A DNA stretch of 64,000 bases from an uncultured Allomuricauda sp. (GTDB lineage: Bacteria; Bacteroidota; Bacteroidia; Flavobacteriales; Flavobacteriaceae), in contig NZ_CAKZYF010000026.1 of assembly GCF_937884665.1 (NCBI RefSeq), positions 1 through 64,000 on the forward strand, written 5' to 3'. Positions 1-64,000 of the stretch are shown one piece after another. The translations under genes and the position numbers were made by a program. Every line of letters begins with the position of its first letter. Position 1 is the stretch's first letter. The notes beneath the pieces were generated by a model. That model was not told the DNA's origin and searched no databases. It saw only the letters and a list, made by a program, of their open reading frames with translations.

Positions 1-314
1 ATAAACCTATCGTGTGGATCGTAGGTGGGGCTGATATATGAAATGATTAGTCTGAGGTGATGCCCTTGGTCCGTGAAAAGGTAAAGGCCATAATATGTCT
101 TGGAATGGATAACTCACGAATAATGGAGGCGTTTGGCAATGTGATTCATCTTATGGTTGAGACGTATTCTATGCATGAGGCTGTTAAAGTAGCCTACAAA
201 ATTGCTGAAAGGGGTGACAATGTACTGTTATCGCCTGCTTGTGCCAGTTTTGATCTTTTTGAAAATTATGAAGATCGTGGCAATCAGTTTAAAGAAGAAA
301 TAAAAAAACTTTAA
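1..314 (+). pseudogene. murD: UDP-N-acetylmuramoylalanine--D-glutamate ligase, C-terminal end, with two in-frame stops
   Basis: This is the C-terminal part of the Mur ligase that adds D-glutamate to UDP-MurNAc-L-Ala in the cytoplasm. The reading frame enters at base 3 as KPIVWIVGGAD and continues after the lesion to [19 protein letters not shown], a typical MurD ending. Between them the frame holds TGA at 39-41 and TAG at 48-50, where family members read roughly GGxDKGNDYSE. The rest of the gene lies left of the window. Two His residues (NVIHL and SMHEA) sit where Asp is usual. The next gene, ftsW, starts two bases after the stop. Identity is secure; whether the stops are real or sequence errors cannot be told here. 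Confidence 0.85.
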
Positions 315-315
315 A

Positions 316-1521
316 ATGATGGCATTGCTGAGAAATTTGAAAGGAGATAAGGCCATTTGGGGTGTAGTGGACCTATTGGCGCTTTTATCATTTTTACAGG
401 TGTACAGTGCCAGTACCAATTTGGTGTATGTCAATGATGACGGAACAACCTTGGGACATTTGGTTAAGCATGGGATCCTTTTGTTCTTGGGTTTTGGAAT
501 TATCTATGCCGTACATAGGATACCAACCCATTATTTCAAAGGACTTTCTATCATCGCTATGCCCATTGTACTCATTTTATTGGCATATACCCTAACGGTT
601 GAAACGCGGATTGGTGGGGTCACAGCGAATCGTTGGATTAAGATTCCTTTCGTGGGAGTTAATTTTCAGACATCCACCCTGGCATCAGTGGTGCTGATGA
701 TATGGATCGCCCGTTATTTGACCAAGATAAAGGACATGCGAATTACCTTTGGCCAAAGTATTTTACCACTTTGGCTTCCCACGGCCTTGGTCGTTCTTTT
801 GATTTTACCCGAGAATTTTTCAACAGCGGCAATTATCTGTTTTCTGGTTCTCGTTATCTGCTTTTTGGGAGGATATCCTTTAAAATATCTATTTGGCATA
901 ATGGGGCTGGGATTGGTTTTGGGGGGTATGTTCCTTTTTGTGCTGTTCAAAGCGCCTGAGGTACTTCCCCAGCGTGCAGGAACTTGGAAATCAAGGATAG
1001 AAACCTTTTGGAGTCCAGAACAAGCCGATAAGGACGACTTGCATCAACTCACACTTGCAAAGATTGCTGTTGCTGAAGGAGGCCTTGTTGGAAAGGGTGC
1101 AGGCAAGAGTGTCATGAAAAACATGCTTTCACAAAGTACTTCTGATTTTATTTTCGCGATAATCATTGAAGAATATGGTCTTTTAGGAGGTGGAGCACTT
1201 TTGTTTTTCTATTTGCTGCTGCTTTTTCGAATAGTTGTAGTGGCCAATTCGGCCAAAACGGTTTTTTCGAAATTATTGATCATAGGGGTTGGACTACCTA
1301 TTGTTTTCCAAGCCTTTATCAACATGGCGGTTGTGGTGCAATTGTTTCCTGTTACAGGACAACCCTTACCGTTGATCAGCATGGGCGGTACATCTATTTG
1401 GATGACCTGTATGGCTGTTGGAATAGTTTTGAGCGCAAGCAACAAAGAGGAGAACTTGGAGGAGGAATCCTATGATATGGATGAGAATAACCCTTTGGAA
1501 GTATTAAGTGGGCAGCTATAG
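316..1521 (+). CDS. ftsW: Septal peptidoglycan glycosyltransferase FtsW (SEDS family)
   Basis: An integral membrane protein of 401 residues that polymerises lipid II at the division septum together with a class B penicillin-binding protein. It has about ten hydrophobic segments and the SEDS signature near the C-terminus ([13 protein letters not shown], equivalent to GLPLPFISYGG). The tail after the last helix is short and acidic. Length is normal for FtsW. Two ATGs in tandem (316 and 319) are possible starts. The 3' end overlaps murG by 14 bases, so it belongs to the dcw operon. RodA is the main alternative, but the position between murD and murG favours FtsW. Confidence 0.93.
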
Positions 1522-2596
1522 GTTTATACTTTCCGGGGGAGGCACCGGAGGACATATATATCCGGCAATCGCCATAGCCAACGAGCTAAAGCGAAGATAT
1601 CCCGAAGCACAATTTCTGTTCGTGGGAGCAAGGGATAAAATGGAAATGGAAAAAGTACCAAAGGCAGGCTATAAGATAGAAGGTCTTTGGATAAGCGGAT
1701 TACAAAGAAGATTAACATGGAAAAATATAGTTTTTCCACTCAAACTCATATCAAGTTTGATAAAAGCCAGTGAAATACTCAAGAAGTTCAATCCAGATGT
1801 GGCCATAGGCACGGGAGGTTTTGCCAGTGGGCCTCTTTTGAAGAGCGCCGCAAAAAGGAGGATTCCCTATCTGCTTCAGGAACAGAACTCCTATGCGGGT
1901 ATTACCAATAAGCTTCTGGGAGCCAAGGCAAATCGGATTTGTGTGGCTTATGATGCCATGGAAAGGTTTTTTCCAAAAGAAAAACTAGTGAAAACGGGAA
2001 ATCCCGTACGTGCCGATTTAGTAAATCTACAGACAGATAAGAAAGGACCACTTTCATTTTTTGGCCTCGATTCCAACAAGAGGACCGTATTGATTTTGGG
2101 GGGAAGCCTGGGGGCGAGAAGAATAAATCAATTGGTCGAGGAAAAACTGGATTTTTTCAATACCCAAAATCTACAACTCATTTGGCAGTGCGGAAAACTC
2201 TATTTCGAGGAGTACAAGCAGTACAATTCAGACAGGGTAAAGGTGAAGGCATTTCTAAATCGGATGGATATGGCCTATGCCCTTGCGGATTTTATTGTTT
2301 CCAGGTCTGGAGCCGGTTCTGTATCCGAGTTATGTTTAGTGGGGAAACCTGTAGTGTTTGTTCCTTCCCCTAATGTTGCAGAGGATCATCAAACCAAAAA
2401 TGCACAGGCTTTGGAGCAGCAAGGTGCAGCTATTGTTTTAAAGGAGAATCAATTGGATGGACAATTTGAGACTGTTTTCTCAAAACTTTTGGGTTCAAGG
2501 GAGATGCAGGAAAAACTGGGCCATAACATTAAGAAATTGGCTTTGCCCAAAGCGACCGAACACATAGTGGACGAAATTGAAGCGTTGTTAAAGTGA
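1508..2596 (+). CDS. murG: UDP-N-acetylglucosamine--N-acetylmuramyl-(pentapeptide) pyrophosphoryl-undecaprenol GlcNAc transferase
   Basis: A peripheral membrane GT-B glycosyltransferase of 362 residues that converts lipid I to lipid II on the inner face of the membrane. The N-terminal donor-fold loop [12 protein letters not shown] (from residue 9), LQEQNSYAG and the C-terminal [10 protein letters not shown] segment are diagnostic. The start is GTG inside the end of ftsW; no better ATG lies before the GGGTGGH loop. It overlaps murC by four bases (GTGA), which suggests translational coupling. Confidence 0.95.
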
Positions 2597-3945
2597 ATTT
2601 GAAAACTATCCATAACGTATTTTTTGTTGGAATTGGAGGGATTGGTATGTCCGCTCTCGCTCGGTATTTCCAATATGTTGGAAAAAATGTGGCTGGATAC
2701 GATAGGGTACAATCGCCCATTACCTCTGAGCTTGAAGAAAAGGGTATTCAGGTCCATTTTGAAGATGACCTCGATTTGATTCCCAGTTCCTTCAAGTCAA
2801 AACAAGAGACTCTGGTGGTCTATACGCCGGCGGTACCGGAAACACATCGCCAACTTGAGTTTTTTAGGGAAAACAGTTTTGAGATTAAAAAGCGAGCAGA
2901 AGTATTGGGCCTGATCACAAGGGAGACTATTTGTTTTGCCGTGGCCGGAACCCATGGGAAAACTACCACCTCTTGTATTTTGGCGCACCTGCTCAACGAA
3001 TGTGAAATGCCCCTTACCGCCTTTTTGGGAGGAGTTTCTGAAAACTTCAACAGTAACTTTTTACTCAAAGGAACCCAGTATTCAGTTGTGGAAGCCGATG
3101 AATTTGATCGTTCCTTTTTACAGCTTACGCCAGATTTTGCTTGCGTTACTTCCATGGATGCCGATCATTTGGATATTTATGGCAACGAGGCGGAATTGCA
3201 ACAGTCATTTAAAGATTTTACAAAAAAAATAAAACCAGGAGGGGTTTTGTTCATTAAGAACGGACTGCCCCTCGAGGGGACTACCTTCGGAATAGAAGAT
3301 GGGTCGGACTATCGTCTCGAAAATATTAGAATTGAACAGGGTACCTACATTTTTGATTTGATCTCGCCTTCTGGTAGGTTGAAAAATGTCCGTTTCAATC
3401 AACCAGGTCGGCACAATTTGCTTAATGGATTAGTTGCCTTTGCAATGGCGGTGCAAGCGGGTTGTCCGTTGCACCGTCTGGCAGAGGGTATGGAAAGCTT
3501 CAAGGGGGTACATCGTAGGTTTTCCTACGAGATCAAGGAAATGGATTTGGTCTTTATCGATGATTATGCCCATCATCCTACGGAAATAAACGCTGTTTTT
3601 CATGCTATCAACGAAATGTATCCAGAAGAAGAGATAACCGCAGTTTTTCAGCCCCATCTCTTTTCCAGGACAAGGGATTTTGCAGATGACTTTGCCCGAA
3701 GTTTGGAAAAGTTTACGATTGTCTTGCTGTTGGATATTTATCCCGCCCGTGAAGAACCCATTGCCGGCGTAGATTCCAAATGGCTTTTGGACAAAATCAA
3801 AAATCCCAACAAAAAATTGATTGCTAAATCCAATCTAATCCAGGAATTAAAAAAGAAGAGAACTAAAGTACTCGTGACCATGGGAGCTGGCGACATTGGT
3901 CTGGAGGTACCTAAAATAAAACAGGAATTGATCTATGCGAATTAA
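2593..3945 (+). CDS. murC: UDP-N-acetylmuramate--L-alanine ligase
   Basis: Cytoplasmic Mur ligase of 450 residues that adds the first L-Ala of the stem peptide. Visible features are the N-terminal dinucleotide-fold loop [12 protein letters not shown], the ATP-binding loop GTHGKTTT at residues 119-126, the EADEFDRSF segment and the [10 protein letters not shown] motif of the C-terminal domain. Translation starts at GTG overlapping the murG stop. Length and domains are complete. The 3' end overlaps ftsQ by 11 bases. Confidence 0.95.
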
Positions 3946-4654
3946 TGGCGATATAGTAAAACTAGTACTTCTGACCTTAACGGCCATTGGTCTCTATGGT
4001 TTTTCAGATTACAGGAGTAATCAAAGGAAAATACAAGACGTTTCCATCAACTTTTTGGGGGACAACAACTTGTATATTGATGAATCCTCAGTTAATAAAT
4101 TGTTAATACAAAAATATGGCCGGTTCACAAATAGGGCCAAAGAACACGTAGTTTTGAATACCATAGAGCAGGAAATTCAGTCTAATGATATGGTAAAAAA
4201 AGCCCAAGTCTATGTCACTATAGATAGCAAGCTTGTTTCTAAGATTGTTCAGCGAAATCCTATTGGTAGAGTAGAAGGGGCATCCAAATTTTATTTGGAT
4301 GACGAAGGAAGGCGCATGCCCCTGTCTAAGCTTCATTCGGCACGGGTACCTATTATCACGGGGAAAATAACGGGTAAGACCCTAGAGGACGCTTACCTAA
4401 TCTTAAACTATATCAACAAGGATGATTTTCTTAGAAAAAACGTGATTGGAATCCATGTTGAGGAAGAAGGAAAGTACCAACTTCGGTTCAGGCTCGAAAA
4501 TTTCGTGGTCAATTTGGGAGGAGTGGACAACCTTAACGAAAAGTTCAAAAATTTTATGGCTTTCTATGCAAAGGCGGCCAAAGATAATTCTTTGGAGCAA
4601 TATGCCGTGGTAAGTCTTGAATTCAACAACCAAGTGGTTTGCACCAAAATTTAA
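3935..4654 (+). CDS. ftsQ: Cell division protein FtsQ
   Basis: A 239-residue bitopic membrane protein: one N-terminal transmembrane helix (about residues 8-25), then a periplasmic domain that starts with a POTRA-like stretch including an ISINFLGDNNLYI-type strand. FtsQ links early and late divisome proteins (FtsB, FtsL). Sequence conservation in this family is low, so the call rests on size, single-anchor topology and location between murC and ftsA. It starts inside the murC 3' end and stops just before ftsA. Confidence 0.85.
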   Translation: MRINGDIVKLVLLTLTAIGLYGFSDYRSNQRKIQDVSINFLGDNNLYIDESSVNKLLIQKYGRFTNRAKEHVVLNTIEQEIQSNDMVKKAQVYVTIDSKLVSKIVQRNPIGRVEGASKFYLDDEGRRMPLSKLHSARVPIITGKITGKTLEDAYLILNYINKDDFLRKNVIGIHVEEEGKYQLRFRLENFVVNLGGVDNLNEKFKNFMAFYAKAAKDNSLEQYAVVSLEFNNQVVCTKI

Positions 4655-4657
4655 CGT

Positions 4658-5986
4658 ATGGAACAGATGAATTATTCAGTTGGATTGGATATTGGAACTA
4701 CCAAGATAGTCGCTATTATCGGGAAGGAAAATGAGTATGGCAAAATTGAGGTCTTGGGAACAGGTAAGTCCAAAAGTTTGGGCGTACACCGTGGGGTAGT
4801 GAACAACATTACCCAGACCATTTCATCCATACAACAGGCCGTTGAACAAGCAGAACTCAACGCCGGGTTGAAAATCGGTTCTGTGGTTGTAGGTATTGCG
4901 GGGCAGCATATCCGTAGTCTCCAGCATAGTGATTATATCACCCGCTCCGATTCTGAAGAGGTGATTGGCGATGATGATTTGGACAAGTTGTGCAACCAGG
5001 TCTACAAGTTGGTCATGCTGCCCGGTGAAGAAATTATACACGTGCTTCCCCAAGAGTACAAAGTGGATGGTCAGTCAGAAATCAAAGAACCTATAGGAAT
5101 GTACGGTGGACGTTTGGAAGCAAATTTTCATGTTGTGGTGGGACAGGTCTCATCCATAAAGAATATAGGTAGGTGCATTAAAAGTGCCGGACTGGACTTG
5201 GGCAACATCACCCTAGAACCTCTGGCCTCCTCGGAAGCGGTATTAAGTCAAGAAGAAAAAGAAGCTGGGGTGGCACTTATCGATATAGGTGGGGGTACCA
5301 CAGATTTGGCCATTTTCAAAGATGGTATCATCCGTCACACCGCTGTGATTCCCTTTGGGGGTAACGTGATTACGGAGGATATCAAAGAAGGCTGTTCCAT
5401 AATTGAAAAACAAGCAGAACTTTTGAAGATAAAATTCGGCTCTGCTTGGCCCGGAGAAAACAAGGACAATGAAATTGTTTCCATACCTGGACTCCGAGGA
5501 AGAGACCCTAAAGAAATCACACTTAAAAATCTATCCAAGATTATTCATGCCCGGGTAGTTGAGATCATTGAGCAAGCGTATGTCGAGATAAAAAATTACG
5601 GGCATGAAGAACAAAAGAAAAAACTGATTGCGGGCATTGTTTTAACAGGTGGAGGCAGTCAGTTAAAACACCTTAAGCAGTTGGTGGAGTACATTACTGG
5701 AATGGACACCCGTATCGGTTATCCCAACGAGCATTTAGCGGGAGATTCGGATGAGGAAATCGCCAGTCCTTTGTACGCCACTGCCGTTGGTTTATTGATG
5801 AATGCCATAGAAAACGAAAAAAAGAACACTGTTCCCGGAGAGAATTCTTTGGACGAAGAACAGGTCTTGGTAGGTGAGGCGCAAACTGTGGGCAACGAAG
5901 TCCCCAATGCCCTGAACCGGAAGCACAAATCTATTTTTGATAAATGGTCCGAAAAGCTCAAAGACTTTTTGGACAATGCAGAATAA
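4658..5986 (+). CDS. ftsA: Cell division protein FtsA (actin-like membrane anchor for FtsZ)
   Basis: A 442-residue actin-fold ATPase that tethers FtsZ filaments to the membrane. It shows the phosphate-1 loop DIGTTK (residues 11-16), the phosphate-2 loop DIGGGTTD (209-216) and a GIVLTGGGSQ adenosine motif. The last about 19 residues (KSIFDKWSEKLKDFL) form the expected amphipathic membrane-targeting helix. It starts three bases after ftsQ and ends about 40 bases before the preferred ftsZ start. Confidence 0.95.
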   Translation: MEQMNYSVGLDIGTTKIVAIIGKENEYGKIEVLGTGKSKSLGVHRGVVNNITQTISSIQQAVEQAELNAGLKIGSVVVGIAGQHIRSLQHSDYITRSDSEEVIGDDDLDKLCNQVYKLVMLPGEEIIHVLPQEYKVDGQSEIKEPIGMYGGRLEANFHVVVGQVSSIKNIGRCIKSAGLDLGNITLEPLASSEAVLSQEEKEAGVALIDIGGGTTDLAIFKDGIIRHTAVIPFGGNVITEDIKEGCSIIEKQAELLKIKFGSAWPGENKDNEIVSIPGLRGRDPKEITLKNLSKIIHARVVEIIEQAYVEIKNYGHEEQKKKLIAGIVLTGGGSQLKHLKQLVEYITGMDTRIGYPNEHLAGDSDEEIASPLYATAVGLLMNAIENEKKNTVPGENSLDEEQVLVGEAQTVGNEVPNALNRKHKSIFDKWSEKLKDFLDNAE

Positions 5987-6026
5987 TAACCCTTTTGAGC
6001 AAATAACAAACAAGACAAAGAACGTT

Positions 6027-7979
6027 ATGAGTAAAAGCACCGAATTTGACAATATCGCTTTTGATTTGCCAAAGAACAAAAGCAATGTTATAAAAGTAAT
6101 TGGCGTTGGCGGAGGCGGCAGCAATGCCATAAACCACATGTTTCAAGCCGGTATCAATGGAGTGGATTTTGTAATCTGCAATACGGATGCCCAAGCTTTG
6201 CAAAGCAGTTCGGTACCCAATAAAATCCAGTTGGGAGTATCCTTGACCGAAGGACTTGGTGCAGGTGCCAATCCCGAGGTGGGAGAGCAAGCGGCCTTAG
6301 AAAGTATGGAAGACGTGAAAGCCATGTTGGATAGTTCTACTAAAATGGCGTTTATCACTGCTGGAATGGGTGGTGGAACAGGGACCGGGGCCGCTCCTGT
6401 AATTGCTAAACTGGCCCGGGAAATGGATATCCTAACGGTAGGAATTGTAACGATTCCGTTTCAATTTGAAGGGGCCATGCGATGCAAACAAGCCCAAACG
6501 GGAATTGAAAAATTACGTGCCAATGTAGATTCATTGATTGTCATTAACAACAATAAGCTTCGCGAAGTATATGGAAATCTAGGATTCAAGGCCGGTTTCT
6601 CTAAAGCCGATGAAGTTTTGGCCACCGCAGCCCGGGGCATCGCCGAGGTCATCACACATCATTATACCCAGAACATTGACCTTCGAGACGCCAAAACGGT
6701 ATTGTCAAATAGTGGTACCGCTATTATGGGGTCTGCCAATGCCTCTGGATCATCAAGAGCAAGTGAGGCAATCATGAAAGCTTTGGATTCTCCTTTATTG
6801 AATGATAATAAGATACATGGCGCCAAAAATGTACTGTTGCTTATTGTGTCGGGAACCCAGGAAATTACGATAGATGAAATTGGGGAAATTAACGACTATA
6901 TCCAAATTGAGGCGGGTCACGGAGCGAACATTATAATGGGTGTCGGCGAAGATGAAGATTTAGGGGATGCCATAGCAGTTACTGTAATTGCCACAGGATT
7001 TCATGCCGATCAACAAGATGAAATCGTGAATACAGAGACAAAAAAGGTTTTTTACACTTTGGAAGATGAGCAGATTGCAGAGCAAGAACTCAGTACCCAA
7101 TCCACGGCAATCCAAGAAATTCAGGTACAATCTGAAATTGTGGAACCAACGCCCATGGTTCGGCATACCCTGGACATGGAGGAGGAACCTAAGGTTAAAA
7201 CCCAAGAGTCCCTAGGAGAGGTCGATTTGGTTCCAACTTCAAAATACATCAGAAACTTCAACGTCTTTTATGAAGAAGTGGTTCCAGAAAATGTGGAAGA
7301 TGATTTTATCATCATAGAAGCCAAAAACGTTTTGAACACCATTGAAGTGGTCGACCCTGAAGTGGTCTCCCCGAAAATGGAAGAGGACCAATTTGCCCTT
7401 ACTTTTGATCTCCCTATCAATGAAGTGAAGCAAAAAGAAGAGCAACCCGTTTCAGGTTTCGAATTGGAAGGAGAAGTAAACGACATCGAAGTAAAGGAAT
7501 ATGTAGAGGTGAGTCCGGTGCTGGAATTCAACAAGCAGGAAGAGACCCGCTACAATCTTGAAGAATACATGGAATTGGAATCCCAGCTAACGGGAGCTAC
7601 ATCCAAAGCAGAAACCCATGAACCAAAACTGGCGGAGAATGAATTGATTTTTGAGAAAAAGACCATAGAGCTTGTTTCTGAATCGGAAAATCAGACGCCC
7701 ACAAATAGCAAAGACCCCATGAACAGTTCAATTAACGATCTTTTAAAAGAACGGGCGGATGAACGACGAAAAAAATTGAAAAATTTCAATTATAAATTCC
7801 AGAATAACAGAAACAGTATCGATGAAATCGAAAAACAGCCCGCTTATAAAAGGCAAGGGGTTGATTTGAACGATGTATCACAAGAACAAAAAGTTTCCAG
7901 GACCACCTTGAGCGAGGACAGCAATGATGAAATGCAATTGCGTTCCAATAATTCATTTTTGCATGACAATGTTGATTAG
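6027..7979 (+). CDS. ftsZ: Cell division protein FtsZ with a long acidic C-terminal linker
   Basis: Tubulin-like GTPase that forms the Z ring. With the start at 6027 (MSKSTEFDNIAF) it has 650 residues. The GTP-binding GGGTGTG loop is at residues 115-121, and the T7 loop region LREVYGNLGFKAGFSKADE follows. The GTPase and C-terminal domains end near residue 330. The remaining about 320 residues are rich in Glu, Val, Gln and Lys, look disordered, and end in LHDNVD. An in-frame ATG at 5976 would add 17 residues and overlap ftsA; 6027 is chosen because homologues start close to the TEFDxIxFDLPKN segment. A strong terminator follows. Confidence 0.95.
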   Translation: MSKSTEFDNIAFDLPKNKSNVIKVIGVGGGGSNAINHMFQAGINGVDFVICNTDAQALQSSSVPNKIQLGVSLTEGLGAGANPEVGEQAALESMEDVKAMLDSSTKMAFITAGMGGGTGTGAAPVIAKLAREMDILTVGIVTIPFQFEGAMRCKQAQTGIEKLRANVDSLIVINNNKLREVYGNLGFKAGFSKADEVLATAARGIAEVITHHYTQNIDLRDAKTVLSNSGTAIMGSANASGSSRASEAIMKALDSPLLNDNKIHGAKNVLLLIVSGTQEITIDEIGEINDYIQIEAGHGANIIMGVGEDEDLGDAIAVTVIATGFHADQQDEIVNTETKKVFYTLEDEQIAEQELSTQSTAIQEIQVQSEIVEPTPMVRHTLDMEEEPKVKTQESLGEVDLVPTSKYIRNFNVFYEEVVPENVEDDFIIIEAKNVLNTIEVVDPEVVSPKMEEDQFALTFDLPINEVKQKEEQPVSGFELEGEVNDIEVKEYVEVSPVLEFNKQEETRYNLEEYMELESQLTGATSKAETHEPKLAENELIFEKKTIELVSESENQTPTNSKDPMNSSINDLLKERADERRKKLKNFNYKFQNNRNSIDEIEKQPAYKRQGVDLNDVSQEQKVSRTTLSEDSNDEMQLRSNNSFLHDNVD

Positions 7980-8014
7980 TAGTGTTTAAAGCGTATCCAT
8001 TTTGATGGAAAGCT

Positions 8015-8053
8015 TAAACCCGGAAGTTGAAGAACTTTCGGGTTTATTTTTTA
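8015..8053 (+). terminator. Rho-independent terminator after ftsZ
   Basis: A 13-base-pair stem (8016-8028 with 8033-8045, one G-U pair) closed by a GAAG tetraloop is followed by a run of T. It lies 35 bases after the ftsZ stop and closes the dcw transcript. A TATCTTCG at 8052-8059, one base off the Bacteroidota -7 element, follows directly and could serve yqeY. Confidence 0.85.
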
Positions 8054-8078
8054 TCTTCGCAGCCCGAAAAGAATTCGA

Positions 8079-8531
8079 ATGGGTTTGCAAGAACAAGTAA
8101 TGACCGAGATGAAGGCAGCAATGAAGGCCAAGGATACAGTAGCTTTGGAAGCTTTACGCGCCATTAAGTCCGCTTTATTGTTGGCTGGGACGGAAAAAGG
8201 GGCTTCTGGTGGACTTTCCGAAACGGATGAAATCAAATTGGTTCAGAAATTGGTAAAACAACGCAAGGACAGCGCCACCATCTTCAAGGAACAGGGAAGG
8301 ACGGATTTGGCAGAACCAGAATTGGCACAAGCCGCGATAATAGAGAAATTTTTGCCCGAACAACTGGACGAGACAGAAATAAAAAAAGTGGTGTTGGAGA
8401 CTATTGAATCCGTTGGGGCATCGGGAATGAAAGATATGGGTAAGGTTATGGGAATTGTTTCCAAAAAGTTGGCAGGTAAAGCCGATGGAAAGACAATCTC
8501 CACCTTGGTCAAGGCACAATTAAGTTCATAA
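8079..8531 (+). CDS. GatB/YqeY domain-containing protein
   Basis: A 150-residue cytoplasmic protein of the YqeY family, related to the tail domain of the GatB subunit of the tRNA-dependent amidotransferase. The whole length fits the family: an N-terminal helix (EMKAAMKAKDTVALEALRAIKSAL), EFLPEQL-like KFLPEQLDETEI and a C-terminal MGKVMG-VSKKLAGKADG block. The function is not well established; a role in tRNA quality or amidation is assumed from homology. The tRNA-Arg gene begins six bases after its stop, so they may be cotranscribed. Confidence 0.9.
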   Translation: MGLQEQVMTEMKAAMKAKDTVALEALRAIKSALLLAGTEKGASGGLSETDEIKLVQKLVKQRKDSATIFKEQGRTDLAEPELAQAAIIEKFLPEQLDETEIKKVVLETIESVGASGMKDMGKVMGIVSKKLAGKADGKTISTLVKAQLSS

Positions 8532-8537
8532 AATAAT

Positions 8538-8611
8538 GGCCGCGTAGTTCAACTGGATAGAATATCAGATTTCGGCTCTGAGGGTTGGGGGTTCGAATCC
8601 TCCCGCGGTCA
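8538..8611 (+). tRNA. tRNA-Arg (anticodon UCG)
   Basis: The cloverleaf folds completely: acceptor GGCCGCG with CGCGGUC (one G-U pair), D stem GUUC/GAAU, anticodon stem UCAGA/UCUGA around loop UUUCGGC giving anticodon UCG, T stem GGGGG/CCUCC around UUCGAAU, and discriminator A. CCA is not encoded. It should read CGA and other CGN codons. Confidence 0.95.
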
Positions 8612-8693
8612 CTACTACACACTTTTGCTGGATTCAAAGTCTTGGAAACTCAATTGAGGACGTACGGTATTGGTCAGTGCTACTGGGTGTTTC

Positions 8694-10586
8694 TCAATTG
8701 AGATTGATAGGTTGTGCCACCAAAAAAGTCTCTACCGTCTTGAACCTCACCAAAGGTGTTCTCTTGGACTTGCTGACCTTGTATTTTTCAGGATTCATGC
8801 CCACTCCATGATGGTAGATTACCCCTCGCTCAAAATCTATCAAATTCCATAAACCATACTCCAGATATTGGGGAGAAAGAAGGTAGTCCTGTTTTTTTCC
8901 GGAAGCCAGTTTTATCAAACTTACGCAGACGTATTCATCATCAGTATCAAAGTATTTTAAATTGGGCCGAAATACGTAGTCCTCTGAAAGTGCCATGGAA
9001 TACACATCCAATATCGACTTTCTGTAGTATTCCTGTTTTCGTATTTCGGCTTGAGTGGCGTTGGCTTGCATAACCTGTTCAAGTGCACTGCCCAGTTCTA
9101 TTAAGGCAAAGCTTACACTTAAAGCGGACTGCATCCGGGCCATATTGGAGTACAGTTGAGATCGGTTCCAGGCCCTATTGGCCTTAAATCCGCTTCCCGG
9201 TTGAGTCTGACGTCGATACTTGAGGTAGTCTGAATAGTTCGTATCGGACATTTTTTGATAATAGGCCCTCCGGTTCGATGCCATTTCCGCAACACCACTT
9301 GGAGTAAAGTCTTGCTCGTTCCCCAACTGTTGTCTTAACTTGGGCAAGGAAGCATCCAGTCCATTGAAATGAAGATTGATATCAATTGGTGAAAAACCAT
9401 ATCGGTAGGCCAAGTTTCCGGATTTGGCGTCATAGCCAGCCACCACAAGTTCTCCGATAAACACGACCTTATCCCCTGTCAATCTCAAAGCGATGGGAAA
9501 ACTGCGGCCCGTTTTGGTCACTGATTTTGTGAATTTGGGTTCTCCTGTCGATACATCGACCGCGTAGAGTTTCGAATAACTTGCGAAGAACAGGTTTTCC
9601 CCGTCCTCCAATAGATTGCTCGTGAGACCTTCGTCACAGGTAATGTTCCAATTGGATGTACCTTCATTTTTGGAGAACGAAAACAGATGGAATTTCAAAT
9701 TTTTGTCCTCACCACGCACATAGACCTCCTTCGAGGAGGAAGAGATATTGGTAACTCTAACGGATTCCGGTAAACCTTGTTTCCAGAGTATGCGACCCAA
9801 CCTCTTATCTATGCAGACCAACTTCCCGTCTTCATCCAACAAAAAAAGATGTTGTTCATCAAAGCTAGGGAGAAGTGGGTCCAGTGATTTAATACCCAAT
9901 GCTTCAACGTCAAACATTTTGTTTCCATTCCGTAAATCCATAACAGCCAGGGCGTTTGAAAAGACAAATACTTTTTCATCCTCGATGATAAGAAAAGGAG
10001 GAGTTTCCCAATCAGCACTAAGTTGATTTTCCCAATTGGTGGTTCCGTCTTTCAAAGCGATAGATGATATAACGATAGAACCTTTGTCAAAGGTGTAGTT
10101 TATTAAGTTTTCGGTCTCGGGTTCTAACATAAGACCATTTTTTGCTGTGGGAAAGGTTTTTTCCCAGAGGGCGTTGCCTGTATCTAGGTCCAGACCGATA
10201 AGCGAAATCTTTTTCTTTTCATCCTTTTTTAGGACAATGTTCGAATCTGATACCCAAAAAGCACTATACTCCCCTTTATCACAAGGATATCGCCAGAGGA
10301 TACTGCCAGAATCTGCTTGGACCAACCAATATTCAGAAAACTTGAGTTGTGGACTATTTTCTCGTAACCCGAGTAAGAGGGTATTTGGTCCAACAGCCTG
10401 TAGGGTTTCTAGAAGTTGGTGTCCTATTGGGAGTTGATATAAGGCCTTTTGTTGTTTTGATGCCCGCTTTAAAATGTTTTCATCCGTAGTGGACATCCAC
10501 ATCTCTTGTTGCGCGTAAAAGGGACCTATTACAAAAAGGGACAATATGCAAAACAACAGAAAAGATTTAGAAAAAATATACTGCAT
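8694..10586 (-). CDS. Secreted PQQ-like beta-propeller repeat protein
   Basis: A 630-residue protein with an N-terminal signal peptide ending near FYAQ. It carries about seven blade motifs of the GxxxW type seen in PQQ-binding-like propellers (for example SGSILWRY, TGNALWEKTF, DGTTNWENQL, LGRILWKQGL, STGEPKFTKS), spread over roughly residues 90-390. The C-terminal 200 residues are helical and unlike the propeller. BamB is a relative of the fold, but no lipobox is visible and the long extra domain argues against BamB itself. It lies nine bases after the neighbouring minus-strand gene, so the two probably form an operon. Confidence 0.7.
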   Translation of the reverse strand: MQYIFSKSFLLFCILSLFVIGPFYAQQEMWMSTTDENILKRASKQQKALYQLPIGHQLLETLQAVGPNTLLLGLRENSPQLKFSEYWLVQADSGSILWRYPCDKGEYSAFWVSDSNIVLKKDEKKKISLIGLDLDTGNALWEKTFPTAKNGLMLEPETENLINYTFDKGSIVISSIALKDGTTNWENQLSADWETPPFLIIEDEKVFVFSNALAVMDLRNGNKMFDVEALGIKSLDPLLPSFDEQHLFLLDEDGKLVCIDKRLGRILWKQGLPESVRVTNISSSSKEVYVRGEDKNLKFHLFSFSKNEGTSNWNITCDEGLTSNLLEDGENLFFASYSKLYAVDVSTGEPKFTKSVTKTGRSFPIALRLTGDKVVFIGELVVAGYDAKSGNLAYRYGFSPIDINLHFNGLDASLPKLRQQLGNEQDFTPSGVAEMASNRRAYYQKMSDTNYSDYLKYRRQTQPGSGFKANRAWNRSQLYSNMARMQSALSVSFALIELGSALEQVMQANATQAEIRKQEYYRKSILDVYSMALSEDYVFRPNLKYFDTDDEYVCVSLIKLASGKKQDYLLSPQYLEYGLWNLIDFERGVIYHHGVGMNPEKYKVSKSKRTPLVRFKTVETFLVAQPINLN

Positions 10587-10595
10587 GTTGTTTGA

Positions 10596-11630
10596 CTACT
10601 TGGCCGAGTTGGCTATTGCGATGATGTCGTTTTCTATATCCGGAATGGGAGAAGAGCCCAGAGTGGTCAGGCTATGGACCAAAAACCATTTACCCACTTT
10701 GTGCGCCAATGTGGATATGGTCACATTGGATTCTTCACCCTCACTTACCACGGTACCCGTATGCACATGTAGAAATGCCTTTTTTTTGTTCTTCAAATCT
10801 ATCTTAACACTTTTTACAAGTTCTGAGCCTTGCATCGCGTCCCTGCTTATTTGATAGGCCAGTTCATTGGCCCGTTTCATATTCCAGATTATACCTTTAA
10901 CTCCAGTTACCCCCACATAGGCGACCCTATCGCTATTTTTGTATTTTCCTATGATACTTTTCGCATCACTCCTGCTTTTTTTCTGATCTGACCAACCGGG
11001 AGGTAGCGTTAAGGTAATTCCTTCATAAGTGACTTCCGTGGATTCGGTAGAGGGTGCGGTTGCTTCATTTTTGACTAGGCCGTCCGGAGAAAAATCAATT
11101 ATTTCCTCTTGTGAGATTCCCGTTACCTGCTGACCCGGTTTTCGGATGGAGAAATAGGTGGATTCTACATCTTTTGCCGAGCTTTTGAACCTTGAATTAC
11201 TCAAAATGGTAATCGCGGATAAGGTAAAGTCCCCAAGAGCTATCGCAAAAGTCATTCCTTTCAGTGTTGCGGTGTTTCCCTCATAGGTGTATTCGCCTTG
11301 GTAGGTCGATTTTATGGCTTCATGACCATTGAGCAACAGTTTCTTGGTATCGCCCAACAACTTGGGACTTTTAAGACCACCGTCCAATAAAATTTGGACA
11401 GCAGTGGCATGTGCTACATTTACGTCATTTGAATTGGTATTTTTTTGTAGCGCTATGGCATAATCACCGTTTTTGAAGGAGTAAGTGGGAGGTATTATCT
11501 CCGGTTGCGGTTGTAGTTCGTCGAACAAATCAATTACAAATTGACCTTCGGGGTCTTCGTAGGTTGTTTGTGCATGACCTATAGAAATGGTTAGGAAGAG
11601 AAGGGTTGCGAACCTAAATATGTTCTTCAT
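10596..11630 (-). CDS. Secreted protein of unknown function with two related domains
   Basis: A 344-residue protein with a clear signal peptide (cleavage near IGHAQ). Two segments, about residues 22-165 and 200-344, look like copies of a PsbP/DcrB-like fold: both contain an amphipathic YxxPxGxFxIDL or YEGITLTLPPGW opening, and end in hydrophobic strands. No catalytic motif is recognised. It is the first gene of a pair with the PQQ-propeller protein, which suggests the products act together in the periplasm. The domain assignment is inference from pattern only. Confidence 0.55.
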   Translation of the reverse strand: MKNIFRFATLLFLTISIGHAQTTYEDPEGQFVIDLFDELQPQPEIIPPTYSFKNGDYAIALQKNTNSNDVNVAHATAVQILLDGGLKSPKLLGDTKKLLLNGHEAIKSTYQGEYTYEGNTATLKGMTFAIALGDFTLSAITILSNSRFKSSAKDVESTYFSIRKPGQQVTGISQEEIIDFSPDGLVKNEATAPSTESTEVTYEGITLTLPPGWSDQKKSRSDAKSIIGKYKNSDRVAYVGVTGVKGIIWNMKRANELAYQISRDAMQGSELVKSVKIDLKNKKKAFLHVHTGTVVSEGEESNVTISTLAHKVGKWFLVHSLTTLGSSPIPDIENDIIAIANSAK

Positions 11631-12114
11631 AATACTAGTATTTGTGTGATTCTAAAACTATTAGTTATGTTAAGGTTTGGCTATCACTGATGTTACCATT
11701 ACTGATAGTGTTGTTACAATCGCGATATCCAGGGATTGAAATATTTGGGATTTCACAGTTTAAATAAACCCATGGAATAAGTCTTTATCGGCAATATCTC
11801 ATTGGATTGGTGGATATCCCGATTAAGCCCTTGGGTATAGTCCTTCGGATTGAGGATGGAATTTCTATGCGAACCAAAAAGGAAACCTAGTTGGGCAATC
11901 TGAAGCCAGATGAGGAATTACAAGAGAATCGGTTTTATCCTTTTTGATACATTACGGAAAATGCGGAACTGGTCAGGACAATGCATTATATCAACTGTCA
12001 GCCTGTATTCACATCTCTCTTGAAAAAAAATACAACCCACAGAAGAATAAATAAACAATTTTAATCAAACGAGCATTCGCGAAACATAATCGGTGAAAAC
12101 CTCATGACCATCAT
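11631..12114. other. Intergenic region without a gene; holds an imperfect inverted repeat
   Basis: No convincing coding sequence is visible on either strand over 484 bases. Bases 11681-11708 form an imperfect inverted repeat (arms of 12 bases, 10 matching, around CTATCA...TGATAG), placed just upstream of the minus-strand gene at 10596-11630. It could be an operator or a weak hairpin. The right part is also downstream of the DUF5777-like gene; no good terminator was found there. Confidence 0.4.
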
Positions 12115-13026
12115 TTATTGTCCCCCATTTACTTTTTTGAGCTTATTTTGCTTAAGATGTAGTTGCAGCGTAGCGTTAAAACCAAAGAAAAAATTGCCGT
12201 CCCGGGTATTGAAATTGTTCCGGGTTTGGGTTATGAACGCATCTTCAGCAACATTGTGTGTATTGGTCATTAAAAATTGCAGCATTAAATCGGTAAGTTC
12301 CCAGTTCAAACCCAAGGAAAAGGCGTCAAAAGTAGAAACTGATTCCACTGGATTGGCCAGGTAGTAGTATTCTGAGGTGATTGAGACATGACCACCAATT
12401 CGATATCTGGCACCAAATCCTATGGCAAAGTGGTTATTGGGGTCGTCTGGACTGAGTCTAGAATTTCTGTGAATGAATGTGGGAGCGAGCTGTAACGAGA
12501 GGTTTCTTGTGAATTTCCTAGCCAATAACAGCTGAGTGCCAAAGGAGAGTTTTTCGGAAAAGGAACCTGCGGTGTTCAGGGATCTTCCCGGGTTTGTTTT
12601 CAAACTGGCATTTTGGAACAGGGTAACAGAAACTGGGGACCCCTTTTCAGTACGTTGATAAACCAATCTGTACTTACCGAATGCGTCCAGAATACCATCA
12701 AATGTGGTAGCTCCCATACCTAATGTAAATCGATTTGAAAATGCATAGGAAGCTCCAATTCGGGAGGTTACCCGATCAACAATAAAAGCTTGGGTCCTTT
12801 GTGGGGTGTTCCAGAACCTTGTATTCGTTGAAATCTCCAAAGCGCCTTTTCTTCGGGTTTCCACAGATTGCCCTAATCCAATCCGTGTTGCTTTGAAGGT
12901 GGCTTGTACCGGATAAATGGTGTCCTTGTGTTCTTCTTCGAGCGATTGTAACAGGTTCTGCGAACGTACCATGCCACAAGCCGCCAATAAAACTAGAATT
13001 AAGTTGAAGTACTTTTTAGTTCTCAT
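12115..13026 (-). CDS. Outer-membrane beta-barrel protein, DUF5777-like
   Basis: 303 residues from the ATG at 13026; a longer reading frame exists but runs antiparallel through the upstream YceI gene without a signal peptide. The chosen start gives a signal peptide ending near GMVRSQ. The body consists of alternating strands with aromatic ends (for example RFTLGMGATTFDG, GFGARYRIGGHVSITSEYYYL, FFFGFNATLQLHL), as in outer-membrane barrels. It fits the DUF5777 family, often found beside YceI proteins in Bacteroidota. It overlaps the upstream gene by 11 bases (ATGAGAACTAA), so translation is probably coupled. Confidence 0.7.
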   Translation of the reverse strand: MRTKKYFNLILVLLAACGMVRSQNLLQSLEEEHKDTIYPVQATFKATRIGLGQSVETRRKGALEISTNTRFWNTPQRTQAFIVDRVTSRIGASYAFSNRFTLGMGATTFDGILDAFGKYRLVYQRTEKGSPVSVTLFQNASLKTNPGRSLNTAGSFSEKLSFGTQLLLARKFTRNLSLQLAPTFIHRNSRLSPDDPNNHFAIGFGARYRIGGHVSITSEYYYLANPVESVSTFDAFSLGLNWELTDLMLQFLMTNTHNVAEDAFITQTRNNFNTRDGNFFFGFNATLQLHLKQNKLKKVNGGQ

Positions 13027-13570
13027 AGGGCTGGTATTCAAATCTAAAGTTAACTTCAATGGTCTTTGAGATATTTCCAGCCACAATAGGGGGAATCTTA
13101 ATCTTAAAATCAGCGACCTCCAAATTAAAAGTTCCGGTAAACGCCATCCCGTCGGTTCCGTTTTCAATTTTGGTCTTAATATCCAGTTCTTTGGATACCC
13201 CATGCATGGTAATGGTACCTTTTATCAGTTTTGTCTGTACTTCCGGGGCGGGTTCTTCGTAGTCTATTATTTTTCCTTCAAATGAGCATTTTGGAAAAAT
13301 GTCCGATTCAATATAGCTTTCGTTGAAATGTTCTTGCATCAGTGCTTTTTTGAATACAAAAGCCCGCATGAGCATACTTACGGCAACTTCCTTTGATGAA
13401 AAGTCGACAATGCTGAGCACTTGATTGTTGGTCGCTTCAATAGCTTCTACGGAAGTATGTGAAAAAAAGCTGACCTGTCCTTGTTTTGTGATGATTTGTC
13501 CGGGTATTTGTCCCAGGCCCATCTTCAATACGGAGAGGAAAAAAATGAGGGGTAAAATAAGTTTATTCAT
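13016..13570 (-). CDS. YceI family periplasmic lipid-binding protein
   Basis: 184 residues with a signal peptide. The YceI lipocalin-like fold is supported by the pattern GQVSFFSHTSVEAIEA, MRAFVFKKALMQEHFNESYIES and KGTITMHGVSKELDIKTKI, where the last segment is the usual LTLHGVTK-type strand. Family members bind polyprenoid or fatty-acid-like lipids in a hydrophobic tunnel; the actual ligand here is unknown. Middle gene of a three-gene operon with overlaps of 8 and 11 bases to its neighbours. Confidence 0.9.
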   Translation of the reverse strand: MNKLILPLIFFLSVLKMGLGQIPGQIITKQGQVSFFSHTSVEAIEATNNQVLSIVDFSSKEVAVSMLMRAFVFKKALMQEHFNESYIESDIFPKCSFEGKIIDYEEPAPEVQTKLIKGTITMHGVSKELDIKTKIENGTDGMAFTGTFNLEVADFKIKIPPIVAGNISKTIEVNFRFEYQPYEN

Positions 13571-14000
13571 TTGTTTGGCTTAGTAGTACGCAGTTTAATA
13601 AAATGGCATCCATTAAAAAACCTTTACAAATTCCTTTTAGGATGACCGAATCTCCTTTTGCAAGTTTCTGCACCACTTGGGTCTGGTCGTTTTTCATATC
13701 GCATATAATGCACATATATTCCCCGCTGCCTTGCAATATTACGGTATATCTGTTGTTCAAAAAAGTCACTTCTTTCACAACGCCCTCCACTTCAATGGTT
13801 TTTTCCACATAGGTTGCGTTGGCCAATGCTTCATCTGAAATAAAGGAAGTCAATAGATCCTGTGATTTAACACGTACTTCGGTTTTAGTGGTCAAGTTGT
13901 TTTCATTAGGTCTTTTGTTTGTCGCCCTGTAGAGATACCCCAATAGTCCTAGACCTGTAAGGAATATTAGGAACAGTATGTTTTTCTTTTTCAATGACAT
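13563..14000 (-). CDS. OB-fold (tRNA_anti-like) membrane-anchored protein
   Basis: 145 residues from the ATG at 14000 (MSLKKKN), which gives an N-terminal membrane segment or signal anchor. A longer frame upstream lacks a sensible start and covers the promoter. Residues about 55-140 match the tRNA_anti-like OB-fold pattern: EVEGVVKEVTFLNNRYTVIL, YMCIICDMKND and KGDSVILKGICKGFLMDAILLNCVL. Three cysteines in this domain are noteworthy for an exported protein. It is first in the operon with the YceI and DUF5777-like genes; the function is unknown. Confidence 0.75.
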   Translation of the reverse strand: MSLKKKNILFLIFLTGLGLLGYLYRATNKRPNENNLTTKTEVRVKSQDLLTSFISDEALANATYVEKTIEVEGVVKEVTFLNNRYTVILQGSGEYMCIICDMKNDQTQVVQKLAKGDSVILKGICKGFLMDAILLNCVLLSQTNE

Positions 14001-14032
14001 GATTTGGAGCGACCAGTGTGAATTGTTTTTTA

Positions 14033-14040
14033 CAAAAATA
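14033..14040 (-). promoter_or_regulatory. Candidate Bacteroidota -7 element (OB-fold/YceI operon)
   Basis: TATTTTTG on the minus strand matches TAnnTTTG and lies 32 bases upstream of the chosen start codon. A TTTC about 23 bases further upstream is a poor -33 element. Pattern match only. Confidence 0.4.
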
Positions 14041-14113
14041 GCCCACAGAAGCGGTATTCTTACGAAAACCTGCTCCCATGGGCAAAGTAAACAACTAAAC
14101 TGGAAAACTAATT

Positions 14114-14284
14114 TTATACATAGCAATTCATTTCCCGCTTACGATGAACCAAGTCCTTGTGGGGTGTTGACACTTCGATATACCCATAACCTTCATCATC
14201 ATCATCACATGAAAACATCGAGGTCAGCATCAATAAGGCCATGGTCTTAATTAGAATAGTTGTTGTCCATCTCATTTTTTTCAT
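14114..14284 (-). CDS. Small lipoprotein of 56 residues, unknown function
   Basis: From ATG 14284 the protein has a basic start, a hydrophobic stretch and a lipobox-like LTSMFSC followed by DDDDEG, the acidic run that often marks surface-exported lipoproteins in Bacteroidota. The mature part is only about 30 residues (GYGYIEVSTPHKD...). It begins 28 bases after the stop of the lamin-tail lipoprotein gene, so it is probably cotranscribed. No homologue is recognised, and the short mature part could also mean a truncated gene. Confidence 0.5.
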   Translation of the reverse strand: MKKMRWTTTILIKTMALLMLTSMFSCDDDDEGYGYIEVSTPHKDLVHRKREMNCYV

Positions 14285-14312
14285 AATACGTTGATTCTTG
14301 TGGTTATTATTT

Positions 14313-15854
14313 TTATTGATTGGAGGCACCTAAGGTCGGTGTCTCATCCTCGTTCCAGTCGCTGGAGGTGAATCCTTCACCATCATAGGCTATGCTCGAA
14401 CCTGTTGCAACATTCGGGACATACCCGCCTGCGTTCCAGATTCCTGCGGCTACGGCCACAGACTCCCTGGCATTTCCTGATGCGCCCCATTGGACAAAAC
14501 TCCTAATGTTGGCTTCATCACCAAAATTGTCATTGTTGGCATAAAGTCCCAATCCACCAGCATCATTCGCGGCTTGCAAACTAACAGGAGAAATTACCAG
14601 GAATTCCCCGGGCGCAAGGTTCAAAGAACCGCTGACCACATAGGTCGCACCCGCGTCCCCAATTCTAAAATATTGTCCGGGTCCGAAGCACATCCAGTAA
14701 GTGGAAAGGTCAACGGTTTCGGTCCCGTTGTTGTAGAGTTCAATCAAATCATCCACCAAATACTCCACTTCATTGATGATAATGGACCTAACCGATTGCG
14801 TAGGCGCTACAAAAACATTGGCAGCACCAAAGGTGGTCTCTGTTGTTTCGGACCAATCTGTAGCACTGATACCTTCTCCGTCGTAAGCAATGCTGTAATC
14901 AGCATTTCCAACAACGGCCACATATTCGCCATCAACCCAAATTCCGGCGGCGACAGCTACATTTTCTCTTGGACTGCCCGCAGCGCCCCATTGTACAAAA
15001 GAGCGAATGTTGACCGGGTCGCCAAAGCCTGCATTGTTGGCATAGAGACCAATTCCTCCTTCACTATTGGGCATTTCATAGGCTACGGTCAAAAAATCGC
15101 CAGGTTCCATGTTCACATCACCTTCCAACTGAAGGTCGCCTATTCGTCGGTAAGTTCCTGGACCAAGGCATAAAAAGTAATCGCTGACATCTACGGTAAC
15201 ATTTCCGTTATTGTACAGTTCAATGGAATCTCCAAGGTAAGCCACTTCGTTCAAGATTATGGATGCATTTTGTACGGGTGCGTTTACCTGGTTCGCAGCG
15301 CCCAAGGTTGGTGTAGTGGTCTCGGCCCAATCAGAAGCCGCTTCTCCTTCACCATCATAAACAATACTGTTGTCTATACTTCCAACTACGTTTACATAGT
15401 CTCCAGTGGTCCAAATACCTGCTGCAACTGCAACGTTTTCTCGTGCTGTACCTCCTTCGCCCCATTGTACAAAATCACGTATTGTAGCTGGGTCTGTAAA
15501 ATCAGAGTTATTGGCATAAAGTCCTAAACCTCCAATTGCATTGGGCATATCATAGTCGATAACCAAAAATTCGTTGGGGGGCAGGTTGATTTCTCCATCG
15601 GTGGGTAAGTCGGCGATTCTTCTGTAGGTTCCTGGGCCAAGGCAAAGGAAGTAATCGCTTAGGTCTACACTGATGTCTCCATTGTTGTACAGTTCCAAGG
15701 AACCTTCTAAATAGGCTACTTCGTTTATTACTACCGAAGCAGTCGCTTCCGGTGGATCCACAGTGGGATCGTCGTCCGTTGCTCCACTGAAATCATCTTC
15801 AGTACAGCTCCACATTGTTGCAAGTAGGATAGCGGGAAAGAAATACTTTTTCAT
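14313..15854 (-). CDS. Lipoprotein with three tandem lamin-tail-like domains
   Basis: 513 residues from ATG 15854 (MKKYFFPA), with a lipobox ending at Cys17. After an acidic, Asp- and Thr-rich spacer come three repeats at about residues 41-189, 198-346 and 358-513. Each has INEVxYL, an IELYNNGxxxVDLSxYxxCxGPGxYxRI segment, GLGLYANNxxFxDPxxIRxFVQWG, ARENVAVAAGIW and a closing IxYDGEGxxxxDWxExxxPTxGAxN. INExxxxxxxxxELYN is the lamin-tail-domain signature; such domains occur in secreted nucleases and surface proteins. No catalytic domain is present, so a surface binding or structural role is likely. Confidence 0.75.
   Translation of the reverse strand: MKKYFFPAILLATMWSCTEDDFSGATDDDPTVDPPEATASVVINEVAYLEGSLELYNNGDISVDLSDYFLCLGPGTYRRIADLPTDGEINLPPNEFLVIDYDMPNAIGGLGLYANNSDFTDPATIRDFVQWGEGGTARENVAVAAGIWTTGDYVNVVGSIDNSIVYDGEGEAASDWAETTTPTLGAANQVNAPVQNASIILNEVAYLGDSIELYNNGNVTVDVSDYFLCLGPGTYRRIGDLQLEGDVNMEPGDFLTVAYEMPNSEGGIGLYANNAGFGDPVNIRSFVQWGAAGSPRENVAVAAGIWVDGEYVAVVGNADYSIAYDGEGISATDWSETTETTFGAANVFVAPTQSVRSIIINEVEYLVDDLIELYNNGTETVDLSTYWMCFGPGQYFRIGDAGATYVVSGSLNLAPGEFLVISPVSLQAANDAGGLGLYANNDNFGDEANIRSFVQWGASGNARESVAVAAGIWNAGGYVPNVATGSSIAYDGEGFTSSDWNEDETPTLGASNQ
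14316..15734 (-). repeat. Three direct coding repeats of about 450 bases
   Basis: The repeats correspond to 15734-15288, 15263-14817 and 14783-14316. Units one and two are closest (YFLCLGPGTYRRI and the ENVAVAAGIW block are identical at protein level); unit three is longer by a VVSG insertion and more diverged. They come from internal duplication within one gene. Confidence 0.8.
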
Positions 15855-16230
15855 TTTTATTGATTTTATACGATTAGAATTATGGGGACAAAGCAATCGA
15901 TATCAAACGCGTGAAGCACTATAAACGTGGACGAAAGGGAATTTTGGAACTTAAAAGGGAATTTTATAAGGCTGGTTTTGCACTTTTTACTTGTATTTAT
16001 CCTGATGGTGGTTATAAGGGGACCCAATGGCTTTTTCAACGAGGTTCCTTTTTTTGGGTGCTTGGTCGTGGTCCTATTTTGAATCGGTACCCTGGGCGAA
16101 TAACCAAAGAAATTTATCCAACATGGAAAAGAACCCTATTTTTGTATGTTATGTTTTACGATATATTTTGACTCATTTTATAACCAATCCATTTCTTTTG
16201 CACAGAATGTAATATGACCTATTCAACCTC
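15855..16230. other. Divergent intergenic region, no gene seen
   Basis: 376 bases between the divergently transcribed lamin-tail lipoprotein and Cache-LytTR genes. Short open frames (for example 15911-16171) look like noise. Near 16160-16172 there is a TATATTTTGAC, one base longer than the TAnnTTTG consensus, which could belong to the promoter of the plus-strand regulator. Nothing else is recognised. Confidence 0.4.
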
Positions 16231-17343
16231 ATGAGAAAAGACCGGCTTTATTTACTGACATTTTTGGCCATAACCGTACTTTTTATATTGGTTGCGGGAA
16301 TTTCTATCCGTTCTTTTATTAAAGTAGGGGCAAATGAACTTCTAAAAACACAATTGGAATCCAGTAAAAGGGAAGCGAAGGAGATTGCCAATTTAATAAG
16401 CTTTCAATTGGCAAATAACATAGACAAGGACTCGGTTATCCAAAACATTCAAAGAAGTATTGAAAATACGGATACGGAAACCGGATTCATCTGTATGTTC
16501 GATTGGTCCGGTAAAGAGATATGCCATCCTGATATCACACGGGTAGGACAACAGGTCAACCCCAATCAATCCGTTGTGACAACGGTAGATGGGGAGATGA
16601 ATTCTGAGGATTTTTATGAACTTTTGACCAACAAAAAAAATGTTGGGGGCGTTCGCGATTTTACAGAAGGGAATAAGGAATCCGAAATTATTTATCTCTA
16701 TCCGGTTCAAAATTCGGATTGGATTATTGCCGCCCATGCGAATACTTATAAGATAACAGGACAGATAAAAAGCCTTCGCACTAAGTTTTATACCATTTTC
16801 AGCATCATGGGATTTTCCCTAGTGCTCTGTTCCGTAATTCTGGTCCGCTTGATAGGAAGTTCTTATGAGAAAAAGCTAGAAGTGAAAAATCAAAGATTGG
16901 AAGATGAAGTGGTCAATTTGGCCAAGTTGAACAAGGATTTGGACAGTTATCAGCAACGGGTTATCGAGATGGAGCCTGAATCGACAAATACCGTTTCAGA
17001 AAAGGGGAAAAAGCGAATTTTGACCTATGTCCGAAATGAGTTGAGACCCATCTCAACAGAGGATATCGCCTATATTTTTATGGAGAGCACCATCACCTAC
17101 GTGGTTTGTTTTGACGGTAGCCAATCCACATCCAATTCCAGCTTGGACGAACTTTTCTCCAATCTGGACGAGTCCCATTTTTACAGGGCCAACCGTCAAT
17201 TCATAGTCGCTATCTCCGCTATTAATAAAATCATTAAATACGGGAATAATCAATTAAAAATATTGGTGGACCCCAATTCGGATGTGGATATTATCATCAG
17301 CAAAAATCGGGCAGCGGAATTTAAACAATGGCTCAACTCCTAA
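16231..17343 (+). CDS. Membrane receptor with Cache-like sensor and LytTR DNA-binding domain
   Basis: 370 residues. Transmembrane helices at about 8-27 and 186-207 enclose a periplasmic domain of about 155 residues that resembles a Cache sensor (GFICMFDWSGKEICHPD, then SEIIYLYPVQNSDWIIAAHANTYKI). A coiled coil (about 212-248) leads to a C-terminal LytTR domain (about 261-368) with IAYIFMESTITYVVCFDGS and the hallmark FYRANRQFIVAI. There is no histidine kinase or receiver domain. It therefore looks like a one-component system that senses a small ligand outside and binds DNA while attached to the membrane. Targets are unknown. Confidence 0.8.
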   Translation: MRKDRLYLLTFLAITVLFILVAGISIRSFIKVGANELLKTQLESSKREAKEIANLISFQLANNIDKDSVIQNIQRSIENTDTETGFICMFDWSGKEICHPDITRVGQQVNPNQSVVTTVDGEMNSEDFYELLTNKKNVGGVRDFTEGNKESEIIYLYPVQNSDWIIAAHANTYKITGQIKSLRTKFYTIFSIMGFSLVLCSVILVRLIGSSYEKKLEVKNQRLEDEVVNLAKLNKDLDSYQQRVIEMEPESTNTVSEKGKKRILTYVRNELRPISTEDIAYIFMESTITYVVCFDGSQSTSNSSLDELFSNLDESHFYRANRQFIVAISAINKIIKYGNNQLKILVDPNSDVDIIISKNRAAEFKQWLNS

Positions 17344-17388
17344 GCTAACTTTTCTTCTTTCAATAGGATTAGCTCAGCAATGAGCCCT

Positions 17389-17402
17389 AGAACGGCCGTT
17401 CT
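17389..17402. repeat. Perfect 14-base palindrome
   Basis: AGAACGGCCGTTCT reads the same on both strands. It lies in the 79-base gap between the ends of the convergent LytTR and EF-hand genes. There is no loop and no T tract, so it is not a standard terminator; it might be a protein-binding site or chance. Confidence 0.35.
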
Positions 17403-17422
17403 GCCAAATATGTATAAAGGAT

Positions 17423-17728
17423 TTACCCGTTTCTATTGGGTGGACCTTTCCTTTCAGGTTTAGGTGCCTTTTCCAACTCTTCCCGGGTCAAATAACCATC
17501 TTCGTTCAAATCGACCGTATCAAAATGCTTCGTTAAGGGTCCTTTTACTTCTTTTCTCGAAAGTTTACCGTCCTCATCGGCATCCAGGTCTTTGAACAGC
17601 TGGTCGATGGAGGGTGGTTTTCTCCGCGATCTCTTTTCGTCTGAATCGGATTGTCCGTGCAGTTGATATGAAGCAAAGGCCATTGTTGCCATTCCCATCA
17701 ATAAAAATCTCTTGTCTATTTTCATCAT
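17423..17728 (-). CDS. Secreted EF-hand protein
   Basis: 101 residues (start at the first of two ATGs) with a signal peptide ending near YQLHGQ. Two canonical calcium-binding loops are visible: DADEDGKLSRKE at residues 49-60 and DLNEDGYLTREE at 73-84, each with Asp, Asn or Glu at the liganding positions and Gly at position 6. The ends are basic and proline-rich. It is divergent from the ECF sigma operon; the promoters share about 110 bases, suggesting linked control. Confidence 0.85.
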   Translation of the reverse strand: MMKIDKRFLLMGMATMAFASYQLHGQSDSDEKRSRRKPPSIDQLFKDLDADEDGKLSRKEVKGPLTKHFDTVDLNEDGYLTREELEKAPKPERKGPPNRNG

Positions 17729-17837
17729 CTTTATTTTTCGTTCAAAGGTTTAGATGGGAATTGAAAAAAAAACTTGCGTAGAATAGTAAATTTTTTGAAT
17801 TCCCTTTATTTTGCGCGTGTAAAAGGCACTCTATTTA

Positions 17838-18419
17838 TTGGATGAAAAACAGTTTGTAGCAGATTTACGGGCAAAGAAGCGCGAAGCCTATGACCAACTT
17901 GTGGATGAGTATCAAAAGTTGGTTTTCAATACCTGTCTTTCTTTCGTTCCCAACACTACGGACGCAGAAGATATCGCCCAAGAAGTGTTTATCGAGATAT
18001 ACAATTCCATTTCCAAATTCAAAGAGAACTCTAAATTATCCACTTGGATATACAGGATAAGCACGAATAAGTGTTTGGAATTTATCCGTAAAAAGAATAC
18101 CAAAAAGAGATTTGGTTTCATGCAGTCTTTGGGTGGTGCTTCGCTGCCGTTGGATAAGACCCATTATTTTACCGAATTCAACCATCCTGGTATCCAATTG
18201 GAACAGAAAGAACAACGAGAGACCCTGTTTCGAGCAATTGACCGTCTTCCAGAGGGACAAAAAATAGTCTTCACCTTGCACAAAATTGAAGGGTTGAGTT
18301 ATAAGGAAGTCAGTGAGATAACCAAGAAAAGTATATCTTCTGTGGAGTCATTGCTCTTTCGGGCAAAAAAGAACCTAAAACAAATTTTAACAATATATTA
18401 TAAAAAAGAAGGAGGGTAA
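17838..18419 (+). CDS. RNA polymerase ECF sigma factor
   Basis: 193 residues. Region 2 is clear (DAEDIAQEVFIEIYNSI, LSTWIYRISTNKCLEFIRKK), as is region 4 (RLPEGQKIVFTLHKIEGLSYKEVSEI, then SISSVESLLFRAKKNLKQIL). The frame has no ATG at the right place; TTG at 17838 gives the usual N-terminus (DEKQFVADLRAKKREAYDQLV). It is followed by a small membrane protein and a Spy-like protein, the usual make-up of envelope-stress operons in this group. Confidence 0.92.
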   Translation: MDEKQFVADLRAKKREAYDQLVDEYQKLVFNTCLSFVPNTTDAEDIAQEVFIEIYNSISKFKENSKLSTWIYRISTNKCLEFIRKKNTKKRFGFMQSLGGASLPLDKTHYFTEFNHPGIQLEQKEQRETLFRAIDRLPEGQKIVFTLHKIEGLSYKEVSEITKKSISSVESLLFRAKKNLKQILTIYYKKEGG

Positions 18420-18472
18420 CGCAAGTTTTTTAGAGAAAACACATCTAATGCAATAGACCACCAGTACAAATT

Positions 18473-18790
18473 ATGGATGATAACAAAAAAATAGCACAGT
18501 TCGTAGATGAACTCATTGATTCAGCTTCAAGCCGGGTCCGTTCAACTTCGCCCACATTCTTCAATGATAAGGTGTTGAAACGGCTAGCGGTGTCGCATAC
18601 GTCTGAAGAAGTTCCTGTTTTTTTCACATGGCTTACCCCCAAGGTACAGTTTGCCGCGTTCTTGGTTTTTGTGATTCTGAATTTGGGGACATTGTATTTT
18701 AGGGATGCCTTCAATGAAACGGAAGAACTGCAGGCTTTTGCTGAAAACTATGGACTTACAAGCCCACAAGAAGAATCCCTGTTCAACTAG
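18473..18790 (+). CDS. Small membrane protein, probable anti-sigma factor
   Basis: 105 residues: a hydrophilic N-terminal part (about 1-55) facing the cytoplasm, one transmembrane helix at about 59-78 (FAAFLVFVILNLGTLYF), and a short outer tail. Position directly after the ECF sigma gene suggests that it holds the sigma factor at the membrane. No zinc-binding HxxxCxxC motif is present, so the role is inferred from context. It ends six bases before the next start, in the same reading frame. Confidence 0.6.
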   Translation: MDDNKKIAQFVDELIDSASSRVRSTSPTFFNDKVLKRLAVSHTSEEVPVFFTWLTPKVQFAAFLVFVILNLGTLYFRDAFNETEELQAFAENYGLTSPQEESLFN

Positions 18791-18796
18791 TTGGTT

Positions 18797-19285
18797 ATGA
18801 AAAGGAATACTTTGACGATTGTTTTTTTGATTTTCTTGATGGTAATGAACGGCATTTTGCTTTTTTTGGTGCTGCAAAAACCTGAACAAGTAGATAAACC
18901 CCCTCGGCAATTCCTGTCGGACCGGCTTGATTTTAATAGAGAACAGCTTTTAAAATTTGAGGAATTTGACCAAGAACACCATCAAAGGATGCGTGAAATT
19001 GATAATAGCTCCAGGCGGTTAAAGGAATTGCTTTTTGCCGATTTGGGAAAAAAGCGTTTTAGCCAACAAGAAACCGACTCTATTGCAGAAAGTATAGGAG
19101 TATTGACAAAAGAAAGGGAGCTTGAGGTGTTGCGATATTTTAATAAGGTTGAGGCAATCTGTACATCGGACCAAAAACGAAGATTGAGACAAATTGTTTT
19201 ACAAGTATTTCGGAGACCCCCTGGAAAGGGTCGTCATCCGGGCCCGCCTCCCCATGGTCCAGCACCTCCTCCCCGATCAGAATAA
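18797..19285 (+). CDS. Spy/CpxP-like periplasmic protein
   Basis: 162 residues from ATG 18797 with an N-terminal membrane anchor or signal (about 8-28). The mature part is a helical, charged domain of the heavy-metal-resistance/Spy type: FLSDRLDFNREQLLKFEEF and a later SDQKRRLRQIV segment, with a Pro-, Gly- and His-rich tail (GRHPGPPPHGPAPPP). Such proteins act as periplasmic chaperones or stress sensors. It closes the ECF sigma operon before a terminator. Confidence 0.75.
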   Translation: MKRNTLTIVFLIFLMVMNGILLFLVLQKPEQVDKPPRQFLSDRLDFNREQLLKFEEFDQEHHQRMREIDNSSRRLKELLFADLGKKRFSQQETDSIAESIGVLTKERELEVLRYFNKVEAICTSDQKRRLRQIVLQVFRRPPGKGRHPGPPPHGPAPPPRSE

Positions 19286-19328
19286 AATAGTAGTACCTTC
19301 ATCGAGATTATTTTTCTTAGGATTTTTT

Positions 19329-19359
19329 AGTCCGGTATATTACTGACCGGGCTTTTTTT
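19329..19359 (+). terminator. Rho-independent terminator after the ECF sigma operon
   Basis: Eight-base-pair stem AGTCCGGT/ACCGGGCT with one G-U pair and a nine-base loop, followed by seven T. It lies 44 bases after the Spy-like gene. Confidence 0.75.
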
Positions 19360-19458
19360 ACTTACGCGCTCCATTTAACTTTTTTAACATAACTTAAGGC
19401 GTAATCTGAAATTCTTCGTTTCGGAGCACACAACAACACCTAATCCAAATAAAATAAG

Positions 19459-20217
19459 ATGACAGAACAGCTTCAAAAAATCACTCAGAAACATTGTGAA
19501 AGTCCTCCTGCGAAATACAATGATTTAAGTGCATTGTTTCTCAACTGTACCCTAAATAGAACACCTGTGCTATCCCATACCGAAGGGTTGATCCAGGTAG
19601 CCCAGAACATTTTTGAAAAGAACGGTGTAAAAACCCAAATAATCCGACCGGTGGATTATGAGATTCCAGCTGGTTTGGGTCTGGACATGTCGCAGACCCC
19701 CGAGTGGGACAAGGATGATTGGCCCAAGATTCAAAAGGAAATCGATGCATGTGACATTCTGATAATCTGTACATCGGTTTGGTTGGGAGAGAAATCATCT
19801 GTCTGCAACCGAACCTTGGAACGCATGTACGGATACACCCATCAATTCAATCCCAAAGGGCAATATCGCGACTACGGTAAGGTCGGTGCCACGTTGATTA
19901 CTGGGAACGAGGATGGGGTAAAACACTGTGCCATGAATATTTTGTTTTCGCTTTCCCATATTGGATATACAGTTCCGCCACAGGCAGATGCTGGATGGAT
20001 GGGCGAAGCGGGTCCAGGACCCTCCTATCGCGATGCGGGTTCCGGAGGTCCCGAGAACGATTTCACCAATCGCAATACCACATTTTTAGTATGGAATTGT
20101 TTGCACCTGGCCAGAATGCTAAAAGACCAAGGAGGTATTCCAGCCTACGGGAATCAACCGGATGAATGGGAAGCTGGTTGCAAAGCAGGATTTGATAGTC
20201 CCGAGCATAAAAGATAG
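19459..20217 (+). CDS. Flavodoxin-like NAD(P)H-dependent FMN reductase family protein
   Basis: 252 residues, cytoplasmic. The flavodoxin fold is visible as ALFLNCTLNRTPVLSHTEGL (a modified phosphate loop), DILIICTSVWLGEKSSVCNRTLERM and GKVGATLITGNEDGVKHCAMNILFSL. The C-terminal part (WMGEAGPGPSYRDAGSGG) is typical of this subgroup. It should bind FMN; the substrate is unknown. It stands alone between two terminator or spacer regions. Confidence 0.8.
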   Translation: MTEQLQKITQKHCESPPAKYNDLSALFLNCTLNRTPVLSHTEGLIQVAQNIFEKNGVKTQIIRPVDYEIPAGLGLDMSQTPEWDKDDWPKIQKEIDACDILIICTSVWLGEKSSVCNRTLERMYGYTHQFNPKGQYRDYGKVGATLITGNEDGVKHCAMNILFSLSHIGYTVPPQADAGWMGEAGPGPSYRDAGSGGPENDFTNRNTTFLVWNCLHLARMLKDQGGIPAYGNQPDEWEAGCKAGFDSPEHKR

Positions 20218-20535
20218 GCACAGCGGGTTGTTTCGACTTCTCCCCAGATGAAAAGAACATCTATTTTCAGCACAATCCATATAACAAAGTTTTTCATTTG
20301 TTCTGAATACCTCTAATGAAAAGTGGTGTTTGTTTTTGTTCTTATTAAAAGGGTTTATTATGGGTTCAAGGTATTTTTCAAGATACGGTGTGAAAGGAAA
20401 TCCCTAATGTTCAGACCTATTACCAGAAATTGTTCATATCCCTTGAGTGAAAACAGACATTTGTTTCAGGAAAAATATCTGGGGTAGGACACGCGAAGCG
20501 ATTTCACTACGTAAATAAAAAGAGTCAGTTTAAAA
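20218..20535. other. Intergenic region, no gene seen
   Basis: 318 AT-rich bases between the flavodoxin-like and YHS genes. No coding frame, hairpin terminator or repeat was convincing. It presumably contains the YHS promoter, but no clear TTTG/TAnnTTTG pair was found. Confidence 0.4.
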
Positions 20536-20985
20536 ATGAAAAAAATAGTTTTCCTATCCTTTATGTTCTTAGGTATTTTTAGCTATGCCCAATCCATTGA
20601 TTACAATATCAAAAAGGGATATGCAGCCCATGGTTATGATGTGGTCGCCTATTTTGACGATCATGCACTGGAAGGTCAAACTGCTTACAGTACAACCTTT
20701 GATGGGGTCGATTATAAGTTTTCTTCCAAGGAAAATTTAGATAAGTTTCTCACCAATCCAGAAAAATATACTCCGCAATATGGGGGATACTGTGCCTATG
20801 CCATTGCGGTCTCTGGGAAAAAAGTAGGCATAAATCCAGAAACTTTTGAGATACGTGACGATAAACTGTATCTGTTTTACAATAAAGGAAAAACCAATAC
20901 ACTGGAGCTATGGAAGAAAGCGTCGCCAGAACGTTTACAGTCTGAAGCCGATGCGAATTGGGAAAAAATAAAAAGTAAAAAGTAA
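20536..20985 (+). CDS. Secreted YHS domain-containing protein
   Basis: 149 residues with a signal peptide ending near SYAQ. The YHS-type core is GYDVVAYFDDHALEGQTAYSTTFDGVDYKFSSKENLDKFLTNPEKY (summarised by its ends), then YGGYCAYAI with the conserved cysteine. YHS domains are associated with metal, especially copper, handling. The function here is inferred. Likely starts the short plus-strand run that continues with the LysE transporter. Confidence 0.85.
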   Translation: MKKIVFLSFMFLGIFSYAQSIDYNIKKGYAAHGYDVVAYFDDHALEGQTAYSTTFDGVDYKFSSKENLDKFLTNPEKYTPQYGGYCAYAIAVSGKKVGINPETFEIRDDKLYLFYNKGKTNTLELWKKASPERLQSEADANWEKIKSKK

Positions 20986-21042
20986 CACTTGGGATACATG
21001 ATTTTTATTGGAAATATCTCCAAATGAAGTTTTAGATACCAG

Positions 21043-21696
21043 ATGAAGAAAAGTCTCAAGGTTGTGTTTTCCGGTTTTTTGATAAGTTTTTTAGGGGCTT
21101 TGCCACTGGGAACTTTAAATCTTACGGCGTTTGATATTTCAGCCTCACAGGGTTTCAGTTCGGCATTTTGGTTTGCCACGGCGGTAATCCTCGTAGAACT
21201 TGCCGTTGTTCGATTGGCGCTTTATGGCAATGAGAAACTGATTCTTACCAACCGCTTGGCCAATTATCTCTTCCCGTTGGGAATCGTATTGCTCTTGTAT
21301 TTGGCATTGGTAAGTTTCTCGGACGCGGGACAGCTTATTGATTCGGGAACAAAACCCTCCTTATTGCCGCATATTGCATCGCCATTTGTCTTGGGATTGT
21401 TGTTAAGCGCACTCAACCCATTGCATTTCCCGTTTTGGATGACCTGGACCAAGGTCTTGTCGACAAAAGGGATATTGGAACGTTCAAAAAGGTCTTACGC
21501 ATCTTATATAATAGGTATAGGGGCCGGTTCGCTTTTGGGTCTCCTTATCTTTATTTTCCTCGGAAAATATGTCTTTAGTAACTATCGGGAATACAGTAAG
21601 GTAACCAATTTACTTATGGGATTGTTATATCTCGGGTTTTCATTCTATCTTACTTTTTTATTGATAAAAAAACACCTTAACCTTAAATTACAATAA
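21043..21696 (+). CDS. LysE family transporter
   Basis: 217 residues with six hydrophobic segments. The N-terminal SFLGALPLGTLNLTAFDISASQG resembles the GxxPGPxxxxxxxxxxxxG opening of LysE/RhtB exporters, and ALNPLHFPFWMTW is the second conserved block (family: NPKxxxFW). It should export amino acids or related small molecules across the inner membrane; the substrate is unknown. It stops six bases before the DinB-like gene. Confidence 0.75.
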   Translation: MKKSLKVVFSGFLISFLGALPLGTLNLTAFDISASQGFSSAFWFATAVILVELAVVRLALYGNEKLILTNRLANYLFPLGIVLLLYLALVSFSDAGQLIDSGTKPSLLPHIASPFVLGLLLSALNPLHFPFWMTWTKVLSTKGILERSKRSYASYIIGIGAGSLLGLLIFIFLGKYVFSNYREYSKVTNLLMGLLYLGFSFYLTFLLIKKHLNLKLQ

Positions 21697-21701
21697 ACCA
21701 C

Positions 21702-22187
21702 ATGTTCATAGCATCAGCAAATACACTGGAACAATTCAAACAAATTTTAACACTGCTCCCGGATGACGCTTACAAAGCTCCTTGTCCCGTATTGTCCAAC
21801 GCCACCATAGGCCAACATACCAGGCATGTAATAGAACTCTATTTATGTCTCATTCGTGGGTATGATACTGAAGCCGTCTCTTATGACAAGCGGAAACGGG
21901 ATACACGTATCGAAAATGAGAAATCCTTTGCGCTCCAGCAATTGGAATGGGTACAGGAAAAACTTGAAAAACCAAATAAATCCTTGCGTGTAACGTATGA
22001 GCTCCGAGGGTCTGATACATCTTTGGAATCAAATTACTATCGCGAAGTAATGTACAACTTGGAGCACGCTATTCACCATCATGCATTGATAAAAGTGGGC
22101 ATAAAGCACTTCACGGAATTGGAGTTACCGGATTCTTTCGGTGTGGCACCCTCAACTATGGAATATAGAAAGGCATGTGCACAGTAA
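21702..22187 (+). CDS. DinB-like four-helix protein
   Basis: 161 residues. The putative metal-binding histidines of the DinB/YfiT superfamily are seen in IGQHTRHVIELY and in LEHAIHHHALIKVG. The function is unknown; members include thiol transferases and damage-inducible proteins. The 3' end overlaps the NRDE gene by 13 bases, indicating coupling in an operon. Confidence 0.75.
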   Translation: MFIASANTLEQFKQILTLLPDDAYKAPCPVLSNATIGQHTRHVIELYLCLIRGYDTEAVSYDKRKRDTRIENEKSFALQQLEWVQEKLEKPNKSLRVTYELRGSDTSLESNYYREVMYNLEHAIHHHALIKVGIKHFTELELPDSFGVAPSTMEYRKACAQ

Positions 22188-22894
22188 GTTTTGTCCCCAA
22201 CAGGGGTAGCTATTACATCACTTCTAATCGAGACGAGCATATTTCCCGTCCCCCAGCTTTCGAACCCAAACGTGAGGTCGTGAACAATATGGGCCTGTTA
22301 TTTCCAAAAGACCCCCAAGCCGGGGGAACCTGGTTTGCGATAAACGAATTGGGTCATGTGGGCGTTGTGTTGAACGGTGCCTTTGAAAAACATCGGTCTA
22401 CAGCAAATTACCGAAAAAGTCGAGGGCTGGTTCTTTTGGAGGTTATGTCCAGGGAAACGCCTTTTCGCTATGTACAAGATACGTGCTTGGAAGGGATAGA
22501 ACCCTTTACCTTGGTTTTATGGGAAAATGGATCCTTGTTGGAAACGCGCTGGGACGGGAATCGGAAACACTCAAAAAGCTTGAGTACGTTGGAGGGACAT
22601 ATCTGGTCATCCGTAACTTTATATGATGCCGATGCCATACACCAAAGGGCCTCCCTTTTTTCTGATTTTATGATAGAAAATACTGAAGTGCGACCTGAAC
22701 AAGTCGTAGATTTCCATTCCAACAATCACCAGGATTTTGAGAATGGTTTCATCATAGACCGCAAAACAGGTCTTAAAACGTTCAGTGTTACCCAAGCGGT
22801 TTTGGATGATACAACTTCATTGCGTCATTTTGACCTCTTGAACGGGAAGAAATCCGTGGTCTCCTTCAATACGGACCAACTAACCCTTCACTAA
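22175..22894 (+). CDS. NRDE (TANGO2-like) family protein
   Basis: 239 residues. It begins MCTVSF with Cys2 as possible N-terminal nucleophile and has the family-defining TSNRDE at residues 16-21, followed by AGGTWFAINELGHVGVVLNG. These features place it in the NRDE/transport-and-Golgi-organisation-2 family, whose bacterial role is not established. It overlaps the DinB gene and ends one base before the ATP-grasp gene. Confidence 0.88.
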   Translation: MCTVSFVPNRGSYYITSNRDEHISRPPAFEPKREVVNNMGLLFPKDPQAGGTWFAINELGHVGVVLNGAFEKHRSTANYRKSRGLVLLEVMSRETPFRYVQDTCLEGIEPFTLVLWENGSLLETRWDGNRKHSKSLSTLEGHIWSSVTLYDADAIHQRASLFSDFMIENTEVRPEQVVDFHSNNHQDFENGFIIDRKTGLKTFSVTQAVLDDTTSLRHFDLLNGKKSVVSFNTDQLTLH

Positions 22895-22895
22895 A

Positions 22896-23939
22896 ATGAA
22901 AAGGTGGCAATTAAAACTATATAAATGGACACATTGGGAATACTGGCCGTTTCCCCTGGTCTATTATCCCTTGTTTCCAGTTTGGCTCTACTTTTCAATA
23001 AAGGCACGCTCATTTTTCTTTTTCAATGCGGCCAATCCTACCATGAAAAACGGTGGGATGGCGATGGAATCCAAGATGCAGATTTATGATTTGATTCCGC
23101 ATGGGAATTACCCAAAAACCATTTACATCTCAAAAAAGGAGAATTTAGAACATGCGTTGAACAAAGTATTCGCCTCACGCATTCCTTATCCCTTTATCGT
23201 AAAGCCCGATATCGGGATGAAATCATTTGGTGTTGATAAAATTAAGAACAAAGAGGAGTTCAAGAATTATTTTCTTCGAATGCACGATGATTTTTTGGTG
23301 CAGGATTTGGTTCCCTACACTAAAGAATTGGGTATTTTTTATGTACGCATTCCTGGTGAGGACAAGGGACAGATTACTGGAATGGTGTCCAAGAAGTTTT
23401 TATCGGTAATCGGCGATGGAAAGAGTTCCATCCTTCAATTGATAAAGCAAAACCCCAGAAGTCATTTTCAGTTGAATGCCCTTAAGAAAAAATACGGTTT
23501 TAAACTGAATATGGTTTTGGACGAAGGGAAGGAGTTTGTTTTGGTACCCTTCGGAAGCCATACACGGGGAGCGGAGTTTAGGGATGTAAGTCATTTGTTG
23601 AACGACGACCTTCTTAAGACCATCGATAACCTTTGTGCCAAAGTTGAAGGCTTCCATTACGGTCGTTTGGACGTATTGTACAATTCCATCGAGGAACTAA
23701 GTCGTGGTAAAAAATTCAGCGTAATCGAGATAAATGGAGCGGGAGGGGAGCCTACCCATATTTATGACCCGGACCACTCCGTTTTTTATGCTTGGAAAGA
23801 AATCTTTAGACATTGGAAACTGATGAACAAAGTCAGTATTCTGAACCACAAAAAGGGATATTCCTATCTCAGTTTTAAGGATGGAAGGGCCATGCTCAGG
23901 GACAGCAACATCGTGGAACAACAAATAAAGGCCATTTAA
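22896..23939 (+). CDS. ATP-grasp domain protein
   Basis: 347 residues. The N-terminal part is aromatic and may lie at the membrane (YWPFPLVYYPLFPVWLY). The ATP-grasp core includes YPFIVKPDIGMKSFGVDKI, DFLVQDLVPYTKELGIFYVRIPG, VIGDGKSS and the metal-site segment FSVIEINGAGGEPTH. It should catalyse ATP-dependent ligation of a carboxylate to an amine; the substrate is unknown. D-Ala-D-Ala ligase-like annotation is common for this group but not supported by specific residues. One base after the NRDE gene. Confidence 0.75.
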   Translation: MKRWQLKLYKWTHWEYWPFPLVYYPLFPVWLYFSIKARSFFFFNAANPTMKNGGMAMESKMQIYDLIPHGNYPKTIYISKKENLEHALNKVFASRIPYPFIVKPDIGMKSFGVDKIKNKEEFKNYFLRMHDDFLVQDLVPYTKELGIFYVRIPGEDKGQITGMVSKKFLSVIGDGKSSILQLIKQNPRSHFQLNALKKKYGFKLNMVLDEGKEFVLVPFGSHTRGAEFRDVSHLLNDDLLKTIDNLCAKVEGFHYGRLDVLYNSIEELSRGKKFSVIEINGAGGEPTHIYDPDHSVFYAWKEIFRHWKLMNKVSILNHKKGYSYLSFKDGRAMLRDSNIVEQQIKAI

Positions 23940-23940
23940 C

Positions 23941-24513
23941 ATGAAAATGAAATCTCTAGTGTTTTCCTTTTTTTTGGTAGGGTTGGCACATTTTGTATCC
24001 GCCCAAGATGCTTCCTTGACCGGAGGGACCCACCTTGGACTTTCCGTGCAAGCTTATCCCGCAGGAGTTATTCCAACGGTCAACCTGGAAACGTACTTAA
24101 ATGACACGTCTTCACTTTTGTTCAGGTTGGGAGCGAACTTTACGGATAGACAGGATTTTAGTGACGTTAATGTAACGGAAGAAGGCAGTGGATTTGGGGG
24201 TTCGCTGGGATTTAGAAAACATTTTCCACTAAAAACAGGAAAGATTGTTGCCGGAATACTTACCGATTTATGGAGTCTTGAGATTGATTGGACGGATATA
24301 GGTCCTGCCGATGAACCCATTTCAGGGACGACAGATATCTTGGTTCTTCAGCCCTATCTGGAAGGAGGATATTTCCTCCCAATTAAGAATTCGTCATCCC
24401 AGATTGGGCTTACCCTTGGTTTTGGACGGGAAATCAATATCGTCACAGATGGTGATGAAGTGGCCCAGGATTTTATCGCCAGTATAGCCCTCCAGTTTAT
24501 GTTTGGTCTTTAG
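23941..24513 (+). CDS. Outer-membrane beta-barrel protein, unknown
   Basis: 190 residues with a signal peptide ending near FVSAQ. Alternating strands (TGGTHLGLSVQAYPAG, LLFRLGANFTDRQDF, FGGSLGFRKHF, IGLTLGFGREINIV) and a terminal phenylalanine-containing strand (ALQFMFGL) suggest a small barrel. It ends the five-gene plus-strand run and is convergent with the next gene. Confidence 0.65.
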   Translation: MKMKSLVFSFFLVGLAHFVSAQDASLTGGTHLGLSVQAYPAGVIPTVNLETYLNDTSSLLFRLGANFTDRQDFSDVNVTEEGSGFGGSLGFRKHFPLKTGKIVAGILTDLWSLEIDWTDIGPADEPISGTTDILVLQPYLEGGYFLPIKNSSSQIGLTLGFGREINIVTDGDEVAQDFIASIALQFMFGL

Positions 24514-24528
24514 GTTGTCGCTCTCTTC

Positions 24529-25317
24529 TTATTTAAAGGCAACTTTGCGATAGTGATGGATCGCTTCGTTGAAAAAATCAGTAGCCTCTTTTTTATCGGT
24601 GGTTTTTGTAACCGGCAAAATGGCTCCTTTAAATTTTTGGTTCAACCATTTTCCTTGAGATAGTTTTGGGAATGTACTGGTATCCAACCCAGAATGGGCA
24701 CAGTATCCGCTGATGTAAAAATAATGGTCCGCAACCAGGGAATCCGGTACGGTGAGTCCCAGGCCAATTGTTACATCCGAATTGTTTAATGGCGAAAACG
24801 CACCAGTATCAAAATGATGGGGCCAAATACGTACCTCCGAGTGCAAACGGTTTGTGGCCAAAACTTCAGAAAGTACTTGGTTTGCCAATATCCGTAACCA
24901 AATCAGCTGTTCCATTTTTTTCTGATTGTTCATCTGAAAGGTTTCATAGATACCCATAGCATAGGGAAGCTGGTAATGAAGTCGGTAGTTATAGGCTTTG
25001 GAGGAATCCAAAGCAGTGGTGACCTCCTTCAACCAGTCAACCACCTCATTATGCGATTTTCCATGTAGGGCAAGTGAACGGGGCTCATCTGAAATCCATT
25101 GAAGTGCGAAATCTGGAAAGTCGAGACCAAGCTTGCTCCCCTTTTTATCCAACGGTCGGGTTTCCAATCTTTTTTCAGTATTGGAAAAGCTAAGGTTCGT
25201 ATGGCTGTCATCTTCCTTTTTTTCCAAAAAACTAATGGCCGTCGTGGCCAGGTACTGCGCCGCCAAATGAAGTTGCGCGAACATATCCATGTTGCTTGGT
25301 TTTAGGCCGTTTGCCAA
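24529..25317 (-). CDS. Conserved-looking cytoplasmic protein of unknown function
   Basis: 262 residues, no signal peptide or membrane segment. Recognisable landmarks are FAQLHLAAQYLATTAISFL, KLGLDFPDFALQW and IWPHHFDTG followed by IGLGLTVPDSL. The WPHHFDTG histidines could bind metal. The arrangement vaguely recalls the DUF5996 group, but I cannot confirm it. It shares the minus strand with ypdA, 20 bases downstream of that gene, and may be in its operon. Confidence 0.6.
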   Translation of the reverse strand: MANGLKPSNMDMFAQLHLAAQYLATTAISFLEKKEDDSHTNLSFSNTEKRLETRPLDKKGSKLGLDFPDFALQWISDEPRSLALHGKSHNEVVDWLKEVTTALDSSKAYNYRLHYQLPYAMGIYETFQMNNQKKMEQLIWLRILANQVLSEVLATNRLHSEVRIWPHHFDTGAFSPLNNSDVTIGLGLTVPDSLVADHYFYISGYCAHSGLDTSTFPKLSQGKWLNQKFKGAILPVTKTTDKKEATDFFNEAIHHYRKVAFK

Positions 25318-25337
25318 AATAAGGAATTGTAGGTTGA

Positions 25338-26324
25338 TTATGTTTTATGCGCCAGTTGCATCTTTTCCAAAATGGCCGAAACAATGATCTGGGCATGTAT
25401 CCTAGAATTTTCTATGAACCATTTATGGGTTTCCATCCCTCCGCAGATAACACCTGCCAAAAAAAGTCCCTCTATATTGGTTTCCATGGTATCTGAATTG
25501 TAATGGGGCAACTTCTTTTCATCTTTAGAAAGATGGATGCCGAGTTGTTCCAAAAACTCAAAATTGGGCATATATCCCGTTAGGGCAAGAACAAAATCAT
25601 TTTCCAGTCGTACGATGCCTTCCAGCGTATCCAGTACAATTTCGTTTTCCAGTATTTCTATGACGTTCGAATTGTAGTAGGCGGTGATACTACCTTCTTT
25701 GATTCTGTTTATAATATCGGGCCTCACCCAATACTTGACACGTTGTCCTACTTCTGGACCTCGAATTATCAAAGTAACATCAGCTCCTTTTCTGTAACAC
25801 TCCAAAGCCGCGTCTACAGCAGAATTACTGGCGCCTACAATTGCAAGTTTTTGGCTGGCATAAAAGTGTGGGTCCTTGTAATAGTGCGACACTTTGGGTA
25901 AATTTTCCCCAGCGACATGAATTTGATTGGGCAAATCATAGAAACCAGTAGCTACAATAATGTTTTTGGCGCTATAGGTACGTTTTGAGGTAGCTACTTC
26001 AAAACGGTCTCCCAACTTTTTCACTTGATTTACCGTTTCAAATAAATGGATATTCAACTTATTGGATGTCACGATTCGTCGATAATATTCCAACGCCTCG
26101 TTGCGTTTCGGTTTGGCTTCTTTACTGATAAACGGTATCTCATCGATCTCCAGCTTTTCCGAAGATGAGAAAAACTGCATGTTCACCGGATAATTAAATA
26201 GAGAATTCACTATGGTCCCTTTCTCAATAATGAGATAGGAAAGTCCTTTTTTTTGCGCTTCCAATCCGCATGCTATGCCTATGGGGCCTCCACCAACTAT
26301 CGCTAAATCATAGTGATTCGTCAT
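25338..26324 (-). CDS. ypdA: YpdA/Bdr-like NAD(P)H flavoprotein disulfide reductase
   Basis: 328 residues. It has the FAD-binding GGGPIGIACGLEAQKKG near the N-terminus, the NAD(P)H-binding VGASNSAVDAALECYRKGADV and the FAD-closing NIEGLFLAGVICGG. This pattern matches the YpdA family, which reduces bacillithiol disulfide. There is no CxxC redox pair of the thioredoxin-reductase type, as expected for YpdA. It overlaps rpe by four bases (ATGA), so the two are coupled. Bacillithiol itself is not shown by the window. Confidence 0.8.
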   Translation of the reverse strand: MTNHYDLAIVGGGPIGIACGLEAQKKGLSYLIIEKGTIVNSLFNYPVNMQFFSSSEKLEIDEIPFISKEAKPKRNEALEYYRRIVTSNKLNIHLFETVNQVKKLGDRFEVATSKRTYSAKNIIVATGFYDLPNQIHVAGENLPKVSHYYKDPHFYASQKLAIVGASNSAVDAALECYRKGADVTLIIRGPEVGQRVKYWVRPDIINRIKEGSITAYYNSNVIEILENEIVLDTLEGIVRLENDFVLALTGYMPNFEFLEQLGIHLSKDEKKLPHYNSDTMETNIEGLFLAGVICGGMETHKWFIENSRIHAQIIVSAILEKMQLAHKT

Positions 26325-26980
26325 GATATTTTTTCTTTAAGGGTCGATATGGTTGCGGCCGGGTCTCCGCTTTTAAAAACGAAACTTCCGGCAACTAAAA
26401 TATTCGCACCGGTATCTACTAACTGTTTTGCATTGGTCGCCGATACCCCACCGTCAATTTCAATAAGGGCATTTGATTTTTTTCTTTCGATAAGCGTTTT
26501 AAGTGCACTTATTTTAGAATAGGTGTTTTCGATGAAAGATTGCCCTCCGAAACCGGGATTAACGCTCATGAGGCAAACCAAATCGACGTTTTGGATAATA
26601 TCTTCCAGTAAACTGACAGGTGTATGTGGATTTAGTGCGACACCGGCTTTCATGCCTTCCTGCTTTATGGCATCTATCGTTCTGTGCAAATGATTACAAG
26701 CTTCGATGTGCACTGTTAAGTTGTGGCTTCCCAAATCCGCAAAGGTTTTGATGTAGCGGTCGGGGTCAATGATCATCAAATGAACGTCCAAGGTCTTTTG
26801 GGTGTATTGGGCAATCGCTTGGATGACCGGCATCCCAAAAGAAATGTTTGGAACAAAAACTCCGTCCATTACATCAAGATGAAACCAATCTGCCTGACTT
26901 TGGTTGACCATATCAATATCCCGCTGCAAGTTGGCAAAATCTGCGGCCAAGAGTGAAGGGGCTACCAAACGTGTACTCAT
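26321..26980 (-). CDS. rpe: Ribulose-phosphate 3-epimerase
   Basis: 219 residues. A TIM barrel that interconverts ribulose 5-phosphate and xylulose 5-phosphate in the pentose phosphate pathway. Motifs include VAPSLLAADFANLQ, WFHLDVMDGVFVPNISFG (metal-binding His and catalytic Asp), LMSVNPGFGGQSF and IEIDGGVS with phosphate-binding segment at VAGSFVFK. Complete and of normal length. Confidence 0.95.
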   Translation of the reverse strand: MSTRLVAPSLLAADFANLQRDIDMVNQSQADWFHLDVMDGVFVPNISFGMPVIQAIAQYTQKTLDVHLMIIDPDRYIKTFADLGSHNLTVHIEACNHLHRTIDAIKQEGMKAGVALNPHTPVSLLEDIIQNVDLVCLMSVNPGFGGQSFIENTYSKISALKTLIERKKSNALIEIDGGVSATNAKQLVDTGANILVAGSFVFKSGDPAATISTLKEKIS

Positions 26981-26999
26981 TATACCTTGTTTTGAGATA

Positions 27000-27007
27000 C
27001 AAAAGTA
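27000..27007 (-). promoter_or_regulatory. Candidate -7 element for rpe
   Basis: TACTTTTG on the minus strand fits TAnnTTTG, 20 bases upstream of the rpe start codon. No clear -33 TTTG partner is seen. Confidence 0.4.
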
Positions 27008-27073
27008 GCGAAATGAATCGGTTCGTCTTTAGGACCTAAGCTTGGGAAAGGGTATTCTTGGCGTGGTGGCGTA

Positions 27074-28810
27074 TTAGCTTTTCAATTTGTTGAATTTAAG
27101 ATTTTGTATCCCATCTGTAAAAATGGTAAAACCATCTATTTTTCCGGATGTATCCCTCGCAAAACGGATACTTCCAAATTCAATCGCATCACTTCTGAAA
27201 ATGTCCTTCATGACCGGGTAAAAATTGACCATTTTCCCTTTAGGACCTCTTGCCAGAAGCTGTTCTCCGCTTATTTCGAAATCGTAGATAACTTTCAGGT
27301 CTTTATTGTAAAAGACCCCAACATATTCATTCAGATTTTCCGATTTACTGGGGGCATATCTTACATATCGATAAGGTCTGCTTTCCCCAAGGGTCACGTC
27401 GTAGATGGCCTTTCCTTCGATTTCCTGAAACGAAAAAATGATTTTTTCATCCCCCTCCACTAGTAGTTGAAATGTTTCTGAGGTCTATAGGGGAATCAAT
27501 GGCGCGCCTTCCTCTTGGTCCAAACGCTTGTAAAAAAGGGTATCCCTTTCTACTTGAAGTTTACGGGCAATACCCCGTTTGGCGTCCCAGTAATGCCCTT
27601 CATACTTTTTTAGGGCTTTGGCGGATAAGCTTCGTATTTTTAAAAGCTTTGGGTCAATCGAGCTAGGTTCCGTATACTGATTTTCAATATACTGATTGGC
27701 GTGAAGCATGGCCGGCATACCGTTGTATTCATTGTTGTTTCCCAAAACGAAAGAAGTCAGCTGTTGTTCTGGAAAACGAAACACATTTGAAGCATACCCG
27801 CCCACACGCCCAAACTGCCAATAGGCAGGTAAGCCCCGCTCTTTATGATAAAAGGACCTTCCCAAAGTCAGCTGGCCCCACCAAGAATCGAACGTCGCTC
27901 CGTTTTTGAGCGTAACGGGTTTATCCAATTTTCGCATTATTTGGGAAAGTGATGTCTGTGCTTTTCCAGTCAAGGCAGTGTACCATCTGTTCAGGTCTTC
28001 GGCCGAGGTATAAAACACATGGGTAAGACGGAGTTTTTGAAGTTTCAGTGAATCTCCTTGATTTTGATACGAAATCGCCTTGTTCTCTAAGATGTTGTTA
28101 TCCTCTTTCGAAAAACAACTGTTTTCCATTTGTAATGGACTAAAAATGTAGTCGGTCGCAAAAGAGGCCAAAGATTGGCCCGATGCTTTTTTAATGATTT
28201 CCAACATGAGGGTAATTTCAGTTTTGGACGTCATGTAGGAGAAGTTGGTTCCCGGTATAAAGTTGAGCTGCTTTTGCGTACGGATTACGTTCAAGTCGTC
28301 CTCTTGCGTATGTAGGTCATTATCCTCTATCCCTATAATCCTTCGGAGCATTCTAAGGTCATTCAGTCCGCTTGAGTGATTTACCAAGTGTGATATGTTC
28401 AGTCTATGTTGGTATTGGGGAAAATCCGGCAGGTATTTTCGGAGGGGATCCCCCAAAGAAAGTTTCCCTTGGCTTTCAAGTATCAGAATTCCTAAAACCA
28501 CAAACTGCCTGGAGGGATAACCGATCTGAAATCGGGTCTTAGCGTTGTTTTTTTTGCCATTGTCCACATCAGCATAACCGAAGGCTTTGGTATATCTTAT
28601 GGAGTCGCCATAAATAAGGCCTGCGACAACACCAGGTGCTTGTTTGTTTTGCCACTGACCGAAAATGCTATCTATGCTGATATCTTTTGGAACGGATGAC
28701 TGTGATTTAGCTGGCATCACCGTAAGGAGTAAAGTCGATAAGACAACAAAGCGAAGCTGGTTTATGGAAATAATGGGGTTTGACGCATTCGAACGTGCAC
28801 TTGGTCTCAT
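27074..28810 (-). pseudogene. Secreted serine hydrolase (beta-lactamase family), broken by one in-frame stop
   Basis: The frame runs from 28810 to a TAG at 27487-27485 (after APLIPL), then continues without shift to 27074 (TSETFQLLVEGDEKI...). Together that is 578 codons, fitting a beta-lactamase-related serine hydrolase with a C-terminal lipocalin-like domain. A signal peptide precedes the catalytic part, which shows the modified active-site region FQIGYPSRQF in place of a clear SxxK, then SYMTS at the YxN position and GRVGGYASNV. The part after the stop is the second half of the C-terminal domain. The start overlaps the upstream gene by four bases. The stop may be a sequence error. Confidence 0.7.
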
Positions 28811-29226
28811 TCTGGGTATTTTTTAAAAGTGAATGTCTTGTGGATGATTTTCCATTTTTGGTTTGTTTTCAACAAAAGCAAGTAGTCTGTGTAAATTCTT
28901 CTCAGTCCTGGCATTAACACTTCAATTTTGGCGATTGCGGCATTTCCTTCATAATCGATGGAGCGTACTTTGCCTATTCGGTTGCTTTTTTGCCCTGGTT
29001 TAACATGGTTGATATAGTTTTTCCCTGACCAGGTATTTAGCGAGTCGTTCTTCACAAAATACAAGTTGAAGTCTTCATCAAATGCGTCACGGAGTCTTTC
29101 AGGTTGTCCGTTGGCCGTACCTTCAATATAGTCGTACAAAACTTTGTTGATAGATTCTATCTCAGATTGTGAATGTCCGGAACATACTGCGGAAAACACC
29201 AGAAAAAACAGCGCGAAATGCTTCAT
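28807..29226 (-). CDS. Secreted NTF2-like (SnoaL/lumazine-binding type) protein
   Basis: 139 residues with a signal peptide ending near SGHSQ. The NTF2-like cone is supported by INKVLYDYIEGTANGQPERLRDAF, then WSGKNYINHV and the final TDYLLLLKTNQKWKIIHKTF. The family covers both enzymes and binding proteins; no catalytic residues can be named. Middle gene of an operon with four-base overlaps on both sides. Confidence 0.75.
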   Translation of the reverse strand: MKHFALFFLVFSAVCSGHSQSEIESINKVLYDYIEGTANGQPERLRDAFDEDFNLYFVKNDSLNTWSGKNYINHVKPGQKSNRIGKVRSIDYEGNAAIAKIEVLMPGLRRIYTDYLLLLKTNQKWKIIHKTFTFKKYPE

Positions 29227-30023
29227 TGTACCCTGTTTTTCAATGTTTTGACAACATTTTCCGCCACCGAAGTGGCGGCAGTTGGGTCTTGACCGGTAAT
29301 CAGCCGTCCATCCAAAACAAAGTAATTATCCCAACCTTCTTCTGAATAACTGAAGTTGCCTCCTCTATCCTGGATGGTCTGTTCTATGGAAAAAGGAAAC
29401 TCCTGGTAGTAGGTCGCCTCCATGTTCTCAAACAAATCAGGGAATCCGTTTACTTTTTTCCCTTCGTACAGGAATTTTCCGTCTTTGGTTTTTAAATTCA
29501 CCAACCCCGCAGTACCATGGCATATTGCGGAGACAACGCCTCCATTTTTTTCGTAGATGGTCATGGCGATTTTCTGTATAGCTTCATTTTCGGGTACCCC
29601 GTACATAGCGGCTCCACCCCCTCCGTAATAAATAGCTTGGTACCTTGATGGATTTACTTCCCCGGGCGTTTGGGTGTTTTTAAGCAAATCCATGAAATCA
29701 AAATCATAGAGATATTGTTTTTCCAAAGGGTTCGAGGTGTTCAGGTAACCGATAGGAACAGCACCGCCTTGAGGGCTCACAAAATCAATGGCAAAACCTG
29801 CTTTTTGGAACACATCATACGCGAAAACAATTTCTGCAAAGTGGTTGGCAGCATTGATTTCGGAACTTCCATAGGTGTGCTGATTGGAAACAACAAACAA
29901 GATGCCTTCGGAATTGGTTTCTTTTTTTGGAGTGCTCGTTAGGGACGTCTCTTTTTCCGATGTATCCAAATTGCGTTTACATCCAAGACCCACAATCAAG
30001 AATAGTAAAAGAAAATATTTCAT
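29223..30023 (-). CDS. Lipoprotein of the DJ-1/PfpI (type 1 glutamine amidotransferase-like) family
   Basis: 266 residues. A lipobox (IVGLGC) is followed by a Ser/Thr/Lys-rich linker and a DJ-1/PfpI domain with the nucleophile elbow AICHGTAGL containing the reactive cysteine and adjacent histidine. GGGGAAMYGVPEN and FVSPQGGAVPIG match Hsp31/glyoxalase-III-like members. It probably acts in the periplasm on reactive carbonyls or as a chaperone; this is inference. First gene of the operon with the NTF2-like and serine hydrolase genes, beside a 7TM-AraC regulator. Confidence 0.78.
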   Translation of the reverse strand: MKYFLLLFLIVGLGCKRNLDTSEKETSLTSTPKKETNSEGILFVVSNQHTYGSSEINAANHFAEIVFAYDVFQKAGFAIDFVSPQGGAVPIGYLNTSNPLEKQYLYDFDFMDLLKNTQTPGEVNPSRYQAIYYGGGGAAMYGVPENEAIQKIAMTIYEKNGGVVSAICHGTAGLVNLKTKDGKFLYEGKKVNGFPDLFENMEATYYQEFPFSIEQTIQDRGGNFSYSEEGWDNYFVLDGRLITGQDPTAATSVAENVVKTLKNRVQ

Positions 30024-30117
30024 TTGTCTATTTTTTCGGACAAATTGTTTTTTTCTGCTTGAACTGGGATTATTAGTTATAAATCGGGAGTACGGATTTA
30101 TAAATGAGAACTTTTCG

Positions 30118-31152
30118 TTACCTCTTGAACTGTGCAGGTGTCACACCTTTTATTTTTTTGAATGCGGTATAAAAGGTGGATTTTGAATTAAATCCACATT
30201 CATAGCCAATCGCTTCTAAGGTTAGAGGTGTCTCGGATTTTATGATGCGGCAAGCTTTTGCAATTCTATATTCATTAATGAACAAAGGAAAACTCTTGCC
30301 CAAATTTTCATTCAATAATTGTGAAAGCAGATGTACAGGGACATTTATTTTTTTGGCAAGGTCCAAGGACTTCAGGTCAGCATTTGTATAGGGTTCCTCC
30401 GTTTTCATCAGTGCGTGCAGCTTTTCCAAAATAGGATTTGCTTCCGAGGGCTCTATCTTTTTGGTTCTATACTTATGTTCGGGCAGAAACAGGTTTTGTT
30501 TGTTTCTTCTCTCCAAAAAAACCAGTAGGGCAAGCAGATAAAAGAGAAAGGAAAAGGTTAGGGCGCCAACGAGGTAAAAAGTGATATTGGTAAAAAAATA
30601 AGCGGCCCAAATCAAAAGATTTCCAAAGAAAACGCTGAGAATCCAAATCTTTCTCGAGGTAATCTTTTCGGAAGAATCAATCAAATCCTTAAATGTATAC
30701 CGTAAAACCCAAGCCGAAGCCAATAGGTAAAAAAACCACTGAAGGTAAATTCCTTTGATAATATAAGGGCGCCATAGGTGGGTGTTATCCTCAAAAGGAT
30801 AGAGCATTCCCACAATCAGGATCAATGGGAAAAGAACGATTATATGATATTTCCAACTTTTATGGATGGTACTCCTGGGTTCCACCATGGACCGGATGTA
30901 AAAATAGAGAAAAGGACCAATGAAGAAACAGGCGGAAAGTCCAATCTGAAGATAGATAAAGGCTAAATCCGGATTAAAGTAGAAGACCACAGATTTTCCG
31001 ATGCGAACACTTAACATAAGTAAAAGAAAACCCAGAAATCTACTTGAAATGTGTTTTGGTCTGGCTACCATTAAAAAATAGAGCCCCAGACAAAGTCCGT
31101 TAAAAGCACCCAGCGCGCTAAAAAAGAAAAGTAAGGTCTGATTGAATTCCAT
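30118..31152 (-). CDS. AraC-family regulator with seven-transmembrane N-terminal domain
   Basis: 344 residues. The first about 215 contain seven hydrophobic helices, and the last about 110 form a double helix-turn-helix AraC domain (LDLAKKINVPVHLLSQLLNENLGKSF, then IGYECGFNSKSTFYTAFKKIKGVTPAQF). Such 7TM-AraC proteins are common in Bacteroidota and probably sense a ligand within the membrane. It sits 95 bases upstream of the DJ-1/NTF2/hydrolase operon on the same strand, its likely target. Confidence 0.88.
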   Translation of the reverse strand: MEFNQTLLFFFSALGAFNGLCLGLYFLMVARPKHISSRFLGFLLLMLSVRIGKSVVFYFNPDLAFIYLQIGLSACFFIGPFLYFYIRSMVEPRSTIHKSWKYHIIVLFPLILIVGMLYPFEDNTHLWRPYIIKGIYLQWFFYLLASAWVLRYTFKDLIDSSEKITSRKIWILSVFFGNLLIWAAYFFTNITFYLVGALTFSFLFYLLALLVFLERRNKQNLFLPEHKYRTKKIEPSEANPILEKLHALMKTEEPYTNADLKSLDLAKKINVPVHLLSQLLNENLGKSFPLFINEYRIAKACRIIKSETPLTLEAIGYECGFNSKSTFYTAFKKIKGVTPAQFKR

Positions 31153-31710
31153 ACGGAAATAAATATCCGAGACTATCTTTAAAAATAAGGAATTTGTACA
31201 GACGAATTCTATCTTCTCGCTTTAGAATGAAAAGATCCTTATTTATTAAAAATATGCCGAGTCGGGAAGAACAATAGGTTCGCAACGGAGGATTTTTATA
31301 TTGCACATCGTACACTGTCGATTTCCATCTATTGATTTTAACGCTAAAGTTTCTTGTGCAGAGAGGGAATAGGCGTTGGCTACTTGATGATCTACTTCGT
31401 ACCGCAAGTCTTCGAAGGCCCATGGATAACCTATTACCATAGCATATTTGTGGTATACCTGGTCAGCAAGGGTCTAAAATCAAGGGTATATCAAAGTTTA
31501 ACAGAGGTTTGATAGAATCATGGTTTCCTCTATTTGGTTTTTTCTTGATTCCATCTTAGAATTTCGCTATTTCGCGGTATTTGAAGTTTTTTGTTTAATA
31601 TTGTGCCGTATTCATTCAGCAAAAAGCGGTACGGATACACTCTTCAATCTCATATATTGGGCGAATTGACCTCACGCCAACACCTATTTTCGAGAATTTA
31701 AATGAGTTAA
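31153..31710. other. Intergenic region of 558 bases, no secure gene
   Basis: No gene is supported. A 64-codon minus-strand frame at 31246-31440 contains a CTMC pair and a run SLSAQETLALKSIDGNRQ, but it lacks a clear start context and any recognisable relative. The region presumably holds promoters for the AraC-type gene (left) and the small exported protein (right). No tRNA, rRNA or hairpin stands out. Confidence 0.4.
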
Positions 31711-32187
31711 ATGAAAAGAGTTTTACTCCTATGCACAGTTTTACTGTGGATGCCTTTCTATGGTCAAGATGAGGCGAAAGAGTCCCAGGACCCCGAATTG
31801 ATTGGACAAATAATTATTACCGAAGAACTTTATGTATTGTGTGAAAAATTGGGGGATACCTATCATATTAGGTATTCTGATGCTAGCTTGAGTCAAGCGA
31901 CCTGTTTGCAATCGTTCACGGTGAAAGAAGGGAATGGAGAGTTTGAGAAATTCTACCGGAGCATTGTGGAAGGCCATCCCACCGTTCCCTGTAGAGGAAG
32001 TAAGGTACCCTTGACCACGGGTGAAATTTGGTTGGAATTCACTAAAAGCGAAGGTATTGTGAGTGTTAGGTTTCTACAAAACATGGGATTGCAAGATGTA
32101 TCATATTCTCCATGGCTTACCAAAAAAGAAATCATGAATTTGTTGGGAAAAGGACCAAATAAGACCAAAAGCAATGCCAGTAGTTGA
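31711..32187 (+). CDS. Exported protein of unknown function
   Basis: 158 residues with a signal peptide ending near PFYGQ. The mature part has three cysteines (in VLCEKLG, ATCLQSF and VPCRGSK) and no recognisable motif. It lies alone between the AraC-type regulator and rpoD and is followed by a hairpin shared with rpoD. No function is proposed. Confidence 0.6.
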   Translation: MKRVLLLCTVLLWMPFYGQDEAKESQDPELIGQIIITEELYVLCEKLGDTYHIRYSDASLSQATCLQSFTVKEGNGEFEKFYRSIVEGHPTVPCRGSKVPLTTGEIWLEFTKSEGIVSVRFLQNMGLQDVSYSPWLTKKEIMNLLGKGPNKTKSNASS

Positions 32188-32201
32188 TAGGATCATAAAT
32201 G

Positions 32202-32230
32202 AAAAAACTCCGGTAATCACTCCGGAGTTT
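32202..32230 (-). terminator. Bidirectional terminator between the exported-protein gene and rpoD
   Basis: Stem AAACTCCGG (32205-32213) with CCGGAGTTT (32222-32230) and an eight-base loop. On the minus strand it is followed by six T, so it mainly serves rpoD; the plus-strand T run is weaker. Confidence 0.75.
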
Positions 32231-32352
32231 ATTCATCAATCAAAAAACGAACAGTCATGATAAACTGTTATAGGATTACAAATTACAACTTTCCTGCCAA
32301 AAAAACAATTTAAGGTTTGTTTAACTGTAATTTGTATTGATAATCCTGATGA

Positions 32353-33216
32353 TTATCCCAAATAGGTCTTCAAAATTTTACTTCGAGAAGTATGTTTTAA
32401 CCTTCTTATCGCTTTTTCTTTTATCTGGCGTACACGCTCTCTCGTAAGGTCAAAAGTTTCCCCGATTTCCTCTAAGGTCATGGAGTGCTGTCCCGCTAAA
32501 CCAAAGTAAAGACGGATAACATCCGCCTCTCTGGGGGTCAAGGTCTCTAAAGCACGTTCAATTTCAGTACGTAGGGATTCGTGCAAGAGTTCTTTGTCCG
32601 GATTGGGCGATTCACCACTTCGCAATACATCGTATAAATTGGAGTCCTCTCCATCAATCAAAGGGGCATCCATGGATACGTGACGTCCAGAGTTTTTCAA
32701 AGATTGTTTAACATCCTCAACGGTCATGTCCAATTCTTTGGCAATTTCTTCTGCGGAAGGAATACGCTCATGGGCCTGCTCCAAAAAAGCAAAAGTTTTA
32801 TTGATTTTATTGATGGGCCCAATTTTATTCAAAGGCTAGCGTACGATCCTGGATTGCTCGGCAAGTGCCTGAAGAATGGAATGACGAATCCACCATACGG
32901 CGTACGAAATGAATTTAAAAACACGGGTTTCATCAAATCGTTGCGCAGCCTTGATTAATCCAAGGTTTCCTTCATTGATCAAATCAGGAAGTGTCAATCC
33001 TTGGTTTTGGTACTGTTTTGCAACAGAGACCACGAATCTGAGGTTGGCTTTAGTTAATTTTTCCAAGGCTATCTGGTCACCCGCTTTAATCCGTTGCGCC
33101 AATTCTACTTCCTCATCGGCAGTGATTAAATCCACTTTGCCAATTTCCTGTAAGTACTTGTCCAACGAAGCGGTTTCCCTATTGGTAACCTGTTTTGTAA
33201 TTTTTAACTGTCTCAT
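32353..33216 (-). pseudogene. rpoD: Housekeeping RNA polymerase sigma factor RpoD, interrupted by an amber stop
   Basis: The full frame would encode 287 residues, the normal size of the short primary sigma factor in Flavobacteriia. Regions 1.2, 2, 3 and 4 are all recognisable ([59 protein letters not shown]). Codon 127 is TAG (32838-32836) between RIVR and PLNKI, where Leu is universal in relatives. Nearby, three further replacements fall in near-invariant positions: Gly99 to Val (RVFKF), Gln112 to His (WWIRH) and Ser134 to Pro (GPINK). A cell should not survive on this copy, so error or a second gene must be considered. Confidence 0.88.
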
Positions 33217-33320
33217 TTAAATTTCCCTTCAAATTAAAGTTGTGAACCGAAGCTCATTAGGTTATACGTTGGAAAAACCAAAAAGTTACAATTTGGGAAA
33301 ATTTAATTCAATTTTTCGCA

Positions 33321-33350
33321 GAAAAAAACCCTGGATTTTTTCCAGGGTTT
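33321..33350 (-). terminator. Rho-independent terminator after pnp
   Basis: Ten-base-pair perfect stem AAACCCTGGA/TCCAGGGTTT around a five-base loop; on the minus strand it runs straight into a stretch of T. It lies 22 bases after the pnp stop. Confidence 0.85.
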
Positions 33351-33372
33351 CCCTTTTGTTATTTTATGGACA

Positions 33373-35580
33373 CTAGTCCCTTCTTGGTTTCCTGTCCCGG
33401 GTTCCACCTCTTCGGTCACCTCCACGGTCATTACGTGGGGGTCTTTCTTTATATCCCTCAGGTTTGGGTAGCAAAGCTTTTCTAGAAACTTTCTCTTTTC
33501 GGGTCCTTGGGTCTAGCCCGAAGTACTTAACGTCGATGACATCACCGAGATTCACTACATCGGTCACTTTGTCCGTGCGTTCCCAAGCTAATTCAGAAAC
33601 GTGGAGCAACACCTCGTTTCCAGGAGCTTCGGTGTACTCGACCACCGCACCAAAATCCAGTACCTTAATGATCTTTACTTCGTATACACTTCCCACTTCT
33701 GGTTTGAACATCACCGCATCGATTTTTGCAATGACCGCATCTATACCAGCTTGGTCCGTACCCAAAATCTCAACAATCCCTTCTTCGGTGTCCGGGTCTT
33801 CATTGATGACTATGGTCGTATTGGTCTCCTTCTGTAACTCTTGGATGACTTTTCCGCCAGAACCGATAACTGCACCGATATATTCTCCAGGAATAATCTT
33901 GGTAACAATTTTTGGAGCGTACGACTTGACCTCTTCACGGGGAGCTTCAATAGTATCCGTTAGGTGATTTAAGATATGTAGGCGTCCGTCCTTGGCCTGC
34001 ATCAATGCTTTTACCAAAATTTCATAGGACAATCCTTTGACTTTGATATCCATTTGACATGCGGTTATACCATCCGAAGTACCGGTTACTTTAAAGTCCA
34101 TATCTCCCAAGTGGTCTTCATCGCCCAAAATATCGGAAAGAACCGCATATTTACCTGTTTCGGTATCCGTAATCAATCCCATAGCAATACCTGAAACCGG
34201 CTTTTTAAGCTGTACACCGGCATCCATTAAGGCCATGGTACCCGAACAAACAGTGGCCATTGAGGAGGATCCATTGGATTCCAGTACTTCGGAAACCACG
34301 CGTACCGTATACGTGCAATCTTCAGGAACCATTCGCTTGAGTGCGCGTTGTGCTAAATTACCATGTCCAACCTCTCTTCTGGAAGTACCCCGTATGGGTC
34401 TTGCCTCTCCGGTTGAAAATGGAGGGAAGTTGTAGTGCAGGTAAAAAGTTTCTTCACCTTCATACGATGGCATGTCAATTACATTAGCCTCTCTCGAAGT
34501 ACCTAATGTTACAGTTGCCAGAGCCTGGGTTTCCCCTCTTGTAAATATGGATGAACCATGAACCGAAGGAAGATAATCAACTTCGCACCAAATAGGACGA
34601 ATCTCATCGGTCTTTCTGCCATCCAAACGTAGGCCTTCGTCCAAAGTAAGGGTGCGAACCGCCTCTTTTTCAGCTTTGTGATAGTATTTTGAAATTAATC
34701 CACCTATTTCTTCCAGTTCTTCCTCGGAAAACGTCTCTTTTATTTCTTCTTTGATGTTGAAAAATGCCTCGCTTCTTTCCTTCTTTGAAGAACCCGCCTT
34801 GGCCACGGCATAGACTTTATCATAAGCCATATCGTGGATTTTTTTCTTGAGTTCTTCATCTTCGGCTTCGGGCTCGTATTCGCGAACTTCTTTTTTTCCG
34901 AAAGCTTCGGCCAATTTTACCTGTGCAGCACACTGTACTTTAATGGCTTCGTGGGCAAATTTGATGGCTTCGACCATTTCCTCTTCGGATATTTCAGACA
35001 TCTCTCCCTCAACCATCATCACCGAATCTTCAGAAGCACCGATGACCATATCAATATCGGATTCTTTCAGTTGTGCTCTTGTAGGGTTGATGATCAACTC
35101 ACCGTTGACCCTGCCCACGCGGACTTCAGAGATAGGGCATTCAAATGGAAAATCAGAAAGTTGTATCGCTGCGGATGCGGCCAAACCGGCCATGGCATCG
35201 GGCATCACGTTTTCGTCATGTGACATTAATTGGATCATTACTTGCGTCTCAGAATGGTAATCCTTCGGGAATAAAGGTCTCAGAACGCGGTCCACAAGAC
35301 GCATGGTCAATACCTCTCCATCACTGGGGCGTGCCTCTCTTTTGAAAAATCCACCAGGATAACGCCCTGCTGCGGCAAATTTTTCACGATAGTCCACAGT
35401 TAGTGGCAAAAAGTCCACATCTGCGGCTTGATAATTGGAAACTACGGTACACAATAGCATACACTTTCCTGATTGAACCACCACAGAACCATGGGCCTGC
35501 TTGGCCAATTTTCCGGTTTCAATAGAGATTTCCCTACCGTCACCAAGGTCGATGACCTCTTTAAAAGTTTTTGGAATCAT
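33373..35580 (-). CDS. pnp: Polyribonucleotide nucleotidyltransferase (PNPase)
   Basis: 735 residues. A phosphorolytic 3'-5' exoribonuclease of the mRNA decay machinery. Two RNase PH cores are visible ([27 protein letters not shown] in the first; [15 protein letters not shown] and [19 protein letters not shown] in the second), then a KH domain ([21 protein letters not shown]) and an S1 domain ([25 protein letters not shown]). The C-terminal tail is rich in Arg, Gly and Asp, as in other Bacteroidota. Transcribed with or just after rpsO, the classical rpsO-pnp arrangement. Confidence 0.96.
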
Positions 35581-35740
35581 AAAAATAATCTTACTCGAAA
35601 TTCTTCGAGTCGTTAAACATTTGGTCTACCGCCTTCCGGACGGTCGGGTTGTGTTGTTGTGTTGACCAATGAAAAACTGAATGCAGCTTTTTAAGAATGC
35701 TTCGGACGTTCCGAAACTGCGGTCTGTACTAGACCAAAAT

Positions 35741-35762
35741 AAAAGGGAGGCCAAAACCTCCC
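35741..35762 (-). terminator. Weak terminator or attenuator after rpsO
   Basis: Stem GGGAGG/CCTCCC with a six-base loop; downstream on the minus strand come TTTTATTTT. It begins directly after the rpsO stop and lies before pnp, so read-through could control pnp. Confidence 0.6.
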
Positions 35763-35768
35763 ATTTAC

Positions 35769-36038
35769 TTATTTTCTAATACCCAGTTCTTTAATAAGGG
35801 CTCGGTATTTTTCAATATCTTTTTTCTTGAGGTAGTCCAAAAGGCTTCTCCTTTTACCTACCAATTTCACCAAAGAACGCTCTGTTGCATAATCCTTGTG
35901 GTTCTTTTTCAAGTGTTGTGTCAAGTGGTTGATACGGTAGGTAAACAGTGCAATCTGTCCTTCCGTAGAACCTGTGTTTTGTTCGGAACCCCCATGTTTC
36001 TTGAAGATGTCCGCTTTTACTTCCTTTGATAAATACAT
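35769..36038 (-). CDS. rpsO: 30S ribosomal protein S15
   Basis: 89 residues, the full family length. S15 binds the central domain of 16S rRNA early in 30S assembly. HGGSEQNTGSTEGQIALFTYRINHLTQHLKKNHKD (ends given) and LVGKRRSLLDYLKKKDIEKY are the typical blocks. It precedes pnp. A leader of about 70 bases between promoter and start could allow autoregulation, as known for S15 in other bacteria. Confidence 0.97.
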   Translation of the reverse strand: MYLSKEVKADIFKKHGGSEQNTGSTEGQIALFTYRINHLTQHLKKNHKDYATERSLVKLVGKRRSLLDYLKKKDIEKYRALIKELGIRK

Positions 36039-36113
36039 TCCAATATTAGTTTAATGATTTTTATGTATTTGATTGTCAGTTCCTTCCTTTTACTCAGGAC
36101 GTGCAATCAGCGT

Positions 36114-36144
36114 GCAAAGATAATCCTTTTTTTAGATTTTGAAA
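36114..36144 (-). promoter_or_regulatory. Promoter of rpsO (Bacteroidota type)
   Basis: Minus-strand TATCTTTGC (36122-36114) matches TAnnTTTG exactly. A TTTC (36144-36141), one base from the TTTG -33 element, lies 18 bases further upstream, the usual spacing. This is the best promoter candidate of the window. Confidence 0.65.
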
Positions 36145-36214
36145 TTTTTACGCTACGAATTAAACCATTTTGATTTTACCGGGTCAAAGAGACAAATCCT
36201 AAAATTCAATCATT

Positions 36215-37096
36215 ATGAAGAAGAGTCTCAATCCAATGAACTTTATGAAAATTGCCCCATTTGCTTTGGCATTATCTCTACTGATTTTCACATCCTGTAC
36301 AAATGAAGAGGAAGAATCCATTCCTGAAATCGCAAACGGCGAATTGATTACTGTTGCTGAACTTCAGGTCAGTGATGAAACAGAGATGATTTCCGAAGAG
36401 GTTTCTTCCATAGCCGAAGATGTGTATGCTTCAGATGAAATTTCTCTGACCGGTAAAAGCGATTATACATCGGACTATTTGCCTGAATGTGTCACCATAA
36501 CCACCATCGTTACAGACACTACTCGCGAAAAAACCATTGATTTTGGTGAAGGATGCGAGTTGCCCAATGGTAATATTCTGGGAGGTATTATTACGTTGAG
36601 CTACGCCAAGGATATGGAAGCCGCTTCCAAATCCATTGCACTGGCTTTGGAAAATTTCACCTTCAATGACGTTGCCATTGAAGGCTCTGCAAGTATTTTA
36701 AGGGTACGTTCGAACGACAATGGTAATCCACAGGGGGTGGTGAACTCCTCATATCAGGCCACGTGGCCCAATGGCGATACCGCCTCGTTTTCAGGAACGC
36801 GCACCCGAGAGTGGGTAGAAGGTTTTGGTACTGGTTTCTGGGGAGACAATGTTTTCTTGATTACGGGTAAAAGAACCTACACCGGTCGACTTGGCAATGT
36901 TTATATGAAAGAGGTAATTACCGCATTGCGTAGAGAACTTTCCTGTAGATTCATTGTAAGTGGTGTTCTGGAAATATCCAGAAACGATACTACGGCCAGT
37001 CTTGATTTTGGCGATGGAAGTTGCGATGCAAAAGGTGTTTTAACACAACCGGATGGAACGGAAAACGAGATTTTCTTAAGGCGATTTCTCAAGTAA
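36215..37096 (+). CDS. Lipoprotein of unknown function
   Basis: 293 residues with a lipobox ending LIFTSC (Cys28) followed by TNEEEES, an acidic signal suggestive of surface export in Bacteroidota. The mature part has repeated beta-rich segments (FGEGCELPNGNILGGIITLSY; DFGDGSCDAKGVL), where FGEGC and FGDGSC look like related motifs. Two more in-frame ATGs exist in the first 11 codons. No family is recognised. Ends 18 bases before a strong terminator. Confidence 0.7.
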   Translation: MKKSLNPMNFMKIAPFALALSLLIFTSCTNEEEESIPEIANGELITVAELQVSDETEMISEEVSSIAEDVYASDEISLTGKSDYTSDYLPECVTITTIVTDTTREKTIDFGEGCELPNGNILGGIITLSYAKDMEAASKSIALALENFTFNDVAIEGSASILRVRSNDNGNPQGVVNSSYQATWPNGDTASFSGTRTREWVEGFGTGFWGDNVFLITGKRTYTGRLGNVYMKEVITALRRELSCRFIVSGVLEISRNDTTASLDFGDGSCDAKGVLTQPDGTENEIFLRRFLK

Positions 37097-37114
37097 ACCA
37101 TGTTTCTCAATTAG

Positions 37115-37147
37115 AAAGGGCGTGTTTCAAAAACACGCCCTTTTTTA
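37115..37147 (+). terminator. Rho-independent terminator after the lipoprotein gene
   Basis: Perfect ten-base-pair stem GGGCGTGTTT/AAACACGCCC with a three-base loop, followed by six T. The preceding A run makes it partly bidirectional. Confidence 0.9.
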
Positions 37148-37224
37148 TTGGAAAGATTCCTGAAATGAATCCAGTATTGCAATTTGAATCAAAATGCTAC
37201 GTTTTTAGAGCAAACCAAATCTAC

Positions 37225-37976
37225 ATGCGTATTAAATTAGGCGCTTATTCCCTTAAAATAAAATCCTACACAGCTCAAGAACTCGGCTTACCGGATGTTT
37301 CTGAAAATTGATATTCAATGTTTACCAAAAGGTTTTCCATATTTGGTATGTTCCCATATTTCCAGTGGAGAAACATTGGAAAATACTGGATGGGACCACA
37401 AAAAAGGAGGTCAAGGAAACCACTCCCGCAATGCGTTCTGCACTTGATTTGAAGATGATAAAAAAGCGAAGTCCTTTATGGAGCTATACAGGTTTGGCAA
37501 TAGTGGCACTTCCAGTTCTTGCCCTATTAATCTATGTGGTTTATGGTGTTTTTGATGTTTCATCAAATGGAATACAAAAAACGTTAGCCAAGAATAGCCG
37601 TATTTCCAATAAAGAAATCTTGGCAAAAACACCAGAAATTGGGGATTTGTACACGTTCAAAGTATTAAATGTGGACAGGGTGACGGATATGAATGGGCAT
37701 ACGACCGGCTATAAATCTTCACATTTTTCCTCACCCTACGATGTGGACTTTTTTGTGAATTACATTTCAAAAGATTCTGTGGGTTTGGAGTATAATCTCA
37801 TGGAAGGCCGTTCCGATTATACCTATGGTCTTAAACCTGAGTTTAGGCTTTCAAAAGCTGAGATCCGTCTTGCTGCTGAAAACTATCAAGACCTCGATAT
37901 TCTGGAGTATCCGAATAGGGAAGGAGCTGAAACAAAAAAGATTGTGGGTATTTTTCAAATACAACGCGAACGGTAA
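37225..37976 (+). pseudogene. Small membrane protein, frameshifted by one base
   Basis: From ATG 37225 the frame reads MRIKLGAYSLKIKSYTAQELGLPDVSEN and stops at 37309-37311. In the -1 frame, starting at the same point, it goes on as LIFNVYQKVFHIWYVPIFPVEKHWKI to 37976. One missing T in GAAAATTGATATTC (about 37302-37308) restores a single protein of about 250 residues. The joined form, MRIxL...LG...QKVFHIWYVPIFP, resembles a Bacteroidota membrane protein group with one helix (here near WSYTGLAIVALPVLALLIYVVY). The function is unknown. Confidence 0.6.
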
Positions 37977-37998
37977 ATCCTATTGTTTACTGGACTTT

Positions 37999-38496
37999 TT
38001 AAAATGCACACCCACTAGGTAGGGGTTGCTGGTTTTCCAGATTTGCTGCAAAGTCAGGGGAAAGGTCAAAAGCATTAAAACCAGCTGAAACATTTCCGTG
38101 AAAAGCATTGGCGCCAAATCCGCTGTTGTTCATGTGTGCCCGCACATAAACTTCGGTGTCCGGAGCAATCTGAACTGGTACCCCGCTTCTCGTGAACGGT
38201 TGTTCATCAACATGACTGTGGGCAAGGATCCTCCGGTAAATCAGGTTTCCATCCGTATCGATTACCTCCCACCAGTCTGCATATTGATTACATCCTAAAT
38301 CTGGACTGGAAATGGTAACCTGAAAGGTATATGCGTTTTCACTTCCAGAAAAAGAAACTGCTGTTATCACAGCGCCCTGGGTAGTTTCGGAAATCATTTC
38401 AGATTCTTCCTCTCCTTGGTTTCCCTCTTCATCACTTGAATTACAGGCGAGAAGAAAACTTATCAAAATCCAGTGAAAAGGAAGCATTTTCAACAT
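37999..38496 (-). CDS. Lipoprotein of unknown function
   Basis: 165 residues with a lipobox SFLLAC (Cys18) and a strongly acidic linker (SSDEEGNQGEEESE). The mature part is beta-rich (TFQVTISSPDLGCNQYADWWEVID, VYVRAHMNNSGFG) and ends with PSGCAF, so one disulfide between the two mature cysteines is possible. It begins four bases after accD and may be cotranscribed. Not recognised. Confidence 0.65.
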   Translation of the reverse strand: MLKMLPFHWILISFLLACNSSDEEGNQGEEESEMISETTQGAVITAVSFSGSENAYTFQVTISSPDLGCNQYADWWEVIDTDGNLIYRRILAHSHVDEQPFTRSGVPVQIAPDTEVYVRAHMNNSGFGANAFHGNVSAGFNAFDLSPDFAANLENQQPLPSGCAF

Positions 38497-38500
38497 TTTC

Positions 38501-39361
38501 CTAGTTTCTTACGGGTTGATTGGTGATCAAATCGATATATAGGTTGATTTTCTTCTTTAAGTCCCGGCGATGGGAAATAAAATCCAAGAAACCGTGTTCC
38601 TTTACAAATTCGGAAGTTTGGAAACCTTCGGGCAAATCCTTTCCCACGGTATCCTTTACGACGCGAGGGCCGGCAAATCCAATAAGTGCTCCTGGTTCGG
38701 AAATGTTGATATCCCCAAGCATGGCATACGAGGCAGTAGTTCCCCCGGTAGTGGGATCGGTACATAGTGAAATATAAGGAACCTTGGCATCGGCCAACTG
38801 TGCTAGTTTAGCTGAGGTTTTGGCCAACTGCATAAGCGAAAGTGCAGCTTCCATCATACGGGCCCCGCCCGATTTTGAAATCATCACAAAGGGTATTTTC
38901 CTTCTTTTGGCGACATCGATGGCCCTGGATATTTTTTCACCTACTACACTCCCCATGGAACCACCGATAAAACTGAAGTCCATACATGCTATGACCACTT
39001 CCTTGCCCATGGATTTTCCAACGGCAGTGCGAACTGCATCTTTTAATCCGGTCTTTTGTTGTGCGGTCTTCAACCGCTCAGAATATTTTTTGGTATCCAC
39101 AAACCGAAGGGGGTCTTTCGCTGATAGCTTTACGTCCAGCTCCCGGAACTTGTTGTCATCAAAAAGGATTTCAAAATACTCCTTACTTCCGATCCTTACG
39201 TGATAATCATCTTCAGGACTTACGTAGAAATTCTTGGCCAGCTCGTCCGCTTCTACGATTTTTCCAGTTGGAGATTTGTACCATAGCCCCCTGGGGGTAT
39301 CCTTTTTCTCCTCCGTTGCCGTTTGTATTCCTTTTTCCTTTCTTTTAAACCAAGATGACAT
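38501..39361 (-). CDS. accD: Acetyl-CoA carboxylase carboxyltransferase subunit beta
   Basis: 286 residues. With AccA it transfers CO2 from biotin to acetyl-CoA to make malonyl-CoA for fatty-acid synthesis. The crotonase-type core is clear: [62 protein letters not shown] and IGFAGPRVV. The N-terminal region that carries a four-cysteine zinc ribbon in E. coli is kept in length but has no cysteine ([20 protein letters not shown]), as I recall for Flavobacteriia. Forty bases downstream of fbaA. Confidence 0.95.
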
Positions 39362-39401
39362 GCAATCAAAATTAAATTAAATGACCAAGTACTATTTTTG
39401 T

Positions 39402-40469
39402 TTATAAGGTATTTATGTTATTGAGGTCTTCAAAAGCCTTTTTCAAACGTTCTACAAAGGTTTTTTCACCTTCTCGTAACCAAACGCGGGGATCATAGAA
39501 CTTTTTGTTGGGTTGGTCCTCCCCTTCAGGATTGCCAATTTGCGACTGAAGGTATGCTGATTTTCCCTGGACATAATCCCGTACTCCACTCATGAAAGCA
39601 TATTGCAGGTCTGTGTCGATATTCATTTTGATGACCCCATATCCAATAGCTTCGCGAATTTCCTCGACAGTGGAGCCCGAACCTCCGTGGAAGACAAAGT
39701 CGATATGGTTATGTCCCACTCCATACTTTTTGGAAATAAATTCTTGGGAGTTCTTCAAAATCTTTGGTGTTAGCGTCACATTGCCCGGTTTGTAAACCCC
39801 ATGAACATTACCAAAAGCTGCGGCCACTGTAAACCTAGGACTTACTTTAGATAGTTCTTCATAGGCATAGGCCACTTCTTCGGGCTGCGTGTACAATTTT
39901 GAGCTATCAACATCGGTATTGTCCACACCGTCTTCTTCACCACCTGTTACGCCCAGTTCAATTTCCAAGGTCATATCCATCTGGCTCATGCGTTCCAGGT
40001 ACTTTTTACATATTTCTATATTCTCTTCGATGGGCTCTTCAGATAGGTCTATCATGTGGGAACTGAAAAGTGACTTTCCCGTAAGTTTATACTGTTCTTC
40101 GCTGGCATCCAAGAGACCATCGATCCAAGGCAGTAGTTTTTTGGCACAATGGTCCGTGTGCAAAATCACGGTTGCACCGTAGGCTTCGGCCATTTGGTGT
40201 ACGTGCTTTGCTCCAGCGATTGCACCAAGTATGGCCGCTCTTTGGTTTTCGTTGGAAAGGCCCTTGCCAGCGTTGAACTGGGCTCCCCCATTTGAAAACT
40301 GGATAATGACCGGCGAATTTATGGAAGCAGCGGTCTCCATTACTGAATTTACCGTATTGGAGCCAATCACGTTTACCGCGGGAAGCGCATAAGCATGTTT
40401 TTTTGCATGGTCAAAAATTGCCTTTACCTCATCGCCAGTGGCAACTCCGGGTTTAATAGTATGGGACAT
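39402..40469 (-). CDS. fbaA: Class II fructose-bisphosphate aldolase
   Basis: 355 residues. A zinc-dependent aldolase of glycolysis and gluconeogenesis. ILHTDHCAKK contains zinc-binding His and catalytic Asp, GNVHGVYKPGNV and FVFHGGSGSTVEEI hold the other zinc ligands and phosphate site, and IKMNIDTDLQYAF closes the active site. Length matches the class IIA type. It is upstream of accD on the same strand. Confidence 0.95.
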   Translation of the reverse strand: MSHTIKPGVATGDEVKAIFDHAKKHAYALPAVNVIGSNTVNSVMETAASINSPVIIQFSNGGAQFNAGKGLSNENQRAAILGAIAGAKHVHQMAEAYGATVILHTDHCAKKLLPWIDGLLDASEEQYKLTGKSLFSSHMIDLSEEPIEENIEICKKYLERMSQMDMTLEIELGVTGGEEDGVDNTDVDSSKLYTQPEEVAYAYEELSKVSPRFTVAAAFGNVHGVYKPGNVTLTPKILKNSQEFISKKYGVGHNHIDFVFHGGSGSTVEEIREAIGYGVIKMNIDTDLQYAFMSGVRDYVQGKSAYLQSQIGNPEGEDQPNKKFYDPRVWLREGEKTFVERLKKAFEDLNNINTL

Positions 40470-40502
40470 AGCTTGTGTTAGTAAGGGTTAAATAATAGGG
40501 AA

Positions 40503-40510
40503 CAAAAGTA
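40503..40510 (-). promoter_or_regulatory. Candidate -7 element for fbaA
   Basis: TACTTTTG on the minus strand matches TAnnTTTG and lies 33 bases upstream of fbaA, inside the short gap after tamL. No good -33 element is visible. Confidence 0.4.
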
Positions 40511-40524
40511 ATAAAATAATTCTG

Positions 40525-43113
40525 CTAGAATGGGTAATTAATACCAACATTGAAGACGGCATTTCGGAAATTATAATCCGAAAACCACCGTCTGGCGGTT
40601 TCCTCCGCAGGGTTATAGGTCTTAAATCCTATATCCAATCTAAATACAAAATAACTGAAGTCGTAACGCAGGCCCATACCTGTGCCCAGGGCAATATCGG
40701 TCAAGGAATCAAATCCTGTAAAAATAGCATCTGGGTTATCTTCATTGTCAAAGACATTCCAAATGTTTCCTGCGTCTGCGAACAAGGCCCCCTTCAAATC
40801 GCCGGCCAAAGGAAAACGGTATTCCAGGTTTAATGCGATTTTTAGGTTGGCTTCGTTAAAATCGTTTACGTTGTCGGTACTGCCCGGACCTAATTCGTAG
40901 GCATTCCATGCTCGATTGTCATTTGAACCGCCCGCAAAATAACTTCGAACAAAGGGTATACTTTCTGAATTTCCGTAGGGAATAGCCAGCCCAAAAAAGC
41001 CGCGTACCGCTAAAACATTGGTATTGCTCACTTCCCAATGTTTTATGTAATCAAATTCGGTCTTTATATATTGGGAGAAGGGAACCCCAAAAACCAAGAG
41101 CTGTCCATTGTCGTTCTCATTGAATGGAATAAAAGAAGAGGAAAAAGAGAGAGTATTGCCAGCACTTTCAAGTTTTGCCCTGATTTGGTAAAATTCATTA
41201 TCGTTGATATCCGTTTTACTGTTTTTGGTAAAAGTATAGCTGCTGGTAAAAATAAGGTTGTTCTCGGTTAGTCGTTGTTGTCGCTCGTCTATACTGTTTA
41301 CCTCTCGGGTGTCTTGCTGGTTTAATTCTGGAATTTCACCATTTTGAACTGCATCAATAAATGCATTGGCACCCTCTGGAATATTTAAGGTAGCTATTGA
41401 AGTTTCCTCATCAATATTAAAAAATGAAGCGTATTGCGGATCGTCCTCAATTTGGTCGGCAATTTCATCCAAATTGCTAAAGGTGTTTCTGTAGATGTTA
41501 AAAAAGTTATTTGGATTTACATTTCGTACAAACTCCACGTTCATCAGTTCAATGTCGTGTTTCAAACCTAGATTGGGGGACCAATTATAAGATAATATGG
41601 TGTTGAATGTTTGCTTGTCGAGACCTATATTTCTTTGAAAATTGGTACCTACTAAAAATCGGGACTGGGGCAACATGTAGTATGGAATTATTCTTTCGGT
41701 GTTTATGGGGAACCAAATCCGTGGAAACGTGATATTGATATCTCCTCCCAGCTCAGAGGTGAAGGTTTCTCCAGATAGGCTGACATCACTGAGAAGACCA
41801 ATGGAACCTCTTGCGGAAATATTAAGGGTTTCTGAACCTCCAAAGACATTTCTTGTTATTACCGTAGCCCCTAGCGCCGTACCCAAACGTTGAATGTTGG
41901 AATGGGTCACATCAAAATCCAGGTTCAACGAAAACTTTGGCCTTGGGGCGAGATAGATGTTGGAAACCAATTTGGTATGGGTAGAATCTGGAATAAACTC
42001 GATATTGGGATATTTGAACGTATTCAAGTTGGTGATTTGGCGGTAGGTACGAATTCGGTCCAAATCCCGGTAAACACTGTCCTTTTCAAAAAAAATGGCG
42101 TCTGCCAAGGCCTTTGGCCTGTATTTCAGCTTATTGTTAAAATAGATGGTGTAATTTTCATATTCTATGGATTTTAGGGAATTCACGGAACTCCCGAAAA
42201 GATAATCGCTATAGATGTTGATTTTATCAAAACGATGAACACGATAGGTATTACTGGCCGAGTCAATTTGGGATGAGCCCTTTGGTTTTTGAATGTTCAA
42301 TTGAACTTCCATCTTTTGATCGTCGGAGGTTATTAAGGTATCCCGGGAAATGTCGTAGTTGATGGAGCTTTCCTGAAAATTGTACACTCCGGAGTTTCTG
42401 AACAGGGCCGTCAAGCGTTCACGCTCCAAATTAAAGTTGGCCAAATCAAATTGTTCTCCTTGTTTGACCAAGGAAAAATCAAGTGAATTGTCATATATGG
42501 AATCCAGATCAGGGGAGGAAATGTTTTTGTAGATGGTATCTAGGATATAGGGCTTTCCCAGATTGAGATTATAAGCAATTTGGGCCCTTTTCTTTCGTTT
42601 GGTAGCTTCTATGGTATATTTTCCCGAGCTATTGAAATATCCTTTACTGTTGTAGTATGCTTTGAGTCGGTCGACTGATTTTTGCGACAAGCTTGTGTCA
42701 ATGACCACGGGTGGTTCTCCTATACGTTTTAAAAATTCGCTGGCGCCCTTTACCACAAAGGATTCCTGAAGACGGACCACCTGTTTCTTGGATAATAATC
42801 GATTTAGCCTTTTTTCCCTTTTCTCTTTTCTATACAACCAATTCTGGAAGGAAGAATCTGGATTTTCCTTGGCCAGGTTATATAGATTCAATCGTAAAGG
42901 GTATCCCAATAAATTGCTGTTGGGTTTTTGGGCAATAAGACTCTTTACGGTTTCGTCGCCCACCTTTTTTCCGTCGGCGAATACGGTATTTTTTGTGAGC
43001 AGCAATTCGTTCTCCTCTACCTTTTTTAAGGTATTGCATCCAGCAAAGATTACCATGAGCAACAATAATCCTATTTTTGCCCTGTTACCCAATTCCTGGA
43101 AAAGAACCTTCAT
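40525..43113 (-). CDS. tamL: TamL-like outer-membrane lipoprotein (BamA/TamA superfamily)
   Basis: 862 residues from ATG 43113; a TTG nine bases earlier would only add three residues. The N-terminus has a lipobox ending FAGC (Cys26), which marks the Bacteroidota TamL rather than BamA or TamA. POTRA-like repeats follow (for example LKAYYNSKGYFNSSGKYTIEA and FDLANFNLERERLTALFRNSGVYNF), then a 16-strand-type barrel with RNVFGGSETLNISARGSIG, SYFAGGSNDNRAW (the RGF-like loop) and the closing AVFNVGINYPF. It is thought to act in outer-membrane biogenesis. The divergent trmH gene starts 23 bases upstream. Confidence 0.85.
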   Translation of the reverse strand: MKVLFQELGNRAKIGLLLLMVIFAGCNTLKKVEENELLLTKNTVFADGKKVGDETVKSLIAQKPNSNLLGYPLRLNLYNLAKENPDSSFQNWLYRKEKREKRLNRLLSKKQVVRLQESFVVKGASEFLKRIGEPPVVIDTSLSQKSVDRLKAYYNSKGYFNSSGKYTIEATKRKKRAQIAYNLNLGKPYILDTIYKNISSPDLDSIYDNSLDFSLVKQGEQFDLANFNLERERLTALFRNSGVYNFQESSINYDISRDTLITSDDQKMEVQLNIQKPKGSSQIDSASNTYRVHRFDKINIYSDYLFGSSVNSLKSIEYENYTIYFNNKLKYRPKALADAIFFEKDSVYRDLDRIRTYRQITNLNTFKYPNIEFIPDSTHTKLVSNIYLAPRPKFSLNLDFDVTHSNIQRLGTALGATVITRNVFGGSETLNISARGSIGLLSDVSLSGETFTSELGGDINITFPRIWFPINTERIIPYYMLPQSRFLVGTNFQRNIGLDKQTFNTILSYNWSPNLGLKHDIELMNVEFVRNVNPNNFFNIYRNTFSNLDEIADQIEDDPQYASFFNIDEETSIATLNIPEGANAFIDAVQNGEIPELNQQDTREVNSIDERQQRLTENNLIFTSSYTFTKNSKTDINDNEFYQIRAKLESAGNTLSFSSSFIPFNENDNGQLLVFGVPFSQYIKTEFDYIKHWEVSNTNVLAVRGFFGLAIPYGNSESIPFVRSYFAGGSNDNRAWNAYELGPGSTDNVNDFNEANLKIALNLEYRFPLAGDLKGALFADAGNIWNVFDNEDNPDAIFTGFDSLTDIALGTGMGLRYDFSYFVFRLDIGFKTYNPAEETARRWFSDYNFRNAVFNVGINYPF

Positions 43114-43136
43114 AGGCGCCAAAATTAACGATTTAG

Positions 43137-43862
43137 ATGGTTACCAAAAACCAAATTAAACGAGTTACTAGCTTACAGCAAAAAAAGTACCGAAATCAAT
43201 ATGGATTATTCGTTGCTGAAGGTTTAAAAACCGTACAAGAACTCATAGACTCCGTAATTGAAACCCACCAAATTTATGTAGACCTAGAGCTTTTCCTTGA
43301 TGTGTTGGGTGATTCCGCCATTTTGGTAAATTCCAAGACCATGGCTCAAATGAGCGGACAACAGAATCCTAGCGGTGTCTTGGGCGTTTTTCATATTCCC
43401 CGTCCAAAAGCAAAAGAGGTAAAGGATTGGATATTGGCTTTGGATGCCATTAGGGATCCCGGTAACCTCGGTACGATTATCCGCTTATGTGATTGGTACA
43501 ATATTGGCCATATTGTTTGTTCTGAAGATACTGTGGACTGCTATAATCCAAAGGTGCTTCAGGCTACCATGGGTTCGATTGCCCGAGTAAACATTTCATA
43601 TTTATCCTTAGTGGATTTTTTTGAGGGATTGGATAAGGTACCCATCATAGGGACTTTTATGGATGGAGACTCCATCTACCAAGAAACTTTTCCAGAACGT
43701 GGAATTTTAGTTATGGGCAATGAGGCGAATGGTATTTCGGACGCCGTTCAAAGGAAGATTTCAAAGCGGGGCGGGATTCCACAGTTTGGAAATCCTGTTA
43801 CAGAAAGCCTCATTGTAGCTTCGGCCAGTGCAGTACTCTTTAGCGAAATACGACGTATCTGA
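43137..43862 (+). CDS. TrmH/SpoU family RNA 2'-O-methyltransferase
   Basis: 241 residues. A SPOUT-class enzyme that methylates ribose in tRNA or rRNA with S-adenosylmethionine. The N-terminal substrate-binding part (FVAEGLKTVQELID) is followed by ALDAIRDPGNLGTIIRLCDW (motif 1), VMGNEANGIS (motif 2) and ESLIVASASAVLFSEI (motif 3). The exact target nucleotide cannot be read from sequence. It faces porT convergently, 18 bases apart. Confidence 0.92.
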   Translation: MVTKNQIKRVTSLQQKKYRNQYGLFVAEGLKTVQELIDSVIETHQIYVDLELFLDVLGDSAILVNSKTMAQMSGQQNPSGVLGVFHIPRPKAKEVKDWILALDAIRDPGNLGTIIRLCDWYNIGHIVCSEDTVDCYNPKVLQATMGSIARVNISYLSLVDFFEGLDKVPIIGTFMDGDSIYQETFPERGILVMGNEANGISDAVQRKISKRGGIPQFGNPVTESLIVASASAVLFSEIRRI

Positions 43863-43880
43863 CTTTTACCTTACCAGTAA

Positions 43881-44582
43881 CTATTCAAAAGTGAAATTGA
43901 TAAAAATACCTCGGGTTCGCATGGCATTAATGTTACCGGTCCATGGGCTATTGGGGTCATTATCAGGAATCAACTCGTCCGTAAGTGCAAATACCCCGCG
44001 TATGGAAGGCGTGAATTTAAAGTACTCTGTGTAGAAGTCAATACCAAAGCCCAGTTCATAGCCATATACGTTTTTTTTCATTCGGAACTCCCCGCTGCTG
44101 TTGTCGTCCAAACTATCCTCTTTGGCGCCCAGGTTTAAAGAGGTATACATCCCGCCAATGACAAAAGGCTTCCAATTGCCAAACCGTTTCGCGCTCACTT
44201 TCAACAAAAGGGGAAACCGAATGTAAGTAGAACGGACCTCCCGAAGTGCATCCCGCTCGGAGGTAAAGCCGGGGCAACCCAACAATCTCTGTGTGTACAA
44301 CAATCCTGGCTCAAATCGGATATCCAAAAAATCATTGATTCTCAGCTCGGCAAGCACACCCACATTAAAACCGAAACTGGTATCCACCAAAACATCCTGT
44401 CCGATATCGTTTTGATATTCGAATTGAAAATCATATTGGTTGAATCCCAAATAATAGCCAAAGTTGATGGGTTTCAAATCCTCATTTTGGATATTGAGGA
44501 TTGGGTCTTTGTTAAACTGAGCGAAAATCACGGCTGGACTAAGTAAAAAACAAAGTCCAAAGGAAAAAAAGAAGTTTTTCAT
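43881..44582 (-). CDS. porT: PorT/SprT-like outer-membrane barrel, type IX secretion
   Basis: 233 residues with a signal peptide ending near VIFAQ. The barrel pattern starts with INFGYYLGFNQYDFQFEY, then FNVGVLAELRINDFLDIRFEPGLLYTQR and ends with GIFINFTFE. The arrangement ubiE-porT is common in Flavobacteriaceae, where PorT (SprT) is needed for type IX secretion and gliding. It starts four bases after ubiE. A general porin-family barrel is the alternative. Confidence 0.75.
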   Translation of the reverse strand: MKNFFFSFGLCFLLSPAVIFAQFNKDPILNIQNEDLKPINFGYYLGFNQYDFQFEYQNDIGQDVLVDTSFGFNVGVLAELRINDFLDIRFEPGLLYTQRLLGCPGFTSERDALREVRSTYIRFPLLLKVSAKRFGNWKPFVIGGMYTSLNLGAKEDSLDDNSSGEFRMKKNVYGYELGFGIDFYTEYFKFTPSIRGVFALTDELIPDNDPNSPWTGNINAMRTRGIFINFTFE

Positions 44583-44586
44583 TCAA

Positions 44587-45315
44587 TTATTTTGTCGCCA
44601 CATAAATGGATGCTACCCCAAATGTCTGGGGCATGTTCTCTATTCCTATAAACCCAATTTTGTCCAAAATATTGTTGAATTCCTTTCCATGTGGAAAAAC
44701 TGATGCAGATTCACTTAAATAGGTGTAGGCCGAACGGTCTTTGGAAAAAACTTTTCCAACGGCAGGTAGAATGTATTTGGTGTAAAAGGCATATCCCTGC
44801 TTAAAGGGAAACTTAGTGGGAACAGAAGTTTCCAAAATCGCCAATCGTCCACCAGGACGTAGCACCCTCAGGATTTCTGATAGTCCCCGTTCCAAGTTTT
44901 CAAAGTTCCTTACTCCAAAAGCCACCGTAATCGCGTCGAACGAATTGTCTTCAAAAGACAAATTCTCACTGTCGCCCAACACCATATCAATGGTATGGTT
45001 CAACTTTTTTTTGGCTATTTTGAGCTTTCCGACATCCAGCATACCTGCAGAAATATCCAGACCCACTACTTTTTCAGCTCCTGTTTTTGTCAATGCAATG
45101 GCGAGGTCACCGGTTCCTGTGGCAATGTCCAAAACGGTCTTAGGAGACTTTTCACTTACCAATTTCACCACTTTTTTTCTCCACTTTATATCAATTCCAA
45201 ATGAGATTACACGGTTTAGGCCGTCATAGCTTCCCGAAATGGTGTCGAACATGTGCTTCACTTGTTCTTTTTTTCCGAGCCGGGAATCTTTGTAGGGATT
45301 CACTTTCTTGGACAT
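44587..45315 (-). CDS. ubiE: Demethylmenaquinone/2-methoxy-6-polyprenyl-1,4-benzoquinol methyltransferase
   Basis: 242 residues. A SAM-dependent class I methyltransferase that makes the last step of menaquinone synthesis (MenG activity; menaquinone is the quinone of this group). [21 protein letters not shown] and [15 protein letters not shown] (SAM site) with [27 protein letters not shown] are diagnostic for UbiE/MenG. Complete; the next gene is porT. Confidence 0.95.
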
Positions 45316-45330
45316 ACTGGCAATTTGCGC

Positions 45331-45339
45331 GCAAAGATA
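45331..45339 (-). promoter_or_regulatory. Candidate -7 element for ubiE-porT
   Basis: TATCTTTGC on the minus strand, an exact TAnnTTTG match with the frequent C after it, lies 15 bases upstream of the ubiE start. This implies a very short leader. The -33 region is not recognisable. Confidence 0.5.
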
Positions 45340-45507
45340 CGACTTCGGGGTATGGAAGGGGTATAAAATAATTGTGTAATTTTGACCCGTTAAAGAGGAA
45401 ATCTTTCCACAGTATGTACGTTACTTGTCCTTTGGAACGAAAACCAAATGCTTTTTGTGGCAGCACGTATGTAGAAACCAGTTTTGAACAACAGCTTATT
45501 GTAATAC

Positions 45508-46857
45508 ATGAAGATCATTATTGCGGGTGCCGGTGAAGTAGGCTTTCATTTGGCTAAATTATTGTCTTATGAAGCCCAGGATATAACGTTGATCGATACG
45601 GATAAAGAAAGTTTGTCATACGCGGATAACCACTTGGATATTCGGGTTTTGCGAGGGGATGCCACATCGATAGAAGTGCTGAAAGAAGCACGGGTGGAAA
45701 ACTCAGAGTTAGTGATAGGCGTGACCGCCTCCGAAACTACCAATTTGACACTTTGTCTGTTGGCTAAACAGCTGGGATGTGAACGTACGATAGCGCGGAT
45801 TTCAAATACGGAATTCATGGACAATCGGGATGTGATCAAGTTTGATGAATTGGGTATCGACGAGCTTATTTCCCCAGAAGAGTTGGCGGCCACCGAAATC
45901 CAATTACTCTTGAACCAGTCCGCATTTAATGATACTTATGAGTTTGAAGAAGGTCTGTTGACCATGATCGGGGTGTTTCTTCCGAAATCGGCTCCTTTTG
46001 TCGGGAAAATGGTCAAGGAAGCGGCCACCATCTTCCCAGAGCTCCATTTTATGCCCATTGCACTGCAGCGTATGGGAACGCAATTTACCGTTATACCTCG
46101 GGGAGATACCATTTTTAAAGAGGGCGATCAAGTATATTTTATTACTTCTGCAGGGGGGGTGGATGAACTGTACAAGCTTACAGGAATGCAAAAAAGAGAA
46201 ATAAAAAATGTAATGATTCTCGGTGGAAGTAAGGTGGGATACAAAACGGCAAGAGACCTTTGTACTAAAAAATTCAATGTAAAACTGATTGAAAGGAACA
46301 AGGAAAAGGCATTTGATATTGCCGATGATATACCCCATGCGCTTGTAATAAATGGGGACGGGCGCAATGTGGAACTTTTGGACGTAGAAAGCTTGTAATC
46401 GATGGATGCCTTCATCGCAGTAACCGGAAATTCAGAGACCAATATTATGTCCTGCTTGGTCGCCAAGTCGAAAAAAATAAAAAAAACGATAGCCTTGGTA
46501 GAAAATATGGATTATTTCCAGCTCTCCCATTCTATCGGTGTAGACACCTTGATAAATAAAAAACTGTTGGCAGCCAATAATATTTTCAGATATATCCGTA
46601 GGGGGGAGGTTTTGGCCTTGACCCGACTGAATAATTTAACTGCGGAAATCCTTGAGTTTGAAGTAAAAGCAGATTCTTTGGTAAATGGTGAAATTATAAG
46701 AGAACTTAATTTTCCCAGGGAAGCTATTATTGGTGGGGTGATCCGAGATGGGAAGGGTATCATTGCGCTTGGGGATTTTAGAATTATGGAGGGGGACAAA
46801 GTAGTGGTCTGTTCCAAGCCCAAGGCCATCTCCAAAATAGAAAAGCTCTTCCTGTAA
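45508..46857 (+). pseudogene. trkA: Trk potassium uptake NAD-binding regulator TrkA, interrupted by one stop
   Basis: TrkA is the cytoplasmic gating ring of the TrkH channel, built of two RCK halves. The frame begins KIIIAGAGEVGFHLAKLL (first Rossmann fold) and the second fold starts VMILGGSKVGYKTARDL. Codon 297 (46396-46398) is TAA, between DVESL and SMDAFIAVTGNSETN, with no frame change. Restored length is 449 residues, exactly that of relatives. Val in DVESL also replaces the Glu I expect. The last base overlaps trkH. A truncated protein would lack most of the second RCK domain. Confidence 0.88.
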
Positions 46858-48347
46858 TGGGACTCAATACACGAATTATTGTCCACATTATGGGATTGTT
46901 GCTGTTGTGCAACGGTTCTTTTATGCTATTGGCTGCGTTTGCCAGTGGTATTTACAAAGACGGCGCTACTTTGGATATCACCTTAGCGGCCATTGTGACC
47001 ATGCTTTTTGGTGTTATGGCCATGTTTTACACAAGGGGGCACAAAAAGGTGGTAAAACGAAAGGAGGGATATATCATAGTGACCCTTGGTTGGATCGTGA
47101 TGTCATTATCGGGAGCACTCCCTTATATTTTTTCCGGTGCCATACCTTCTGTGACCAATGCATTTTTTGAGACCATTTCAGGATATACCACAACTGGGGC
47201 TTCCATTTTGGACGATATCGCTTCTTTACCTAAAGGTATTCTGCTTTGGAGGAGCCTTACACATTGGATTGGAGGAATGGGTATCATCGTGCTTGCCATA
47301 GCCATCTTACCCCTATTGGGAATAGGTGGGATGCAGTTGTTCGCAGCAGAAGCGCCGGGACCGGGAGGCGATAAATTACATCCAAGAATTACTGACACGG
47401 CCAAACGGTTATGGCTTATTTATGTCGGGTATACCGTGGCCGAAACGCTTTTGCTAAAGTTAGCGGGAATGTCCTTTTTTGATGCAATTAACCATAGTCT
47501 GGCCACTTTATCCACAGGAGGATTTTCCACCAAGAACGCCAGTATTGCCCACTGGAACCATGAGCCCTTAATTCAGTATATAATCATACTGTTTATGTTC
47601 TTGGCGGGCAGCAATTTTGTCCTGAGCTATTTTGCCTTCACCGGGAAGGTTCAACGCATTATCAGGGACGAGGAGTTCAAATACTATTTCGGTTTTATCG
47701 CCGTCTTTACGATAATTGCTTCATTGGTGGTGTTTCACAAGGCCCAAGTTCCTGTTTCTGAATTTTATCCCATGGTCTGGGGTGAGGCGGAAAGTGCCTT
47801 TAGGCACGGTTTGTTCCAGGTGATCGCCGTGGTGACCACAACAGGATTCGTTACGGCAGACTTCACGGGTTGGACTCCATTTTTGACGGTTTTTTTCTTT
47901 GGGTTGATGTTTTTGGGAGGTTCAGCTGGATCTACAGCAGGAGGCATCAAAGTGATGCGGCACTTACTTATCATCAAAAACGGACTTTTGGAATTTAAAC
48001 GGACGCTGCACACCAATGCTATTATTCCTGTTCGTTACAACGATAAAACGGTATCAGAACATATTGTTTATAACATTATCGCATTTTTTGTGTTGTATAT
48101 GCTTCTTTTTATTGTAGGCTCGCTGGTTTTGGGATTTTTAGGTTTGGATTTTATCTCCGCCATAGGCGGTTCGGCATCCTCCTTGGGCAACGTTGGCCCC
48201 GCCCTTGGCAGTCTGAACCCGGTGAGCAACTACAATAGTTTGCCTGATGGTGGAAAATGGTGGTGCGCTTTTTTAATGCTGCTGGGACGCTTGGAACTAT
48301 TTACGGTTTTGATTATTCTGACCCCTTATTTTTGGAAAAAGACCTAG
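46857..48347 (+). CDS. trkH: Trk system potassium channel subunit TrkH
   Basis: 496 residues, about ten hydrophobic helices. The four selectivity-filter-like loops are visible: TISGYTTTGASI, ATLSTGGFSTKNA, ITTTGFVTAD (VVTTTGFVTADF) and GGSASSLGNVGPALG. Potassium uptake across the inner membrane, coupled to TrkA. TAATG overlap with trkA by one base. It overlaps the aminotransferase gene by four bases at the convergent 3' ends. Confidence 0.95.
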   Translation: MGLNTRIIVHIMGLLLLCNGSFMLLAAFASGIYKDGATLDITLAAIVTMLFGVMAMFYTRGHKKVVKRKEGYIIVTLGWIVMSLSGALPYIFSGAIPSVTNAFFETISGYTTTGASILDDIASLPKGILLWRSLTHWIGGMGIIVLAIAILPLLGIGGMQLFAAEAPGPGGDKLHPRITDTAKRLWLIYVGYTVAETLLLKLAGMSFFDAINHSLATLSTGGFSTKNASIAHWNHEPLIQYIIILFMFLAGSNFVLSYFAFTGKVQRIIRDEEFKYYFGFIAVFTIIASLVVFHKAQVPVSEFYPMVWGEAESAFRHGLFQVIAVVTTTGFVTADFTGWTPFLTVFFFGLMFLGGSAGSTAGGIKVMRHLLIIKNGLLEFKRTLHTNAIIPVRYNDKTVSEHIVYNIIAFFVLYMLLFIVGSLVLGFLGLDFISAIGGSASSLGNVGPALGSLNPVSNYNSLPDGGKWWCAFLMLLGRLELFTVLIILTPYFWKKT

Positions 48348-49528
48348 ACCGCCGCGGCGATTCTAGAAATGGCCTCTTTGAGCTCTTCTTCGGAAGCAGC
48401 ATAAGAAATTCGGATACAACCCGGATTTCCAAAAGCCTCTCCCGTTACTGTTGCCACATTGGCATGTTCCAAAAGATAGAGCGCAAAATCTGATGCATTT
48501 TCTATGGCAACTCCATTTAACGTCTTTCCAAAAAACGAAGAAACATCTGGAAAAACGTAAAATGCACCTTCAGGGACATTCAATTTGAAACCTTCAATTT
48601 CCCCCAATAGTTGAAGCACAAGGTCTCTCCGTTGATGAAACTCGTCAATCATATATTGAATTTGGGAAACAGGTGCCTCCAATGCTGCGATAACCGAGCG
48701 TTGGGCGATAGCATTGGCACCACTGGTCACTTGACCTTGCAACTTGGTACATCCCTTTGCAATCCATTCTGGAGCTCCTATATATCCAATTCGCCAACCG
48801 GTCATCGCAAAAGCCTTGGAGACCCCATTTACCGTAATAGTTCTTTCGTACATACCATCAATAGCGGCTATGCTGACGTGGCCTCCTACAAAATTGATAT
48901 GTTCGTAAATCTCATCCGATACCACATAAATATCGGGATGCTTTGCCAGGACATGGGCCAATCCTTCCAGTTCTTCTCTGCTGTATACAGAACCACTGGG
49001 ATTACAGGGAGAACTGAACCAAAGCATTTTGGTCTTTGGTGTTATGGCCTTTTCAAGTTGTCCCGGTGTCATTTTAAAATCGGTATCAATACTTGTGGAT
49101 ACCTCCACAGGGATCCCTTCTGCCAACTTTACGATGTCACTGTAGCTCACCCAATACGGTGCCGGTAGAATAACTTCGTCTTCCGGATTTAGCACCACCA
49201 TCGCAACATTGAAAAGGGATTGTTTAGCACCTGTAGATACCACGACTTGACCGGGACTATAGTCCAGATGATTGTCTCTTTTGAATTTATGGCATATCGC
49301 GGTCTTCAAATCTCCGTATCCATCTACCGGGGTATAGCTACTGAAGTTGTCATCGATAGCTTGTTTAGCTGCCGTTTTTATAAATTCGGGAATATTAAAA
49401 TCCGGTTCGCCCAGACTTAGTCCGATGATATCTTTCCCCTCATTTCGCAATTCCCTCGCTTTGGCCGCCATAGCCAACGTAGCCGATGTGGACATATTGT
49501 TGATCCTATCGGATAAATCAGTACGCAT
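48344..49528 (-). CDS. Class I pyridoxal-phosphate aminotransferase (aspartate aminotransferase type)
   Basis: 394 residues. SYTPVDGYGDLKTAI, FSSPCNPSGSVYS, VVSDEIYEH and the Schiff-base lysine in VSKAFAMTGWRIGY (Lys238) mark fold type I, subgroup I-gamma. It should transfer the amino group of aspartate, possibly also prephenate, to 2-oxoglutarate. Specificity is inferred from overall similarity. It follows the desaturase gene on the minus strand by 11 bases. Confidence 0.9.
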   Translation of the reverse strand: MRTDLSDRINNMSTSATLAMAAKARELRNEGKDIIGLSLGEPDFNIPEFIKTAAKQAIDDNFSSYTPVDGYGDLKTAICHKFKRDNHLDYSPGQVVVSTGAKQSLFNVAMVVLNPEDEVILPAPYWVSYSDIVKLAEGIPVEVSTSIDTDFKMTPGQLEKAITPKTKMLWFSSPCNPSGSVYSREELEGLAHVLAKHPDIYVVSDEIYEHINFVGGHVSIAAIDGMYERTITVNGVSKAFAMTGWRIGYIGAPEWIAKGCTKLQGQVTSGANAIAQRSVIAALEAPVSQIQYMIDEFHQRRDLVLQLLGEIEGFKLNVPEGAFYVFPDVSSFFGKTLNGVAIENASDFALYLLEHANVATVTGEAFGNPGCIRISYAASEEELKEAISRIAAAV

Positions 49529-49539
49529 GTTTTTTCTAT

Positions 49540-50643
49540 TTATTGGTACTGAAGCGCTGGATTTTTGCCCAGCTCCTTCAAATGTTTGAAGTGCGAAATT
49601 ATAGCTTTTCGGGTAGTTTTATATTCGTGGTAGGGCAAATTGAATTCCTTCGCCGTCTGTTTCACAATTTTTGCAATTTTTGTGTAGTGTATATGGCTTA
49701 TGTTCGGAAAAATATGGTGCTCTACCTGATGGTTCAACCCTCCCGTGAACCAATTCATAATTCTATTTCGGGTACCAAAATTTACCGTGGTAAAAAGTTG
49801 ATGGATTGCCCAGGTATTTTTCATACTTCCTGTTTCATCCGGTAAGGGAGTGTCCGCATCTTCAACGATGTGTGCCAATTGGAATATCACACTTAGTATT
49901 ACCCCAGCCACATAGTGCATGATAAAGAAACCCAGTAGCACTTGCCACCATGGAATCTTTACAAAAATCAAGGGCAATACGATCCAAATGGTAAGATAAA
50001 TGATTTTGGTAATCACCAATGTACTCCAGTTTACAATAGGGTTGGGCAGTTTGCCATAGGCCAATTTTCGTTTCATGTAGCGGTACATTTGTTTGAAATC
50101 CGTGGTGATCGCCCAATTAAACGTTAACAGTCCGTAGAGGAAAATAGAATAGAAATGCTGGAATTTGTGGTATTTTTTCCATTCGGCATGCTCTGAAAAT
50201 CGTAATACCCGGCCCGCGTCCATATCTTCATCATGCTCATGGATATTGGTATATGTATGATGTAGTACGTTGTGCTGCACCTGCCAGTTGTATACATTTC
50301 CGGCCAAGATGTATATGGAACTTCCCATAACCTTGTTGACCCATTTTTTATTGGAATACGATCCATGGTTTCCATCGTGCATGACGTTCATGCCGACACC
50401 CGCCATTCCTACACCCATCAGAATGGTCAGCAATAGATTTGCCCAAACCGGTAGGTTTAATGTTAGTATAACAAAGTAGGGGGTTAAAAACACCGCAAAC
50501 ATGATCACGGTTTTTAAATGTAGCTTCCAGTTACCTGTTTTCTTTATGTTGTTCTCTTTGAAATATTGGTTTACACGCTTGTTCAACGTTCTAAAAAAGT
50601 TGGCCGAGTCCCTTCTTGAAAACCGTACGGTATCCATGTCCAT
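49540..50643 (-). CDS. Membrane fatty-acid desaturase
   Basis: 367 residues. A di-iron integral-membrane desaturase with three histidine boxes: HDGNHGSYS, HNVLHHTYTN and NHQVEHHIFPNISH. Two pairs of hydrophobic helices fit the family (VIMFAVFLTPYFVILTL; IIYLTIWIVLPLIFV). It introduces a double bond in an acyl chain; the position is not predictable. Likely adjusts membrane fluidity. The aminotransferase gene is 11 bases downstream. Confidence 0.92.
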   Translation of the reverse strand: MDMDTVRFSRRDSANFFRTLNKRVNQYFKENNIKKTGNWKLHLKTVIMFAVFLTPYFVILTLNLPVWANLLLTILMGVGMAGVGMNVMHDGNHGSYSNKKWVNKVMGSSIYILAGNVYNWQVQHNVLHHTYTNIHEHDEDMDAGRVLRFSEHAEWKKYHKFQHFYSIFLYGLLTFNWAITTDFKQMYRYMKRKLAYGKLPNPIVNWSTLVITKIIYLTIWIVLPLIFVKIPWWQVLLGFFIMHYVAGVILSVIFQLAHIVEDADTPLPDETGSMKNTWAIHQLFTTVNFGTRNRIMNWFTGGLNHQVEHHIFPNISHIHYTKIAKIVKQTAKEFNLPYHEYKTTRKAIISHFKHLKELGKNPALQYQ

Positions 50644-50656
50644 AAATTGTTTTTTT

Positions 50657-50664
50657 CAAAGGTA
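50657..50664 (-). promoter_or_regulatory. Candidate -7 element for the desaturase gene
   Basis: TACCTTTG on the minus strand fits TAnnTTTG, 13 bases before the start codon, so the leader would be very short. Confidence 0.4.
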
Positions 50665-50751
50665 ACGAAAATGACTGCCTTGACCAGATTGTTTTTTAAA
50701 AACTACAAGGCAACCAAAAGTAGTACCTTAGTCCCATCCAATATTTAACCC

Positions 50752-51387
50752 ATGACGGTAGACCTGATATTTCAGTATTTTGAAAAGTTGACCGATGTCC
50801 AAAAATCACACTTTGGGCAGTTGGAACTTTTATATCGGGATTGGAATTCAAAGATCAACGTAGTTTCCCGAAAAGACATCGATGAGCTTTACCTGAGACA
50901 TGTGCTACATTCTTTAGGAATTGCCAAGATACAGACCTTCAACGAAGGAGCGGAAATATTGGATGTAGGTACAGGTGGCGGCTTTCCGGGCATCCCTTTG
51001 GCCATTTTGTTTCCAGAGACCCGATTCACCCTTGTAGATGCCATTGGAAAAAAAATAAAAGTTGTAAATCACGTCTTGGACGGATTACAGCTGGATAATG
51101 TAAAGGCTGTTCATTCTAGGGTAGAAGATATATCTGGAAGTTTCGATTTTATTGTAAGTAGGGCGGTAGCCGCAATGCCTACTTTTGTCCGCTGGACGAA
51201 AGGAAAAATAAAAAAGAACTCGACCCACGAACGAAGAAACGGAATTCTTTATTTGAAAGGTGGTGATCTGTCCGAGGAATTGAAGGATTACACCACGGCA
51301 CAAATCTTTGATTTAAAGGAGTTTTTTTCTGAGGAATTTTTTGAAACGAAAAAGGTGGTCTACTTGCCTCAAAAATTCAAGGGATAA
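50752..51387 (+). CDS. rsmG: 16S rRNA (guanine(527)-N(7))-methyltransferase
   Basis: 211 residues. The family enzyme methylates G527 of 16S rRNA. The N-terminal WNSKINVVSRKDIDELYLRHVLHSL and the SAM-binding ILDVGTGGGFPGIPLAILFP are diagnostic, followed by FDFIVSRAVAAMP. Single gene; a bidirectional terminator separates it from the DinB gene. Confidence 0.95.
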   Translation: MTVDLIFQYFEKLTDVQKSHFGQLELLYRDWNSKINVVSRKDIDELYLRHVLHSLGIAKIQTFNEGAEILDVGTGGGFPGIPLAILFPETRFTLVDAIGKKIKVVNHVLDGLQLDNVKAVHSRVEDISGSFDFIVSRAVAAMPTFVRWTKGKIKKNSTHERRNGILYLKGGDLSEELKDYTTAQIFDLKEFFSEEFFETKKVVYLPQKFKG

Positions 51388-51408
51388 GCGGATAAACGCA
51401 TTTGAACT

Positions 51409-51435
51409 AAAAAAGGTCCCATTTGGGACCTTTTT
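51409..51435 (+). terminator. Bidirectional terminator between rsmG and the DinB gene
   Basis: Stem AAAAAGGTCCC/GGGACCTTTTT with a four-base ATTT loop. T tracts flank it in both directions, which suits the convergent genes. Confidence 0.85.
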
Positions 51436-51436
51436 C

Positions 51437-51955
51437 TCATTGTTGAACGCTCCAGGGAGGGGTAACCTCGTTGGAACGTGCATAGGCAATCAGTTGTCCT
51501 TTATGTTCCCCATTGTGTTCCATGATGACCAAAAGTCCCGAAAGCATGTTCATTTTGGCAAATCCAAAATCAACTTCTTCCCCAAATTTGGTGGTTTCTA
51601 CCAGTTCTATTTTTTCCAGCACAAAGGCATTCGACTTTTTAAGCGCTGTGATGATGTTTTCCTTGCCGGTCACTTTTCCAAGATTCATCATGTCCACGTC
51701 TTCTGGTGGGGCAAATCCCATTTTAGAGGCGATAAAATAATTTCCCCCGGCGATGTGCATCAAAGCTTCCCCCACGGAATTGACCCCTTCCATAGGGCGC
51801 CAATCGTATTGTTCTTCGGAAAATGCTTCGGCCAGTTGGACAACCTGTCCTTGATTTTGGGTTAGAATGCCCTTGATGGTCTGTTGTACCATGGTGTCTT
51901 GGCCCACTGCTGTGAGGCATATAAGACCAAAAGTTAAAATTGCTAGTTTTTTCAT
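51437..51955 (-). CDS. Secreted DinB-like protein
   Basis: 172 residues with an N-terminal signal peptide ending near TAVGQ. The DinB fold is suggested by YDWRPMEGVNSVGEALMHIAGGNYF and MEHNGEHKGQLIAYAR, with the usual three histidines as metal ligands (MHIAG, EHNGEH). Exported DinB-like proteins occur in Bacteroidota; their role is unknown. Convergent with rsmG. Confidence 0.8.
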   Translation of the reverse strand: MKKLAILTFGLICLTAVGQDTMVQQTIKGILTQNQGQVVQLAEAFSEEQYDWRPMEGVNSVGEALMHIAGGNYFIASKMGFAPPEDVDMMNLGKVTGKENIITALKKSNAFVLEKIELVETTKFGEEVDFGFAKMNMLSGLLVIMEHNGEHKGQLIAYARSNEVTPPWSVQQ

Positions 51956-52181
51956 AATAATGTTGATGGTGTTTTATATAGGATGTAAAGCCGATTTTCG
52001 GAATACCTTCAAATATAGGGAATTATGTAGGTTCATTATTTAGGGGAGTTATCCAAAAAAAATAATGTGAAGGCCTTCGAAAGAATATTTATCTTCTTAA
52101 GGAGCGGAGAATTAATACTAGCTTTTTTTAAATAGAAAATGTCTTCCAAACTAAAAAGTCTGTTTCGGCTTAAAATCAAGA

Positions 52182-53219
52182 CTACAGCTTTCTGAAAAGT
52201 TTTCCATCCTTACTTGTGCTATATCCAATGACTTCTCCATTTCCATTTCTTTTGAAGTAGATGGGGCGACTGGAAGTATCGGAAAAAATATCATCCTTTT
52301 CATGGTACAGGGGATAGACCAATTCATCGAAAAGTGCATACAAATCACCTTTCTTGGTGTCCAGTTTGACTTCAACTTCGGCCCCATTTTCAAATTCATA
52401 CCTCCCCACGTAAGTCTCCAAGGATGAAATCAAGGGCATGTTTTGGTATGGATTGTTTTCGGAAAGGATCAATCCGTCACCAATTTCCCAAGTATCATAT
52501 TCCATATAATATGCGGTTCTTTTAGCGGCATTGACCCCCCGAAGCTTGGCGACAAGATGCAGCGCACCATCAATTCCCGCTGAGATTCCTGCAGTGGTTA
52601 TCACGTCTCCATTATCTACAAAGCGGACGTTCTTACGGACATTCACATCAGGATAAGAGGTTGCTAAATCCTCCAGGGCATTATGAAAGGTAGTCGCTGT
52701 TTTATTTTCTAGGATTCCAGCCTCCGCGAGTATAAAAGCGCCGGTACAAACTGAAAAATAGTGTTGCACGTTTTCTTGTCTTTTCACCCATTCAATAACC
52801 TTAGGATTCTTAACGACGGCGGATGAGTTTCCTCCAAAAAAAGCCAAAATATCTGCTTTTGGCGCATCAGTTATGTCATAATCCGGAACTACGGTGAGAA
52901 CACCCTGCGATATGATGGGAGATTTGGTTGCAGAAACGGTAAATACTTTATATCCGGAATAAGCAAATACCTCCAAAGGACCGGCAAAGTCCAAGACTTC
53001 AACTCCATCCTGGAGATAAAATGCAATGGTCTTCACATCTGTTTTTTTGACCAAGACCATGTTACAATGTGCGCATACTCCGGGTGCTTCGTGTTCTATA
53101 GTATCGCAAACACTATTGCACGGCGGAAATACGTATTTTGATTCCATGCGCACGCTTGTCTGGGCTGTTCCTGATAAAATGCTCAACAGTACGATGGATA
53201 TTTGGATAATTTTGCTCAT
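52182..53219 (-). CDS. Secreted DJ-1/PfpI protein with N-terminal metal-binding and C-terminal lipocalin-like domains
   Basis: 345 residues with a signal peptide (cleavage near SGTAQ). Residues about 28-62 (KYVFPPCNSVCDTIEHEAPGVCAHCNMVLVKK, ends given) follow the heavy-metal-binding-domain pattern with PGxCxxCxM. Then comes a GlxA-type DJ-1/PfpI domain (LQDGVEVLDFAGPLEVF, and the nucleophile SVCTGAFILAEAG). The last about 75 residues (YVGRYEFENGAEVEVKL...) resemble the C-terminal lipocalin-like domain of serine hydrolases. The three-part architecture is unusual. It follows the GlxA-like regulator by 78 bases. Confidence 0.75.
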   Translation of the reverse strand: MSKIIQISIVLLSILSGTAQTSVRMESKYVFPPCNSVCDTIEHEAPGVCAHCNMVLVKKTDVKTIAFYLQDGVEVLDFAGPLEVFAYSGYKVFTVSATKSPIISQGVLTVVPDYDITDAPKADILAFFGGNSSAVVKNPKVIEWVKRQENVQHYFSVCTGAFILAEAGILENKTATTFHNALEDLATSYPDVNVRKNVRFVDNGDVITTAGISAGIDGALHLVAKLRGVNAAKRTAYYMEYDTWEIGDGLILSENNPYQNMPLISSLETYVGRYEFENGAEVEVKLDTKKGDLYALFDELVYPLYHEKDDIFSDTSSRPIYFKRNGNGEVIGYSTSKDGKLFRKL

Positions 53220-53297
53220 TTTCTGATATTTTATTGCCCGAAAATAATCAGGAAAAGGCCAATTGTAAAGGACAATAAAGCGCAGAATTGGGCCAAG

Positions 53298-54248
53298 TCA
53301 CCCCATAAATTCTGATGGGAGTAAAGACGTGTGTTTTTTTAGGAGTGTCCGCAGGTGGTTGGTACTTCGTAATCCACAGGCCGCTGAAACGGTCATCACC
53401 TTTTCCCCTTGGGATAAAAGTTGAACTGCTTTTTCTACACGAAGTTCCTCAAGATACTGACCGATGGTGGTTCCTGTTGTTTTCTTAAAAAGTCGCGTCA
53501 GATTTCTGGGACTCATATATACTTTGTGTGCCAAATCTTCAAGTATCATTTTTTGGTCAAGATTTTGGGCCAAAATATCCTGTATTTTATGAATACGGGT
53601 CTCGATGTGATTTCGGTACTGCAAAAAAACACTGAGCTGTGGGTCAGAAGGAGAACGACGTAGATAAATGACCACTTCCTTGGCAATTTTGGAGACAAAA
53701 ACAGCGCCGAACATTTCTTCCAGGACAAACAAAGCTAGATCAATGCCTGAAGAAACCCCAGCACTTGAATAGAGGTTCCCGTCTTTGATCAACAGGCGGT
53801 CCTGCAACAGTTTGGCTTTGGAGAAACGATTGCCAAAATCTTCAAAGTATTTCCAATGTGTGGTGCACTCTTTTTCATTCAGTAGACCTGCAAACCCCAA
53901 GATGTAAGCCCCCGTACAGACTGAACAAATTTTCGTGCCATTATCGTATTGGTCCCGCAGCCATTTGAAGAAAATGGTATGCTTTTTAGAAAAATCAGGT
54001 GCAAAAAACAGATGCGACTCCAAGCCAGGAACAAAGAGCACGTCTTCCGGGCCCAATAAAAAATGGGAAAATGGGATTAAATTGGAGAAGACCAAACCGG
54101 CACTTGACTTTTGTTGGTAAGTGGCCTCCATGGCCAAATAATGTGTTTCCATATTGGCATGGTACGCCCTGGCCTCATAGAACAAGTGCGCCGGCCCTGT
54201 GATATCCAATAACTGGACCTCCGGGGGCACTAGAAAAAAAACACGCAT
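53298..54248 (-). CDS. GlxA-like AraC-family regulator with DJ-1/PfpI domain
   Basis: 316 residues. The N-terminal about 190 residues form a DJ-1/PfpI domain (PPEVQLLDITGPAHLFYEA, nucleophile region KICSVCTGAYILGFAGLL); the C-terminal about 100 contain an AraC double helix-turn-helix (LEDLAHKVYMSPRNLTRLFKKTTG, VSAACGLRSTNHLRTLLKKHT). Regulators of this kind often respond to amino-acid-derived or nitrogen compounds. It starts ten bases after pruA, so it may control proline or glutamate catabolism. Confidence 0.87.
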   Translation of the reverse strand: MRVFFLVPPEVQLLDITGPAHLFYEARAYHANMETHYLAMEATYQQKSSAGLVFSNLIPFSHFLLGPEDVLFVPGLESHLFFAPDFSKKHTIFFKWLRDQYDNGTKICSVCTGAYILGFAGLLNEKECTTHWKYFEDFGNRFSKAKLLQDRLLIKDGNLYSSAGVSSGIDLALFVLEEMFGAVFVSKIAKEVVIYLRRSPSDPQLSVFLQYRNHIETRIHKIQDILAQNLDQKMILEDLAHKVYMSPRNLTRLFKKTTGTTIGQYLEELRVEKAVQLLSQGEKVMTVSAACGLRSTNHLRTLLKKHTSLLPSEFMG

Positions 54249-54258
54249 TTTTAACGGT

Positions 54259-55887
54259 TTATCCTAAAAAAGGATATCGATAGTCCTCTGGTGTAACAAA
54301 GGTTTCCTTAATTAACCGAGGGGACACCCAACGCAAAAGGTTTTGCGCTGATCCTGCCTTATCGTTGGTGCCGGAAGCCCTGGCTCCACCAAAGGGTTGT
54401 TGTCCTACGACAGCTCCGGTGGGCTTGTCATTGATATAGAAATTACCTGCAGCATTTTGTAAGGCATGGGTGGCTTCTTCAATGGCATAGCGGTCTTGGC
54501 TTATCACCGCTCCTGTTAAAGCATATTCCGATGTGGCATCCACCAATTTCAAAGTTTCCTGCCATTGGTCGTCTTCATATATGAATACGGTGACCACCGG
54601 CCCAAAAAGCTCAGTCTCCATGGTCGTATACTTCGGGTCAGTCGTTAAAATCACCGTAGGTTCAATAAAATACCCAACCGATTTGTCATACCCACCACCA
54701 GCGATAATTTCCGCATTTTCATCCGACTGGGCCTGGTCGATGTATTGGGCCAACTTATCGAAAGAACCTTCATGAATCACCGCGGTAATAAAGTTGGACA
54801 TGTCTTCCGGAGAACCTGGTTTATTGAATGAATCAATATCTTTTTTCACCAGTTCCAAAATTTCATTCGCGTTGGACTTAGGTAAATACACTCGTGATGC
54901 AGCACTACATTTCTGTCCTTGGAACTCGAAACCTCCTCGTATAATGGCTGTGGCCACCTGCTTTGGGTGAGCGGAAGGATGCGCTACTATAAAATCCTTC
55001 CCTCCGGTCTCACCAACAATTCGAGGATAGGTTTTGTAGGTATGGATATTGGTTCCGATTTGCTTCCAGAGTTCTTTGAACACAAAGGTGGACCCTGTAA
55101 AGTGCAAGCCTGAGAAATCAGGGCTTGAAAGAACTGTTTCAGTAATCATGACCGGATCGCCCATGACCATATTGATTACCCCATCCGGGAGTCCTGCTTC
55201 CTGGAATACGTCCATAATTACTTTGGCGGAGAATACTTGACTATCACTGGGTTTCCATAAGACCACATTTCCCATCATGGCAGCGCTGGCAGGGAGGTTC
55301 CCTGAAATTGCCGTAAAGTTGAATGGGGTGATCGCGTAAACGAAGCCTTCCAGGGGCCGGTATTCCACACGATTCCAGATACCATCTGAGGATTCAGGTT
55401 GTTCCGCATAAATCTGGGACATATACTCAACATTGAAACGCAGAAAGTCGATGAATTCACAAGCCGCATCTATTTCTGCCTGATGAATCGTCTTGGATTG
55501 GGCCATCATGGTAGCAGCATTGATTTTGGCCCTGTAGGGCCCAGCGATCAATTCCGCAGCTTTCAGGAAAATGGCAGCTCTTTGCTCCCAGCTGAGATTG
55601 GCCCATTTCTCTCGTGATTCCAGACCATTCGCAATTGCTGTCTCTACATGTTTTTTATGGGCTACATGATAATGGCCCACTACATGCTGATGCTCATGCG
55701 GAGGCGACATAGGCCTGGTATCCCCAGTTTTTACCGGTTCACCCCCTGTGTATAAAGGGACTTCTACCTGTGAATTGTAATATGCTCTGTATTGCTGAAG
55801 TACTTCTTCCCGCTCAGGAGTACCCGGCGCATAGCTTTTTACCGGTTCATTATATGCTGATGGAACTTGAAAGAAACCTTTTCCCAT
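54259..55887 (-). CDS. pruA: L-glutamate gamma-semialdehyde (delta-1-pyrroline-5-carboxylate) dehydrogenase
   Basis: 542 residues. An NAD-dependent aldehyde dehydrogenase that oxidises the proline breakdown product to glutamate. Features are the NAD-site VYAITPFNFTAISGNLPASAA, GSTFVFKELWKQI, the catalytic Glu region IVGETGGKD and the catalytic Cys in FQGQKCSAASR. The length and N-terminal PYNEPV-like start (SAYNEPVKSYAPGTPER) match the PruA type. First gene of the operon with the GlxA-like regulator. Confidence 0.95.
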   Translation of the reverse strand: MGKGFFQVPSAYNEPVKSYAPGTPEREEVLQQYRAYYNSQVEVPLYTGGEPVKTGDTRPMSPPHEHQHVVGHYHVAHKKHVETAIANGLESREKWANLSWEQRAAIFLKAAELIAGPYRAKINAATMMAQSKTIHQAEIDAACEFIDFLRFNVEYMSQIYAEQPESSDGIWNRVEYRPLEGFVYAITPFNFTAISGNLPASAAMMGNVVLWKPSDSQVFSAKVIMDVFQEAGLPDGVINMVMGDPVMITETVLSSPDFSGLHFTGSTFVFKELWKQIGTNIHTYKTYPRIVGETGGKDFIVAHPSAHPKQVATAIIRGGFEFQGQKCSAASRVYLPKSNANEILELVKKDIDSFNKPGSPEDMSNFITAVIHEGSFDKLAQYIDQAQSDENAEIIAGGGYDKSVGYFIEPTVILTTDPKYTTMETELFGPVVTVFIYEDDQWQETLKLVDATSEYALTGAVISQDRYAIEEATHALQNAAGNFYINDKPTGAVVGQQPFGGARASGTNDKAGSAQNLLRWVSPRLIKETFVTPEDYRYPFLG

Positions 55888-55916
55888 GTTGGTGATTTTT
55901 TAATTTTAAATGTCAC

Positions 55917-55924
55917 CAAATGTA
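55917..55924 (-). promoter_or_regulatory. Candidate -7 element for pruA
   Basis: TACATTTG on the minus strand fits TAnnTTTG, 29 bases before the pruA start. No clear -33 partner. Confidence 0.4.
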
Positions 55925-55957
55925 CTAAAAGCAAAAGCGATTATAAAACGAAAAAAA

Positions 55958-56344
55958 CTAGTTTATCGCGAAGGGCGCCGCAAACTTGAACATGGGTATT
56001 TCCACCTCAAATTCTTGTGAATTGCCCAGGTTTACCATATGATAATATCCCTGCATGGCCCCAATAGGGGATGCCAATAGGCAACCTGAACTATAGGTAT
56101 GGGATTTTCCCGGTTTTATGACCGGTTTTCTTCCAATTACCCCTTCACCATCTACGGTCTCCATCTCTTTTAGGGTATCAAATATGTCCCAATGCCTCGC
56201 CACAAGTTGTACGGTATGCTTGCTCTGGTTTTCGATGGTAACCGTGTAGCCAAAAGCATAGTGTACTTTGTAGTTTTTAAAAAAGGTGCCTTCAAATGTA
56301 GTTTGGACCGAAACTTTGATTCCTTTGGTGACTTGGGTAAACAT
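55958..56344 (-). CDS. apaG: ApaG domain protein
   Basis: 128 residues from ATG 56344 (MFTQVTKG); a longer frame upstream overlaps the DUF3667 gene and is unlikely. The fibronectin-like ApaG fold is seen in YAFGYTVTIENQSKHTVQLVARHWDI, GEGVIGRKPVIKPG, YSSGCLLASPIGAMQGYYHM. The role of ApaG is not settled (linked to Co2+ resistance in some bacteria). Close to the DUF3667 gene on the same strand (four bases). Confidence 0.93.
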   Translation of the reverse strand: MFTQVTKGIKVSVQTTFEGTFFKNYKVHYAFGYTVTIENQSKHTVQLVARHWDIFDTLKEMETVDGEGVIGRKPVIKPGKSHTYSSGCLLASPIGAMQGYYHMVNLGNSQEFEVEIPMFKFAAPFAIN

Positions 56345-56348
56345 AGGT

Positions 56349-57548
56349 TCAATAAGTAAAAGCACTTCCTGTGAACAATACGACGGCCGTAATGGTGGCC
56401 AAAACAAAAAATACTGTATTCAGGAAGAGATATTTAATAATAGTTTTTAATCGCCCTTGGCCATAAAATTTTCGCATTGCCTTGTACAGATAAAATCCGA
56501 AAATCAACAAAAACCAACCAGCACTCGTAGTACTGAAAATGGAATCTATCAGCAAGCTAAGGATAAGCAAGATAAACAATAGGGACTGGTTGTGGAAACT
56601 AAAGATAAGATGATCGGTGTAGGTATAATTTTTCCTGATGTACACCAACCAAATGAAGGCCGTGAAGACTGGTAAAAAGAAAAATATTACGAAAGGAAGC
56701 TTACCTATGGTCGCATTTATGAAGCTCCCAGGTGACCTCACTACCCGGAGAAGGCTCGCTGAAGCATTGAAGGGCATTTGGTTTCTTCTTTGGTCCTCTA
56801 TCTGGTAACGCTCAACGGCATCTTGAAAAGTGGATATGGAGTCCTTTCGAATGAGCAATGCGAAAATATCCAATTTAGCTCCCGGTCTGGCCCAAGGTGA
56901 ATCCAGAAGACGTATGGAATCATAGTATTTGGCAGGGTTTGAAAGAATCAAGGAGTCATTGACAGCTTTCATCTTTTTTGGATTGAACACACCAATGGAA
57001 TCTAGATCCTTTAAGGTTTGGGCAATCTTGGGATTGTCTTTGCTTATGGAATCCAGTGGAACCACTACCTCTTGGGACGCTTCATTCTCTTCCTTATTAT
57101 CGGTGGTAATCCCGCTGGTATCAAATTTGATGGAGAAACCATCAGATTCCTCCATTTTCTTATCCATATCCCCAAATCTTCGGTCAATTTCTGAAAATCT
57201 CGAATTGTAGGTAAACATCAAAAAGTACAAAAAGGCCAGGCTCAATAAAAACCGAAAGGGATTCGTGTAGGTAATCCGTTTTCCCTTGATGTAGTCCTTG
57301 GTTATGGTACCTGGTTTTATCAAGAGCGCATAGAGGGTCTTCAGTAATTTGGAATCATAGTTGACCAAGTTTGAAAAGAACTCATCAAAAAAGTCGCGCA
57401 ATGTCACTTTTTTGGTGCTGTTCATTTGGGAACAGTTCGGACAATATTTATCGCTTTTGTCCAAAATGTGCCCACAATTAAGGCATTCCGTACCTCGATA
57501 TTTAAGTTCAAAACGCCCTCTTCGGATTAAGCTTGGTTTGTTCTCCAC
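56349..57548 (-). CDS. DUF3667 membrane protein with zinc ribbon
   Basis: 399 residues. The N-terminal CLNCGHILDKSDKYCPNCSQ is a zinc ribbon, and the following LRDFFDEFFSNLVNYDSKLLKTLYALLIKPGTITKDYI (ends given) and IKGKRITYTNPFRFLLSLAF are typical of DUF3667. Four to five hydrophobic helices (one near residue 98, the others in the last third) flank a polar middle part. Function unknown. Between the plug and apaG genes on the same strand. Confidence 0.85.
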   Translation of the reverse strand: MENKPSLIRRGRFELKYRGTECLNCGHILDKSDKYCPNCSQMNSTKKVTLRDFFDEFFSNLVNYDSKLLKTLYALLIKPGTITKDYIKGKRITYTNPFRFLLSLAFLYFLMFTYNSRFSEIDRRFGDMDKKMEESDGFSIKFDTSGITTDNKEENEASQEVVVPLDSISKDNPKIAQTLKDLDSIGVFNPKKMKAVNDSLILSNPAKYYDSIRLLDSPWARPGAKLDIFALLIRKDSISTFQDAVERYQIEDQRRNQMPFNASASLLRVVRSPGSFINATIGKLPFVIFFFLPVFTAFIWLVYIRKNYTYTDHLIFSFHNQSLLFILLILSLLIDSIFSTTSAGWFLLIFGFYLYKAMRKFYGQGRLKTIIKYLFLNTVFFVLATITAVVLFTGSAFTY

Positions 57549-57578
57549 AATGTTGTGAGGTTTGGCGCCTAAAGATAA

Positions 57579-58823
57579 CTAATTGGTTATATTCCGGGAA
57601 TTGACGGAACCAATTCCAATGATACTATCGTAGATATCGCCGAAATCTCGATAATACACAAGAATCAGATAATTGTTTTCGGTAAAGTGAAAGTTACCGC
57701 TTACAACGTTTAAATCGATACTGCCGTCCTCCCGCTCAATGATGTATTTATAGTTGTAAAAACCCTGTTTCATCAGAAGATCAAGTTCCATACGCCCGGC
57801 TTCTTCATTAAAGCGCATCTTGTTTTCTTCCTCAATGGTGTAATTGTTGAACTTTCCGATAACATATACATTGTCCAGACCAATATCGCTGGTGTAAGGC
57901 AGACTGAAATGGATTTTGGTATATTCCGCTTCGCGGGAAACATCCTCCCCTTGAAGCGTTCGTATTAGAAAGTCTCCATTGATATCTGGAAAATAGGTGT
58001 AGGGCTCATCTTGCCTGAAAATATTTTCGAACAGGTAGTGATTGTAGACCTCACCCAGTTCTATTCGGGATATAGCAAAGTTGGTGACCCGTAAATCCTT
58101 GGTATCGAAATTCAAAAATTCATTGCCCCCGAAAAAACTGGTCTCCTTATCGTAGCGATAAATCAGTTCTTGGCCCAGTGTAAATTGGGGAACAATGTTA
58201 TAAAGCGCTGTTGGCCAAAAATGGTTCTGAACAACCGCCACTTTAACCTCTTTTTTTGGATTTACAACCGGGAAGCCAGCCGTATTAATGGAAAACTGGA
58301 CCACTTGTTTTTCATTCAGATAATTGAAATCCCGTGAGCGCCTCACCACGCCACCAACCTGTACCAAATCCCGATAGATTACAAATCTTCTGGAAAACTG
58401 CAGTTCACCAATACTGTTGTAGATTTCTAGCATATAGTTGCCACTTACCTTGAACCTAACGTTTTCATTGGGCAAGGTAAGGCGGTAGTTAGAATAGGGC
58501 TGGAGGGTAGTGTAGCTGTTTTCATAATCAATGATGCGTTGATTGTCCATTCCCACTAAATATTGGGACTTCAACAGTTGGGAAGGCGTCCAATCATAAT
58601 CACAGTGGATTATTTTATAATAATAGTCTTGTTCGTTCGCTGTTAAGTCGTCAAATTCCAACTTCATTTTTTCCCCTAATTGAACCACTGGAAATTGATC
58701 TTCGGTAGGGCCTTTAAAAATGATACTTTTTATATTGGTGGGTGGATTTATTTCCTGCTGCACTTGCGCATGCCCTGTAAATAGGTATAGAAAAAAGACA
58801 ATTTGTTTAAGTTTAAAGCGCAT
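57579..58823 (-). CDS. Type IX secretion plug protein (DUF5103)
   Basis: 414 residues from ATG 58823 (MRFKLKQI), giving a signal peptide ending near TGHAQ. The DUF5103/plug pattern includes NIKSIIFKG, YYYKIIHCDYDWTPSQLLKSQYL, NYRLTLPNENVRFKVSGNYMLEIYN and, near the end, YVIGKFNNYTIEEENKM and KQGFYNYKYII. In F. johnsoniae the plug protein closes the SprA translocon channel. This suggests that the organism secretes by type IX. Divergent from nqrA, 187 bases away. Confidence 0.85.
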   Translation of the reverse strand: MRFKLKQIVFFLYLFTGHAQVQQEINPPTNIKSIIFKGPTEDQFPVVQLGEKMKLEFDDLTANEQDYYYKIIHCDYDWTPSQLLKSQYLVGMDNQRIIDYENSYTTLQPYSNYRLTLPNENVRFKVSGNYMLEIYNSIGELQFSRRFVIYRDLVQVGGVVRRSRDFNYLNEKQVVQFSINTAGFPVVNPKKEVKVAVVQNHFWPTALYNIVPQFTLGQELIYRYDKETSFFGGNEFLNFDTKDLRVTNFAISRIELGEVYNHYLFENIFRQDEPYTYFPDINGDFLIRTLQGEDVSREAEYTKIHFSLPYTSDIGLDNVYVIGKFNNYTIEEENKMRFNEEAGRMELDLLMKQGFYNYKYIIEREDGSIDLNVVSGNFHFTENNYLILVYYRDFGDIYDSIIGIGSVNSRNITN

Positions 58824-58967
58824 TTTAGACTCTAATTTTCGATAAAGGTAAACAAAAAGCATTCCAGCAAATAAAGGCGAAATCACTGCTTCCCAATTGT
58901 TTATTTAGAATGGGTATAAATAAATCTTGCATCAGCACCGGAAGAAGGTATTTTGCCCGATAAGCTT

Positions 58968-58975
58968 TAAATTTG
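58968..58975 (+). promoter_or_regulatory. Candidate -7 element for the nqr operon
   Basis: TAAATTTG fits TAnnTTTG, 35 bases upstream of nqrA. A TTTG at 58952-58955 is too close (12 bases) to be a normal -33, so the match is partial. Confidence 0.4.
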
Positions 58976-59010
58976 CCATTAAAATAAGTCAAAAATAAGC
59001 TCTACGTAAT

Positions 59011-60363
59011 ATGTCTAAAGACATCCGTATTAAAAAGGGTTTTGATATTAACCTTGTCGGGGCGGCTGAAAAGACTATCTCCAAAGCAGTTTCTAGTAAT
59101 GTTTACGCCCTAAATCTTGACGATTTTCATGGAATCATCCCAAAAATGCTCGTAAAGCAAGGGGCTGAGATTAAAGCGGGAGAGCCACTTTTTTTTAACA
59201 AAGCAGACGAAAAAATGTTCTTTGTGTCACCCGTTAGTGGTGAATTGGTGGAAATAGTCCGGGGTGCGAGACGTCGAATTTTAACACTAAAAATACTAGC
59301 GGACAAGAAACAGGAATATGTGGAGCATCCGGTCTTGGATTTGACTTCCGTAGATGGAAGTGCGGTTCGGGATTTTTTGCTGAAATCCGGAGTTTGGCCC
59401 TTTATCAAGCAAAGACCTTATGATATTATTGCTAATACAGATGTCACCCCAAAAGCGATTTTTGTATCGGCATGTAGCACAGCCCCGTTGGCAGCGGATA
59501 TTGATTTTACACTTCAGGGCAAAGAGACAGAATTACAAGCGGCCATCACTGCACTTTCAAAGTTGACGCCCGGAAAGGTTCATGTGACCATCGGCAAGTC
59601 CAGCGACTCGCCATTCGCAAATATAGAGGGCATTACCTTACATAAAATAAGTGGACCCCATCCTTCGGGCCTTGTAGGCACTCAAATCAATAAGATAGAT
59701 CCGATCAATAAAGGGGAAATGGTATGGACAATTGCCCCTCAGGATTTAGTGATTATTGGAGAGCTTGTTTTGACAGGTAAATTCAACGCCGAAAGGACCA
59801 TCGCACTCGGTGGGTCGGTCGTGAAATCACCAAAATATTATACCACTAAAATTGGAGCTGAGATTTCAACCTTTTTATATGCCAGCGGTGTTAACCAGGA
59901 TGCGTTTAGACTTATCAATGGCGATGTGCTTACCGGAAGCAAAACCCATCCGGAAGGCAATCTTGGTTTTTACAACAACGCTGTAACCGCCATACCGGAA
60001 GGGGATGATTACGAATTCTTTGGCTGGAACAAGCCTGTTTTTGATAAATTATCATCCACACGGGCATTTACTTTCTCTTGGATGAAGCCCAACAAAAAAT
60101 ATGATCTGGATACCAATACGAATGGCGAACATCGAGCGTTTGTAGTAACAGGGCGTTACGAGGAAGTTTTTCCTTTGGATATTTATCCGCTCCAGCTTTT
60201 AAAAGCCTGTATGGTGAAAGATTTGGATGAAATGGAGCAATTGGGACTTTATGAAGTAGCTCCAGAAGATTTCTCGCTAACGGAGTTCATTTGCATCTCC
60301 AAACAACCACACCAACAAATAATTAGGGAAGGACTGGATTTATTGTATCAAGAAATTGGATAA
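59011..60363 (+). CDS. nqrA: Na(+)-translocating NADH-quinone reductase subunit A
   Basis: 450 residues, peripheral subunit on the cytoplasmic side of Na+-NQR. IRIKKGFDINLVGAAEK, PKMLVKQGAEIKAGEPLFFNK and VSPVSGELVEIVRGARR are the typical N-terminal Rnf/Nqr-barrel part; FGWNKPVFDKLSSTRAF and LQLLKACMVKDLDEMEQLGLYEV the C-terminal one. No redox cofactor is bound here. First gene of the nqr operon. Confidence 0.95.
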   Translation: MSKDIRIKKGFDINLVGAAEKTISKAVSSNVYALNLDDFHGIIPKMLVKQGAEIKAGEPLFFNKADEKMFFVSPVSGELVEIVRGARRRILTLKILADKKQEYVEHPVLDLTSVDGSAVRDFLLKSGVWPFIKQRPYDIIANTDVTPKAIFVSACSTAPLAADIDFTLQGKETELQAAITALSKLTPGKVHVTIGKSSDSPFANIEGITLHKISGPHPSGLVGTQINKIDPINKGEMVWTIAPQDLVIIGELVLTGKFNAERTIALGGSVVKSPKYYTTKIGAEISTFLYASGVNQDAFRLINGDVLTGSKTHPEGNLGFYNNAVTAIPEGDDYEFFGWNKPVFDKLSSTRAFTFSWMKPNKKYDLDTNTNGEHRAFVVTGRYEEVFPLDIYPLQLLKACMVKDLDEMEQLGLYEVAPEDFSLTEFICISKQPHQQIIREGLDLLYQEIG

Positions 60364-60364
60364 C

Positions 60365-61630
60365 ATGGGATTGAAAGAAAAACTACATCAGACTAAATTA
60401 AAGTATCAGGGTAAAAAAATGGCCCCTGCATTCAATGCGATTCATACGTTTTTATATTCACCCAATGAAACTACCCATTCCGGGGGACACGTTAGGGCAG
60501 TAGACGACTTGAAACGCACCATGAACACGGTCATTTTGGCCTTGGTTCCCTGCCTGTTGTTCGGGATGTTCAATGCAGGCTACCAACACTATTCGGCCAT
60601 CAATGGTTTCCCTGAAAATTTCTCGCTACTCGAGCATTTCATTACCTGGGACAATTTTTGGTTGGGCGCAATTACCATTTTACCGCTGGTTGTGGTTTCT
60701 TATGGGGTCGGACTAGCGATAGAGTTTGTATTTGCGGTTATCAAAGGACACGAAGTAGAAGAAGGCTATTTGGTAACAGGTATGCTGGTTCCACTGATAG
60801 TTCCTGTGGACACTCCCCTTTGGATGCTTGCAGTTGCCGTTGTTTTCGGAGTTGTAATCGGAAAAGAAGTCTTCGGGGGAACGGGCATGAATATTTTGAA
60901 CCCCGCGCTTACTATCCGTGCCTTTTTGTTTTTTGCATATCCTACATGGATGAGCGGGGACAAAGTATGGGTACATGGTGCGGTCGACCTGGCGGGCACT
61001 CCCGATGCCATATCTGGAGAAACTATCTTAGGGTATTTGGCCCAGGGCAACAATGCTGAGATGTACGCAAAGTATAATCTTTCCGAAATGTTTTTTGGTT
61101 TTATCCCGGGTTCCGTAGGGGAAACCTCTACTTTCTTGATTTTGTTGGGTGGACTGTTTTTGATCTTTTCGAAAATTGCATCGTGGCGAATCATGCTAAG
61201 TGCCGTCCTCGGTGCTTTGGCCATGGGACTTGTTTTCAACGGGGTAGTTGCCGCTGAATGGATACCGGAATACAGTAAATTTTATGGGTTGATGAGTTTT
61301 GATTTCTGGCAACACCTTATTGTAGGAGGATTAGCGTTTGGTATCGTATACATGGCGACCGATCCCGTTACTGGCTCCCAGACGAACAAGGGCAAGTGGA
61401 TCTACGGATTTTTGATAGGTTTTCTTTCCGTGATGATACGGGTATTCAATCCAGGTTATCCAGAAGGTGTTTTCCTTGCCATTTTATTGATGAATGTGTT
61501 TGCCCCAACCATAGACCATTATGTGGTTCAAGGAAATGTTAGAAGAAGAATGAAAAGGTTAAAGCACGCTACCATCTTACCAAAACCTTCAGATGGTAAA
61601 GCGGAAGAACTTAAAGTAGAAACTGCATAA
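60365..61630 (+). CDS. nqrB: Na(+)-translocating NADH-quinone reductase subunit B
   Basis: 421 residues from ATG 60365; a TTG nine bases earlier is less likely. The membrane subunit carries FMN on a threonine, here in GSVGETST (about Thr254), and helps form the sodium path. Helices flank FGGTGMNILNPALTIRAFLFFAYP and YMATDPVTGSQTNKGKWIYG. It starts two bases after nqrA. Confidence 0.95.
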   Translation: MGLKEKLHQTKLKYQGKKMAPAFNAIHTFLYSPNETTHSGGHVRAVDDLKRTMNTVILALVPCLLFGMFNAGYQHYSAINGFPENFSLLEHFITWDNFWLGAITILPLVVVSYGVGLAIEFVFAVIKGHEVEEGYLVTGMLVPLIVPVDTPLWMLAVAVVFGVVIGKEVFGGTGMNILNPALTIRAFLFFAYPTWMSGDKVWVHGAVDLAGTPDAISGETILGYLAQGNNAEMYAKYNLSEMFFGFIPGSVGETSTFLILLGGLFLIFSKIASWRIMLSAVLGALAMGLVFNGVVAAEWIPEYSKFYGLMSFDFWQHLIVGGLAFGIVYMATDPVTGSQTNKGKWIYGFLIGFLSVMIRVFNPGYPEGVFLAILLMNVFAPTIDHYVVQGNVRRRMKRLKHATILPKPSDGKAEELKVETA

Positions 61631-61631
61631 T

Positions 61632-62381
61632 ATGGCGATTGATACCGAAAAGAATAGTTAAACCGTACTGTTAGCCGATATTATGGTGATAGTCGTGGGA
61701 TCAGTATTGGCTTTTATGGCATCGGGTCTCAGCGAAAAAATTTCCGAGAACGAACGCTTTGAAAAGCAGAAAAATATTCTATATGCCATGGGCGTCAACG
61801 AAAACACCCCGGATAGTGGTGTTAACTTTGTTCCTACCAATGTGGTCGAAGAAACGTTCACACAAGAAATAAAAAAACAGTACGTCTGGGTAAACGGTGA
61901 AATCCAGGAGGACAATCAGGCGTTTTTGATAGACGTGAAAGAGCAACTGGCCGCTTCCAAACAAGGAGGGGAGGCGCGATTGCCCATATTTGTGGGAGAA
62001 AAAGATGGAGAAGAAATTTACGTTTTGCCCATGTACGGTAAAGGACTATGGGATGCTATATGGGGCTTTATGTCCGTAGACAAAAATATGGTAGTTCAAG
62101 GGGTTTATTTTGACCATCGAGGCGAGACGGCTGGACTGGGGGCCAACATCAAATTGCGGTTTTTCATGGACGACTTTACCGGAGAATCCTTAATGGAGGG
62201 TCAAAGCTATAGCGGAATTGAGGTTTCCAAAACCAACAATGACCCGCTCAACAACGACAAAGAAGATAATGAGGTGGATGCAATCGCAGGGGCTACTATA
62301 ACCGGAAATGGCGTTTCGGCCATGATAAAGGAAACTTTAAAAGCGTATCGACCTTATTTGGAAACGATTAGAACGAATTAA
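61632..62381 (+). pseudogene. nqrC: Na(+)-translocating NADH-quinone reductase subunit C, interrupted by a stop at codon 10
   Basis: NqrC carries the second covalent FMN. The gene starts MAIDTEKNS at 61632, two bases after nqrB, but codon 10 is TAA (61659-61661), where relatives have NSYT. Two codons past the stop the sequence reads VLLADIMVIVVG, with Asp in the middle of a transmembrane helix; neutral residues are usual. The remaining frame to 62381 is complete (249 codons in all). The flavin-attachment motif is IAGATIT (about residues 218-224), with Ala at the first Ser position. Restart at 61683 would leave half the anchor helix. Confidence 0.85.
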
Positions 62382-62382
62382 A

Positions 62383-63030
62383 ATGGCACTACTTTCAAAA
62401 AAAGACGCGAATCTTATATTGGATCCCTTGGCGGACAACAATCCCATTACCATTCAGGTTTTGGGAATATGTTCTGCATTGGCCATTACCGCAGAACTCA
62501 AAGCGTCTCTAGTGATGTCTATCTCTGTTATTTTTGTAATGGGCGTGGGCAATGTGGTTATTTCGCTGCTCAGAAATGTAATACCATCTAAAATTCGGAT
62601 TATTGCACAGCTCATCGTTGTGGCTACTTTGGTAATCGTGGTCGATCAAGTATTAAAAGCCTTTGCTTATGAACTCAGTAAGACCTTATCCGTATTTGTC
62701 GGATTGATTATTACCAATTGTATCATCATGGGCCGTTTCGAAGCGTTTGCACTGGGAAATGGGGTCTGGCGATCTATTTTGGACGGAATTGGCAATGCTT
62801 TGTGGTACGGTGTTATCTTGGAAAAGATAGGTTTATTCAGAGAATTGTTCGGTTCTGGAACATTATTTGGTATTCCTGTATTGGGCGATCCAATCGCTAA
62901 GACCGGTCTTTACGCTACCGGATATGAAAACAACGGATTTATGATAATCCCACCAGCCGCTTTGATTGTAGTGGGTATTATTATTTGGGTACAACGTTCC
63001 CGAAATAGAGCATTGATCGAAGAAGCATAA
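62383..63030 (+). CDS. nqrD: Na(+)-translocating NADH-quinone reductase subunit D
   Basis: 215 residues, six transmembrane helices. NPITIQVLGICSALAITAELKASLVMSISV and VFVGLIITNCIIMGRFEAFAL with the conserved cysteines of the NqrD/E iron site (GICSAL, NCIIMGR) are visible. It starts one base after nqrC. Confidence 0.95.
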   Translation: MALLSKKDANLILDPLADNNPITIQVLGICSALAITAELKASLVMSISVIFVMGVGNVVISLLRNVIPSKIRIIAQLIVVATLVIVVDQVLKAFAYELSKTLSVFVGLIITNCIIMGRFEAFALGNGVWRSILDGIGNALWYGVILEKIGLFRELFGSGTLFGIPVLGDPIAKTGLYATGYENNGFMIIPPAALIVVGIIIWVQRSRNRALIEEA

Positions 63031-63041
63031 AAGTACAAATC

Positions 63042-63788
63042 ATGTTAGAGCATCTGGAGTTATTTTTTAAGTCGATTTTCATAGATAACATGGTTTTCGC
63101 CGTGTTTTTGGGTATGTGTTCCTATTTGGCCGTATCCAAAAAGGTATCTACCGCGGTCGGCCTTGGAGCGGCTGTAATATTCGTACTTGCGGTTACTGTA
63201 CCGCTAAATTGGCTTTTGGACCAATATTTATTACGTGAAGGAGCTTTAGTGTGGTTAGGGCCTGAATATGCGGATTACAATTTGAGCTTTCTTTCGTTCA
63301 TTTTGTTTATAGCTACTATAGCGACCATGGTTCAATTGGTGGAAATTGTGGTGGAGAAGTTTTCTCCTTCCCTTTATAATTCTTTAGGTATTTTTCTGCC
63401 GCTGATTGCAGTAAACTGTGCCATTTTAGGTGGTTCTTTGTTTATGCAAGCACGGGAAATACCAAGTTTGGGCTTGGCCCTTAATTATGGAGTCAGTTCT
63501 GGAATTGGGTGGTTTCTTGCTATTTTGGCCATCGCGGCAATACGTGAAAAAATAAGATATTCGAATGTGCCCCCTCCTTTGAGAGGTTTGGGAATTACCT
63601 TCATTATAACCGGTTTGATGGGAATTGGTTTTCAAAGTTTTGGAGGAATGCTCACCGGTGACAATGAACCGCCTGAAGATGAACAAACTCCCACAACGGT
63701 GAAGCAGGTTGAAGAAAAAGAATTGATAAACAAAGAGATTGAAGATGAAGAAAAGGCGGTCTCTTACAATGAAGTAATAAAAGAATAA
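63042..63788 (+). CDS. nqrE: Na(+)-translocating NADH-quinone reductase subunit E with C-terminal tail
   Basis: 248 residues. The first about 205 are the normal NqrE membrane domain (FLGMCSYLAVSKKVSTAVGLGAAV, LPLIAVNCAILGGSLFMQ with iron-binding cysteines). After the last helix there are about 40 extra residues rich in Glu and Lys (EDEQTPTTVKQVEEKELINKEIEDEEKAV), longer than in Vibrio. Such tails also occur in other Flavobacteriaceae as far as I recall. 11 bases after nqrD. Confidence 0.93.
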   Translation: MLEHLELFFKSIFIDNMVFAVFLGMCSYLAVSKKVSTAVGLGAAVIFVLAVTVPLNWLLDQYLLREGALVWLGPEYADYNLSFLSFILFIATIATMVQLVEIVVEKFSPSLYNSLGIFLPLIAVNCAILGGSLFMQAREIPSLGLALNYGVSSGIGWFLAILAIAAIREKIRYSNVPPPLRGLGITFIITGLMGIGFQSFGGMLTGDNEPPEDEQTPTTVKQVEEKELINKEIEDEEKAVSYNEVIKE

Positions 63789-63790
63789 AG

Positions 63791-64000
63791 ATGGTATTAG
63801 CAACAAGTACCGGTGGTACTATTTTAATAACTGTAATCGCGTTTCTGATTCTATTGCTTCTTTTGGTAGCCTTATTGCTGTTTACCAAAGAAAAGCTTTC
63901 TCCGTCCGGCCCGGTTACTTTGACCATAAATGGCGAAAAGAAAATTGAAGTCGCTTCTGGGGGAACTTTATTGTCCACCTTGGGAAATCAAAAAGTCTTT
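63791..64000 (+). CDS. nqrF: Na(+)-translocating NADH-quinone reductase subunit F, N-terminal part only
   Basis: The first 70 codons are in the window. One transmembrane helix (TILITVIAFLILLLLLVALLLF) is followed by SPSGPVTLTINGEKKIEVASGGTLLSTLGNQKVF, the start of the [2Fe-2S] ferredoxin domain. The FAD/NADH part lies outside. Starts two bases after nqrE. Confidence 0.93.
   Translation, partial: MVLATSTGGTILITVIAFLILLLLLVALLLFTKEKLSPSGPVTLTINGEKKIEVASGGTLLSTLGNQKVF

Follow-up and report, generated by a model that had tools for sequence, protein, structure and literature searches.

A premature stop and three unusual residues in the rpoD gene of an Allomuricauda draft genome, most likely the product of sequence errors

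The window analysed here is a stretch of 64,000 nt from an uncultured Allomuricauda sp. (assembly GCF_937884665.1, contig NZ_CAKZYF010000026.1, positions 1 to 64,000 of the forward strand). On its reverse strand lies rpoD, the gene for the primary sigma factor, interrupted by a stop codon and deviating from its relatives in three further residues close by. Has this lineage lost or altered its primary sigma factor, or is an ordinary gene seen through faulty sequence? Our analysis indicates that the broken-looking rpoD is most likely ordinary and not a biological discovery.

The interrupted sigma factor gene and its locus

Translation of the rpoD frame, 287 codons followed by the terminal stop, yielded exactly one internal stop, the TAG at codon 127, as claimed in the earlier note. 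The residues V99, H112 and P134 sit near it (Table 1). The sigma regions 1.2, 2, 3 and 4 are all present, but not in one open frame, as the TAG lies between Pfam regions 2 and 3. The residues for −10 recognition, otherwise invariant, deviate at position 112, which is His here vs Gln in 105 of 105 relatives. Aligned to solved sigma factors, H112 falls on the Gln of the WWIRQ motif, which we take to be Gln437 of E. coli sigma70, in agreement with the correspondence proposed earlier. The −12 shift expected from such a change has indeed been described: the available part of PMC8321222 reports that the E. coli Q437H variant prefers C at −12. PMC8321222 also lists Hodgkinia strains with His at position 437, so a working sigma factor can in principle carry this residue.

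Table 1 Features of the sigma factor locus and of other interrupted genes. Positions are those of the window unless a contig is named.
Feature	Position	Strand	Basis
rpoD, primary sigma factor, 287 codons, broken by one TAG as assembled	32353..33216	-	translation, comparison with relatives
Premature TAG, codon 127; Leu in 105/105 relatives	32836..32838	-	translation, comparison with relatives
Cluster of four residues (codons 99, 112, 127, 134) unseen in relatives	32815..32922	-	comparison with relatives
Upstream fragment, 126 aa, sigma regions 1.2 and 2	32836..33216	-	PF00140, PF04542
Downstream fragment, 159 aa from TTG, sigma regions 3 and 4	32353..32832	-	PF04539, PF04545
pnp, open frame, upstream neighbour of rpoD	33373..35580	-	locus comparison
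rpsO, open frame	35769..36038	-	locus comparison
RpoD-like paralogue (L002, L227), open, 78% identical to the primary gene	G000:C101:4439-5299		
trkA with premature TAA at 46396; radical substitution 12 bases upstream, at a site on which five congeners agree	45508..46854	+	
nqrC-like gene with TAA at codon 10 (61659), FMN_bind domain; listed open frame starts at 61683	61632..62378	+	
murD-like gene, 3′ part at the contig end, premature stops at 39 and 48	3..311	+	

The neighbours of rpoD are presumably pnp and rpsO, and the order rpsO-pnp-rpoD is that of the congeners: the match running from rpsO into rpoD formed one piece in 18 of 23 cases and two close pieces on one contig in the other five. 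Because this locus matches that of the congeners' primary gene, the window rpoD is, judged by gene order, the primary sigma gene of the organism and not an extra copy.

The earlier note had offered, as one of two readings, a decayed extra copy beside an intact one elsewhere. This did not hold up. A search of the genome returned a single further rpoD match, the open frame on contig C101, which retains the −10 recognition helix WWIRQSI. Among the matches listed, 70 of 71 genus genomes (this one included) show a match of at least 82% to the primary gene, the exception being G078, a 79% complete genome. A second match, with 69–74% DNA identity over at least 809 bases, is seen in 69 of 71 genomes among the matches listed; that in G078 spans 443 bases, and none is listed for G080. 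Because such second matches occur across the congeners, the C101 gene is, from its distribution, best placed as a separate standing paralogue of the genus and not as a second primary gene. A near-identical, intact second rpoD is absent from the assembly, which at 96.91% completeness could still lack such a copy. Gene conversion from the paralogue was considered and rejected: with Gly, Gln, Leu and Thr at codons 99, 112, 127 and 134, the C101 gene was not the donor of the odd residues.

The four positions in related sigma factors

We compared the gene by tblastn with 110 loci, of which 105 matched and were counted; this set includes paralogues, among them L002 of the same genome. Gly99, Gln112 and Leu127 were invariant in 105 of 105 loci, and position 134 was Ser in 99, with Thr, Ala, Val or Asp in the rest. 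The residues of the window at codons 99, 112, 127 and 134 were found in none of the 105. The near-invariance of Gly99, Gln112 and Ser134 that had been expected from the sequence alone is thus borne out, with some latitude at position 134. We then restricted the comparison to rpoD genes of the same genus, collapsing identical genes into 67 distinct ones. The residues at all four sites are invariant in this set, and an internal stop occurs in none of the 67.

Read the other way around, 283 of the 287 residues of the window RpoD are seen among these congeners, and the only unseen ones are the same four. They are packed into 36 of 287 codons, which is not an even scatter, and the cluster spans roughly one short read. 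The changes are therefore both without counterpart in relatives and crowded into a read-length stretch, as expected of a cluster of errors.

The available part of PMC9723704 describes a TAnnTTTG box as recognised by the primary sigma factor of a flavobacterium. We counted this box and its variant CAnnTTTG in 356 upstream regions of this genome and 1228 of the congener G084. TAnnTTTG was found 80 times in sense and 47 times in antisense orientation here, vs 269 and 169 in G084, so the usual box is about equally enriched in both. CAnnTTTG occurred 27 times in sense and 20 times in antisense orientation, vs 102 and 103 in G084, counts too small to judge the slight lean. The altered promoter recognition raised in the earlier note thus left no clear sign in the set of either box.

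These counts bear on the idea of a truly altered sigma factor, in which His112 shifts recognition at −12 from T to C and the protein is possibly made in two separate chains, divided between regions 2 and 3. The position of the TAG between these regions, the Hodgkinia strains with His at 437 in the available part of PMC8321222 and the lean of CAnnTTTG toward the sense strand would suit it. The undiminished enrichment of TAnnTTTG does not, and we regard it as extremely unlikely. For the split in particular, the production of either fragment would be a supposition, against which the other three residues and the further broken genes described below argue.

Premature stops and substitutions elsewhere in the assembly

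When proteins of five congeners were compared with the window, premature stops appeared in rpoD (32838), trkA (46396) and nqrC (61659), each against five of five congeners. The name nqrC is our assumption, and so is murD, chosen from gene order, for the gene at the contig end. There, within window positions 1-50, the murD-like frame has its two stops 9 bases apart plus another radical change.

For a genome-wide count, we used 1357 open reading frames of G084 as the reference, took HSPs of at least 55% identity, keeping the best one per place, and excluded stops in the 8 codons nearest each end of the reference frame. The count therefore covers the part of the genome that meets the G084 sample, and the five congeners serving as controls were not matched for assembly quality. 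In this genome, 15 interior stops were found in 61,593 aligned codons (172 HSPs, ~478 kb), vs nine in 75,394 codons (217 HSPs) of the five congeners, where all lie at codon 40 or earlier. Beyond codon 40, there are eight stops in this genome and none in the controls, which, as noted, were not matched for assembly quality: four in the window, one on contig C27 and three on C115. Defects similar to that of rpoD thus affect unrelated genes here and are rarer in these controls.

Not all of these stops carry the same meaning. Seven of the 15 lie at codon 15 or earlier; the nqrC stop among them is taken as real because the start of the gene aligns in all five congeners, and the others may reflect the start of the reference frame. 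The stop on C27, at codon 491, interrupts a gene of 734 residues with 92% identity elsewhere. The three on C115 sit close to C-terminal ends (codon 481 of 506; codons 568 and 572 of 586), so these could be natural. The stops in rpoD, trkA, nqrC, murD and C27 can be reached from the residues of the relatives by transversion only, which, given the few sites, is weak evidence.

The same homology search revealed no frameshift in the compared genes of this genome or of the five congeners. Two possible frameshifts near 6000 and 22920 were set aside as the frames are antisense to real genes. A codon-usage scan for frames split by stops had yielded three sites in 477,960 bases here, four in 400,000 of G084 and seven in 400,000 of the five congeners. 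It missed the rpoD and trkA stops and was dropped as too insensitive in favour of the homology count.

Two further places in the window were observed. At 27050-28810 lies a serine-hydrolase-like gene whose halves are separate frames here, and the corresponding frame of one congener, G004, runs through the site of a TAG at 27487. At 62776-62848, five close residue changes, including G to W and I to K, occur where the aligned congeners are invariant; this is possibly another error cluster.

The openness of the rpoD frame on both sides of the TAG might suggest that this codon, or stops generally, are read through or recoded and a full-length protein is made. However, the premature stops comprise TAG, TAA and TGA, and they stand at places occupied in relatives by Leu, Glu or Asp, Tyr, and Gly; there is no single stop that consistently replaces a single residue with a tRNA to match. 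A suppressor anticodon was found in none of the 29 tRNAs detected, a set that lacks several expected tRNAs and so weighs little by itself. Recoding does not fit, since differing stops replace differing residues and no suppressor appeared in this incomplete set, and read-through would in addition leave V99, H112 and P134 unexplained. We give it next to no credence.

The stops in unrelated core genes bear equally on a true loss of the gene. The C101 paralogue is open and has its recognition helix preserved, and it could have taken over after the primary gene had died in this lineage. It is very unlikely that this happened, considering that 67 distinct congeneric copies are free of stops and that a match of at least 82% to the primary gene is present in 70 of 71 genus genomes among the matches listed, all but the incomplete G078. 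Decay should moreover scatter changes over the gene and gather insertions and deletions, but here all residues except four are seen in congeners and the frame is otherwise open, and other core genes of the assembly carry like hits. A wider version is just as improbable, in which the primary sigma factor of this lineage is gone, or is divided between a chain with regions 1.2-2 and one with regions 3-4, and the housekeeping role has passed to the genus-wide paralogue. If loss were true, the lineage would be living without a canonical primary sigma factor despite a genome of ordinary size.

To gauge substitutions other than stops, we counted radical residues unique to one genome at columns present in all six genomes (HSPs with >45% identity, >150 bits and >60 residues) and on which the other five agree. 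The window had 17 such residues among 161, three of them stops, and 14 of 158 without the stops, which the congeners, drawn from open frames, could not show. The congeners gave 5/110, 12/137, 7/54 (G016), 3/60 and 3/135, or 30/496 pooled. This excess is at most modest support for errors, because the share in G016 tops that of the window. By calculation, ~4.4% of uniform random substitutions create a stop. With seven to eight stops in ~185 kb of aligned coding sequence, this corresponds to roughly one erroneous substitution per kilobase, if all the stops are errors.

Error cluster or chimeric stretch, and comparison with known systems

The clustering of the four changes, their absence from relatives, the ordinary locus and the like defects in other core genes led us to consider it very probable that the stop and the three odd residues are a cluster of substitution errors from assembly or sequencing in an ordinary primary sigma gene. 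In terms of the two readings in the earlier note, the local error cluster thus gains from the defects in unrelated core genes, and the decayed extra copy loses to the ordinary locus and the status of the C101 gene as a paralogue. Substitution errors within one stretch of ~110 bases would have produced the stop and the three residues, in an assembly that is a draft and probably a bin. The likely route would be low coverage, with the stretch put together from a handful of reads, some of them perhaps from a related species. The living cell would hold an intact rpoD, reading the usual TAnnTTTG promoters.

The state of the assembly is consistent with such a route. It consists of 216 contigs with 4.19% contamination, and we infer that the genome is a metagenome bin in which low coverage or mixed reads were the cause. 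A stretch of C27 (L247, G000:C27), together with its tRNA-Ser, recurs as a second, syntenic copy at 73% identity on contig C14 (L329, G000:C14), and the G084 sample has one match to the C14/C27 stretch. The pair fits a bin that holds contigs of a second, related species, with natural duplication as the alternative.

Codon choice is a point that speaks against errors. In codons 88-140, with the four changed codons omitted, the silent codon surprisal was 79.8 bits, vs 44.8 on average and 60.7 at most in the congeners (n = 67), and a few random errors would not give such an excess. It is not robust, however. Divergence extends to the remainder of the gene, where codons 141-287 rank sixth of 68. 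Two congeners surpass the window when codons 95-140 are scaled to the rest of the gene, and in a scan with the four codons neutralised the peak of the window lies at codon 239, inside the range of the congeners. When every difference was counted, those at the four changed codons among them, the clustering in codons 107-136 reached z = 4.52, vs at most 2.96 in the 20 congeners with gap-free full-length alignments. The pnp gene of this genome is also above the congeners (3.56 vs 3.26).

This divergence raises the prospect that the contig incorporates a piece of rpoD from a related species, to which errors were added, a sub-case that overlaps with errors as such. The unusual silent codons in codons 88-140 and the 73% identical syntenic copy of the C27 stretch within the bin point in this direction. 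A chimera alone, however, cannot give the stop or the three residues, which none of the compared relatives has, and the nearest loci still differ at 23-25 of the 159 bases in codons 88-140. Because the silent excess proved not robust, we rate a chimera lower, as unlikely. A long branch together with errors accounts for most of the unusual divergence, and a chimeric stretch could account for the remainder.

With the error cluster as the preferred explanation, this case calls for caution: highly conserved genes such as rpoD act as sensors of base-level error in draft genomes, and where a core gene seems lost or re-specified, the remaining genes of that assembly should be consulted first.

Among known systems, SigO-RsoA of Bacillus subtilis is a two-part sigma factor with its regions on separate chains. 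The two rpoD fragments would likewise place sigma regions on separate chains, but they are known from sequence alone, and the odd residues and the other broken genes oppose such a parallel. Another likeness is to false premature stops arising as errors in long-read drafts, as described in the available part of PMC12007338. As there, core genes of one assembly contain premature stops, here without counterpart in congeners; unlike there, the genes compared here show no frameshifts. With the RpoD/SigA proteins of the Bacteroidota, the gene shares the length of 287 residues, the regions 1.2, 2, 3 and 4 and the rpsO-pnp-rpoD locus; it departs from them by the internal stop and the three odd residues, all within one stretch and most likely erroneous.
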